42,806 bases of DNA, from NCBI GenBank assembly GCA_021822485.1, contig JAKAQP010000012.1, positions 1-42,806 of the forward strand, given 5' to 3'. The translations under genes were made by a program, and so were the position numbers. The notes below the pieces were generated by a model. It saw only the letters and a list, made by a program, of their open reading frames with translations. It was not told the origin of the DNA and made no database searches. Below are positions 1 through 42,806 of this stretch, in pieces; the first letter of the stretch is position 1; each line of letters starts with the position of its first letter. The stretch is from a bacterium. GTDB lineage: Bacteria > SZUA-79 > Acidulodesulfobacterales > Acidulodesulfobacteraceae.

Positions 1-2
1 AA

Positions 3-632
3 ACCGGAAAAACAACCTTAAACGTTTTATTTAAAGGAAAAAAATACGTTATAGAAGTTAATTTCAGCGGAAAACATTTAATTTACGATTTTTTATGCGC
101 TTTTTCCATTGCTTCGGCATGCGGTATAACTCCCGAAACATACATTAATTCGGATGCTTTTAAAAATTTTAATGTTCCGCGCGGAAGAATGGAGATAATT
201 CGTATAACCGACAATACGGGCGAGTGGACTTTGATTAACGACGCATATAATTCCAACCCGGATTCCCTTAAGTCCGCGCTGGATTTTATAAGAACGGATT
301 ATTCCGAAAATAAAAAAATATTAGTTCTTGGAGACATGCTGGAGCTCGGCGGTTCCGCCCCCGAAGAGCATGTAAACGCGGGGCGCGAAATTAGCGGGTT
401 AGCCGATTTTATTTTTTATAAAGGAGATTATTCCGATTTTGTTACGAAAGGATTGGAAGAAAAAAAATATTCCGGAAAATTTTTTTTAATAAAAGACGAC
501 GAAACTTTCAAAAACGATTTTAAAAAATTGGATAAAAATAACGCCGTAGTGCTTCTTAAGGGTTCGAGAGGCATGAAGCTTGAAGAGTATTTCAAAGAAG
601 AAACTGGTAAAACGGTTAAATCTATATGCTGA
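3..632 (+). CDS. murF: UDP-MurNAc-tripeptide--D-Ala-D-Ala ligase MurF (5' truncated by window edge)
   Basis: MurF adds the D-Ala-D-Ala dipeptide to UDP-MurNAc-tripeptide in the cytoplasm, the last cytoplasmic step on the UDP-linked precursor. The frame is already open at base 3, so only the C-terminal ~209 residues are present; the ATG at 189 is internal. Visible Mur-ligase signatures are INDAYNSNPDS and, further on, VLGDMLELG, both typical of the MurF central/C-terminal domains. The P-loop domain lies outside the window. The stop codon TGA (630-632) overlaps the mraY start by 7 nt, as expected in a translationally coupled mur/fts cluster. Identification rests on motifs plus context and is secure. 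Confidence 0.93.
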   Translation, partial: TGKTTLNVLFKGKKYVIEVNFSGKHLIYDFLCAFSIASACGITPETYINSDAFKNFNVPRGRMEIIRITDNTGEWTLINDAYNSNPDSLKSALDFIRTDYSENKKILVLGDMLELGGSAPEEHVNAGREISGLADFIFYKGDYSDFVTKGLEEKKYSGKFFLIKDDETFKNDFKKLDKNNAVVLLKGSRGMKLEEYFKEETGKTVKSIC

Positions 633-1681
633 GTTTAAATGCCGATTTTTTAAAATATATTACGTTCAGGTCTTCATACGCCATTATACTGTCGCTGATA
701 TTATCGATAGCATTCGGAAAAATATTTATTATGGGATTGAAAAAAATGAAGATAGGGCAGGTAGTCCGCGAAGACGGTCCAAAATCGCATGTAAGCGAAA
801 AGAAAGACGTTCCGACTATGGGAGGGCTTTTAATTTTATTCAGCGTTCTCGTTCCGGTTTTGCTGCTTGCAAAACTTAACAACTTTTATCTTTACATGGG
901 CGTTCTAACGCTTTTATCGTTCGCTTTGATAGGATTTGCGGATGATTTTTTAAAAATCAGGGGACGTTCTTCAAAGGGGCTTAGGGGCAAATATAAATTT
1001 TCTATCCAAACTTTAATAGCCTTATGCGTTTCGACCGCCCTTTATTTTCACGACGAATCTCTTGGAACGGTAATAATTCCTTTTGTTAAGAACTATTATT
1101 TAAATTTCGGCGTTTATTTTATAATTTTTTCGGCGTTTATAATAGTCGGTTCTTCCAACGCCGTTAATTTAACCGACGGTCTCGACGGCTTGGCTATAGG
1201 GGTTTTTGCCATAGCAATAGCAGGATACCTTATATTTTCGTATGCGGCGTCAAACTATAAATTTGCAGACTATCTGCATATACCTTATATAAAAAATATA
1301 GGGGAAGTGGTAATATTATGCGCTTCGTTATTCGGCGCGTCTATAGGTTTTTTATGGTTCAATTCCTACCCTGCTTCGGTTTTTATGGGAGATACCGGTT
1401 CGATACCATTAGGCGCCGTTCTAGGCTATGTCGCAATAGTTTCAAGACAGGAAATTTTATTGATTATAATCGGGTTCGTATTTGTCATGGAGGCTTTAAG
1501 CGTTATATTTCAGGTCGGCTCTTATAAACTTAGAAAAAAAAGAATATTTAAAATGGCGCCTATACATCATCATTTTGAAATTGAAGGCGTTCCAGAATCA
1601 AAAATAGTCATAAGGCTGTGGATAGTTTCCCTGATATTGACGATATTTGCACTTTCAACTCTAAAATTGAGGATTTTTTAA
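626..1681 (+). CDS. mraY: Phospho-MurNAc-pentapeptide transferase MraY
   Basis: MraY transfers phospho-MurNAc-pentapeptide from UDP to undecaprenyl phosphate to make lipid I at the inner membrane. The protein has 351 residues, a normal family length, and about ten hydrophobic segments. Catalytic landmarks are the ADD motif at ~105-107, NLTDGLDGLA at 181-190, FMGDTGS at 253-259 and the HHH loop at 314-316. The start ATG lies inside the murF end, and the stop overlaps the murD start by one base. No anomaly was seen. Confidence 0.97.
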   Translation: MLSLNADFLKYITFRSSYAIILSLILSIAFGKIFIMGLKKMKIGQVVREDGPKSHVSEKKDVPTMGGLLILFSVLVPVLLLAKLNNFYLYMGVLTLLSFALIGFADDFLKIRGRSSKGLRGKYKFSIQTLIALCVSTALYFHDESLGTVIIPFVKNYYLNFGVYFIIFSAFIIVGSSNAVNLTDGLDGLAIGVFAIAIAGYLIFSYAASNYKFADYLHIPYIKNIGEVVILCASLFGASIGFLWFNSYPASVFMGDTGSIPLGAVLGYVAIVSRQEILLIIIGFVFVMEALSVIFQVGSYKLRKKRIFKMAPIHHHFEIEGVPESKIVIRLWIVSLILTIFALSTLKLRIF

Positions 1682-3099
1682 TGTCCGATTTAATTTTAGG
1701 TTTCGGTAAAACAGGCGCCGCCGTTTACGTGTATATTAAGAGCAGAAACGATTACGCAGAAAAAGGACGGCTATTAATATACGACGATACCGCCGAAAAT
1801 GCGGGCGGTTTGGACGTTCAAGACGGAAACGTCATGTTCTTTAATAAGCAAAACGAAGAAATACTTTTCGGCAGATATTTTAAAGATATAGAGCGATGCG
1901 TCGTAAGCCCAGGAATACCGAGAAATCATAATGTTATTTTAAAATTAAAAAGTGCAAATATTCCGGTTTTAAGCGAAATTGAATTTGCGTATAATAATAT
2001 CCAAAAAGAGAAAAATGTAAAAATTATAGCTATTACGGGAACAAACGGCAAGACTACCTCGGTTACCCTATGTAAAAGCGCGATAGAAGCGGCGGGTTTA
2101 AACGGAAAAACTTTTGTAGGAGGCAACCTCGGCGTTCCTTTTATATCAGGCATAGGCGATTACGAAGATTTTATCTTAGAGGTATCCAGTTTCCAACTTG
2201 AATGGATTTACGATTTTAAACCAGATATCGCCGTGCTTCTTAACATAAAAGACGATCATTTAGACAGATATCTTAATTTCGACGAATACAGGCTTACGAA
2301 ATATAAAATGTTTAAAAATCTTAAATATAACGACATTGCCGTATTAAATCAGGAAGATTATAATTCGTCTATTTTAAAAGGCGTTGTCGGTTCAAATGCG
2401 GTTTTATACGGATTTGAAGAAGATAAATGCGACGTTTTTTACAGAGACGGCTTTATTAATTTGCGCCTTAAAGATTTACTCGGATTTAACGCCGAAATTT
2501 CGTTAAAAGACGTTACCGATAAAAGAAAATTCGTAATAGAAAATATGATGGCGGCCGCCTGTTCTTTAGCGCTGTACGGGATTCCTCCTGACGTTATTAA
2601 AAAAGCTTTCGACGGCTATCGGCTCTTAAAACACAGGGTTGAATGTATCGGCAACATAGATAACATATATTTTTACGACGATTCAAAGGCTACTAATCCC
2701 TCGGCGGTCGTAAGCGCGCTCGGTTCATTTGACGCTTCAAGAGAAGACGGGGTTAAAACGGATACAGTGCTTATTCTAGGCGGAAAAGACAAAGGTTTTA
2801 ACTACGAAAGCATCGTCGAGCCGCTAAAAAAAAGCGTAAAGGCATGCGTTTTAATGGGCGAAACCAAAGAAATCCTCGAAAAAACGCTGAAAGGACGCGT
2901 AGAATATATGCTTGCCGGCGATATGGAAGATGCAGTCTTTAAATCTTATAATTATTTAAAAGATACGGTTAAAAACGGCGCTTTGGGAACGGTTTTACTG
3001 TCCCCCGCATCGTCGAGTTTCGATATGTTTAAAGATTACGGCGAGAGAGGGGACATATTTAAGAAATGTTTCGAGAAATTAAAAAATAATTTTTTATAA
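1681..3099 (+). CDS. murD: UDP-MurNAc-L-Ala--D-Glu ligase MurD
   Basis: MurD adds D-glutamate to UDP-MurNAc-L-alanine. With the start at ATG 1681 (TAATG overlap with mraY) the protein is 472 residues and begins MSDLILGFGKTG, a Rossmann-like N-terminus matching the family. A longer frame from GTG 1618 would add 21 residues of mraY antiphase sequence and is rejected. Motifs are SPGIP at 76-80, the P-loop TGTNGKT at 119-125, and DDSKATNPSA in the C-terminal half. It sits between mraY and ftsW in the usual order. The protein is slightly longer than many MurDs (about 440-450). Confidence 0.95.
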   Translation: MSDLILGFGKTGAAVYVYIKSRNDYAEKGRLLIYDDTAENAGGLDVQDGNVMFFNKQNEEILFGRYFKDIERCVVSPGIPRNHNVILKLKSANIPVLSEIEFAYNNIQKEKNVKIIAITGTNGKTTSVTLCKSAIEAAGLNGKTFVGGNLGVPFISGIGDYEDFILEVSSFQLEWIYDFKPDIAVLLNIKDDHLDRYLNFDEYRLTKYKMFKNLKYNDIAVLNQEDYNSSILKGVVGSNAVLYGFEEDKCDVFYRDGFINLRLKDLLGFNAEISLKDVTDKRKFVIENMMAAACSLALYGIPPDVIKKAFDGYRLLKHRVECIGNIDNIYFYDDSKATNPSAVVSALGSFDASREDGVKTDTVLILGGKDKGFNYESIVEPLKKSVKACVLMGETKEILEKTLKGRVEYMLAGDMEDAVFKSYNYLKDTVKNGALGTVLLSPASSSFDMFKDYGERGDIFKKCFEKLKNNFL

Positions 3100-3105
3100 A
3101 AAATT

Positions 3106-4236
3106 ATGATTAACTACGGAAAAGTTTTTATAAAAAAATACGATACGACGCTGTTTCTTGCGGTTATACTGTTAATATCCCTCGGCTTAGTTATGGTTTA
3201 TTCGACGAGTGCGATGATTTCTATAGTTCAGTACGGCGTAAGTTATCACTTTATTTTAAGGCAGACGATATACGTCGCTCTGTCGGGATTAGCCGTATGG
3301 TTTTTAATGCGCAACGACTATCATATGCTTAAATCTTTTTATCAAATTATTTTATTCGTAATAATAGTTTTAATGTTCTTAGTATTCGTACCGCATATCG
3401 GAATAGATGCCGGAGGTTCAAGGAGATGGATAAATTTAAGGTTTTTCAGCATACAGCCGTCCGAATTTTTAAAAATTTTTTTCATAGTTTATTTAGCTAA
3501 TTTTTTGGAAAAGAAAAAGGATACGCTCGATAAAAATCCATATTCGTTTATTTTTATAGGTCCTTTTATATTTTTAGTGTTTTTAGATTTACTGCTCTTA
3601 AAAGAGCCGGATTTCGGAACAAGTTCGATTATGTTTTTTATAACTTTTATAATGCTTTTTGCAGGCGGCGTATCCTTATTTTATCTTTTAGCGGTCGCCG
3701 TTCTCGGCGGAACCGCCGCATATTTTTTAATATTTACCGTGGCGTATAGGAGAGATAGGGTGCTTGCTTTTCTTCATCCGTACCACGATAAAACCGGCAT
3801 AGGTTTTCAGATAATACAGTCTATGTACGCTTTTGCTCGGGGCGGATTATACGGGGTAGGACTCGGAAACGGAAAAGAAAAACTTTTCTTCCTTCCGACG
3901 CCTTATTCGGATTTTATATTTTCTACGGTTGGCGAGGAACTTGGGTTTATAGGCGTATTAGTGTTTATACTGCTTTATCTTATTCTTGCATACAGGGGAT
4001 TAAAAGTGGCGATTAATGCGCCGGACCTTTTCGGAACTTATCTTGCATACGGTATCACGTGTCTGATTTCCCTAAGCGCCTTTATAAATATCGGCGTGGT
4101 TCTCGGCGCTCTGCCTACGAAAGGACTTGCGCTTCCGTTTATCAGCTACGGCGGCAGTTCGATGTTTGCTACATGCATAGGTATAGGGATTTTACTTAAT
4201 ATATCTTCTCAGAGTATTAAGGGGAAAAACATTTGA
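3106..4236 (+). CDS. ftsW: SEDS peptidoglycan polymerase FtsW (division)
   Basis: A polytopic inner-membrane SEDS glycosyltransferase that polymerises lipid II at the septum together with a class B PBP. It has 376 residues and about ten membrane segments. Family signatures are LVMVYSTSA near the N-terminus, SRRWINLRFFSIQPSE in the first third, the KEPDFGTS loop and the C-terminal PFISYGGSS. Its place between murD and murG marks it as FtsW; the second SEDS gene at 22017 lies next to PBP2 and is RodA. Six bases separate it from murD. Its TGA overlaps the murG start (TGATG). Confidence 0.95.
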   Translation: MINYGKVFIKKYDTTLFLAVILLISLGLVMVYSTSAMISIVQYGVSYHFILRQTIYVALSGLAVWFLMRNDYHMLKSFYQIILFVIIVLMFLVFVPHIGIDAGGSRRWINLRFFSIQPSEFLKIFFIVYLANFLEKKKDTLDKNPYSFIFIGPFIFLVFLDLLLLKEPDFGTSSIMFFITFIMLFAGGVSLFYLLAVAVLGGTAAYFLIFTVAYRRDRVLAFLHPYHDKTGIGFQIIQSMYAFARGGLYGVGLGNGKEKLFFLPTPYSDFIFSTVGEELGFIGVLVFILLYLILAYRGLKVAINAPDLFGTYLAYGITCLISLSAFINIGVVLGALPTKGLALPFISYGGSSMFATCIGIGILLNISSQSIKGKNI

Positions 4237-5351
4237 TGAATATCATAATTGCCGGCGGAGGAACCGGAGGACATATGTTTCCGGGAATTGCGGTTTATGA
4301 AAAATTAAAAGCGTTAGACGAAAAAGCGGATATTTATTTTATCGGAACGGAGAGAGGAATAGAAAATAAAGTTAAAGACGTTTACGGTTTCAGGCTGTTG
4401 ACGATAAACGTTACGGGATTTTCGGGAAAAAATTTTATGAATAAATTAAAATCTTTAAAAAATGCGGTTTATGCGGCAAAAGCCGTGAATACGGTTTATA
4501 AAAGGATAAAACCCGATTACGTGTTAGGGCTTGGAGGTTATATATCTTTAGTTCCCCTTATCGTCGCAAGGTTAAGAAAAATAAACTGCGGCGTTATGGA
4601 ACAAAATATCGAACCGGGGCTTTCCAATAAAATTCTTGCACTGTTGGGAATAACCGTGTTTGCTTCTTTTGAAGAAACCAAGCGGCGTATTCGTTTTGGC
4701 ACTGTTATTACGACCGGCAATCCGGTAAGGGAAAAAATATTTAAATATGCCCTTTCGGAATCAAAAAAAGAAAAAGATTTTGCCGGACATAAAAATTTAA
4801 AAATATTTGTTTTCGGAGGTTCTCAGGGCGCCTCGTCGGTGAATAAGGCTGTTTTAAAGATGTTATCCAAAATGGATGATGATTTATCGCGCAATATAAT
4901 CATATATCATCAGACCGGTTCGCGGGATGCCGAAACGGCAGAGATTGTTTATAAAAATAATTTAAAAACCGGCGGGTACGAAGTTTTCCCGTTTACGGAC
5001 AATATAGAGGATTATTACGGATTAAGTGATGTAGTTATATCGAGGGCGGGGGCGGGGACGCTGTCCGAGCTGGTTTTATTAAAAAAGCCGGCTATTTTAA
5101 TACCGTATCCGCATGCGGCGGGCAATCATCAAGAGAAAAACGCCCTTGCGTTTTCCGAGAGCGGTTGTTTTGAAGTCGTGAAAGACGACGAAAATCTTTC
5201 TAATGAATTATTACAAAAAATTTCTAAAATATTTTATAATAGAGATTTGTTAGAATATATGTATAATAATTTAAAAAAAATAGACGTAAAAGATTCTGCC
5301 GCTGAAATAGCAGGCATAATATTAAATAAAGATAAAGGAGAAAAATTATGA
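4236..5351 (+). CDS. murG: Lipid II synthase MurG (GlcNAc transferase)
   Basis: MurG adds GlcNAc from UDP-GlcNAc to lipid I on the inner face of the membrane, a GT28-family reaction. The start ATG 4236 overlaps the ftsW stop and gives MNIIIAGGGTGGH, with the glycine-rich acceptor loop at residues 7-13. A TTG at 4233 would add one residue and is less likely. Other family motifs are GGSQGA in the middle and SRAGAGTLSE plus the AGNHQEKNA stretch in the UDP-GlcNAc-binding C-terminal domain. Length is 371 residues. The stop overlaps murC as ATGA. Confidence 0.96.
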   Translation: MNIIIAGGGTGGHMFPGIAVYEKLKALDEKADIYFIGTERGIENKVKDVYGFRLLTINVTGFSGKNFMNKLKSLKNAVYAAKAVNTVYKRIKPDYVLGLGGYISLVPLIVARLRKINCGVMEQNIEPGLSNKILALLGITVFASFEETKRRIRFGTVITTGNPVREKIFKYALSESKKEKDFAGHKNLKIFVFGGSQGASSVNKAVLKMLSKMDDDLSRNIIIYHQTGSRDAETAEIVYKNNLKTGGYEVFPFTDNIEDYYGLSDVVISRAGAGTLSELVLLKKPAILIPYPHAAGNHQEKNALAFSESGCFEVVKDDENLSNELLQKISKIFYNRDLLEYMYNNLKKIDVKDSAAEIAGIILNKDKGEKL

Positions 5352-6781
5352 AAAACGGCGTCAAAAAGATTCATTTAATCGGTATCGGGGGTTCCGGCAT
5401 GAGCGGGATAGCCGAAGTTCTTATAAATCTTGGTTATTCCATTACCGGTTCGGACATAGAGTGCAGTCAGACGATAGAAAAAATCGAATCTATAGGCGGC
5501 AAAGTTTTCATAGGGCATAATCCGGAAAATATAAAAGATGCAGAAGTAGTAGTATATTCGACCGCAATTTCCGAAGCTAATCCCGAACTTAACGAAGCTA
5601 AAAACAGAAAACTTACTGTTTTAAGAAGAGCAGAAATGCTTTCGGAACTTCTCTCCCTGAAAAAAGGAATCGCTATAGCCGGTTCTCACGGCAAAACTAC
5701 TACCACTTCGATGATATCGTCGATACTCGGAGAAGCGGGAGTCGACCCGACTTTCGTCGTAGGAGGCAAAATTTTCGGACTCGGTATGCATTCTAAAGTA
5801 GGCAAAGGCGAATATATGGTCGTCGAAGCCGACGAAAGCGACGGTTCATTTTTAAAATTAAAACCGGATTATTGCGTCGTCACTAATATAGACTACGAGC
5901 ATTTGTGCCATTACGGCAATATAGAAAATTTAAAGCAGTCTTTCGCCGATTTTATAAATAATATTCCCTTTTTCGGATTTGCGGTTTTATGCGCCGATAA
6001 TCCTTTATTAAGTTCTTTGTTTCCGGTTATAAATAAAAAATATTTCACTTACGGCATAGAACAGAAAGCGGATTATTACGCTTTGAATATATCTTTAGAG
6101 AAAAACGCATCTTCTTTCGATGCATATTCCGGCGGTAAAATGATAGGTAAATTCAAGCTGTCCGTTCCGGGAATACATAATGTTTTAAACGCTCTTTCGG
6201 CGATAGCCATGACTAAAGAGCTCGGCATAAAAACTGAATTTATAGCGAAAGCGCTTGAAAGTTTTCACGGGGTGGAAAGAAGATTTCAGATAAAAAAATC
6301 TAACGAAAGACTTATAATCGTCGACGATTACGCCCATCATCCGGTCGAGATTGCCGCTACGCTTAAAGCCGCAAAAAACTGGAACAGGCAGATAGTCGCA
6401 GTTTTTCAGCCGCACAGGTATTCCAGAATGAAAGACCTTATGGACGATTTTGTAAATTCTTTAAAAATTGCCGACTCGGTTATAATTACGGACGTTTATT
6501 CTGCGGGAGAGATTGCGATAGAAGGTATTTCGTCGATGGCGCTTTCCGAGAAAATGAAGAATAACGGATATAAAAACGTATATTACGTTCCAAACAGAAA
6601 AGATATTAAATCTAATTTAAAAAACATGTTGAAAGGCGGAGAGATGGTAATATTCCTAGGAGCCGGCGATATAACTAAAACTTGCGACGAATTCGTTCAC
6701 AGCAGGCTTAATAAAAAAATAACCTTAAAAACTCTTTCTACTACCGTTGGCAGTAATTTAAAAGAACATATCAATTATTAA
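5348..6781 (+). CDS. murC: UDP-MurNAc--L-alanine ligase MurC
   Basis: MurC attaches the first L-alanine to UDP-MurNAc. The protein has 477 residues. The N-terminal nucleotide-sugar domain shows IGIGGSGMSG at 11-20, the ATP P-loop is AGSHGKTTTT at 111-120, and the C-terminal domain has DDYAHHPVE and VFQPHRYSR. A strong ribosome-binding sequence (AAAGGAG) precedes the ATG, which overlaps the murG stop by four bases. The order murG-murC-murB-ddl-ftsQ is the standard one. Confidence 0.97.
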   Translation: MKNGVKKIHLIGIGGSGMSGIAEVLINLGYSITGSDIECSQTIEKIESIGGKVFIGHNPENIKDAEVVVYSTAISEANPELNEAKNRKLTVLRRAEMLSELLSLKKGIAIAGSHGKTTTTSMISSILGEAGVDPTFVVGGKIFGLGMHSKVGKGEYMVVEADESDGSFLKLKPDYCVVTNIDYEHLCHYGNIENLKQSFADFINNIPFFGFAVLCADNPLLSSLFPVINKKYFTYGIEQKADYYALNISLEKNASSFDAYSGGKMIGKFKLSVPGIHNVLNALSAIAMTKELGIKTEFIAKALESFHGVERRFQIKKSNERLIIVDDYAHHPVEIAATLKAAKNWNRQIVAVFQPHRYSRMKDLMDDFVNSLKIADSVIITDVYSAGEIAIEGISSMALSEKMKNNGYKNVYYVPNRKDIKSNLKNMLKGGEMVIFLGAGDITKTCDEFVHSRLNKKITLKTLSTTVGSNLKEHINY

Positions 6782-6802
6782 TAAACTAGTGCGGTATAAA
6801 TT

Positions 6803-7756
6803 ATGACGGGCGCAAAAACAAAAGAAGATTTATTAAAAAAATTAAAAGAACTGGGCATCGATTTTATGGAAAATCAGAATATGTCGTCCTATTCTTCCAT
6901 TAAAACGGGGGGCAAGGCGGATTTAATCCTGTTTCCAAGAAACGAAGCCGAACTGGGTTTAATAATAAAATTGACGGAAGGCGTAATATCCGAATGTTTT
7001 CGTTACGTCGTAGGCGGAGGGACAAATATGCTTTTTAAGGAAGAAAGAATATGGGTTCCCGTTATATCTTTTAAAAAATTCGATTCCTCGGTGTTGGACG
7101 TTTCTGATGATTATCAAAATTATAAGAAATGCGGGGATAAGGTTTTGAAATTCGGCGCTGGAATTAATTTATCGAAAATTTTAAATTACTCTATGAAGCA
7201 TAACTTAAGCGGATGCGAGTTTTTTTACGGAATTCCGGGCACTCTCGGCGGAGCCGTAAAAATGAATGCCGGTTCTAAAGAAAGTTCCGTCGGAAATATC
7301 GTAGAGGCTATAGATATATTCGATTTAAACGGCTCTAAACGCACCGTGGAAAAAAAAGATATGAATTTTTCATACCGCAGTTTAAATATTAACGGCATTA
7401 AAGATAACTATTGTATTACGTCGGTTCATCTTAAACTTAAGGAATCGTCTAAAGCGGAAATAGCCGAAAATATTAAAATTTTTAAAGAAAGAAAATCCGT
7501 ACAGCCGCTTGGAGAATTTTCTCTGGGCTGTATTTTTAAAAATCCGGAAGGTTTTTCCGCAGGAAAAATTATAGAGGAAATAGGATTTAAGGGCGTTTCT
7601 TTCGGCGGAGCGTCCGTTTCTCAAAAACATGCAAATTTTATAATCAATAAAGGCGGCGCAAAACCTTCCGACATTATATTTTTAATAGACAACATAAGAG
7701 AAAAAGCATTAGAAAGCAGAGGTATAAAATTAGATACGGAAATAAAGATAGTGTGA
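6803..7756 (+). CDS. murB: UDP-N-acetylenolpyruvoylglucosamine reductase MurB
   Basis: MurB is the FAD-dependent reductase that forms UDP-MurNAc. The FAD-binding segment is seen at SSIKTGGKAD (31-40) and VGGGTNM (70-76), followed by FFYGIPGTLGGAVKMNAG (140-157) and SYRSLN (190-195). Length is 317 residues. The loop carrying the proton donor reads GCIFKNP (242-248), so Cys243 stands where many MurBs have serine. Cysteine at this place is chemically plausible, so the enzyme is probably active. The gene starts at ATG 6803, 21 nt after murC, with no clear Shine-Dalgarno sequence. The YR type and the FKNP motif suggest a type I enzyme. Confidence 0.95.
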   Translation: MTGAKTKEDLLKKLKELGIDFMENQNMSSYSSIKTGGKADLILFPRNEAELGLIIKLTEGVISECFRYVVGGGTNMLFKEERIWVPVISFKKFDSSVLDVSDDYQNYKKCGDKVLKFGAGINLSKILNYSMKHNLSGCEFFYGIPGTLGGAVKMNAGSKESSVGNIVEAIDIFDLNGSKRTVEKKDMNFSYRSLNINGIKDNYCITSVHLKLKESSKAEIAENIKIFKERKSVQPLGEFSLGCIFKNPEGFSAGKIIEEIGFKGVSFGGASVSQKHANFIINKGGAKPSDIIFLIDNIREKALESRGIKLDTEIKIV

Positions 7757-7762
7757 GGAGAT

Positions 7763-8692
7763 ATGCGGGAAAAATTGAAAAATTTGAGGATAGGGGTTTT
7801 GGCCGGAGGCAGATCGGATGAGAGGGATATCTCTATTAAAACCGGAAACGCCGTCTTTAGTGCTTTAAAATCCGGTGGATATAATGCTCTGCTGTTTGAT
7901 TTAGACGAAAATTTTACTGTTAATTTAAAAAATATAGATATATGTTGTATCGCTCTGCACGGAACATACGGAGAGGATGGCAGAATTCAGGGGGCGCTCG
8001 AAATACTCGGCGTTCCATACACAGGTTCGGGCGTTCTTGCAAGCGCGCTGGCGATGGACAAGATTAAATCGAAAGCATTATTTAATTTTTACGGTTTAAA
8101 AACGCCTCCTGGAATCGTAGTTAAAAAGGGAAACTGCGAAAATGCGGTAAAGGAAATATCGAAAAATTTCGAACCGCCTTATTTCGTCAAACCAAACGCT
8201 TCCGGTTCCAGTATAGGATGCTCCATAGTCGAAAACGGGAGATCGAACAAGGATTTAAGAACGGCGTTAAACAATGCTTTCGATTATGACGATGAAATAT
8301 TGGTAGAAAAATATATAAAAGGAAGAGAAATTCAGTTTGCTTGGGCGTTCGGCAAGCCTTTAGGCTGCGTCGAAGTAAAGCCTAAAGATTGTTTTTATTC
8401 ATATACGGCTAAATATACCAAAGGCGGGACCGAGTATTTAATAAACCCGTCTTTAACGGAAAAAGAGTATAAAGCATGCGAGTCTGCCGCCGTTAAAGCC
8501 AACGAAATTATCGGATGCAGAGGGGTTACGAGGGCGGATATTATTCTTTCCGACGACGGCTGCGCATACATTCTGGAACTCAATACGCTTCCGGGAATGA
8601 CGGAACTAAGCTTAGTACCAATGATAGCTAAAAGCAAAGGTATGAGTTTTATCGAGTTAATAGAAAATATAATAGAAGATGCGGTTGCATAA
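7763..8692 (+). CDS. ddl: D-alanine--D-alanine ligase Ddl
   Basis: An ATP-grasp ligase that makes the D-Ala-D-Ala dipeptide used by MurF. The N-terminal motif is LAGGRSDERDIS, followed by HGTYGEDGRIQG, the grasp segment FVKPNASGSSIG and the metal-binding C-terminal ELNTLPGMTE. Length is 309 residues, normal for the family. GAGGAG upstream of ATG 7763 serves as ribosome-binding site. Its end overlaps the ftsQ start by 14 nt. Its place inside the mur/fts cluster supports the call. Confidence 0.96.
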   Translation: MREKLKNLRIGVLAGGRSDERDISIKTGNAVFSALKSGGYNALLFDLDENFTVNLKNIDICCIALHGTYGEDGRIQGALEILGVPYTGSGVLASALAMDKIKSKALFNFYGLKTPPGIVVKKGNCENAVKEISKNFEPPYFVKPNASGSSIGCSIVENGRSNKDLRTALNNAFDYDDEILVEKYIKGREIQFAWAFGKPLGCVEVKPKDCFYSYTAKYTKGGTEYLINPSLTEKEYKACESAAVKANEIIGCRGVTRADIILSDDGCAYILELNTLPGMTELSLVPMIAKSKGMSFIELIENIIEDAVA

Positions 8693-9551
8693 AAATAAAA
8701 ATAATATAAGACGTAAAAAAAACTTAATAAGTAAAAACAGCAAAAGTAGTTTTGGGCAGTATTTTATTAAATCGCTTTATGTTTTTGCGGCTATTGCAAT
8801 AATTTTTGCGGCTGGATATTCGGGGTATAAATCTTACGGCTATTTTTTTTTAAATAAAAAAGTTTTTAAATTAAAAAAAATAGAAATTATAGGAAAAAAT
8901 ATTACAGATAAAGAAAAAAATAAAATAATCGCACAGTCGGGATTATTTAAAAACGAGAATTTAATAAATATAAATTTAAAAAAGCTGTCGAGATTAGCGG
9001 CTTCTTACAGATGGGTTAAAAACGTTACGGTTTACAGAAAGTTTCCGAACGCTATAGTAATAGTTATAAAAAAAAGGAAAATTTTTGCGATGGTCGTTTA
9101 TAAAAATAATTTATACTATGTTTCTAAAACAGGTTATATCATAGGAAAAGCCGGCTTACATTCCGGTTATGGATATCCCGTTATTACCGGCTTGAATACG
9201 GGCGATTCCGGCGTTTATTTCAAAAAATTAAAAAAAGCTTTGTCTTTTTTAAGAATTTCATCGCATTCTATTATTTCGGGGCTTACGGGAGAAATCCACG
9301 TAGAGAATGATGACGGAATAGCGCTTTATACCCGCAAAGGACTATGCATTAAGTTTGGAATAGGCAATTATCGAAATAAGCTTAAAACGCTGAAAAAACT
9401 TTTTTTAGAAATTAACGCGATTCATATTAGATATAAAAATTATATAAATTTGGAATATAAAAACGAAGCGGTTATAAAAGTGAATAAAGGTTCGAGAGTT
9501 TTGCCGGCAGACTATAAGCATATATATATACCGCCGGATATATGGAAGTGA
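8679..9551 (+). CDS. ftsQ: Cell division protein FtsQ (POTRA domain)
   Basis: A bitopic divisome protein linking FtsB/FtsL to the septal ring. A short, strongly basic cytoplasmic tail (RLHKNKNNIRRKK) is followed by one membrane segment around residues 31-50. Then comes a POTRA-like domain beginning KKIEIIGKNITDKEKN, with INLKKLSRLAASYRWVKNV and KFPNAIVIVIKKRK. The remaining FtsQ beta domain ends near residue 290. Sequence conservation in this family is low, so order (ddl-ftsQ-ftsA-ftsZ) and topology carry the call. The start overlaps ddl. A 77-nt AT-rich gap separates it from ftsA. Confidence 0.9.
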   Translation: MRLHKNKNNIRRKKNLISKNSKSSFGQYFIKSLYVFAAIAIIFAAGYSGYKSYGYFFLNKKVFKLKKIEIIGKNITDKEKNKIIAQSGLFKNENLININLKKLSRLAASYRWVKNVTVYRKFPNAIVIVIKKRKIFAMVVYKNNLYYVSKTGYIIGKAGLHSGYGYPVITGLNTGDSGVYFKKLKKALSFLRISSHSIISGLTGEIHVENDDGIALYTRKGLCIKFGIGNYRNKLKTLKKLFLEINAIHIRYKNYINLEYKNEAVIKVNKGSRVLPADYKHIYIPPDIWK

Positions 9552-9628
9552 GAGTTAAAATAGACAAAAAAATAAATACGATAAATATGAATTTTTATTT
9601 TTGACGTTAAATATGACAGAGGTTGAGA

Positions 9629-10864
9629 TTGGAAAAGAACGATAACATTTTCGTAGGTTTAGATATCGGAACTACAAAAGTCTGCGCTATAGTCGCCGAA
9701 GCAAAAGGCGATTCTTTTGACATCATAGGCGTAGGCAACAGCAGTTCCATCGGATTAAAAAACGGAGTAGTCGTAAATATCGAAAATACGGTAGATTCTA
9801 TTGCTAAAGCCGTGGAAGATGCCGAATTGATGGCAGGCTATCAGATTCAATCCGCCGCCGTCGGCATTGCGGGTTCGCATATCCGGGGTTTCAGCGGCAG
9901 GGGCATCGTAGCCGTCAAAAGCAGGGAAGTAGCACAGCAGGACGTAGAAAGAGTTTTGTCCGCTGCGAAAACTATATCTATACCCATAGACCATGAGGTT
10001 ATACACGTAATTCCGCAGGGTTTTTCGGTGGATGACCAGGACGACGTTAAAAATCCTGTCGGTATGAGCGGACTCAGGCTGGAAGCCACCGTCCATATAG
10101 TTACCGCTTCAAGCATAGCCACGCAGAATATAGTTAAATGCGTCAATAAAGCCGGAATAGATGTTTCCGAAATTGTACTCGAACAGATAGCGTCGAGCGA
10201 AGCCGTGTTGACAGAAGACGAAAAAGAGCTTGGAGTGGCGCTTATCGATATTGGCGGCGGAACGACCGACATTGCAATTTTTAACGGCGGAAACATAATA
10301 CATACTTTCGTCATTCCTAAAGGAGGACAGAGTGTTACGAGCGATGTATCTAAGGGGACTACGACTATACCTCAGGAAGCAGAAAAAATAAAGATAAGAT
10401 TCGGAATAGCAAAAGAGTCTCTTGCCGGAAAAGACGAAATAATAGAAATTCCCGGGTTCGGCGGCAGACCGCCCAGACCTATATCTCGGCAGTTGCTCGG
10501 CAATATTATCGAACAGAGAATGGCGGAAATTTTTACGTGGATAAGAAAAAATATCGAGAAGAACGGTCTGGAAAGCAAGATTCTTTCCGGTTACGTTATT
10601 ACCGGAGGAGCGGCATTAATAGACGGTTCGGCTGAACTTGCCGAAGAAATTTTTAACGCTCCGGTAAGAATAGGCTATCCTTTAAACGTCGGAGGTTTGA
10701 CCGACGCAGTCAGCTCTCCGATGTATTCCACCGCCGTAGGTCTCGTGAAATATGCTTATAAAAACGGCAAGCGGAACAAAAAATCTTTTTCTTATAAAAA
10801 AGGGAATAGTTTTATAGACGAGATAAAAAAATGGTTTTCCGATTTACTTGATTATTTCTTCTAA
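9629..10864 (+). CDS. ftsA: Cell division ATPase FtsA
   Basis: Actin-like protein that tethers FtsZ to the membrane and recruits late divisome proteins. N-terminal phosphate-1 motif GLDIGTTKVCAIVAEA, later ALIDIGGGTTDIAIF and VITGGAALIDG, as in the FtsA/MreB/Hsp70 fold. The C-terminus ends in an amphipathic run (IDEIKKWFSDLLDYFF), the expected membrane-targeting helix. The best start is TTG 9629: AGAGG at 9618-9622 lies 6 nt upstream, whereas TTG 9623 would have no spacing at all. The result is 411 residues. A repeat pair and a likely promoter separate it from ftsZ. Confidence 0.95.
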   Translation: MEKNDNIFVGLDIGTTKVCAIVAEAKGDSFDIIGVGNSSSIGLKNGVVVNIENTVDSIAKAVEDAELMAGYQIQSAAVGIAGSHIRGFSGRGIVAVKSREVAQQDVERVLSAAKTISIPIDHEVIHVIPQGFSVDDQDDVKNPVGMSGLRLEATVHIVTASSIATQNIVKCVNKAGIDVSEIVLEQIASSEAVLTEDEKELGVALIDIGGGTTDIAIFNGGNIIHTFVIPKGGQSVTSDVSKGTTTIPQEAEKIKIRFGIAKESLAGKDEIIEIPGFGGRPPRPISRQLLGNIIEQRMAEIFTWIRKNIEKNGLESKILSGYVITGGAALIDGSAELAEEIFNAPVRIGYPLNVGGLTDAVSSPMYSTAVGLVKYAYKNGKRNKKSFSYKKGNSFIDEIKKWFSDLLDYFF

Positions 10865-10866
10865 TT

Positions 10867-10895
10867 ATGGGGACAGAATTCAATTCTGTCCCCAT
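10867..10895. repeat. REP-like palindrome, type A, perfect copy (ftsA-ftsZ gap)
   Basis: A perfect 14-bp inverted repeat around a single central base; the left arm is ATGGGGACAGAATT. It starts two bases after the ftsA stop. An identical 29-nt copy lies at 31602-31630. There is no T-tract, so it is not an ordinary terminator. The tail that follows (AACAAAATTGAAACA) resembles the tails of other copies in the window. Confidence 0.93.
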
Positions 10896-10911
10896 AACAA
10901 AATTGAAACAT

Positions 10912-10934
10912 GTGCCGGAATTTAATTCCGGCAC
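10912..10934. repeat. REP-like palindrome, type B, perfect copy (ftsA-ftsZ gap)
   Basis: A perfect 11-bp inverted repeat with one central base; the left arm is GTGCCGGAATT. It differs from type A at three stem positions, each compensated in the opposite arm. It lies 16 nt after the type A copy, making an A/B pair, and is followed by two GCGGTTA/GCGGTTAG words. Confidence 0.92.
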
Positions 10935-10962
10935 TGCGGTTACTGCGGTTAGTTAAACTTTA

Positions 10963-10991
10963 TTGATTTTTTTTACGATATATACTATAAA
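10963..10991 (+). promoter_or_regulatory. Candidate promoter for ftsZ
   Basis: TTGATT (10963-10968), a 17-nt spacer and TATAAA (10986-10991) make a sigma-70-like site between the repeats and the ftsZ ribosome-binding site. A start ~7 nt after the -10 box would leave a very short leader, which weakens the call. Confidence 0.35.
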
Positions 10992-11008
10992 TAGCGACGG
11001 AGGATATC

Positions 11009-12217
11009 ATGTTAGAATTTATCGAGAATAACGAATTGGCGGCAAAAATAAAAGTTATCGGAGTAGGCGGAGGCGGCGGAAACGCGGTTAACACCATGAT
11101 TGTGGCAGGGCTTTCCGGAGCCGAGTTCATAGTCGCCAATACTGATGCTCAGGCGCTTAAAGCAAATTTATCTAATATTAAAATTCAGCTTGGAGAACAG
11201 GTAACTAAGGGGCTCGGTGCAGGGGCTAATCCCGAAGTCGGCAGAAAATCCGCTATGGAAGACAGGGAAAAGATTAAAGAACTTCTAGAAGGCTCCGATA
11301 TGGTTTTTATTACAGCGGGACTCGGAGGAGGCACCGGAACGGGCGCCGCGCCGATAATCGCCGAAGTAGCCAAAGAAGTAGGGGCGCTGACCGTCGCCGT
11401 CGTTACCAAACCTTTTATTTTTGAAGGCAACAGAAGGATGAAGCAGGCGGAAGAAGGATTGAGGGAATTAAGAAACACGGTCGATACGGTAATTACTATT
11501 CCAAATCAAAGGCTTCTTGCCGTCGCCGGTAAAAATACTTCAATGATAGACGCTTTTAAAAAAGTCGATGAAGTTCTTCTGCAGGCGGTTAAGGGTATAT
11601 CCGATTTAATAAACGTTCACGGTCTTATAAACGTCGATTTTGCGGACGTCAAAACTATTATGTCCGAAATGGGTATGGCTCTTATGGGAACCGGAATAGC
11701 CCAAGGCGAAAACAGAGCCCTGGAAGCCGCGCAGAAAGCCGTTTCCAGTCCTCTTTTAGAAGATATTAAGATAGAAGGCGCAAAAGGACTTCTCATAAAT
11801 ATCGCAGGCGGAAAAGACATGGGTATCGCCGAGGTAAGCGAAGCTGCCGAAAAGATTAAGTCCGAAGCTCATCCTGACGCCAATATAATATTTGGAGCGG
11901 TTATAGACGACGAACTTGAAGACAGGATGATGATAACCGTTATAGCTACTGGTTTAGGCGGCGAAGCCAAGCCTGTTTCTTTAGTGTCCGTTCAGGGAGG
12001 AGCCGGTTCGCAACAGGCGCAGGGATTAAATCAGCTGGTTAAACCGCCGTTTTCCGAAGGAGATAATATATCGCCGGTTAAACCTGTTTCCGATACCGTC
12101 GTAAATATAAAAGAAACGCCCTCTTATATCGAAAGATTTTCCGATATGGAAGAAGAAGTCAATTACGAGGACGACCAGTGGGATATTCCTACTTTTATGA
12201 GAAAGCAGGCGGATTAA
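11009..12217 (+). CDS. ftsZ: Cell division GTPase FtsZ
   Basis: Tubulin-like GTPase that forms the Z-ring. It has 402 residues. The nucleotide-binding region begins IGVGGGGGNAVN (17-28) and the tubulin signature GGGTGTG lies at 106-112. TIPNQRLL and the T7 loop NVDFADVKTIM follow. A low-complexity linker leads to the conserved C-terminal peptide IPTFMRKQ, which binds FtsA and other partners. A clear ribosome-binding site (CGGAGG) precedes ATG 11009. It ends the mur/fts cluster here; lpxC does not follow. Confidence 0.98.
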   Translation: MLEFIENNELAAKIKVIGVGGGGGNAVNTMIVAGLSGAEFIVANTDAQALKANLSNIKIQLGEQVTKGLGAGANPEVGRKSAMEDREKIKELLEGSDMVFITAGLGGGTGTGAAPIIAEVAKEVGALTVAVVTKPFIFEGNRRMKQAEEGLRELRNTVDTVITIPNQRLLAVAGKNTSMIDAFKKVDEVLLQAVKGISDLINVHGLINVDFADVKTIMSEMGMALMGTGIAQGENRALEAAQKAVSSPLLEDIKIEGAKGLLINIAGGKDMGIAEVSEAAEKIKSEAHPDANIIFGAVIDDELEDRMMITVIATGLGGEAKPVSLVSVQGGAGSQQAQGLNQLVKPPFSEGDNISPVKPVSDTVVNIKETPSYIERFSDMEEEVNYEDDQWDIPTFMRKQAD

Positions 12218-12241
12218 TTTAATAATATTATTATATATTTT

Positions 12242-12634
12242 ATGCCAAACTCTAAAGGCGATAAAGCGGACTGTTTTGCGGATTACGATATCAAAGCAAA
12301 AATCTGGCTTGAAAAAAACGGCGAACCGGTTTTCGGAATGGGCAGATTTTTGCTTTTAAAAAAAATAGAAACCTCAGGCTCTATTTCTTCCGCCGCAAAA
12401 GAACTTGGTTATTCATATAAAAAAGCATGGAGTTTCATAAATCTCATGGAAAAGAGACTCGGCTTCAAACTCGTTGATAAAAAAATAGGCGGAAAGTACG
12501 GCGGCGGTTCGGTTTTAACGGAGCATGCAAAAAAAATAATGGCGACATACGAAGAACTGCTCGAAAAGGAAAAAACGTTCTTGGGCAATTATTATGCGCA
12601 AACCCCGCATCTCTTACAGCCTTCAAAACACTGA
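12242..12634 (+). CDS. ModE-type winged-helix transcriptional regulator, N-terminal domain only
   Basis: A 130-residue protein with the LysR/ModE-like winged helix-turn-helix. The recognisable stretch is FLLLKKIETSGSISSAAKEL (39-58) followed by YSYKKAWSFINLME and the wing GGKYGGGSVLTEHAKK. In full-length ModE this domain binds the operator and a C-terminal TOBE pair binds molybdate. No TOBE domain is present, so the ligand cannot be read from sequence. The 3' end overlaps the convergent radical SAM gene by 43 bp. No Shine-Dalgarno sequence is evident; the 24-nt gap after ftsZ contains the AT palindrome AATAATATTATT. Target genes are unknown; a metal- or oxyanion-related role is only a family-level guess. 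Confidence 0.8.
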   Translation: MPNSKGDKADCFADYDIKAKIWLEKNGEPVFGMGRFLLLKKIETSGSISSAAKELGYSYKKAWSFINLMEKRLGFKLVDKKIGGKYGGGSVLTEHAKKIMATYEELLEKEKTFLGNYYAQTPHLLQPSKH

Positions 12635-14343
12635 GGCGTGGTTTTAAGGTCAAGCGCCCTTTTATATTCTTTTAGCAGGTATTTTTTCGTAACGCCTTGG
12701 TCTATAACGTCCCACGGAAGAAGTTCGCCGATGCCTATTTTTCTGATAAATCCGTCCATGCGGTATCCTTTATCTTCCGCCGCTTTTTTAATGCTTGTTT
12801 TATTAAGAAAAGAATATATCAAAATATCGGTAGAAAGCCTTGAACCTCTCGCAAAAAAAGCCTCCATGAATGCGGCGTTTAAAGAGTTTATATTTACGTC
12901 GAGATTAGGCATGTTCCTGAGACCGTTCGCAATGTAAGCAGCTTTTCTTCTCAAAATTTTTAAATCTTCAAAATTTTCCCACTGAAGAGGCGTCCATGCT
13001 TTAGGCACGAAAGGGCTGAACGAAGCGGTTAGTTTGCCGATTCTTTTGTTTGCCTTAGAAACCGATATAAATTCTTTAAGTATTTCTTTGACTAATTTTA
13101 ACGTATCGTCCAGATCGTCTTTTTCTTCGTGCGGCAGTCCGAACATAAAATATAGTTTTATCCCTGTTATGCCTCTTTTGACGATATCGCCGACGGACGT
13201 TATTATATTTTCGTTGCTTAAAACTTTATTTAACATTTTTTTTAGGCGTTCAGAGCCTGTTTCTATTCCGAGGGTTACCGTTTTTATGCCGGATTCTTTA
13301 ATCATATCCAGATTGTTTTCGTCTAAGCAGTCGAATCTGACGGACGACAGGGAAAAATTTTTGCCGGAGTCTAAAGAAAAGCGCATAATTTTAGCTATAT
13401 TTTTACCGTCCATAGTCCCGAATCCGACGAACCCGGCTTTCTCGTTTTCGCCGGTAGCGGATACGGCATCGTTAACGGCGTCTATTTTAGACTCCCTTAA
13501 AGGCAGGTAAATAAAGCCGGCGCTGCAAAATCTGCATCCTCTTTTACATCCCCTTTCGATTTCTATCATATTTATATTGCTTAATTCCGAAAATTCCGTT
13601 GTAATAACCGATGAAGAAAACGAAAGATTTTCGTCCGTCCAACGCCTTACGGCTCTTTTGGGAAAACCCTTTGTATTTTTAATTTCGCTTAAAATATAGG
13701 GGTTTTTTGAATCGAAAATAAAATCGTATGCCGATGGAACGTATATTCCTTTAATTCCGGCAGACGAATTTATAATTTCATATTTATCCGGTTCATTTTG
13801 AGATTTAATTTTTTCAAAAAAATCAGGAAAAATTGCCTCCGCTTCGCCTATAAACATAAGGTCGAAAAGCGGAGCAACCGGTTCGGGATTTAAAAACGCG
13901 ATAACTCCGCCCGCCATAATAATCGGAAAGCCGCTGTTTCTGTCTTTAGACAAAAAAGGTATTTTTTCCGCCGATAAGATAGAAAGTATATTTACAAAAT
14001 CGTTTTCGTAGCTTAAAGAAAAAAATATAAAATCGTAATCTTTAAGTCTCCGTCTTGTTTCGAGGGATATTACGCCCTTCGATAAATCGTCCTGCATAAA
14101 AGCTCTGTCGCAGGACATAAAGCCGGAACGGTTTATCAGTTCGTATGCCCTTAAAAAACCTAGATTAGACATTGCTACGCCGTAATAATTCGGGAAAACC
14201 ATTACGGCTTTTAAATGGGCTTTTGCCCTGTTTAAATTTTCAAGCCTGTTTCGTTCCGATTTTAAGTAGATATCGTATAATCCGGAGGTATCTCTATATG
14301 CCGGATTTCGCCGCGCCGTGTTAATAAATTTAGAGTTTTTCAT
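12592..14343 (-). CDS. B12-binding/radical SAM protein (TIGR03960-like family)
   Basis: A 583-residue enzyme. The N-terminal ~200 residues resemble a cobalamin-binding Rossmann domain (VFPNYYGVAMSNLG, then FIFFSLSYENDF and IIMAGG). The radical SAM core has CKRGCRFC (CxxxCxxC, binding the 4Fe-4S cluster). The C-terminus ends CKRCGVC, a further cysteine cluster typical of the family. Members are often encoded near tRNA/rRNA-maturation genes, but the reaction is not established, so no substrate is claimed. The gene is on the minus strand, 54 nt downstream of the CbiX-like gene and probably co-transcribed with it. Its 3' end overlaps the ModE-like gene. Confidence 0.82.
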   Translation of the reverse strand: MKNSKFINTARRNPAYRDTSGLYDIYLKSERNRLENLNRAKAHLKAVMVFPNYYGVAMSNLGFLRAYELINRSGFMSCDRAFMQDDLSKGVISLETRRRLKDYDFIFFSLSYENDFVNILSILSAEKIPFLSKDRNSGFPIIMAGGVIAFLNPEPVAPLFDLMFIGEAEAIFPDFFEKIKSQNEPDKYEIINSSAGIKGIYVPSAYDFIFDSKNPYILSEIKNTKGFPKRAVRRWTDENLSFSSSVITTEFSELSNINMIEIERGCKRGCRFCSAGFIYLPLRESKIDAVNDAVSATGENEKAGFVGFGTMDGKNIAKIMRFSLDSGKNFSLSSVRFDCLDENNLDMIKESGIKTVTLGIETGSERLKKMLNKVLSNENIITSVGDIVKRGITGIKLYFMFGLPHEEKDDLDDTLKLVKEILKEFISVSKANKRIGKLTASFSPFVPKAWTPLQWENFEDLKILRRKAAYIANGLRNMPNLDVNINSLNAAFMEAFFARGSRLSTDILIYSFLNKTSIKKAAEDKGYRMDGFIRKIGIGELLPWDVIDQGVTKKYLLKEYKRALDLKTTPQCFEGCKRCGVCA

Positions 14344-14397
14344 AACATAAGGCGATAACTACGCCTGCGCCCGCCGTATATGCAAACGGGATTAGAT

Positions 14398-14775
14398 TTA
14401 TAGAGGTTTAACGGCGGCAATTTTTTCTGCGACGAGGTCGGCTATTCTTTCGTCCACTCCCAGATAATCGCCGAGTTTAAAATTTATATAGGGGTATTTT
14501 TCGCCGTATTTTCTTAATATTTCCGGAATATCCCTTGAAACATGGTTTCCGGAATATAAGAAATAGGGAATTACGTATATGGAATCAAAGTTTTCTTCCG
14601 CTAATTTTTCCAGCATATCGTTTATGTTAGGTTCCGCAAATTCTAAATATGCGCATTCGATTTTAATATCCTCGAACGACACTTTAGATTTTATTATATC
14701 GGTCATATTTCTTAGAATATCGTTTGCGTCGCTTCTTCTTGAGCCGTGACCGAGAAGCACTACCGATTCTTTCAT
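14398..14775 (-). CDS. Short CbiX/SirB-type sirohydrochlorin chelatase
   Basis: A 125-residue single-domain chelatase of the class II family, which inserts Co2+ or Fe2+ into sirohydrochlorin for cobalamin or siroheme. The N-terminal metal-binding motif LLGHGSRRSDAN (7-18) is present. The second conserved histidine is in SGNHVSRDIPE. The length matches the small (CbiX-S) form, which acts as a homodimer, rather than the ~250-residue double-domain forms. The metal cannot be chosen from sequence. The neighbouring radical SAM protein has a B12-binding domain, which makes a tetrapyrrole link attractive but unproven. Confidence 0.82.
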   Translation of the reverse strand: MKESVVLLGHGSRRSDANDILRNMTDIIKSKVSFEDIKIECAYLEFAEPNINDMLEKLAEENFDSIYVIPYFLYSGNHVSRDIPEILRKYGEKYPYINFKLGDYLGVDERIADLVAEKIAAVKPL

Positions 14776-14806
14776 ATTTTTATCAACCTTTTTCTTTTTT
14801 AATATA

Positions 14807-14820
14807 GGGACAGAATTGAA
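14807..14820. repeat. Half copy of the type A repeat
   Basis: GGGACAGAATT followed by GAA matches the left arm and core of the type A palindrome, but the right arm is absent; the sequence runs straight into an AT-rich palindrome. It is probably a decayed or truncated copy in the divergent gap between the chelatase and the ABC gene. Confidence 0.6.
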
Positions 14821-14845
14821 GCAATATATTATAATATTATATAAT
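14816..14845 (+). promoter_or_regulatory. Candidate promoter for the ABC ATPase gene
   Basis: TTGAAG (14816-14821), an 18-nt spacer and a perfect TATAAT (14840-14845). The -10 box lies inside the 40-bp palindrome, so the same box exists on the minus strand and could serve the divergent chelatase gene. The -35 box falls in the truncated repeat. Confidence 0.35.
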
Positions 14846-14860
14846 ATTATAATATATTGC
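14821..14860. promoter_or_regulatory. 40-bp perfect AT-rich palindrome between divergent genes
   Basis: Two perfect 20-bp arms with no loop, made almost wholly of A and T; the arm begins GCAATATATTATAATA. It lies midway between the minus-strand chelatase and the plus-strand ABC gene. It shares CAATATATTATAATATT with the region before mreB (16488-16504). It may be a divergent operator, a bidirectional promoter core or a cruciform-prone site. Confidence 0.6.
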
Positions 14861-14896
14861 GCAATAACCGGTCAATTTTAAAAAGGAGATAATATA

Positions 14897-15718
14897 ATGC
14901 AGGAAAACGGCGGGACTGAAGCGGTTAAAGTAGAAAACTTAGTAAAAAAATATAAAGATATTACCGCCGTAAACGATATATCGTTTACGGTAAGCAGGGG
15001 AGATTTTTTTGCTTTCCTGGGGCCTAACGGAGCGGGTAAGACTACGACTATAAAGATTTTATGCACGCTTATACTGCCTACGAGCGGAAATGCTTATATA
15101 AACGGTTACGATACGGCGAAGGATAAAAAAAACGTAAGGAAATCTATAGGTCTGGTGTTTCAAGATCCGACGCTCGATAACGACCTTAGCGCATATGAAA
15201 ATCTTAGTTTTCATACGAAATTATACGGAATGGAAAAAAAAGCGGCTAAAGAAAGGATAGATTATATATTAAATTTTATTGATTTATATGAATACAGGGA
15301 TAAACCCGTAAAGCGGCTTTCAGGAGGAATGAAAAGAAGGCTTGAAGTGGGACGCGGACTTCTTCATTCTCCTTCGGTTCTTTTTCTTGACGAACCCACG
15401 GTCGGATTAGACATTCAAACAAGAATACATATGTGGGATTTTATCGATAAATTAAGAATAAAAGAGAAAACCACGATATTTTTAACTACGCATTACATAG
15501 AAGAGGCCGAAAATTGCGATAAAATAGCTATTATCGACCATGGAAAAATAGTAGCGATAGACAGTCCTCAAGCCTTAAAAAAATTAGCGGAGTCTAAACA
15601 CGGCGAAATTCCTACCCTTTCCGACGTTTTTTTATCTCTCGTCGGCAGGGAGATAAGGGAAGAAACCGGTTCGGCTTTAGACGGAATGAGACAGTTCGGC
15701 AGGGCGTTGAGGCGGTAA
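14897..15718 (+). CDS. ABC transporter ATP-binding protein (DrrA/CcmA-like exporter class)
   Basis: A 273-residue ABC ATPase. Walker A is GPNGAGKTT (42-50), the signature is LSGGMKRRLE, Walker B is LFLDEPTVGLD, and the switch histidine is in TTHYIEEAE. The VFQDPTLDNDLSAYENL Q-loop region and a short basic C-terminus fit the DrrA-type exporters of drugs, polysaccharides or lipids. A strong ribosome-binding site (AAAAGGAG) precedes ATG 14897. No permease gene is adjacent: the next gene is convergent, 14 nt away. The membrane partner must be elsewhere or lost. Substrate unknown. Confidence 0.9.
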   Translation: MQENGGTEAVKVENLVKKYKDITAVNDISFTVSRGDFFAFLGPNGAGKTTTIKILCTLILPTSGNAYINGYDTAKDKKNVRKSIGLVFQDPTLDNDLSAYENLSFHTKLYGMEKKAAKERIDYILNFIDLYEYRDKPVKRLSGGMKRRLEVGRGLLHSPSVLFLDEPTVGLDIQTRIHMWDFIDKLRIKEKTTIFLTTHYIEEAENCDKIAIIDHGKIVAIDSPQALKKLAESKHGEIPTLSDVFLSLVGREIREETGSALDGMRQFGRALRR

Positions 15719-15732
15719 TTCAAGGCGTTGTT

Positions 15733-16380
15733 TCAGCTTAATTTTAAAATAATTTCCGACGACGTTTCAAGCGTCATTGTCCATCTGAGCGCATCAGCCG
15801 GGGTTTGTCCCCATGAAAAAGAACCGTGGGATTTTACCATAAACACGCCGTTTTCTTTAAATATATCGCCTGCTTTAATATTAAAAGCCGACAATTTTCC
15901 GCTTTTTATGTCGTCTATGAATTTTAAAGGGAAAATGTATATTTCGGGAAAGAAATAAGCGGATTCAAAATCTAACGGTTTAATTATTTTTATATTGGGG
16001 TAAATAGAAAAAAGTTTTTTTATGGAACCGTCTTTTATGGAGCCGTTCGCAATTGCGCCCGATATGCCGTCCGCACCCGTTTTATCCGCACGTAAAGAAA
16101 GGGCTATAGCATTAAGCGGATGGCAGTGAAAGACTGATGACGACGGAAAACTTTTTAGTATAAACCTGTGGACTTCTAATTCCGACGATGCGCAATTTGC
16201 CGACGCGGTAAAATCGTCCTGTTTAAGATTTATAAGGCTTCTGCCGGTTTTAGTAATAAGTATTCCGTCTTCGGTTCCGACGCTTATATTACCGCTGTGG
16301 GTATCCACTAGATTTTTGTCGAACGCTATATTGCACACGTTTCTTAATTCCGCAATAAGCTTAGAATATTTTTTTTCCAT
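15733..16380 (-). CDS. Class II aldolase/adducin-family protein
   Basis: A 215-residue zinc-dependent aldolase-fold protein. DTHSGNISV (26-34) and TKTGRSLINL form the phosphate-binding part. HCHP provides two metal histidines and KSHGSFSWG near the C-terminus the third. The family contains fuculose-1-phosphate and ribulose-5-phosphate aldolases/epimerases and the MtnB dehydratase; the sequence does not separate these. The gene is divergent from mreB across a 164-nt gap and convergent with the ABC gene. Its role in this setting is unclear. Confidence 0.8.
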   Translation of the reverse strand: MEKKYSKLIAELRNVCNIAFDKNLVDTHSGNISVGTEDGILITKTGRSLINLKQDDFTASANCASSELEVHRFILKSFPSSSVFHCHPLNAIALSLRADKTGADGISGAIANGSIKDGSIKKLFSIYPNIKIIKPLDFESAYFFPEIYIFPLKFIDDIKSGKLSAFNIKAGDIFKENGVFMVKSHGSFSWGQTPADALRWTMTLETSSEIILKLS

Positions 16381-16474
16381 ATGTATCGTTATATTTTATA
16401 TAACGTCAAAATATAATGCAAGCTTCGATTTTGCTACGGGGAAAAAAAAGTGTAATCGGCCCCGTAATTTAAAC

Positions 16475-16501
16475 TTGCTAAAAAAATCAATATATTATAA
16501 T
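16475..16501 (+). promoter_or_regulatory. Candidate promoter for mreB
   Basis: TTGCTA (16475-16480), a short 15-nt spacer and TATAAT (16496-16501), 44 nt before the mreB ATG. The -10 box is in an AT-rich inverted repeat. The -35 match is weak, so this is tentative. Confidence 0.35.
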
Positions 16502-16516
16502 ATTTAATAATATATT
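16489..16516. promoter_or_regulatory. AT-rich inverted repeat upstream of mreB
   Basis: A 10-bp inverted repeat (AATATATTAT ... ATAATATATT) with an 8-nt loop. Its left part is nearly the same as the arm of the 14821-14860 palindrome. It lies at the candidate promoter of the rod-shape operon, between the divergent aldolase gene and mreB. Confidence 0.5.
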
Positions 16517-16544
16517 TAAGATTATAAAGAGAGGTTATTCAATT

Positions 16545-17582
16545 ATGTTTGTAGATAGTTTAATAGGTATGTTCAGCAATGACCTTGCAGTCGATCTTGG
16601 AACGGCTAACACTCTTATCTACGTAAAAGACAAGGGTATTGTTTCAAACGAACCTTCGGTGGTTGCGGTACATATAGATTTGCGTGGAGAGAAGAAAATT
16701 CTTGCCGTAGGAAAAGATGCAAAGAAAATGCTGGGCAGAACGCCGGGCAATATATCGGCTATAAGGCCTATGAAGGACGGAGTTATAGCCGACTTTGAAG
16801 TAGTAGAAGCTATGCTTAAGTATTTTATAAGAAAAATACATAACAGAAAAAGCATGATAAGACCGAGAATAATAGTTGCTATTCCTTCGGGCATTACCGC
16901 CGTCGAAAGAAGAGCGGTCAGGGAATCGGCAGAAGCCGCAGGGGCAAGAATGGTTTATCTTATAGAAGAACCTATAGCCGCCGCTATCGGCGCAGGTCTT
17001 CCTATTACGGAAGCCGCGGGAAATATGATAGTGGATATAGGAGGCGGAACTACCGAAGTAGCCGTTATTTCTATGTCCGGCATAGTTTACGCCAAATCAT
17101 TGAGGGTCGGCGGCGATAAAATAGACGATTCCATAATACAGTACGTAAAGAAAAAATATAATCTGCTTATCGGCGACAGAACCGCCGAACTAGTTAAAAT
17201 GACCATAGGCACCGTTTATCCGGTCGAAGAAGAGTCTAAAATGAGCATTAAAGGCAGAGACTTGGTCAGCGGCATACCCAAGATTATCGAAATAACTTCT
17301 TCAGAAGTTTTGGAAGCTATATCCGATCCGGCAGCACAGATAGTCGATGCTATAAAAACTACACTTGAAAAAATTCCGCCCGAGCTTTCTTCGGACATAG
17401 TGGATAGAGGAATAGTGCTTGCCGGAGGCGGAGCGCTTCTGAAAAATATCGATGTTCTTATCAGGGAAAATACTGAACTTCCGGTTATAATAGCCGACGA
17501 CCCTCTTACCTGCGTCGTACGCGGTGCCGGTAAAGCGTTAAACGAAATTCAAGTATTAAAAGATATAATGTTAGAAAATTAA
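16545..17582 (+). CDS. mreB: Rod-shape actin homologue MreB
   Basis: MreB polymerises under the inner membrane and steers the elongasome. It has 345 residues. Actin-family phosphate motifs are [11 protein letters not shown] near the N-terminus and [14 protein letters not shown] in the middle; [14 protein letters not shown] and [11 protein letters not shown] follow. GAGAGG upstream of ATG 16545 acts as ribosome-binding site. It heads an operon of mreC, mreD, a PpiD-like gene, mrdA and rodA, all on the same strand. This makes a complete elongation module in one place. Confidence 0.97.
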
Positions 17583-17587
17583 CCGTC

Positions 17588-18412
17588 GTGGGAAAGTTTA
17601 CAAAAAAATTAAAATTAAAAAAACATAAAGATGCCATTGTTCTTGTGGCGGTTATATTAATATCCGTAATAATTTATTTATTTTCGGCAAAAGGAACGGG
17701 ATTTGGAGGGGTTTTTTCCAATTTTATAGGAAATAAAGTATATTTATTATATAAAGCGGTAGATTATCCCGTTGCGGTTTCGGAAAAAATATATAAAAAT
17801 TATATAGACCTTATTTCGGTTAAAAGAAAGAATTTAAAGCTTAAAGAAGAATTAAAAAAGGTAGAGTTTAAATATAACCGCTACAGATATTATGCCATAG
17901 AAAACAAAGAACTCAAATCGCTGCTGTTTTTAAAAAATTCAATAAGCAGGAAATCGGTTGCGGCAAAGGTCATACTTCACGGCATAGAAGGCTGGTTTTA
18001 CGGATTATATATAAATAAAGGGGCTAAAAACGGAATAACCGTTGGGGACGGCGTTATTTCTTACGACGGAGTCGTAGGGCGCGTAGTTTACGCGGGACGC
18101 GGCAGGTCTAAAGTTATTCCTATTACTAATCCTAAGTGCGTTTTTTCCGTTATAGACGCAAATACCGGAACTATGGGCATAGCGAAAGGCGCCGGCAACG
18201 GTTATCTTCAGATGAGATTTGTATTTAATTCAAAAAAGATAAATAAAGGCGATAAAATTTTAACGTCTGGACTAGGCGGCGTATTTACGTCTGGAATATA
18301 TGTCGGCAAAGTAGTTTCCGTAATAAAAAAAAGCTACGATATATTTCAGCGCATAACTATAGCGCCCTATAAAAATTTATTTAACGAAAAATATGTTCTC
18401 GTCGAAAAATAG
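17588..18412 (+). CDS. mreC: Rod-shape protein MreC
   Basis: Periplasmic elongasome scaffold that binds PBP2. It has 274 residues: a basic cytoplasmic start, one membrane helix around 17-35, then a coiled-coil stretch with many K/E heptads (about 70-105). A two-beta-barrel domain follows, with LHGIEGWFYGLYINKGAKNG and VVGRVVYAGRGRSKVIPITN. The start is GTG, five bases after the mreB stop, without a clear Shine-Dalgarno sequence; translational coupling is likely. Its end overlaps mreD by 20 nt. Confidence 0.93.
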   Translation: MGKFTKKLKLKKHKDAIVLVAVILISVIIYLFSAKGTGFGGVFSNFIGNKVYLLYKAVDYPVAVSEKIYKNYIDLISVKRKNLKLKEELKKVEFKYNRYRYYAIENKELKSLLFLKNSISRKSVAAKVILHGIEGWFYGLYINKGAKNGITVGDGVISYDGVVGRVVYAGRGRSKVIPITNPKCVFSVIDANTGTMGIAKGAGNGYLQMRFVFNSKKINKGDKILTSGLGGVFTSGIYVGKVVSVIKKSYDIFQRITIAPYKNLFNEKYVLVEK

Positions 18413-18941
18413 TAAAGTTTATAAATATTTTTATATAGTATGTATTTTTTTGTTTTTAATAATACTGTCTCTTATTTTTAGCAATAATTTTAATTTTAAT
18501 TCGGGTTCTTTTTACGTATTTCCAAATTTTGCTTTAGCCGGATTAGTCTTTATATCGGCATATTTAGATGTTTATTCAGGCTGGATCGCGGCATATATAA
18601 TATTTTATATTTACGGTTCTATGACGCCGTTAAATCCCTCGGTTTTTGGACTTTCGGGAACTTTGTCGTATGCCGCTTCTTATGTTATATGGCGCAGAAT
18701 ACCGTTTGAAAATGCGGTAACGGAAATTTTAATAACTTTTGTCGTATCATATATATTTTATTTAATTATGTTTTTAACTGTTTTTTACGGACTTAAAATA
18801 GATTTTGCATACTGGAATTTCCTTTTCTCTTATGTTTTACCGGTGTCTATTACTACTGCCTTGGTTTCTCCGGCGGTATTTTACGCCTTTAAAAAAGCGG
18901 GTTTAGGGAATTTTTTAAATAAAAGAAAATTAATTATATAA
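18393..18941 (+). CDS. mreD: Rod-shape protein MreD
   Basis: A 182-residue integral membrane protein with five or six hydrophobic segments and almost no soluble part, as expected for MreD. The family is poorly conserved, so the call rests on topology, size and its place immediately after mreC. The ATG lies within the end of mreC. A pair of inverted REP-like palindromes follows before the next gene. Confidence 0.85.
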   Translation: MFSSKNSKVYKYFYIVCIFLFLIILSLIFSNNFNFNSGSFYVFPNFALAGLVFISAYLDVYSGWIAAYIIFYIYGSMTPLNPSVFGLSGTLSYAASYVIWRRIPFENAVTEILITFVVSYIFYLIMFLTVFYGLKIDFAYWNFLFSYVLPVSITTALVSPAVFYAFKKAGLGNFLNKRKLII

Positions 18942-18951
18942 ATTTGCGGCG

Positions 18952-18974
18952 GTGCCGGAATACGATTCCGGCAC
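18952..18974. repeat. REP-like palindrome, type B (first of an inverted pair)
   Basis: 10-bp perfect arms (GTGCCGGAAT / ATTCCGGCAC) around a 3-nt centre ACG. It forms an inverted pair with the copy at 18996-19024, whose centre is the complement CGT. Two REPs in opposite orientation are the layout called a REPIN or BIME. Confidence 0.92.
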
Positions 18975-18995
18975 GGCAATATAATAAAACTAACC

Positions 18996-19024
18996 GCCGT
19001 GCCGGAATCGTATTCCGGCACGGC
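18996..19024. repeat. REP-like palindrome, type B (second of an inverted pair)
   Basis: 13-bp perfect arms (GCCGTGCCGGAAT) around CGT. It is the reverse complement of the copy at 18952-18974, 21 nt away. It ends 13 nt before ATG 19038 of the PpiD-like gene, in the place a ribosome-binding site would occupy. Confidence 0.92.
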
Positions 19025-19037
19025 TAACAATCGGTAA

Positions 19038-20102
19038 ATGACCATGCTTGATTTTTTAAGAAGATTTTATGCGCACACGGCGGGGAAAATTATAACTATT
19101 CTCGTCGGACTTTTATTTATAGTCGGATTCAGCTTTCTTCCTTATATAATGGGCACGGGCGGCGGAGTATCTCCAAGCGACGTGGCAGTCGTGGCCGGAA
19201 AAGGCATTTCTTTAAACGACTTAAACCGATATTACGGAAGACTAGAAAATGAATACGAAAAGTTGTACGGAAATAAATTAACGCGAAAAGAATTGAGCAT
19301 GCTGAACCTTACCGATTCCGCCCTTTCGTCCATTATCGCGGACAAGGTTTTAGAATTAAAAGCTCCAGTATTCGGCATCCAAGTTTCAAACGGCTTCATA
19401 GCAAGAAATATAGCATCCGTTCCCGCGTTTCAAAAAAACGGAAAGTTTAGCGGCAAACTGTTTAAAGCCGACATGCTCGATAACCATATGACTCCCGCGG
19501 CTTTTGAAAAAAATTTCAAAAACGAAATTACAAGGGAATATATAAAAAGAGCCGTAGAAGAATCTTTCAGCGTAGTCGATACCCAGTTTATAAACGATTA
19601 TAAAATAAAAAACAAATCTGTTTCATTTAAAATCGCCGTCTTTAAAACAAAAAACAAAGCGGACAAGTTTCTCAAGAGCGAAGTTTTATTCAACAAAGAT
19701 TTTTCCGGCATTGCAAAAAAATACAAAGGCGCTACCGTTTCCGTTCCTCTTTTTACGGAAGCCGGAATAATAAAATCTTTTTATTTCAAAAAATACCGCT
19801 TTAATCTCGATATGCTGAAATCCATATTTTCTTCCGGTCGGAATAACGTCATAGACGAAGTATTTCCGGTTAAATCGGGTTATGCCGTTATTAAAATACT
19901 GAAAGTATATTTTCCAAGATATGTTTCCGGCAGACTTTTTAAGGCTAACAATAAAGTTTCCGGCGGTTTAATGTCTAAAGAACGCAAAATGTATGCTTTT
20001 CAGAAAGAACAGGAATTTTTAGACTATTACGTAGATTATTTAGAATCTAAATCTAACGTTAAAATAAATAAAAATGTCTTGTCGTCGTTTCATCCTTATT
20101 GA
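19038..20102 (+). CDS. Membrane-anchored SurA-N/PpiD-like periplasmic chaperone
   Basis: A 354-residue protein with a short cytoplasmic start, one membrane helix (about 16-37) and a long periplasmic part. MLDFLRRF followed by a helix is typical of PpiD, so ATG 19044 is an alternative start. VVAGKGISLNDLNRYYGRLE and the helical region to ~180 match the SurA N-terminal chaperone domain. A parvulin-type rotamase region is only faintly visible (FSGIAKKYKGATVSVPLFTE ... GYAVIKILKVYF) and lacks the usual well-formed core, so isomerase activity is doubtful. Its position between mreD and mrdA suggests help with folding cell-wall proteins; that is inference. Confidence 0.75.
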   Translation: MTMLDFLRRFYAHTAGKIITILVGLLFIVGFSFLPYIMGTGGGVSPSDVAVVAGKGISLNDLNRYYGRLENEYEKLYGNKLTRKELSMLNLTDSALSSIIADKVLELKAPVFGIQVSNGFIARNIASVPAFQKNGKFSGKLFKADMLDNHMTPAAFEKNFKNEITREYIKRAVEESFSVVDTQFINDYKIKNKSVSFKIAVFKTKNKADKFLKSEVLFNKDFSGIAKKYKGATVSVPLFTEAGIIKSFYFKKYRFNLDMLKSIFSSGRNNVIDEVFPVKSGYAVIKILKVYFPRYVSGRLFKANNKVSGGLMSKERKMYAFQKEQEFLDYYVDYLESKSNVKINKNVLSSFHPY

Positions 20103-20117
20103 TAAATAATATGCCAT

Positions 20118-22013
20118 ATGTCGTCTTTATATAACGAAAACGGGGTATTTAAAGAACAAAAAAACAGGATTAATATTATAGCGGTTATCGTCACCGGCCT
20201 GTTAGTTATTTTATTGGCAAGGCTTTTTTTTCTTCAGGTTATAATGGGCGGATACTATTATAACTTAGCCCGCGATAATGCTACGAGAGTTATATATCTG
20301 GCGGCTCCAAGAGGCGATATATTGTCCTCGGACGGAAAAATCTTCGTTGACGATGAATCTTCTTTTAATATAGCGGTTACACTGTCAAGAGTAAAAAATA
20401 TAAGGTCGGAATTAAAATTTCTTGCAGGGCTGATGCATAAAAATTACCGCCATATTTTGAAAAAAGTAAAAAAAGAAGAGTTTCTTCCTTCATACGAACC
20501 CATTATTATTATGCGGAATATTTCCGTTAAACAACTGTCCAGATTCGAGGTAAACAAACTTTTCCTCAAAGGTTTTTTCGTGGCTAAGATTCCAATAAGA
20601 CATTATCCGTATATAAAAATGGGAGCTCAGATTTTCGGATATGTAGGTCCGGTGTCGTCCGTCCAGCTAAAAGAAGCTAAATATTCATATCTTAATTCTT
20701 CCGACATTATCGGCGAAACAGGGCTTGAATACTATTACCAGAAATATCTGCACGGAAAGGACGGGGAAAAAAGAATAGTCGTAAACTCGAAAGGCGAGCC
20801 TATAGGAAAGGTTATAGTTAAAAAACCGGAAATGGGCGCTAATTTATATACTACCCTTGATTTTTCTTTGCAAAAATTAGCTTATAAGCTTATGAAAAAA
20901 AGAGAAGGAGCGGTAATAGCCGTAAATCCGGAAAACGGGAAAATTCTCGCTATGACATCCACCCCGTCCTTTAACCCTTTTTATTTTTCGGAAGGCATAA
21001 GCGAAAAGCACTGGAGTTCAATTATTAACAACGACGAACATCCGCTTCAAAACAAGGCTATTCAGAACGCAATCGCTCCGGGTTCGACTTTTAAGGCAGT
21101 GGCTTCTCTCGCCGCTCTTTCCTTGCATTTAATTACGCCGAAAGAAAAAATTTATGCCGGACCGACTTTTAAATTGGGAAATGCGGTATTTTACAACTGG
21201 AATCCTTATCAGAATTCAAAAATAAATCTGTATAAGGCAATAGCCGAATCCGTGGATACTTATTATTATTCCATAGGCGTCAGGATAGGCATCGACCAGC
21301 TTGCGAAATACGCTTTTAAACTCGGTTTGGGAAAGAAAACCGGAATAGATCTGCCGGGGGAAAATCCGGGTTTTATTCCCACTAAACGTTTAGTTTACGA
21401 AAGATACCGCAGGCACTGGTATAAAGGTTCCACTCTTTCGGCGATTATAGGGCAGAGTTACGACCTTGTAACTCCGATACAGCTTGTTATGGCTTACAGC
21501 GCCATAGCTAACGGAGGAAAACTTTACAGGCCTTACATACTAAAAAAAATAGTTTCCCAGAAAGGGAAAATATTAAAAGTAATGAAGCCTAAATTTATAA
21601 GAAATATAGATATAAAAAAGAAATATCTCGATGCGGTTAAAAAAGGCCTATGCGAAGTGGTAAGCAAAAGTTACGGAACGGCTGTAAACGCAAGAATAAG
21701 AGGTATAAAATTTTGCGGCAAAACCGGCACGGCGCAGGTTATATCTAAAACTTATTCTATTTACGATATTAAAAGCGTGCCGAGAAAATATAGAGACAAT
21801 GCATGGTTCGTCGGATTTGCTCCGCTTAAAAATCCTAAAATCGCCGTTGTGGTTTTAGATATGCATGCTAAATTTCTCGGAGCAAACGCGGCAGTTATAG
21901 CAAAAAAAATAGTGGAAAAATATTTGGAGCAGAAAGGGTTGTGGAAACCGTCCAAACATCATAAAAAGAGCAAGAAAAACAATATTCCGAGTTTTATATA
22001 TACTAGTTTTTAA
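20118..22013 (+). CDS. mrdA: Penicillin-binding protein 2 (elongasome transpeptidase)
   Basis: Class B PBP that cross-links peptidoglycan during elongation, partner of RodA. It has 631 residues: membrane helix about 18-40, the pedestal domain with PRGDILSSDG, then the transpeptidase. Active-site motifs are STFK (S323-K326, catalytic serine), SVD (378-380, in place of the common SxN) and KTG (535-537). The C-terminus is a basic tail (KPSKHHKKSKKN). SVD is the usual PBP2 variant. Four bases separate it from rodA, which supports assignment to elongation and not division. Confidence 0.95.
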   Translation: MSSLYNENGVFKEQKNRINIIAVIVTGLLVILLARLFFLQVIMGGYYYNLARDNATRVIYLAAPRGDILSSDGKIFVDDESSFNIAVTLSRVKNIRSELKFLAGLMHKNYRHILKKVKKEEFLPSYEPIIIMRNISVKQLSRFEVNKLFLKGFFVAKIPIRHYPYIKMGAQIFGYVGPVSSVQLKEAKYSYLNSSDIIGETGLEYYYQKYLHGKDGEKRIVVNSKGEPIGKVIVKKPEMGANLYTTLDFSLQKLAYKLMKKREGAVIAVNPENGKILAMTSTPSFNPFYFSEGISEKHWSSIINNDEHPLQNKAIQNAIAPGSTFKAVASLAALSLHLITPKEKIYAGPTFKLGNAVFYNWNPYQNSKINLYKAIAESVDTYYYSIGVRIGIDQLAKYAFKLGLGKKTGIDLPGENPGFIPTKRLVYERYRRHWYKGSTLSAIIGQSYDLVTPIQLVMAYSAIANGGKLYRPYILKKIVSQKGKILKVMKPKFIRNIDIKKKYLDAVKKGLCEVVSKSYGTAVNARIRGIKFCGKTGTAQVISKTYSIYDIKSVPRKYRDNAWFVGFAPLKNPKIAVVVLDMHAKFLGANAAVIAKKIVEKYLEQKGLWKPSKHHKKSKKNNIPSFIYTSF

Positions 22014-22016
22014 ATT

Positions 22017-23129
22017 ATGAAAATATTGAATAATAAATATACGCAGAATTTCGATTTTATAATGCTTTTTACCGTAATTATAATTTTTTCTATTGGCATT
22101 ATGAATCTTTACGGTTCTTTAAGCATATACCACAAAGATTTTTTTGATCCTTACGTGGTAAAACAGCTCGTTTGGTTTATAGTGTCTATTCTGGTAATGT
22201 CCTTAATAATATCCATAGATTATAATACCCTGATAGAAGCGGCGTATTATATATACGGATTTATTTTAATATTTATCGTTATCGTGCTTGTAAAAGGAAG
22301 AATTACGCACGGGGCTTCGAGGTGGATTTCTCTCGGCATATTGTCGTTTCAGCCTTCCGAATTAATGAAAATAGCCCTGATATTCGCTCTCGTTAAATAT
22401 TTTACCACCTACGAAAATAAAAAAGGCTATAATCTGCGAAGCCTTATCATACCTTTTATTATTATAATAATACCGGTCCTGCTTATTGCTAAAGAACCCG
22501 ACTTAGGAACGTCTCTGATAGTATTGTTTATAGGATTGATTATTATTTTTTTTGCCGGAATTAAAAGAAATTCCATGCTTATACTCGCCGGAATTATTTT
22601 GGTAGCCGGTCCTGTTTTGTGGTTCAGGCTCAAATCTTATCAGAAAAGCAGAATACTGATATTTCTCCATCCGGCAAAGGATTATCTCGGAGCCGGATAT
22701 AATATCATACAGTCGGAAATAGCGGTCGGCGCGGGAAGGCTTTTCGGCGAAGGCTTAGGCAACGGTTCTCAGAGTACCTTAGATTTTTTGCCGGCAAAGC
22801 ATACCGACTTTATTTTTTCGACGTATATGCAGCAGTTCGGTTTTATAGGCGGATTAGTTCTTATAATTCTTTATTTTATAGTTATAATAAGGGGATTTAA
22901 GATAGTTTACAGAGCTAAAAAACTTCAGGGTTTTTTACTCGGCGGCGGAGCGCTTGCCATTATAACTTTTCATGCTATAATAAATATGTTTATGACCGTC
23001 GGTCTTCTACCGGTAGTCGGTGTTCCGCTTCCGTTTTTCAGCTACGGCGGTACGTCGCTCGTCGTAGATATGTCTGCGGTAGCCATACTTCTGAATATTT
23101 CCATGAGGAGGTATAAATTCCAGTCTTAA
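22017..23129 (+). CDS. rodA: SEDS peptidoglycan polymerase RodA (elongation)
   Basis: A 370-residue polytopic glycosyltransferase partner of PBP2. Family markers are GASRWISLGILSFQPSE, KEPDLGTSLI, the HTDFIFS loop and the C-terminal PFFSYGGTS. About ten membrane segments. It is paralogous to ftsW at 3106; the pairing with mrdA and mreBCD identifies it as RodA. The start ATG lies three bases after the mrdA stop, with no Shine-Dalgarno sequence, so coupling is likely. Confidence 0.95.
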   Translation: MKILNNKYTQNFDFIMLFTVIIIFSIGIMNLYGSLSIYHKDFFDPYVVKQLVWFIVSILVMSLIISIDYNTLIEAAYYIYGFILIFIVIVLVKGRITHGASRWISLGILSFQPSELMKIALIFALVKYFTTYENKKGYNLRSLIIPFIIIIIPVLLIAKEPDLGTSLIVLFIGLIIIFFAGIKRNSMLILAGIILVAGPVLWFRLKSYQKSRILIFLHPAKDYLGAGYNIIQSEIAVGAGRLFGEGLGNGSQSTLDFLPAKHTDFIFSTYMQQFGFIGGLVLIILYFIVIIRGFKIVYRAKKLQGFLLGGGALAIITFHAIINMFMTVGLLPVVGVPLPFFSYGGTSLVVDMSAVAILLNISMRRYKFQS

Positions 23130-23141
23130 ATAATATATGGA

Positions 23142-23648
23142 ATGAATAAAATGAACGAATTTAAAAAAAATAACCCTTTTATTTTTGCGGCGTCCTTTTT
23201 TTACGCGGGATTTTTTCCTTACGGTCCGGGTACCGCCGGTTCCGTCGCCGCTTTTTTACTCTATATATTTCTGCTTAGATTTTTAAACCCTTTTTATTAT
23301 ATCGTCGTATGTATTGTAATATTTATTACCGGGATTTATGTGTCGTCCAAGGCGTCTAAAATATCCGGATTAGACGACCCGTCTTTCGTAGTTATAGACG
23401 AAGTTCTGGGCTATCTTGCCGTTATGTCCGGTTTATTATGGATGCGTTTCGATTTTTTTCATATTTTGGTATACTCGTTACTTGGGCTTCTGCTTTTTCG
23501 TATTTTCGACATATCGAAGCCGCTGTTTATAGGAACTATAGATAAAAAAATTAAAGGCGGAATAGGCATTATGCTGGATGATGTTGCCGCCGCTTTTTTT
23601 TCCGTAATAATTTTAAGAATAGCTATCGTAATAATAGCCGGTATCTAA
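23142..23648 (+). CDS. pgpA: Phosphatidylglycerophosphatase A
   Basis: Membrane lipid phosphatase that turns phosphatidylglycerophosphate into phosphatidylglycerol. It has 168 residues and about four membrane helices. Family signatures are YGPGTAGSVAA near the N-terminus, DDPSFVVIDEVLGY in the centre, and GGIGIMLDDVAAAF near the C-terminus. The acidic residues in these motifs are the Mg2+ site. It follows rodA by 12 nt and may be in the same transcript. Two REP-like units fill the gap to cinA. Confidence 0.93.
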   Translation: MNKMNEFKKNNPFIFAASFFYAGFFPYGPGTAGSVAAFLLYIFLLRFLNPFYYIVVCIVIFITGIYVSSKASKISGLDDPSFVVIDEVLGYLAVMSGLLWMRFDFFHILVYSLLGLLLFRIFDISKPLFIGTIDKKIKGGIGIMLDDVAAAFFSVIILRIAIVIIAGI

Positions 23649-23655
23649 TTATTTC

Positions 23656-23676
23656 GGGGACAGAATTCAATTCTGT
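23656..23676. repeat. REP-like palindrome, type A, partial right arm
   Basis: GGGGACAGAATT with a pairing core (ACAGAATTCAATTCTGT at 23660-23676); the outer right arm has drifted to TACCGC. The tail CAAACAAAATGAAAACG resembles that of other copies. Lies 8 nt after the pgpA stop. Confidence 0.85.
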
Positions 23677-23699
23677 TACCGCAAACAAAATGAAAACGC

Positions 23700-23727
23700 G
23701 GGGACGGAATTAAATTCAGTTTCCGCC
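23700..23727. repeat. REP-like palindrome, type A derivative, degenerate
   Basis: GGGGACGGAATTAAATT followed by CAGTTTCCGCC: arms still pair in part but with several mismatches. It ends 12 nt before the cinA ATG and is the second unit of a tandem pair. Confidence 0.75.
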
Positions 23728-23739
23728 GCAAAACCACAT

Positions 23740-25005
23740 ATGAAAGATATAAAAATACTAATAATATCCGACGACGGAAATTTTGCCGCGGCAGGCGAAA
23801 TAATAAAAGAGCTTTCCGACGTTCTTTCGGTTTATGGACTTGGTTTCAAAGAAGCCGTGATTATGCCGGAAAACCAGACGTTAAGCATATCCAAAGTAGT
23901 ATCTTATATGACGTCGGAAGATTCTTTCGTAATAATATGCGGGGGCATAAAAGAAGGAAGAGCTTTAACTTCCGAAATAATATGTTCCGTATTAAAGAAG
24001 GGACAGACGAGAAGCAAAGACGCCGCAGACTTGATGGCATTAGTTTACGAATCGAACAAAAGATCTTTCGGTCACTCCGCCGAAAAAGCCTGTTATTTTC
24101 CCGACCATTCTTTTATCGTACCGAATCAAAATTCCGGCATATCAGGTTTTTATCTTACCGAACCGGCATTCATAGCCGCGTTTCCGTTAGAGCCTCATAA
24201 TGCGGTTTATATGTTCAAAAATCACGTTCTCGGTAAAATGCTTGGAAAACTGGGCATAAATTATTTCGTCAAATTTAGGAAATATAAGTTGTTCGGTTTA
24301 AAAGAAAAAGAGTTTGAAGCGCTTTTTGCAAAATTAAAAGAGATTTCCGACGCTAATTTGACGTACGAATATTCATACGGGGAATTTATTATATCCGCGG
24401 CGGTAAACGGCGTTTCCACCCAAAAACTTAATGAAAACATAAAATTAATAGATACAAAAACTGTCGGAATTTTTAAAAAATATCTTTACGGTTACGACGA
24501 AGACGAACTTGAAGTAGTATGTTCTTATCTGCTGAAGGAAAACGAAATTAAGATATCCGTGGCGGAATCACTTACCGGAGGGCATATTTCCGACAAACTT
24601 ACCGACCTGCCGGGTGCATCCTCTTATTTTCTTTACGGAGGCGTAGTATATTCAAATTTTGCAAAAACCGATATTTTAGGGGTAGATCCGGCTATTATAG
24701 AAAAAGAAGGCGCCGTTTCCGAAGCATGCGCAGAGGAAATGGCCGAAAAAGTAAGGGAAAAAACAAAATCGGATATAGGTATCGCCGTTACCGGTTTAGC
24801 AGGACCAAAAACAGACGGCGGTAATTACCCAGTAGGAACGGTTTTTATAGCATTATCGAGCGGTAAAATCAAAGAGTCCAGAAAATATATTTTTTCCGGT
24901 TCGCGCGCCGATATAAAGTCTTATACGACAAAAATGGCTCTGTTTTGGATTTACAGGCTTTTAAACGAAATAAGCGGCAAAAATAATGACAAAAATTTAA
25001 CTTGA
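23740..25005 (+). CDS. cinA: CinA-family protein: degenerate N-terminal domain plus NMN amidohydrolase (PncC) domain
   Basis: A 421-residue protein with CinA architecture. The C-terminal ~165 residues are a good PncC-type nicotinamide mononucleotide deamidase: SVAESLTGGHISDKLTD, YGGVVYSNFAK, GAVSEACAEEMAE, GIAVTGLAGP and PVGTVFIALS. In the active-site stretch AESLTGG, Leu replaces the Cys common in the family. The N-terminal COG1058/MoCF-like domain is poorly conserved: the usual GxGPTxDD loop reads ICGGIKEGRALTSE. Pyrophosphatase activity of that half is therefore doubtful. It lies just before recA, a known neighbour. The ATG is 12 nt after a REP-like unit. Confidence 0.88.
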   Translation: MKDIKILIISDDGNFAAAGEIIKELSDVLSVYGLGFKEAVIMPENQTLSISKVVSYMTSEDSFVIICGGIKEGRALTSEIICSVLKKGQTRSKDAADLMALVYESNKRSFGHSAEKACYFPDHSFIVPNQNSGISGFYLTEPAFIAAFPLEPHNAVYMFKNHVLGKMLGKLGINYFVKFRKYKLFGLKEKEFEALFAKLKEISDANLTYEYSYGEFIISAAVNGVSTQKLNENIKLIDTKTVGIFKKYLYGYDEDELEVVCSYLLKENEIKISVAESLTGGHISDKLTDLPGASSYFLYGGVVYSNFAKTDILGVDPAIIEKEGAVSEACAEEMAEKVREKTKSDIGIAVTGLAGPKTDGGNYPVGTVFIALSSGKIKESRKYIFSGSRADIKSYTTKMALFWIYRLLNEISGKNNDKNLT

Positions 25006-25040
25006 TAATCTTTCTTTTTTTTAATATATTATTATTAACA

Positions 25041-25069
25041 GTAGTGCCAGAATTAAATTCCGGCACTAC
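25041..25069. repeat. REP-like palindrome, type B with one mismatch
   Basis: 14-base arms (GTAGTGCCAGAATT) around one central base, with one A/C mismatch in the stem. First of three units between cinA and recA; followed by ACCACAAATTGGAAA. Confidence 0.9.
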
Positions 25070-25084
25070 CACAAATTGGAAAGC

Positions 25085-25108
25085 AGGGACAGAATTCAAT
25101 TCGGGCAC
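25085..25108. repeat. REP-like unit, A/B mosaic
   Basis: The left arm is type A (GGGACAGAATT), the right arm ends in the type B manner (AATTCGGGCACC). The halves pair only partly. Tail ACCGCAAAATGGAAA. Middle unit of the triple before recA. Confidence 0.8.
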
Positions 25109-25135
25109 CACCGCAAAATGGAAATAAATAACCGT

Positions 25136-25156
25136 CGGGATTGCAATTCCGTCCCG
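25136..25156. repeat. REP-like unit, degenerate type A
   Basis: CGGGATTGCAATTCCGTCCCG: partial inverted repeat with a GTCCCG right arm. Third unit before recA, followed by CAACAAATTAATCG. Confidence 0.65.
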
Positions 25157-25189
25157 CAACAAATTAATCGTTAATCGACAGGTGAAATT

Positions 25190-26242
25190 ATGGCAGCAAA
25201 ATCAGGCGAAATCAAAGAAAACGTTAAAGAAAACGCAAAAGACGCCGTTATCCATGAGCAAAAAATGAAAGCACTGGATCTTGCAATGGCTCAGATAGAA
25301 AAGCAGTTCGGCGCGGGAGCCGTCATGGTTCTCGGCGGAAAACCGCCCGCAGAAAATATACAGTCTATCCCGACCGGCTCCTTGTCGTTAGATATAGCGC
25401 TCGGCATAGGCGGCATACCTAAAGGAAGGGTAATAGAAATATTCGGACCGGAATCGTCGGGAAAAACAACGCTCACTCTGCAAATTGTCGCACAGGCTCA
25501 AAAACGCGGAGGCATCGCTGCCTTTATTGATGCGGAGCATGCCTTAGACTTGAAGTATGCAAAGAAAATAGGCGTCAACGTCGATCAGCTTGTGGTTTCT
25601 CAACCCGGCACGGGAGAAGAGGCTTTAGAAATAGCGGATTCTTTGGTAAGGTCGGGCTCTATCGACGTTTTGGTAATAGACTCCGTTGCCGCATTGGTGC
25701 CTAAAGCCGAAATAGAAGGCGAAATGGGGGACTCCCATATGGGACTGCAGGCAAGGCTTATGTCGCAGGCTTTAAGAAAACTTACATCGGCTATCGCAAG
25801 GTCGAATACGTCGGTTATATTCATTAACCAGATAAGAATGAAAATAGGCGTTATGTTCGGTTCTCCGGAAACCACGACGGGCGGCAACGCTCTTAAGTTT
25901 TATGCATCAGTCCGTATAGATATAAGAAGAATAGGCTCTATAAAAAAAGGAGACGAAGTAGTCGGCTCAAGGACTAAAGCAAGAATAGTAAAAAATAAAG
26001 TAGCGCCTCCGTTTAAAGAAGCAGAGTTCGATATAGTTTACGACAGCGGAATATCTTTAGAAGGCGACATAGTGGACTTAGGTTCGGAAAGCGGCATAAT
26101 AGAAAAATCGGGAACATGGTTCAGCTACGGCAAAGAAAGGCTCGGACAGGGAAGGGAAGCCGCAAAAGAAACGCTCAAAAACAACCCTGCCCTACGCGAC
26201 GAAATACATTCTAAAATTTTAGAAAAATTTAATCTTAAATAA
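25190..26242 (+). CDS. recA: Recombinase RecA
   Basis: RecA forms filaments on ssDNA, catalyses strand exchange and drives SOS induction. It has 350 residues. Walker A is GPESSGKTT (86-94); [20 protein letters not shown] and MSQALRKLT follow, with the L2-loop region [20 protein letters not shown]. The N-terminus has a charged extension of ~25 residues before the conserved core. AGGTG before ATG 25190 may serve as ribosome-binding site. No recognisable LexA box was seen in the 184-nt gap, which is filled with three REP-like units. Confidence 0.98.
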
Positions 26243-26246
26243 AAAA

Positions 26247-27524
26247 ATGGACGAAACGGTTTTACAGTTTAATGCCGCACAGGATGCTCAACAGGTTAAG
26301 CCCGGGGGGCAGCCTTCTCTTTTAGAAACTATTTTTATGACGGCGGTCGGCAAAAAAGCGTCGGACATCCACATTAAAGTAAATTCTTATCCTATTTTTA
26401 GAATAGACGGGGATATTTACAAACAGGAAAATTTTGGCGTTATGTCCAAAGAAGTTATAGAAAAAATAGCCGTAAGCATGATGGATAAACATCAGCTTAA
26501 GGTTTTTCAGGAAAACAGGGACGTCGATCTTGCATACAGCCTGCATAACATCGGAAGATTCAGGGTAAATATTTATTCCCAGCGGAATTCTTTAAGCATA
26601 GCAATGCGTTATATTCCTTTTGAAATTCCGGCTTTTGAATCGCTTAACCTGCCTAAAATTATCAAATCTATATCGCTTAAAGAAAGAGGATTAATACTGG
26701 TTACGGGCATAACCGGCAGCGGAAAGTCCACGACCCTCGCTTCCATGATAGATTTTATAAACAGGAATAAACCGGTAAATATAATAACCATCGAGGACCC
26801 TATCGAATATCTTCATAAAGATATAAAAGCCATAATAAATCAGCGGGAACTCGGCATGGACGTTTATTCTTTTTCGCATGGATTGAGGGAAGCCTTAAGG
26901 CAGGACCCTGACGTTATTTTAGTCGGCGAAATGAGGGACTTAGAAACGATAGAGACTGCTATAACGGCCGCCGAAACGGGACATCTCGTAATGAGCACCC
27001 TTCATACCCTCGATGCACAGGAAACCATAAACAGAATTATAGCGGTTTTTCCGCCCTATCAGCAAAAACAGATAAGAATACAGCTTGCTTCCGTTATTTC
27101 CGCAGTAATATCCCAGAGGCTTATAGTAAGAGCGGATAAAAAAGGCCGTCTTCCGTCGGTAGAGATAATGATAGGAACGGAAACGATAAAAGAATGTATA
27201 GCAAACGAAGATAAAACTGCGAGTATAAGGGACTTCATAAAAAGCGGAAATATACAGTACGAGATGCAGACTTTCGACCAGTCTCTTTACAATTTTTATA
27301 AACAGGGCTTGATAACATACGAAGATGCTCTTGCGGAGTCCACCTCGCCGAACGACCTTGCCCTGTTAATATCCGGAGTAAACGCTTCCGACGACGATAT
27401 AAGCGCAGGGATTAAGGCAGACTCCGCTGAGAGCGGCAAAACTTCCGGCGCCGCCGGAACAAGACCGTCCGGAACGGGAACTGCGGGGGCTTCAGGCGGT
27501 TCGGGTTCTTACTGGAACACGTAA
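26247..27524 (+). CDS. pilT: Type IV pilus retraction ATPase PilT
   Basis: Hexameric ATPase that depolymerises type IV pili for twitching motility and DNA uptake. It has 425 residues. The N-terminal PAS-like part has KKASDIHIK (36-44); Walker A is GITGSGKST (154-162); the Asp/His boxes are TIEDPIEYLH and EMRDLETIETAITAAETGH, followed by MSTLHT. After the usual end (~375) comes a low-complexity Gly/Ser/Thr/Ala tail. No other pilus genes are nearby. The start ATG is four bases after the recA stop. Confidence 0.95.
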   Translation: MDETVLQFNAAQDAQQVKPGGQPSLLETIFMTAVGKKASDIHIKVNSYPIFRIDGDIYKQENFGVMSKEVIEKIAVSMMDKHQLKVFQENRDVDLAYSLHNIGRFRVNIYSQRNSLSIAMRYIPFEIPAFESLNLPKIIKSISLKERGLILVTGITGSGKSTTLASMIDFINRNKPVNIITIEDPIEYLHKDIKAIINQRELGMDVYSFSHGLREALRQDPDVILVGEMRDLETIETAITAAETGHLVMSTLHTLDAQETINRIIAVFPPYQQKQIRIQLASVISAVISQRLIVRADKKGRLPSVEIMIGTETIKECIANEDKTASIRDFIKSGNIQYEMQTFDQSLYNFYKQGLITYEDALAESTSPNDLALLISGVNASDDDISAGIKADSAESGKTSGAAGTRPSGTGTAGASGGSGSYWNT

Positions 27525-27592
27525 CCGCAGGTATGTTTATGCGCATGATATTGAAGTATAGCGCTATATAATATATTATTGGAGCATTCTCT

Positions 27593-28081
27593 TTGAAAAT
27601 ATCGCAGGAAAATATTTCTAAAAGAAAGTCTAAAACGCCCTCATCGGCGCAGGATTACTCTTTGAAGCTCGTGTCCGCGAGGTCTTATTCCGAAAAACGG
27701 CTTGCCGAAAAATTAATCAAAAAAGGCTTTTCTACGGAAGATACCGGCAAAGCATTAAAGAAACTAAAAGAATACGGATACTTAAATGACGAGGAATTTG
27801 CGGAAAGACTTATAGAAAGCGGAAAAAAAAGGCTTATCGGCAGAATAAAATTAAGTTATGAACTTTATAAAAAAGGAATAAACAAAAATATTATAGACAA
27901 GCTTATCGAAACTTTTTACACGGAAGACGAAGAACGTTCCGTGATGCTTAAAGCGGTGGACAAAAAGAAAGTTTCCCTGATAAAATACAGGGAAAACGAA
28001 CTGATATATAAAAAGAAACTTTACGATTTTTTGCAGAGCAGAGGATTTTCCTCTAAAATAATAGAAGATTTTATTAACTAA
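27593..28081 (+). CDS. recX: RecA regulator RecX
   Basis: RecX binds RecA filaments and tempers their activity. It has 162 residues, made of three-helix repeats: SLKLVSARSYSEKRLAEKL, LKKLKEYGYLNDEEFAERLI and later FLQSRGFSSKIIEDFI. Start is TTG 27593 with GGAG 8 nt upstream. It follows recA with pilT in between. A mosaic REP-like unit fills the gap to alaS. Confidence 0.9.
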   Translation: MKISQENISKRKSKTPSSAQDYSLKLVSARSYSEKRLAEKLIKKGFSTEDTGKALKKLKEYGYLNDEEFAERLIESGKKRLIGRIKLSYELYKKGINKNIIDKLIETFYTEDEERSVMLKAVDKKKVSLIKYRENELIYKKKLYDFLQSRGFSSKIIEDFIN

Positions 28082-28085
28082 CAGC

Positions 28086-28113
28086 GGTGCCAGAATTCAA
28101 TTCCGTCCCTGCC
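28086..28113. repeat. REP-like unit, B/A mosaic (recX-alaS gap)
   Basis: The left arm is type B (GGTGCCAGAATT) and the right arm type A (AATTCCGTCCCTGCC). It starts five bases after the recX stop and ends 10 nt before the alaS ATG, so it occupies the whole intergenic gap. Tail ACAAAATATT. Confidence 0.85.
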
Positions 28114-28123
28114 ACAAAATATT

Positions 28124-30826
28124 ATGAAATCAAACGAACTTAGGGAAATATTCATTAAATTTTTTACGGAAAAAGGACATGCGCCTATTCCGGGTTCGTC
28201 TTTAATTCCTGCAGGCGACGACTCCATAATGTTTACTAATGCCGGAATGGTTCAGTTTAAAGACTATTTTACGGGCGTTGCTCAAGCGCCGGTACCGCGA
28301 GCCGTAACCGTTCAAAAGTGCATGCGCGCAGGCGGCAAACATAACGACCTTGAAAACGTCGGCAAAACTTCCCGCCATCACACTTTTTTTGAAATGCTCG
28401 GAAATTTTTCTTTCGGAGACTATTTTAAAAAAGATGCAGTTTTGTTTGCGTACGAATTTATAAAAGAGGTATTGGAACTCAACCTCGACAAAATATACGT
28501 TACCGTAAACGATAAAGACGAAGACGGTTATAATATCTGGAAAAATACCGTAGGTTTCGACGAAAATAAAATATACAGGCTCGGCGACGAAACAAATTTC
28601 TGGCAGATGGGAGAGACAGGTCCGTGCGGCTATTCAAGCGAAATATTTTACGATACCGGCTATTCGGAAGCGGGACATGCGGACTGCGATATTAATTGCG
28701 ATTGCGGCAGGTATTTAGAGATATGGAATCTCGTTTTTATGGAATTTAACAGAGACAAAAAAGGAGGCCTTTCAAAATTGCCGCGTCCCTCTATTGATAC
28801 GGGAATGGGGCTTGAGCGCATACTGCGTATTTTACAGAACGTAAAATCAAACTACGATACCGACGTTTTTACTCCTTATATAAAAGAGATAGACGCTGTT
28901 ACCGGAAAACGATACAACGGCGGAGACGAAGCGTACGATACGGCCGCAAGGGTTATCAGCGACCATGTACGGACTTCGGTGTTTTTATCCGCCGAATCGG
29001 TATTTCCCTCCAACGAAGGCAGAGGCTACGTATTCAGGAGAATTTTAAGAAGATTGATCAGATATTCTTTAAAGCTCGGCATAAGTCTCGATAACCTGAA
29101 ATATCTCGGCAATATTGTGGTAATAATTATGGGCGGATTTTATCCCGAAGCCGCCGACGGTCTTGCGGTTTTTGAGAAAATAATCTCAGAAGAGTACGAA
29201 AGGTTTAACGATACCGTAGGGCAGGGAATTAAACTTTTGGAAGAAAAAGTTATAGAACTTAAAGAGAAAAAGCAGAAAGTAGTTCCCGGCGATTTCTTAT
29301 TTAAATTATATGACGAAAAAGGTTTTCCGGTAGATATAGCAATAGATATGGCTGAAGAAAACGGTTTTTCGGTAGATTTAAAAACTTACGACGAATTAAT
29401 GGAACTTCAGAAAAAAGGTTCAAAAAAGAAAAAAGAAAAAAACGGAGCTCCAGAAACCGCCCCCGGCGTACCTAAATCGTTTTTTAGAGGATACGGCAAT
29501 ATAGAAAACGCCGTTTCCGCCGATATTACCGGCATATTCGACGAAGACGGCAAACCTGCCGAAAACATAGAAGACGGCGGTTTTTATTATATAGCCTCGG
29601 ATATTACCCCTTTTTATCCTGAAGGAGGCGGTCAATCAGGCGACAGAGGAACTATAACGTTTAATTACGAAAAATATTCCTTATCCGCCTCGGTTTCCGA
29701 TACCTTTAAAACCAAAAACGGGGTCATCCTTCATTATGCAAGAATATTTACCGAAAGCATGAAGGATGCGGAACAGAATCTGGGCGCCGCCGCCGCCGAA
29801 GAATTGCTTGCCCCGCCGATTTTTCCAGTAATGGCGAGTTTTTCGGTCGATGCGGAATTAAGAAAAAAAACTGCGGCAAATCACAGCGCTGTTCATCTTC
29901 TTCAGTCCGCACTAAGAGAGATACTCGGCAGCCGCGTAACTCAGCAGGGTTCGTTCGTAGATTCGGAAAGGCTCAGATTTGATTTTTCGTACGGCAAGCC
30001 TTTGGCAGACGAAGAAATAAGGAAAGCGGAAGTTCTAGTCAATGGATATATTTTTGCCGACCTTGAAATAAAAACGCACGAGCTTGACGTTCAAACCGCT
30101 TTAAATTCCGGCGCCCTTCACTTTTTCGACGAAAAATACGAAGATACCGTAAGGGTTGTGTCCATGGGAACGGCATCGAAAGAATTCTGCGGAGGCACTC
30201 ATGTTTCGAGAACCGGAGAAATTGGATTTTTTAAGATTACCGGAGAATCTTCGGTTGCTTCCGGCATAAGGCGCATAGAAGCCGTTACGGGTTTTAATTA
30301 TCTCGACTACTTGTATGTGGAAGAGGACAATATAGTTAATATCGCCAAGCTTCTGAATACTTCCAAATCCGAAGTTTACAACAGAATAATAAAACTGTAT
30401 TACGATTACGAACTGCTTGAAAAAACCAACGAGGAACTCAGGTCGAAACTCAATTCTTTTGAATCCGAGCGTCTTATAAAATCTTTTAAAACAGGCATGG
30501 CGGCCTCAGGCGGATTTAAATATTTAATTTCAAAATTCGGCAACGTTTCAGGCGAAGAATTAAAAGAGCTTGTAAACGCCTTAAGTTCAAGGCGCGATTT
30601 TCCCGAAGGCGATTCCGTTGTAGTTTTGATATCTAATATTAAAGACGAAAAGTTGATTTACATCGTATCTGCAAAAGGTTCCATAGACGCATCCGCCGTT
30701 ATAAAACGCATTAATTCGGAAACCGGAGGAAAAGGCGGTGGCAAAAAGGATTTTTCTCAGGGCGGAACGCAGGATGTTTCAAAATTAGACGAAATAGAAA
30801 AAATCGTTGAGTCGGTATTGTTATGA
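28124..30826 (+). CDS. alaS: Alanyl-tRNA synthetase
   Basis: Charges tRNA-Ala with alanine and edits mischarged Ser/Gly. It has 900 residues. The class II aminoacylation core begins with FFTEKGHAPIPGSSLIP and FTNAGMVQFKDYF, then EMLGNFSFGDYF and ETGPCGYSSEIF. The editing domain has the zinc-site HSAVH and CGGTH. The C-terminal domain with the SEVYNRIIKLYYDYE coiled stretch and a Gly-rich GGKGGGKKDFSQGG loop is complete. A lysine-rich insert (KKGSKKKKEKN) around 430-440 lies before the editing domain. No Shine-Dalgarno sequence is evident; the ATG follows a REP-like unit by 10 nt. Confidence 0.97.
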   Translation: MKSNELREIFIKFFTEKGHAPIPGSSLIPAGDDSIMFTNAGMVQFKDYFTGVAQAPVPRAVTVQKCMRAGGKHNDLENVGKTSRHHTFFEMLGNFSFGDYFKKDAVLFAYEFIKEVLELNLDKIYVTVNDKDEDGYNIWKNTVGFDENKIYRLGDETNFWQMGETGPCGYSSEIFYDTGYSEAGHADCDINCDCGRYLEIWNLVFMEFNRDKKGGLSKLPRPSIDTGMGLERILRILQNVKSNYDTDVFTPYIKEIDAVTGKRYNGGDEAYDTAARVISDHVRTSVFLSAESVFPSNEGRGYVFRRILRRLIRYSLKLGISLDNLKYLGNIVVIIMGGFYPEAADGLAVFEKIISEEYERFNDTVGQGIKLLEEKVIELKEKKQKVVPGDFLFKLYDEKGFPVDIAIDMAEENGFSVDLKTYDELMELQKKGSKKKKEKNGAPETAPGVPKSFFRGYGNIENAVSADITGIFDEDGKPAENIEDGGFYYIASDITPFYPEGGGQSGDRGTITFNYEKYSLSASVSDTFKTKNGVILHYARIFTESMKDAEQNLGAAAAEELLAPPIFPVMASFSVDAELRKKTAANHSAVHLLQSALREILGSRVTQQGSFVDSERLRFDFSYGKPLADEEIRKAEVLVNGYIFADLEIKTHELDVQTALNSGALHFFDEKYEDTVRVVSMGTASKEFCGGTHVSRTGEIGFFKITGESSVASGIRRIEAVTGFNYLDYLYVEEDNIVNIAKLLNTSKSEVYNRIIKLYYDYELLEKTNEELRSKLNSFESERLIKSFKTGMAASGGFKYLISKFGNVSGEELKELVNALSSRRDFPEGDSVVVLISNIKDEKLIYIVSAKGSIDASAVIKRINSETGGKGGGKKDFSQGGTQDVSKLDEIEKIVESVLL

Positions 30827-31599
30827 GCAAGAAAACTGCGGCGGCATCGATGGCCGTCTTATTAATATTTATGTCTTTCTTTTTCAGCGGATGTGCCGTA
30901 AACGTAAAGACGGCGGTTAAACCTTATAGTAAAAAACCCGCCGCATATAAAAGCAGAAAAGAAGTTCTGGCGGGACTTATTAAAAATTACGGAACTTTCC
31001 GCGGGTTATCGGGAAGACTGCGTTTAACGGTATCTAACGGCGGTTTTGCCATAGAGCAGGCCGGTATCTATAAATATATAGCCGGAAAGTACATAAACTT
31101 TATGATTTTAGATATGTACGGCGATGTTCTTTTTTACGCAAAAATAATTAAAACGAAAAACGGGACGGAAGCCGTTTTTTTAAATCCCAAAGACGGCAAA
31201 ATTAAATCGATAAATTTAGATAAAAAATATAAGGTTAAAATTAACGATAAAACCCAAAATTACGAAAGACTGTTAAAAGTTTTTAAAATTTTGCTTTTTA
31301 TGGATAAAATTAATAAAATAAAAAAATCGCAAGTTTTCTACAATACAGAAAAAGGTTTCTTTTTTGCATACGGCGGAAAACAAGGCTATTATATTTGCGT
31401 TTCAAAAAAATACCTTATCCGTTCCGTAACTTCGGTTAAAAACGGAAAAAAAATAGAATCGGTACGTTTTAAAGATTACGTTTTAAAAGGCTCCGGCGCA
31501 AATACAAGCATGGTTCCTTTAAAAATATATGTTGACGATTATTTATATAATGTTAAAATGAATATACGTCTTTCTAAAGGAAGTGTGTTGCTTAACTAA
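30823..31599 (+). CDS. Outer-membrane lipoprotein, LolB/DUF4292-like
   Basis: A 258-residue lipoprotein. A signal peptide ends in the lipobox FSGC with Cys24 as lipidation site. The body reads as an antiparallel beta-sheet protein (FRGLSGRLRLTVSNGGFAIE, FMILDMYGDVLFYAKIIK), like the LolB/LppX fold that binds acyl chains. The family assignment is by pattern, not by close similarity. It overlaps alaS as ATGA, and bamD follows after a REP-like unit, so an outer-membrane assembly role is plausible. Confidence 0.7.
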   Translation: MSKKTAAASMAVLLIFMSFFFSGCAVNVKTAVKPYSKKPAAYKSRKEVLAGLIKNYGTFRGLSGRLRLTVSNGGFAIEQAGIYKYIAGKYINFMILDMYGDVLFYAKIIKTKNGTEAVFLNPKDGKIKSINLDKKYKVKINDKTQNYERLLKVFKILLFMDKINKIKKSQVFYNTEKGFFFAYGGKQGYYICVSKKYLIRSVTSVKNGKKIESVRFKDYVLKGSGANTSMVPLKIYVDDYLYNVKMNIRLSKGSVLLN

Positions 31600-31601
31600 C
31601 T

Positions 31602-31630
31602 ATGGGGACAGAATTCAATTCTGTCCCCAT
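31602..31630. repeat. REP-like palindrome, type A, perfect copy (before bamD)
   Basis: Identical over 29 nt to the copy at 10867-10895. It begins two bases after the lipoprotein stop. Its first bases supply an in-frame ATG that would extend the bamD frame by 14 residues (MGTEFNSVPITNCK), an artefact of the repeat. It ends 13 nt before the true ATG. Confidence 0.94.
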
Positions 31631-31643
31631 CACAAATTGTAAA

Positions 31644-32378
31644 ATGAAAAAACTAACTTTATTAATCTCTATTATTGCCGCAATATCAGTATTTTCGGTT
31701 ATGCTTTCCGGATGCGGTAAAAACGTAAAGAAAAATATTTTGCCGCCCGACGTTTATTACGGCAAAGCCATGCACGATTCTCACGTTAAAAATTATAACG
31801 GCGCCGCAAAAAATTTTAAAGCCCTTGTAGAAAATTATCCGGCTTACGGTAAAACGGAAATTGCGGAAATAAGGCTCGGCGACGTTTACTATCTTGAAGG
31901 AAAATATATCGAATCCGCAGGCGCTTATTTAGATTTTATACATCTGCATCCGCGTTCCAAATACGTTACTTTTGCAATGTATTACGAAGCCATGTCGTAT
32001 TACAAAAGAAATTTGGCGGTAGGCAGAAATCAAACCCCCCTTAAAAAAGCAAAGAATGTTTTTGAAAAACTTATATCGGAATACCCTTATTCAAAATATT
32101 CAAAAAAATCTTTTAAATATATTAAGCTTATTAATATAAAACTTTCCGAAAACACCTTTTTTACGGGACTTTACTATTACAATGCAAGCATCTGGAAACC
32201 GGCGGTATATATGTTTAAAACGGTATTAAAGCAGTACGGGAGGGACGGCGTTCCTATTATACCTAAAACACTTTATTATCTTTCGGTCTGCTATAAAAAT
32301 CTCGGAAATAAAAAAATGGAAGCCCGCTATCTGAATATTCTCAAAACAAGATACCCGAAAAGTAGATATGCGGAATAA
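31644..32378 (+). CDS. bamD: Outer-membrane assembly lipoprotein BamD
   Basis: Part of the BAM complex that inserts beta-barrels into the outer membrane. From ATG 31644 the 244-residue protein has a typical lipoprotein signal peptide (MKKLTLLISI...) and lipobox LSGC with Cys24. Helical TPR-like repeats follow: YYGKAMHDSHVKNYNGAAKN, AEIRLGDVYYLEGKYIESAG, FAMYYEAMSYYK. The longer frame from ATG 31602 begins inside a palindromic repeat and would bury the signal peptide behind 14 residues, so it is rejected. No clear Shine-Dalgarno sequence precedes 31644. Confidence 0.88.
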   Translation: MKKLTLLISIIAAISVFSVMLSGCGKNVKKNILPPDVYYGKAMHDSHVKNYNGAAKNFKALVENYPAYGKTEIAEIRLGDVYYLEGKYIESAGAYLDFIHLHPRSKYVTFAMYYEAMSYYKRNLAVGRNQTPLKKAKNVFEKLISEYPYSKYSKKSFKYIKLINIKLSENTFFTGLYYYNASIWKPAVYMFKTVLKQYGRDGVPIIPKTLYYLSVCYKNLGNKKMEARYLNILKTRYPKSRYAE

Positions 32379-32385
32379 AAGAATG

Positions 32386-32414
32386 TTGACACGGCTCTTA
32401 AATTATGCAATAAT
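32386..32414 (+). promoter_or_regulatory. Promoter of the infC-rpmI-rplT operon
   Basis: Perfect TTGACA (32386-32391), 17-nt spacer and AATAAT (32409-32414, 5/6). A 9-bp inverted repeat (TTAAATTAT at 32398-32406, ATAATTTAA at 32410-32418) covers the -10 box and could be an operator. It lies in the gap after bamD and gives a leader of about 40 nt. Confidence 0.75.
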
Positions 32415-32461
32415 TTAAAGCTAACGCAAAAAATTAAAAAAATAAAAAAGGAGAAATTAAT

Positions 32462-33049
32462 ATACAGAAAAATAACAGAACGTATATAAACGAAAGTATC
32501 AGGGCAAAAGAGGTAAGAGTTATCGACGAAAACGGCAGGCAGGCAGGCATAATGCCTTTATATGAAGCCATCAAACTTGCAAAAGAAAAACTTCTCGATC
32601 TGGTGGAAGTCTCCGAAGAATCCGTTCCTCCCGTATGCAGGATAATGGATTTCGGCAAATTCAAATACGAGCAGAACAAAAAAGCTCAGGAAGCCAAGAA
32701 GAAACAGGTCGTTATACATTTAAAAGAAGTTAAATTCAGGCCTAATACCGACGAACACGATTACAACTTTAAATTAAAAAATGCCCTTTCTTTTCTGAAA
32801 GACGGAAACAAAGTTAAACTTACGGTGACGTTTAAAGGCAGAGAACTTGCCCATACGGAATTGGGAATCAAGGTAATACTGAAAGCTATCGAAGATTTAA
32901 AAGAGTTCGGGGTTCCGGAGTTTCCTATTAAGCCCGATGTCAAAAGGACGTTCAGCACGGTTATAGCGCCGGTTAAAACGGCTAAAAAGACTGCGGAAAA
33001 AGACGCAGTTAAAACGGAAAAGACTAAAGAGCCGGAAAAAACGTCATAA
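32462..33049 (+). CDS. infC: Translation initiation factor IF-3 (non-canonical AUA start)
   Basis: IF-3 keeps the 30S subunit free and discriminates start codons. The conserved N-terminus ([18 protein letters not shown]) lies upstream of the first ATG (32552), so the true start is earlier. No ATG, GTG or TTG fits: the candidate is ATA 32462, eight bases after AAGGAG (32448-32453); ATT 32456 is only two bases from it. Rare start codons at infC are the classical means of IF-3 self-regulation. The 195-residue protein has the linker region [17 protein letters not shown] and the C-terminal RNA-binding domain ([21 protein letters not shown]), then a Lys/Thr-rich tail. Confidence 0.93.
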
Positions 33050-33129
33050 TAATATATATATCAATTAAATAAATAATAAAAAACGTTAATAAAAATTTAA
33101 AATAAATTTAAAAGGGTGGGTTTATTAAA

Positions 33130-33333
33130 ATGGCAAAGATAAAAATAAAAACTAAAAAAGGCGCAAAAAAAAGATTTAAAGTAACGGCGACCGGACTCGT
33201 AGTTCATCATAAAGCAAACAAGAGCCACATACTGACGTCGAAAAAACGCGGCAGGAAAAACAGGCTTAAAAAATCGTCGGTAGTTAATTCAATGGACTCC
33301 CTTAACGTAAAAAGATTAATACCGTATCTTTAA
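33130..33333 (+). CDS. rpmI: 50S ribosomal protein L35
   Basis: A 67-residue, very basic ribosomal protein: KIKTKKGAKKRFKVTATG at the N-terminus and LTSKKRGRKNRLKK in the middle match bL35. AAGGGTGGG before ATG 33130 is a strong ribosome-binding site. The 80-nt AT-rich gap after infC contains no gene. Belongs to the infC-rpmI-rplT operon. Confidence 0.97.
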   Translation: MAKIKIKTKKGAKKRFKVTATGLVVHHKANKSHILTSKKRGRKNRLKKSSVVNSMDSLNVKRLIPYL

Positions 33334-33379
33334 AATTCAGAATTTATAAATATAATAAGCTATTATAAGGAGCAGTATA

Positions 33380-33730
33380 ATGCCGAGAGTAAAAAGAGGT
33401 ATTTTAACTAAAAAAAGACACAAAAGAGTATTGAAAGCGGCCAAAGGTTATTACGGCGCAAGAAGCAGGCTTTTTAAGTCCGCAAACGAAGCCGTGAACA
33501 GAGGGCTTAATTATGCTTACAGAGACAGAAAAGTCAAAAAAAGAGAATTCAGAGGTATGTGGATAGTCAGGATAAACGCCGCATGCAGAGAAAACGGAAT
33601 TTCCTATTCAAAATTTATAAATGCGCTTAATAGAAAAGGCATAGATTTAAACAGAAAGGTTTTATCCGAAATAGCTCTTTCCGATCCGTCGGCTTTTGCG
33701 GGCATAGTAAAAGACGCTATCGCGGCCTAA
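33380..33730 (+). CDS. rplT: 50S ribosomal protein L20
   Basis: A 116-residue protein starting MPRVKRGILTKKRHKRVLK, with AKGYYGARSRLFKSANEAV and RDRKVKKREFRGMWIVRINA, all typical of bL20. It helps assemble 23S rRNA and in many bacteria represses its own operon. AAGGAG before ATG 33380. The usual downstream partners pheS and pheT are absent; ihfA follows directly. Confidence 0.98.
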   Translation: MPRVKRGILTKKRHKRVLKAAKGYYGARSRLFKSANEAVNRGLNYAYRDRKVKKREFRGMWIVRINAACRENGISYSKFINALNRKGIDLNRKVLSEIALSDPSAFAGIVKDAIAA

Positions 33731-33765
33731 ATAATTAAAACGATTAATTCCGGAGAATATTGTTT

Positions 33766-34086
33766 ATGGCTTTAACCAGGGCAAATTTAACTTCAAAAGT
33801 GCGTTCAAAGGTTGGTTTGCCGACCGTGGAATCCGCGCAGTACGTCGATTCGTTCTTTGAACTTATAAAATCCGAAATAGAAGAAGCCGGAACCATAAAG
33901 CTTAACGGTTTTGGGAATTTTACGATTAAAGAGAAAAAAGCGAGAAAAGGCAGAAATCCGCAGACCGGAGAAACTATTATTATAAGCGAAAGAAAGGTCG
34001 TAAAATTTAAGCCTTCTGTAGTTTTTAAATCGGAAGTAAACAAAAAATATAAAAATGCAAGTTCCGATAAACAGCGCTCAAGATGA
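33766..34086 (+). CDS. ihfA: Integration host factor alpha subunit / HU-family DNA-bending protein
   Basis: A 106-residue HU/IHF protein. From ATG 33766 it begins MALTRANLTSKV, matching IhfA; an upstream TTG at 33760 is less likely. The dimer core has FFELIKSEIEEAGTIKLNGF and the DNA-binding arm RKGRNPQTGE. A merR-type gene overlaps its end, the usual ihfA-merR order after rplT/pheT. IHF-alpha versus HU cannot be fully separated from sequence alone; context favours IhfA. Confidence 0.9.
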   Translation: MALTRANLTSKVRSKVGLPTVESAQYVDSFFELIKSEIEEAGTIKLNGFGNFTIKEKKARKGRNPQTGETIIISERKVVKFKPSVVFKSEVNKKYKNASSDKQRSR

Positions 34087-34477
34087 AAAATATTTTTACA
34101 AAATAGGCGAAGCCGCCAAAAAAATAGGCGTCGAACCGTTCGTTATCAGATACTGGGAAACCGAATTTTCTTTTTTAAAGCCTTATAAATCAAAAAGCAG
34201 CCACAGGCTCTATTCCAGTTCGGATATCGAGAAACTTCTTCTTATAAAAGACTATTTATACGATAAAAAATTTACCATAGAAGGCGCAAGAAAAGCTTTA
34301 AAACGCAAATTATACGGCGGCGAGGAGAATGCGGCAGAAATTACAGCTGAACGCGCCGATGAAAACGGAGGCGTTTTAAATTCCGGCGGCGGACAAGCGC
34401 ACGAAACGATAGAATTGGTCCGTCATGAACTTAATTCGCTAAAAACATTCATTAAATCAAGAATGACGGGATATTAA
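34055..34477 (+). CDS. MerR-family transcriptional regulator
   Basis: A 140-residue regulator with an N-terminal MerR helix-turn-helix (FYKIGEAAKKIGVEPFVIRY, then WETEFSFLKPYKSKSSHRLY) and a helical segment with IEKLLLIKDYLYDKKFTIEG. The C-terminal half is low complexity, with no cysteine pair or known effector domain. This is the standard small MerR protein that follows ihfA. It overlaps ihfA by 32 nt. Target genes are not known. Confidence 0.9.
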   Translation: MQVPINSAQDEKYFYKIGEAAKKIGVEPFVIRYWETEFSFLKPYKSKSSHRLYSSSDIEKLLLIKDYLYDKKFTIEGARKALKRKLYGGEENAAEITAERADENGGVLNSGGGQAHETIELVRHELNSLKTFIKSRMTGY

Positions 34478-34479
34478 AC

Positions 34480-35280
34480 TTGAATATACTCCTTTCCAAC
34501 GACGACGGCGTTTATGCAACCGGCATAAACATATTATACGAAGAATTAAAAAAAAAGTACGACGTAACTATAGTAGCGCCAGACAGAGAAAGAAGCGCAA
34601 GTTCCCATTCGCTCACCATAGACAGACCATTAAGAGTAAATGAAATTAAACCAAACGTATTTTCTGTGGACGGCACGCCGACGGATGCGGTAAATATCGG
34701 CGTCCACTCCATAATGAAAACAAAGCCCGACCTCGTCATTTCCGGAATAAATTACGGAGGCAATATATGCGACGACGTTATATATTCCGGAACGGTATCC
34801 GCCGCCATGGAAGGAGCCGTTATGGGAATCAAATCCATCGCCGTTTCTTTGGTGGTTAACAGGGGAGGAGGTTATCTTCCAAAAGACGCTTCTCTCGAAG
34901 AAGACCTGGAAGCCTCTTTCGTTAAAGCTTCCGAGTTTGTTTCAAACCTTGCTTCCGTTTTCTATAAAACCGGTTTTTCGGAAAATACCCTCTTAAACGT
35001 AAATATTCCCCAGACTATAATAAAAAAAGAAAAGAATCCTTTCGAATACCGTATTACCAGACAAGGAAAACGTTATTTCGAGGACTTCGTTGTCGAAAAA
35101 ACCGACCCTAGGGGAAGAAAATATTACTGGATATGGGGTAAAAATATCACTTTCGAGGATATAAAAGACAGCGATTACGAAGCGGTGCATAGCGGACTTA
35201 TTTCCGTCACGCCTATCCACTTAGACATGACTAATTACAAAGCTATGGAAAAATTAAAAAATATAGATTTTTCGATATGA
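34480..35280 (+). CDS. surE: 5'-nucleotidase SurE
   Basis: Metal-dependent survival protein that dephosphorylates nucleoside 5'-monophosphates and polyphosphates. The N-terminal metal site NILLSNDDGV (2-11), VAPDRERSASSHSLT, VDGTPTDAVNIG and SGINYGGNICDDVIYSGTV are all present. It has 266 residues. Start is TTG 34480, two bases after the merR stop. The stop overlaps pcm as ATGA. The surE-pcm-rpoS order is the stress-survival arrangement known in proteobacteria. Confidence 0.96.
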   Translation: MNILLSNDDGVYATGINILYEELKKKYDVTIVAPDRERSASSHSLTIDRPLRVNEIKPNVFSVDGTPTDAVNIGVHSIMKTKPDLVISGINYGGNICDDVIYSGTVSAAMEGAVMGIKSIAVSLVVNRGGGYLPKDASLEEDLEASFVKASEFVSNLASVFYKTGFSENTLLNVNIPQTIIKKEKNPFEYRITRQGKRYFEDFVVEKTDPRGRKYYWIWGKNITFEDIKDSDYEAVHSGLISVTPIHLDMTNYKAMEKLKNIDFSI

Positions 35281-35948
35281 ATGCAAAAATTATAAACGGA
35301 AAAATTATAAACGGTCTATCATCCAAGGGTATTGATTCATCCGCCGTTTTGGGCGCAATCGCGAAAATTCCCCGCGAATCTTTCGTCGCTCCGCCTTTCA
35401 GGCACTCCGATATGTGCTACGGAGAGTCGCCCCTGCCGATAGGGCATAACCAGACTATTTCCAGTATTTATACCGTCGCTCTTATGACTCAGGCTCTATC
35501 AGTCGATAAAAGCCATAAAGTCTTGGAAATAGGCACTGGTTCCGGTTACCAGGCCGCCGTTCTTTCCCTTCTTGGCGCTTCTGTTTTTACCGTAGAACGC
35601 ATAAGGGATTTATCAATGCAGGCAAGAACAGTTATCGAATCATTAAATCTGCATAATATAATTTTTATAGTCGGCGACGGCTCCATCGGCTACGGCGAAT
35701 ATGCTCCATACGACAGAATAATGATAACCGCCTGTTCTCCCGATATTCCTGCCCCTTTGTTCGCACAACTTGCCGAAGGCGGCATTATGGTGGTGCCGAT
35801 AGAACAAAACGGCACGCAGTCGATTTGCGTAATAGAAAAGAAAAACGGAGCGATAGTTGCCAAAAATATAGCTCCTGCTAACTTCGTTAAATTAATAGGA
35901 AAAAACGGTTATGAAGCGCAAAAATCCAGCCAAAGATGCGGTTTCTGA
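35277..35948 (+). CDS. pcm: Protein-L-isoaspartate O-methyltransferase
   Basis: SAM-dependent repair enzyme that methylates isoaspartyl residues of aged proteins. It has 223 residues. Motifs are FRHSDMCYGESPLPIGHNQT, the SAM-binding VLEIGTGSGYQAAVLS, and YDRIMITACSPDIPAPLFAQ. The start overlaps the surE stop by four bases and the end overlaps the sigma factor gene by 38 nt, so the three are translated together. Confidence 0.96.
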   Translation: MNAKIINGKIINGLSSKGIDSSAVLGAIAKIPRESFVAPPFRHSDMCYGESPLPIGHNQTISSIYTVALMTQALSVDKSHKVLEIGTGSGYQAAVLSLLGASVFTVERIRDLSMQARTVIESLNLHNIIFIVGDGSIGYGEYAPYDRIMITACSPDIPAPLFAQLAEGGIMVVPIEQNGTQSICVIEKKNGAIVAKNIAPANFVKLIGKNGYEAQKSSQRCGF

Positions 35949-36909
35949 AAAATCTTTAGCCGTTATAGACGGCGCAGACGTTCAAGACGGTTATGCCGAA
36001 GAATACGGCAGAGTTTCCGATAATTCGTTAAGGTCCGAAGAAAATACAATTTCAAGCCATTATCTTAAATACCTTAAAAAATATCCTCTGTTAACGAAAG
36101 ATCAGGAATACGAACTTGCTATCAAAATAGGGGAAGGCGACGAAGAGGCGAGGGATTTAATGATAAAATCCAATCTAGGACTCGTAATAAGCGTCGCGAA
36201 AAAATTTCTCGGAAGAGGACTGTCTTTTGAAGATTTAATAATGGAAGGAAACCTTGGTCTTATAAAAGCAGTAGAAAAATACAAACCAAAATCAGGTTTC
36301 AGGTTTTCTACATACGCTATATGGTGGATAAGGCAGACCATAGAGCGCGGAATATTGAATTCCGGCAGGGTAGTAAGGCTTCCAATCCATATATCAGAAA
36401 ACGTTTATAAGTATTCAAGGGCGGTAAAAGAAATAACTTCCGAAATCCAAAGGGCTCCAAACATGGGCGAAGTAGCCAAACGCATGGGGATAAAAGAATC
36501 GAAACTCCAAAAAATTATGAGTTTAGTGGGTAACATTTATTCTTTGGACGCCGTATATTCCGGAGGCGAAGACGAAGAAAATCAGTCGAATTCTTTCTCA
36601 AATTTAATAAAAGCTGATGAAAGCAGGGATTCTGCTTTCGACGAACTCGATAAAATAGAAACGCTGAATCTTTTAAACAGCTGGCTTTTAAGGCTTTCAA
36701 AGCAGGAAAGAAGCATTATAATTTTAAGATACGGTATTAACTACGAAAAGCCCCGCACCTTAAACGAAGTAGGGCGAATATTCGGGCTTACAAAAGAAAG
36801 AATAAGGCAGATAGAAGTAAAAGCCTTAAAAAAGCTCAGGCAGATGGCAGCAGAATCGGGTTTTGAAGGCGGCAAACCGTCCGCCGCGGAAGAAAAGGAA
36901 GAGAATTGA
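35911..36909 (+). CDS. rpoS: Group 2 sigma-70 factor, RpoS-like
   Basis: A 332-residue sigma factor with regions 1.2, 2, 3 and 4 but no long region 1.1. Region 2 shows LMIKSNLGLVISVAKKFLGR, LSFEDLIMEGNLGLIKAVEK and the -10-binding STYAIWWIRQTIER. Region 3 starts VRLPIHISENVYKYSRA. Region 4 is RYGINYEKPRTLNEVGRIFG followed by LTKERIRQIEVKALKKLR. The size and the surE-pcm context point to RpoS rather than the primary RpoD (usually over 500 residues). nlpD, often found before rpoS, is missing. The end overlaps the next gene by four bases. Confidence 0.88.
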   Translation: MKRKNPAKDAVSEKSLAVIDGADVQDGYAEEYGRVSDNSLRSEENTISSHYLKYLKKYPLLTKDQEYELAIKIGEGDEEARDLMIKSNLGLVISVAKKFLGRGLSFEDLIMEGNLGLIKAVEKYKPKSGFRFSTYAIWWIRQTIERGILNSGRVVRLPIHISENVYKYSRAVKEITSEIQRAPNMGEVAKRMGIKESKLQKIMSLVGNIYSLDAVYSGGEDEENQSNSFSNLIKADESRDSAFDELDKIETLNLLNSWLLRLSKQERSIIILRYGINYEKPRTLNEVGRIFGLTKERIRQIEVKALKKLRQMAAESGFEGGKPSAAEEKEEN

Positions 36910-38627
36910 GTTCGTTTATAAAAAAATATAACAAATATAAATACGAGATTTATTTAACCGCCGTTTCAGTTTTTGCCCTTATAGTCCACATTCATCTTGC
37001 ATCGACCTTAAACCTCGGCAACGACGAAGCCCACTACTACGCGTGGTCTTTAAAGCCGTCTCTCGGTTATCTCGACGACGCCCCTTTTGTCGGCTGGGTT
37101 ATATGCCTTGCGGACGCTCTTTTCGGTAAAAGCCAGCTTTCCGTCCGTCTTGGCTCTATCGTATTTTCTTTTTTCGACGGATTTTTAATATATTATCTGA
37201 CTTATATTTTATTCAAAAGCAGGCGCGCCGCTTTTTTCTCGTTTCTTTTTTACCTTTCCGCCGTCATATTCGGTATGGTTCTTTCCGTCATGATGCTCCC
37301 CGACGCCCCGCTTTTATTCTTTATTCTGTTATTCTTTATATTTTTTTATAAAGCGGTGGAAAAAAATGGCGAAACAAAGTGGACAGATCTTTTTCATTTC
37401 CGCAACGAAAAGCAAAATTTATCTGCCCCCTTTGTTTCGACTTATTGGTTTATCTCCGGCATCTTCCTTGGACTCGCTTTCCTTAGCAAATATACTGCAG
37501 CTCTTATTCCGCCTGCGGTGCTTTTGTACCTGCTTCTTTCTAAGCGGAACAGGCATTACCTTAAAACTTTTTATCCTTACGCGACCCTTGCCGCCGCTCT
37601 TTTGGTATTTTCGCCCGTTATATACTGGAATGCCGTTCATAACTTTATTTCTTTCAGGTTTCAGCTTTCGCACGGTTTTTCTCATCCTACCCCAGGCTTG
37701 CCGCTTCTTTTAGCCGGCTGGCTCGGTCAGGTTCTTGTTATTACCCCCTTTATATACATATTTCTTATTGGAGCGTTTATATATGCAATAATAAAGGTGG
37801 TATATCTTTTTTATTTACCCAGCGAAAAGCAAAATTTATTAGAACCCTTGCTTTTTTCTCTTTCTTTATCGCTCCCTATCCTTTTATTTTTCGTATTTAA
37901 CGGCTACTCGCACAGAATACTCGTCCACTGGCCGGACATCGGCTACCTCGCCGCATTCCCGATTATGGGCTATGCTGCAGAAGCCCTTATCGCAGGAAAA
38001 AAAATAACAAGATATTACGTTTATTTTGCTATTTTTTTCGGTTTTTTTCTGTCCTACGTACTTTATAACCAGATTTACTATAACTCGATACCGGTAGGTA
38101 AAATAATTCGTTATATAGACAAAGAAAAACGCCTTAAAAAAGGCGGAGCGTTTTCCGTAATACCGCACATCCCGGGCAAACCTTCGACCGCCGATATAAC
38201 GAACGACCTTTTAGGCTGGAAGCACGCCGCCAAATATATCGGGATAGTTTATAAAGGCTATAAATCCGTCGACGCCCCCCTGTTTATCCTTACGCATCAT
38301 TATGCTATAGCCGACGAACTCGTCTATTACGGCGGATACAGGCCCGACGGCAATATTTACAACATATCCGGTTTTCTTAACCAGTACGACCTTTGGCAGA
38401 ATTTAAATAAAATCAACGGAGAGAACGCCCTTTTTATTATGGACGACAAATATATGATTAATCCCGTAAAAACCTACGCTCCTTATTTCAAATCCATAAA
38501 AAAAATAGGACGCCTCGACATATACTTAAAATTCAAACCCGTCAGAACATATTATTTATATCTTATGAAAGATTTTAACGCTAAAAAAATGATTAAACAT
38601 TTAAAAGCTAAAAGCAGGATGTATTAG
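36906..38627 (+). CDS. GT39/PMT-type polyprenyl-phosphate glycosyltransferase (ArnT-like)
   Basis: A 573-residue integral membrane protein with about a dozen hydrophobic segments and a C-terminal periplasmic part. The first loop has NLGNDEAHYYAWSLKPSLGY, where the Asp-Glu pair is the catalytic acidic site of the GT-C/PMT_2 family. DDAPFVGW and the later LSKYTAALIPPA also fit. It would transfer a sugar from a lipid-phosphate donor to a glycan, lipid A or protein; the acceptor cannot be told. The start TTG overlaps the sigma-factor stop (TTGA). Confidence 0.88.
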   Translation: MSSFIKKYNKYKYEIYLTAVSVFALIVHIHLASTLNLGNDEAHYYAWSLKPSLGYLDDAPFVGWVICLADALFGKSQLSVRLGSIVFSFFDGFLIYYLTYILFKSRRAAFFSFLFYLSAVIFGMVLSVMMLPDAPLLFFILLFFIFFYKAVEKNGETKWTDLFHFRNEKQNLSAPFVSTYWFISGIFLGLAFLSKYTAALIPPAVLLYLLLSKRNRHYLKTFYPYATLAAALLVFSPVIYWNAVHNFISFRFQLSHGFSHPTPGLPLLLAGWLGQVLVITPFIYIFLIGAFIYAIIKVVYLFYLPSEKQNLLEPLLFSLSLSLPILLFFVFNGYSHRILVHWPDIGYLAAFPIMGYAAEALIAGKKITRYYVYFAIFFGFFLSYVLYNQIYYNSIPVGKIIRYIDKEKRLKKGGAFSVIPHIPGKPSTADITNDLLGWKHAAKYIGIVYKGYKSVDAPLFILTHHYAIADELVYYGGYRPDGNIYNISGFLNQYDLWQNLNKINGENALFIMDDKYMINPVKTYAPYFKSIKKIGRLDIYLKFKPVRTYYLYLMKDFNAKKMIKHLKAKSRMY

Positions 38628-38633
38628 CAGTCA

Positions 38634-38655
38634 TTGCGAGGGAAGTTTTTGGCAT
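38634..38655. repeat. Possible fragment of a dispersed GTCATTGCGAGG repeat
   Basis: GTCATTGCGAGGGAAG resembles the start of a repeat common in intergenic DNA of many bacteria. Only one arm is present here, so this is a remnant at best. Confidence 0.3.
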
Positions 38656-38672
38656 ATGCACGTTTTTCAGTC

Positions 38673-38701
38673 TTGACAATTAGTTTTCGTAAATATATAA
38701 T
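38673..38701 (+). promoter_or_regulatory. Consensus sigma-70 promoter for apt
   Basis: Perfect TTGACA (38673-38678), exactly 17 nt, and perfect TATAAT (38696-38701), 52 nt before the apt ATG. This is one of the strongest promoter matches in the window. Confidence 0.8.
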
Positions 38702-38753
38702 TAACTGTCGTAAAGAAGAAACAAGTAAACTATACGGAGATTAAACAAGTTTA

Positions 38754-39272
38754 ATGGACCTAAAACAGTTTATCCGCGAAATACCGGATTTTCCAAAAAA
38801 AGGAATTAACTTCAAAGATATTACGCCTCTGCTTGCCGATGCAAAAGCATTTACATACGCAATAGATTCTTTAACCGAATCGTATATTTCAAAAAAAATA
38901 GATTACGTAGTCTGCATAGAAGCAAGGGGCTTCGTTGTTGGCGCTCCAATAGCCTATAGGCTCGGCGCAGGTGTCATAATGGTCAGAAAACCCGGTAAAC
39001 TTCCATACGAATGCACGTCCTTAAGCTACGACCTCGAATACGGAAGCGCAACCCTCGAAATACATAAAGACGCTTTAAAAAAGGGCGACAGGGTAATTAT
39101 TGCCGACGATGTTCTTGCAACCGGCGGAACGGCTATTGCAACCATAGGACTCGCCGAAAGTTTCGGCGCCGAAGTCGTCGATACGGCGTTTCTTGCCGAG
39201 CTTTCCTTTTTAAATGGGGCTGAAAAACTTAAACCTCATACGGTAAACGTTTTATTGAAATTCGATTACTAA
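38754..39272 (+). CDS. apt: Adenine phosphoribosyltransferase
   Basis: Purine salvage enzyme making AMP from adenine and PRPP. It has 172 residues. [17 protein letters not shown] (11-27), [27 protein letters not shown] and the PRPP loop [17 protein letters not shown] are diagnostic. A consensus promoter lies just upstream, so it is transcribed on its own and not with the membrane glycosyltransferase. Confidence 0.97.
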
Positions 39273-39280
39273 TTTTGTTG

Positions 39281-39300
39281 TCATTCCCGCGCAGACGGGT
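39281..39300. repeat. Possible fragment of a dispersed GTCATTCCCGCG repeat
   Basis: GTCATTCCCGCGCAGACGGG after apt resembles a widespread intergenic repeat whose full form is a palindrome. Only a short arm (CCCG...CGGG) is kept. The rest of the 110-nt gap to the cytochrome gene shows no gene. Confidence 0.35.
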
Positions 39301-39382
39301 ATGGTTTAAGGTCGTCGGCATTTAGACGGCTCATCCAGTAATAAAATTTTTAAATTCAATATATTCTTTTAAGGGGGGTTTT

Positions 39383-39772
39383 ATGAAAAAAGGAATAACG
39401 GTAATATTCGTAGTACTCGTCATAGTACTCGGCTACTTTGCGGTTCACGCAATAACCGCTCCGGTAAAATTATCGGCGGCACAGCTTGGAAATCAGCTTA
39501 TTCATTCGCACAAAAAAGGAATAGACTGTTTTGCCTGCCATAGAATAGGCAAAAAAGGCGGAACCATAGGTCCAAACCTTTCAAAAGAAGGACTTGCAAA
39601 ACATTCTATAAAATGGATCGAAGTCCAGATTGCGACTCCGTCTAAGCACTTCAAATCTGGTTCTATGGTGAAGATTAACGGAAAGACGTATATGGCTATT
39701 ATGCCCGACCATAAAATGCTAAACAAAAAAGAACTCTTTGAACTTGCGTCTTATTTGGATTCGCTGAAATAA
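39383..39772 (+). CDS. Monoheme class I cytochrome c (periplasmic)
   Basis: A 129-residue protein. The N-terminal hydrophobic segment (about 4-22) is a signal peptide or a membrane anchor. One heme c site, CFACH, has Cys49, Cys52 and His53, followed by GGTIGPNLS. M107 in the IMPDH stretch is the probable sixth iron ligand. Length and layout match small soluble electron carriers. AAGGGGGG before ATG 39383 is a strong ribosome-binding site. It sits directly before the Cyc2-like gene, so it may take electrons from it; this is inference. Confidence 0.9.
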   Translation: MKKGITVIFVVLVIVLGYFAVHAITAPVKLSAAQLGNQLIHSHKKGIDCFACHRIGKKGGTIGPNLSKEGLAKHSIKWIEVQIATPSKHFKSGSMVKINGKTYMAIMPDHKMLNKKELFELASYLDSLK

Positions 39773-39789
39773 AAAAACGTTAAAAACAC

Positions 39790-39817
39790 TTGACATATGA
39801 AATTTCGGCATTATAAT
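39790..39817 (+). promoter_or_regulatory. Promoter P1 of the Cyc2-like gene
   Basis: Perfect TTGACA (39790-39795), 16-nt spacer, perfect TATAAT (39812-39817). The -10 box is within the left arm of the 15-bp dyad, so a dyad-binding protein would block or alter this promoter. Confidence 0.75.
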
Positions 39818-39849
39818 TAATTATATAAATTATGAATTATAATGCCGAA
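39804..39849. promoter_or_regulatory. 15-bp dyad overlapping promoter P1
   Basis: Perfect 15-bp arms: TTCGGCATTATAATT (39804-39818) and its complement at 39835-39849, with a 16-nt loop. An outer inverted repeat TTGACATAT / ATATGTCAA (39790-39798, 39866-39874) surrounds it. No T-tract follows, so a terminator for the upstream cytochrome gene is less likely than an operator. Confidence 0.65.
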
Positions 39850-39881
39850 TATTTAAATGAAACTAATATGTCAAAAATAAG

Positions 39882-39910
39882 TTGACAAGAGTTAAGTTTA
39901 GATATATAAA
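39882..39910 (+). promoter_or_regulatory. Promoter P2 of the Cyc2-like gene
   Basis: Perfect TTGACA (39882-39887), 17-nt spacer, TATAAA (39905-39910, 5/6). It lies clear of the dyads, about 200 nt before the start codon, and could provide transcription when P1 is blocked. Confidence 0.7.
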
Positions 39911-40121
39911 TATAGATATAAGTGAATAAAGCGGAATAAAAAAGCTGATTAAAAAATTAACATATAAAAATCTTTGAAGGAGGTGAAAAAGGAGAAAGAT
40001 TTAAAAATTTTATTATGTAGTAATGTATAAGTAGTTGAGCAGTGATTAGCAATGATTTAAAAAGTAAACAAGTTCTAATTTAATTTTAATTTTATTTTAA
40101 CTTTAAGAAGAGAGGAAAGTT

Positions 40122-41573
40122 ATGAAAAAGTCATTAGCAGTTACACTCGTAGCTTTGTTCGTCTTGGCAGTATCATTTGCAATGGTCCCCAAGAAAGCAA
40201 ACGCTATTCCGGCTTTCGCACAAAAGTATCACTTTTCGTGCGCAGTTTGTCATACGGTATTCCCAAACCTTAACCCGTTCGGAAGAGCATTCTGGAGAAA
40301 CGGCTTCAGACTTCCGGGCACAAACGGAACTCCTGCGGACGCAACGCAGATTTCTAACGGATTAGCACTTCCGAATCCATGGCCGATTCCTGTGATGATT
40401 GAACCGATTATCAGTTATACGCACAACGGAAATGAAAATGTTTCACCTCAAACAGATGCAGATGCGTTTACCGCAGAGGCTGATTTAGTTTCAGCCGGAG
40501 CATTTAAGGTTTATACTCCGTTTGCAAATTCAATTTCATTTTATGTTCATTATAATTCATCAACATCAACAGCCCAAAATCCACACCCAGCTTTTTCGCA
40601 AAAACAGATATTTGCGTCTTTAAACGGAATAGGAAGCGGATTTGGAATTGCTCCCCATCTATTAAATTTGAAAATAGGTCAGGTAACAACCGCAAGTCCT
40701 TATTTTTACAGACAGATGCCGTTTTATAATGTGGCAGGGCCGGTTGGCAATGGTCAAGGATTGAATGTCGGTTATGACGGTGAAACTGGTAACCTAATTC
40801 ATGCCAGAAATGAAGGGTTAGCTTTATACGGTACCCCGGGTTATCATTTGTGGTATAAAGTAACAATGACGAATGACTCAGGAACTCCTTCATTGAATAA
40901 TAGCTTAACTAAATATAGCGTATCTAATGGTGAAGCTACTGGAAGCGGGACATCCAACGCAATGGAATATTCTTATCAATTAAAAGAATATTATCCTGTT
41001 CCTGTCGGTCAGTTAGAATTTGGCTACTACGGAGCAACAGTCGCAGAACCGCTTCAAGTTCATGGCGCTTCATGGACGGATAGAATTATGGTTAACGGCG
41101 TTGACGTTGATTTAGCTAACGACATTTACGAACTTGGTTTGACATGGATGGAACAGAATGATTCTAATCCTTATGCTCCAAGCAACTATTCCGGCGGACC
41201 TAATGCTTTTAACGGTACAACAGGCATAGACAATACATCGAACGGTTATTCTGACTTTGAAGTTTACGGAAGATATTTATTTCCGCAGGTTGGTAAAGGT
41301 TTGATGTTGATGGCTGATTATGCAACATATTCATGGTCGCATAAAAACGCACAGGAAGCATTTAATGATACATTAAACACTAGCTGTTCAAATTCGAATT
41401 TATACGGTACAGGATATGTCAGTGGTAATTGTACTAATGACGGTATAAAGGATGCATTTGCTTTGCAAGCTGAATATAATTTAGCTTATAATGCTCATTT
41501 ATATTTAGGATATACAATAACAAATCATACTCAATTTAATACACTTGACTCAGGTCTTGACTTCGCATTCTAA
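40122..41573 (+). CDS. Cyc2-like monoheme cytochrome-porin fusion, candidate outer-membrane Fe(II) oxidase
   Basis: A 483-residue exported protein. The signal peptide ends ANA (about residue 28). The mature start IPAFAQKYHFSC leads to one heme c site, CAVCH (Cys40, Cys43, His44), then TVFPNLNPFGRAFWRNGF. This short heme plug with the P-L-N-P-FGR-F-GF pattern is the hallmark of Cyc2-type proteins. The rest has alternating polar/hydrophobic strands with many aromatics and Asn/Gly/Ser turns, ending LDFAF, a typical outer-membrane barrel C-terminus. Known Cyc2 proteins are of about this length and oxidise Fe(II) at the cell surface. Other one-heme barrel proteins share the plug, so the substrate is inferred. 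GAGAGGAAAG precedes ATG 40122, and a strong terminator follows. Confidence 0.68.
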   Translation: MKKSLAVTLVALFVLAVSFAMVPKKANAIPAFAQKYHFSCAVCHTVFPNLNPFGRAFWRNGFRLPGTNGTPADATQISNGLALPNPWPIPVMIEPIISYTHNGNENVSPQTDADAFTAEADLVSAGAFKVYTPFANSISFYVHYNSSTSTAQNPHPAFSQKQIFASLNGIGSGFGIAPHLLNLKIGQVTTASPYFYRQMPFYNVAGPVGNGQGLNVGYDGETGNLIHARNEGLALYGTPGYHLWYKVTMTNDSGTPSLNNSLTKYSVSNGEATGSGTSNAMEYSYQLKEYYPVPVGQLEFGYYGATVAEPLQVHGASWTDRIMVNGVDVDLANDIYELGLTWMEQNDSNPYAPSNYSGGPNAFNGTTGIDNTSNGYSDFEVYGRYLFPQVGKGLMLMADYATYSWSHKNAQEAFNDTLNTSCSNSNLYGTGYVSGNCTNDGIKDAFALQAEYNLAYNAHLYLGYTITNHTQFNTLDSGLDFAF

Positions 41574-41641
41574 TCCCGCTGAATACGAATAAAGTCAACT
41601 ATATTATTTAATTCCTGAACCATTTGTTAAATCTGCATTTT

Positions 41642-41678
41642 AGGACTTATTGGTATTTATCCAATAAGTCCTTTTTTT
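41642..41678 (+). terminator. Intrinsic terminator of the Cyc2-like gene
   Basis: A 12-bp perfect stem (AGGACTTATTGG / CCAATAAGTCCT), a 7-nt loop and seven T residues, starting 69 nt after the stop codon. Confidence 0.9.
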
Positions 41679-41682
41679 GTTT

Positions 41683-41835
41683 TTATCTATTTGTTTTTTT
41701 TATTTCTTCTACAAACGAATCTGTTATTTCTTTCAGATTTGCCTCAAGAAACTCTATTGTTCTAATATCAAGTTTTATAACCCTCTCGAAGTTTTCAGAA
41801 GCCTTGCCGATTGAGAATAAAGGTGTCAGATTTAT
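41683..41835 (-). pseudogene. Unrecognised reading-frame remnant
   Basis: On the minus strand about 50 codons are open with protein-like composition (IGKASENFERVIKLDI, FLEANLKEITDSFVEEIKK) and a stop at 41683. No ATG, GTG or TTG start is in frame, because a stop closes the frame at 41838. An ATG at 41845 is in another frame, so a frameshift is possible. The charged, helical look is faintly like a phasin or coiled-coil tail, but no family is claimed. Confidence 0.3.
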
Positions 41836-41845
41836 TTATTCTCAT

Positions 41846-41883
41846 ACTCCCGACTACGTTTTAAAGTGGTCGGGAGTTTTTTT
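41846..41883 (+). terminator. Second intrinsic terminator
   Basis: A 12-bp stem with one G-T wobble (ACTCCCGACTAC / GTGGTCGGGAGT), an 8-nt loop and seven T residues on the plus strand. No plus-strand gene lies between it and the first terminator, so it may be a relic of a lost gene or a back-up. Confidence 0.85.
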
Positions 41884-42069
41884 ATGTCTCATAACTGCCG
41901 ATATGTAAACTTGATTATTTTTCGTAAATAATGTATAAATAAATTAACTTAATCATTAAATTAATAATTTATGTTTTTGAATGACTATGAATTTACGGCG
42001 CATGCAATCAAATAAAGTGGTTTGATTTACTTATTCTCTAACTCCCTAAGTGTTAGAGGAAATAAAAAA

Positions 42070-42806
42070 TTAATTGTTTTTTTTATTTTTTATTTCCCGC
42101 ATTTTTTTGTTAAAATCTTTTTTAAACGGTCTTCCTTGCGAGCGTCTTTCTATTCTAATACCTAAGATACGTTGAACTGCTTCTTCGAATATGGAATTTC
42201 CGGTTAACTGGCCGCGTTTTACGGAATCTCTTAAGAAACTAATTTCTTCGGGCGGACTAGTTTCGCCAATGAATTTTTCATAATTTTTTAATCTTATTTC
42301 GCCAGTTTCTCCAAGACTTAAAAATACCTTATCTAAATCTAATATTCGTGCGTTTTCTTCTTCATCATTCATTTTTATTTCTTTAATTTCTTTTATTCCT
42401 ATTTTTATATCTGTATCGTCATTTATTCCATAAGTCATTCTTTCTGAAAAACTTGACCATTTATATTCGATAGGATGATTCACAATGCCTGCCCTTATAG
42501 GATTTAATTCAATATATCGGCAGCAATTCAACAAATAATATTCTTTTTGAACCGGACTTGATTTATATCTGCTTTCCCACAGAGTGCCTGTTCTTCCTTC
42601 CAGTATATTAAAGTAACGGGTAGTTCTTGCTGATAGAGTTTTCATAAAAAGCGGGACTTTATATGCGTCGTTCCCCGGCTGTAAAAGCAGATGTACGTGA
42701 TTTGTCATAAGACAGTAGGCAAAAACTTTTATATCGAATTTCGCTTTTAATTCCAAAACATTATTTAAATATCTTTCATAATCTGAATTTTCCGCAAAAA
42801 TAATCT
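42070..42806 (-). mobile_element. REP-associated tyrosine transposase (RAYT, Y1/HUH family), 5' end beyond the window
   Basis: Minus-strand gene whose frame stays open to the window edge, so the N-terminus is missing. The TTG at 42756 is internal: IIFAENSDYERYLNN upstream is RAYT-like. The HUH motif is TNHVHLLL. TRYFN, the GTLWESRYKS stretch, and CCRYIELNPIRAGIV are the conserved core of the RAYT branch of IS200/IS605-type Y1 transposases. The probable catalytic tyrosine is in KEYYLL. After the core comes a charged extension with QGRPFKKDFNKKMREIK at the end. RAYTs act on REP palindromes; the repeat family between 10.9 and 31.6 kb is a plausible substrate, but no copy of it lies next to this gene in the visible part. 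Confidence 0.92.

Follow-up and report, generated by a model that had tools for sequence, protein, structure and literature searches.

A Cyc2-like cytochrome-porin and its linked monoheme cytochrome as a candidate outer-membrane electron conduit in Candidatus Acidulodesulfobacterales

Two neighbouring genes of a Candidatus Acidulodesulfobacterales genome, one for a Cyc2-like cytochrome-porin and one for an exported monoheme cytochrome c, probably form an outer-membrane electron conduit in which, judging from sequence, a Cyc2-type fusion would be served by a periplasmic shuttle cytochrome. The genes lie on a stretch of 42,806 nucleotides (hereafter the window), whose host belongs to a genus of this order other than that of Candidatus Acididesulfobacter diazotrophicus AP1; the guess of a deltaproteobacteria-like lineage made in the original prediction was right in kind. 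The occurrence of such a gene in the order is already in print and is not new, as PMC6776010 (2019) describes cyt572-like genes for each of the order's four genomes and infers iron oxidation. New here are the lineage-wide loss of a diagnostic arginine, the conserved pairing of the two genes, a missing oxidase and an exchanged barrel; none of the open-access matches listed described barrel exchange, or a Cyc2 working in reverse, for Ca. Acidulodesulfobacterales.

The upstream gene (39383..39772, forward strand, as are all genes given here) encodes a cytochrome of 129 aa with one CxxCH motif (CFACH), which matched Pfam PF00034 at 30.1 bits (cut-off 21.3) and did not match NCBIfam cytochrome579 at E values up to 10. 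It carries an MP near its C-terminus that we take to be a possible Met ligand in the pattern of class I cytochromes. The downstream gene, cyc2 (40122..41573), encodes 483 aa and, as had been claimed for both reading frames, has the motifs first read from it: a single CAVCH, PNLNPFGR and a C-terminal LDFAF. Inspection by eye suggests a putative signal peptide of residues 1–28 (40122..40205; MKK, a hydrophobic core and ANA before IPAF), also visible in the aligned rows. It is followed by the heme plug (40206..40361), in which the CAVCH at residue 40 (40239–40253) is preceded by AIPAFAQKY and followed by PNL, and then by the predicted barrel domain (40374..41570). Within the protein, conservation is highest in the plug, which carries the heme motif; indels among orthologues cluster in about seven stretches of loop-like placement, and a rough alternation score over the barrel gave 25 peaks without a clear strand count. 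Pfam and NCBIfam scans of the protein at E values up to 10 gave no match, and a search of the PDB returned a single match without weight (E 0.56) for the protein and none for the family profile.

Chance open reading frames were rejected as an explanation, since the 483-aa protein aligns with 24 relatives at 60–91% identity. Homologues were found in 30 of the 61 genomes searched: 28 belong to the family, which has 30 genomes including that of the window, and two others matched weakly; the two family genomes without a match, G006 and G009, are 86% and 59% complete. Orthologues of the cytochrome (70–97% identity) occur in 26 of the 29 other family genomes and were not found in G002, G006 and G009. 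Plasmid-borne close relatives were considered and rejected, with just three weak matches. A scan of named genomes gave 294 related loci, and among the best 80 of these, which were analysed, 29 belong to the window's family (at least 43% identity; AP1, L095, and the isolate SZUA-79, L119, included) and 51 to other lineages.

The prediction of a Cyc2-like cytochrome-porin beside an exported monoheme cytochrome is upheld by profile homology across plug and barrel, by the PF00034 match above cut-off and by conserved linkage. Profiles of 25 family proteins and 25 outside proteins matched at 99.9% (E 2e-34, 312 columns), and the family profile matched eight outside proteins of a second group at 99.7% over 304 columns. 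Homology of the heme plug alone was rejected, because barrel-only profiles, cut to start 50 residues past the heme motif, still matched between family and outside proteins at 96.3% (E 2e-9, 203 columns), whereas none of ten column-shuffled controls exceeded 0.6% and neither of two reversed ones exceeded 0.4%; this porin-part homology is to other Cyc2-like proteins rather than to a tested Cyc2. Among the 25 outside proteins, one had a match to Pfam Porin_O_P (E 5e-6), and another 20 scans of single proteins (ten from the 25-protein outside set, six other outside proteins and four family proteins) gave no porin match.

At the level of motifs, PMC8406198 gives a heme-binding CxxCH and a length of at least 365 aa as its pipeline criteria for Cyc2, and the window protein has one CAVCH and 483 aa. 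The PxL that follows CxxCH is PNL in the window protein and is present in 28 of 28 family loci and in 48 of the 51 outside loci among the best 80 of 294. The same source describes AXPXFAR[Q/K][T/Y], ahead of CxxCH, as unique to Cyc2. The AIPAFAQKY of the window is one position off this motif (Q for R), and a full match was found in none of the 28 family loci, versus 35 of the 51 outside loci of that best 80. The diagnostic Arg position, which formed no part of the locus search pattern, holds Gln in 27 and Glu in one of the 28 family loci, Arg in all 51 outside loci of the named-genome scan (again from the best 80 of 294), and Arg (33), Lys (3) or His (1) in 37 further outside proteins. A basic residue thus occupies the position in 88 of 88 outside sequences versus 0 of 28 family loci, counts that leave out L112, which starts past the motif, from the 29 family loci, and L051, L052 and L084 from the 40 further outside stretches. 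Sequences without PXFAR[Q/K][T/Y] were removed in PMC8406198 before its tree was built, and the family, lacking that Arg, would have been dropped by this filter, as would eight of the 51 outside loci (best 80 of 294) that also fail the literal screen. Because the stated diagnostic feature is absent, we refer to the protein as Cyc2-like and not as a member of Cyc2. In a tree of 108 rows, which leaves out 11 loci of the named-genome scan and short rows, the family rows were monophyletic (SH-aLRT 100), and the branch leading to them measured 1.24 changes per site.

The two genes are conserved as a pair. Cytochrome and cyc2 were found on one contig and the same strand, with the cytochrome upstream, at 25 loci in 24 family genomes (two loci in G001), counting cytochrome matches of at least 70% identity, choosing a same-contig cyc2 copy where one existed and coding positions by hand. 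In four of these genomes (G010, G017, G018 and G028) the linked cyc2 is a contig-end fragment, and G010 and G018 carry a higher-scoring copy elsewhere. The count leaves out a cytochrome at the end of contig C129 in G007 (92% over 118 aa) and divergent cyc2 paralogues elsewhere in several genomes. The genes are on separate contigs in G020, G025 and G029, G002 has cyc2 without such a cytochrome, and G006 and G009 are without either gene. An apt-like phosphoribosyltransferase gene (38754..39272) is a conserved neighbour upstream and stands outside the proposed mechanism.

The gap between the paired genes is below 600 bases (adjacent genes) in 13 of the linked loci and 2.4–3.7 kb in 12. Genes resembling iscS, iscU/nifU and tusA lie within the gap in all seven of the wide-gap loci examined (that of G005, which shares the window's genus, and six in two further genera of the family), with one of the seven sets classified by profile. 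These genes are absent between the pair in the window; in the same-genus genomes G008 and G003, iscU-tusA-iscS is located 3–5 kb beyond cyc2, on the far side of an apparent IS200-like gene, and contig C82 of the window genome carries this gene order. As the window contig ends in an IS200-like transposase gene, the isc-tusA block may well follow the contig end. The pair stays together though the position of the block varies among genomes. The isc-tusA genes of the relatives are presumably the nifU, iscS and sirA that PMC6776010 lists, with high expression, among its top transcripts.

The claim that the pair has its own promoters and terminators held in part: a perfect promoter precedes cyc2 and hairpins follow it, but promoter-like matches overall were at shuffle level (12 observed versus 10.6, no excess). 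The consensus sigma-70 promoter (TTGACA-16-TATAAT, 12 of 12 positions, forward strand, 39790..39817) lies in the gap between the genes, where it could serve cyc2 alone, and overlaps an imperfect inverted repeat at 39794–39859. Among six aligned sequences from the 13 adjacent-gene loci, TTGACATAT is present in five, including the window. Terminator-like hairpins are located 3' of cyc2 at 41642..41672 (forward strand) and 41846–41877, and five such hairpins were observed in the region versus 1.8 expected. The conserved promoter between the genes, together with the isc-tusA block that separates them in relatives, weakens the reading of the pair as a plain operon. A structured leader RNA ahead of cyc2 was rejected, with no Rfam match and a fold that did not rise above shuffles (z 0.82).

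The cyc2 gene of the window looks like a mosaic, with the barrel swapped between the plug and the stop codon. Its first 270 nt are 86–98% identical to those of the same-genus genomes G014, G004 and G013 and 70–87% identical to those of four compared genomes of the AP1 genus (g2). From nt 270 to the stop codon, identity is 49–74% to the same three genomes versus 76–98% to G025 and G027 of g2. A maximum chi-square break at CDS nt 241–270 (40362..40391) was found in six of six comparisons, with none of 2000 permutations as high in each, and a control stretch of cytochrome and plug gave no breakpoint in six of six pairs (309–978 of 2000 permutations as high). On the other side, the match of 92–94% to G025, G011 and G027 stops at 41574–41576 and the match to G014 resumes at 41587 (95.7% over 117 bases), placing a right breakpoint just past the stop codon (41574..41587) on the evidence of this single same-genus genome.

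The trees agree with such an exchange. In the cytochrome tree g2 forms one clade (99/96) and the window groups with G014 (100/96), and in the barrel tree the window and G011 are nested within g2 (100/98). For these trees and the AU test, of 26 and 24 rows, placement of the window with G014, G004 and G013 in the barrel tree was rejected (p 0.0027), the group having been picked post hoc; the cytochrome tree, too, fails to unite the window's genus in a single clade (two changes, weak forks). Across 231 pairs of 22 genomes, Spearman correlation with cytochrome identity was 0.71 for the plug and 0.21 for the barrel, which, with the break in the window gene, argues for a plug passed on together with its neighbouring genes and a barrel that is exchanged. 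An assembly artefact, which may still account for the mosaic, would have to switch twice, once at the edge of the domain and once at the stop codon, and to leave sequence of the window's genus flanking both switches. The same barrel type recurs in another genome of that genus, G011 (LSA5.bin80), and in the g2 genome co-sampled with it (LSA5.bin79) the barrel is 88% identical, not an exact copy.

In the proposed mechanism, a single c-type heme in the short N-terminal plug would be joined to a porin-like barrel, so that iron could reach the heme from outside and the periplasm could reach it from inside, and the 129-aa cytochrome would shuttle through the periplasm to an inner-membrane complex of Rieske protein and cytochrome b. 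We infer the location of the pair, its heme loading, its transfer of electrons and iron as its partner. The window genome (about 90% complete) carries dsrA, bd oxidase genes and a Rieske protein beside cytochrome b. COX1 and COX2 searches of this genome gave no match, and it yielded no cytochrome c oxidase, NO reductase or full-length cytochrome c peroxidase (N2O reductase being covered indirectly by the COX2 search); the peroxidase search gave a weak below-cut-off match in a 148-aa frame (E 9.8e-4). As the genome is about 90% complete, an oxidase may lie in a gap and the absence is no proof.

The family was searched in 30 genomes, 11 of which fall outside the set that is 90% complete and 5% contaminated. 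COX1 (PF00115) of about 450 aa, the size of cbb3, occurs in three genomes (G012, G019 and G022), and COX1 of about 760 aa, the size of NO reductase, in ten. A single member of each size group was classified by profile: the smaller is cbb3-like and lies next to a FixO protein, and the larger is NO-reductase-like. The other members, like the other proteins of N2O-reductase size, were assigned by length and score. The remaining COX1 matches lie in frames of 141–153 aa, of which two were read and one was classified, as pieces of this protein family about four helices in size, and G027 had one below-cut-off match in a 425-aa frame. The COX2 search matched just three proteins in the 30 genomes (673–678 aa), that of G019 being classified as N2O-reductase-like. 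By COX1 size and the COX2 search, no cytochrome c oxidase was found in 27 of the 30 genomes. Full-length bd oxidase subunit I was found in 24 genomes (with a fragment in one more), cytochrome b in 25, and CCP/MauG over cut-off in seven (full length in six, all g2). MtrB/PioB was found in none of the 30, in a weakly calibrated search whose control matched one of 14 genomes, below cut-off. For example, G016, which is 99% complete in 5 contigs, encodes the pair, bd oxidase, cytochrome b and CCP, and has no oxidase-size COX1 and no dsrA.

No cytochrome c oxidase was found in the window genome or in 27 of the 30 family genomes, while the window genome has the Rieske/cytochrome b pair, which makes outward flow at least as likely a direction as Fe(II) oxidation. 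As the searches found no cytochrome c oxidase, NO reductase or full-length cytochrome c peroxidase, the sole chain that can be closed in the window genome would run from quinol through a bc-type complex and cytochrome c to the Cyc2-like protein and Fe(III). The lineage is one of acid mine drainage, where Fe(III) should be abundant. For At. ferrooxidans it has been suggested that Cyc2 may run in reverse, as a ferric reductase (PMC8790237), and the FeGenie category for cluster 3 Cyc2 is that of probable iron oxidation and possible iron reduction (PMC7005843). Outward electron flow with Fe(III) reduction is thus put at a little under an even chance, with mixed or other use of the conduit taking up what is left beside it and aerobic Fe(II) oxidation.

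Aerobic Fe(II) oxidation, in which electrons would pass from Fe(II) through the Cyc2-like protein and cytochrome c to a terminal acceptor and in part uphill to quinone, is the less probable reading, at about one chance in four. The protein is of the same type as biochemically tested Cyc2 proteins (PMC8406198), and PMC6776010 deduces that this order oxidizes Fe(II) and respires oxygen, and reports a cyt572-like gene in the top 20 transcripts, with abundance correlated with ferrous iron. The bd oxidase is common in the family, three of the 30 genomes have a cbb3-size COX1, and oxidases of an unrecognised kind may exist. However, no cytochrome c oxidase was found in the window genome (about 90% complete), the search found no oxidase-size COX1 in 27 of 30 family genomes, and return of Fe(II) electrons through a bc complex to quinone and bd oxidase should give little or no net energy. 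The potential of Fe(II) is near +0.77 V.

Somewhat less probable again is a conduit to another extracellular partner (arsenic, sulfur species, minerals or other cells), or one that feeds peroxide or NO detoxification. The function of cluster 3 homologues is termed the most uncertain in PMC8406198, and the NO-reductase-size COX1 (ten of 30 genomes), N2O-reductase-size proteins (three of 30) and CCP/MauG (seven of 30) could take electrons from cytochrome c; against this, the COX1 and COX2 searches of the window genome gave no match, its CCP match was weak and below cut-off, and an acid-mine-drainage lineage would make iron the likeliest partner. It is improbable that the protein, as a porin with heme, is retained above all for a role as surface channel or as target for attachment and transfers electrons only secondarily, for although barrels are swapped between genera and decoupled from their neighbours, as in surface proteins under attack, the heme-motif plug is the most conserved part and is linked to the cytochrome.

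Compared with known systems, the candidate conduit resembles the Cyc2 of Acidithiobacillus ferrooxidans and Mariprofundus ferrooxydans PV-1 in its one N-terminal CxxCH, the PxL after it, the A-x-P-x-F-A before it and the barrel-sized body, a likeness that rests on motifs and on profiles of Cyc2-like proteins of other lineages. It differs from Cyc2 in the Gln or Glu at the diagnostic Arg position in 28 of 28 family loci, from the rus operon (gene order as given in PMC10654088) in that none of the classified neighbours is a rus gene, and from the canonical Cyc2 pathway in the terminal cytochrome c oxidase, which was not found in the genome, about 90% complete. Leptospirillum, with Cyt572 and Cyt579, is likewise an acidophile, and the genes of this order were named cyt572-like in 2019 (PMC6776010); Cyt572 is a cytochrome-porin with 16 strands predicted (PMC10654088). 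In contrast, the genes for Cyt572 and Cyt579 are unclustered according to the same source, whereas those of the family are clustered; Cyt572 feeds a cbb3 oxidase, none of which was found in the window genome, and the small cytochrome has no match to NCBIfam cytochrome579 at E values up to 10. MtrCAB, MtoAB and PioAB share with the proposed conduit a barrel route for electrons across the outer membrane, but their multiheme cytochrome is a protein of its own and their barrel has 26 strands (PMC8406198).

Cyc2 genes serve as markers of iron oxidation, and a Cyc2-like family without the diagnostic Arg may escape motif screens; as most genomes of this family show no cytochrome c oxidase, the marker, once found, may also point the wrong way. 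The window's family makes Fe(III) reduction by Cyc2-type proteins a testable question. The barrel would be an exchangeable module while the plug stays with its neighbouring genes, and barrel exchange on a fixed plug could help to explain the variability of the porin part in Cyc2-type proteins. More speculatively, and with rather low confidence, the Cyc2-type protein of Ca. Acidulodesulfobacterales may act in reverse, as the terminal enzyme that reduces Fe(III) at the end of a bc-complex chain, and be tuned by the loss of the conserved Arg near the heme, with its barrel a swappable surface cassette on a fixed plug, such that electron export and surface identity would evolve separately.

The barrel-coding segment of cyc2 (window 40362-41587) looks, from sequence comparison, to have been exchanged as a cassette, such that it would derive from another lineage than the plug and both flanks. 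Upstream, between the cytochrome gene and cyc2, lies a perfect consensus promoter overlapped by an imperfect, 31-nt inverted repeat (window 39790-39859), and TTGACATAT of this region is present in five of the six aligned sequences, the window counted among them. In seven relatives, isc-tusA genes in the order iscS-iscU-tusA are sited between the cytochrome gene and cyc2, while three genomes of the window's genus have the order iscU-tusA-iscS, with blocks of this order at L226 (5529-7511), L227 (1571-3648) and L225 (1854-3858).

The assembled genome G001 carries two cytochrome-cyc2 loci (L031 and L013), possibly from two strains, as contamination of the assembly is 3%, and in the family genome G007 there is likewise a further cytochrome besides the first, at the end of a contig (L224). 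Divergent cyc2 paralogues adjoin genes for four-CxxCH cytochromes at two loci (L033, 4422-7097; L049, 3945-6623), and two genomes belonging to another genus have a longer paralogue, 541-555 aa in length, in the vicinity of cydAB (L212, 5178-9708; L213, 3321-8892). Proteins of ~140 aa whose match to COX1 is limited to its C-terminal part are widespread (for example, L223 551-976 and L221 694-1116).

Downstream of cyc2, a short repeat (window 41816-41894), several copies of which occur in the relative L108, lies near an IS200-like (Y1) transposase gene (window 42070-42756), and the two perhaps represent a REP element with its own transposase.
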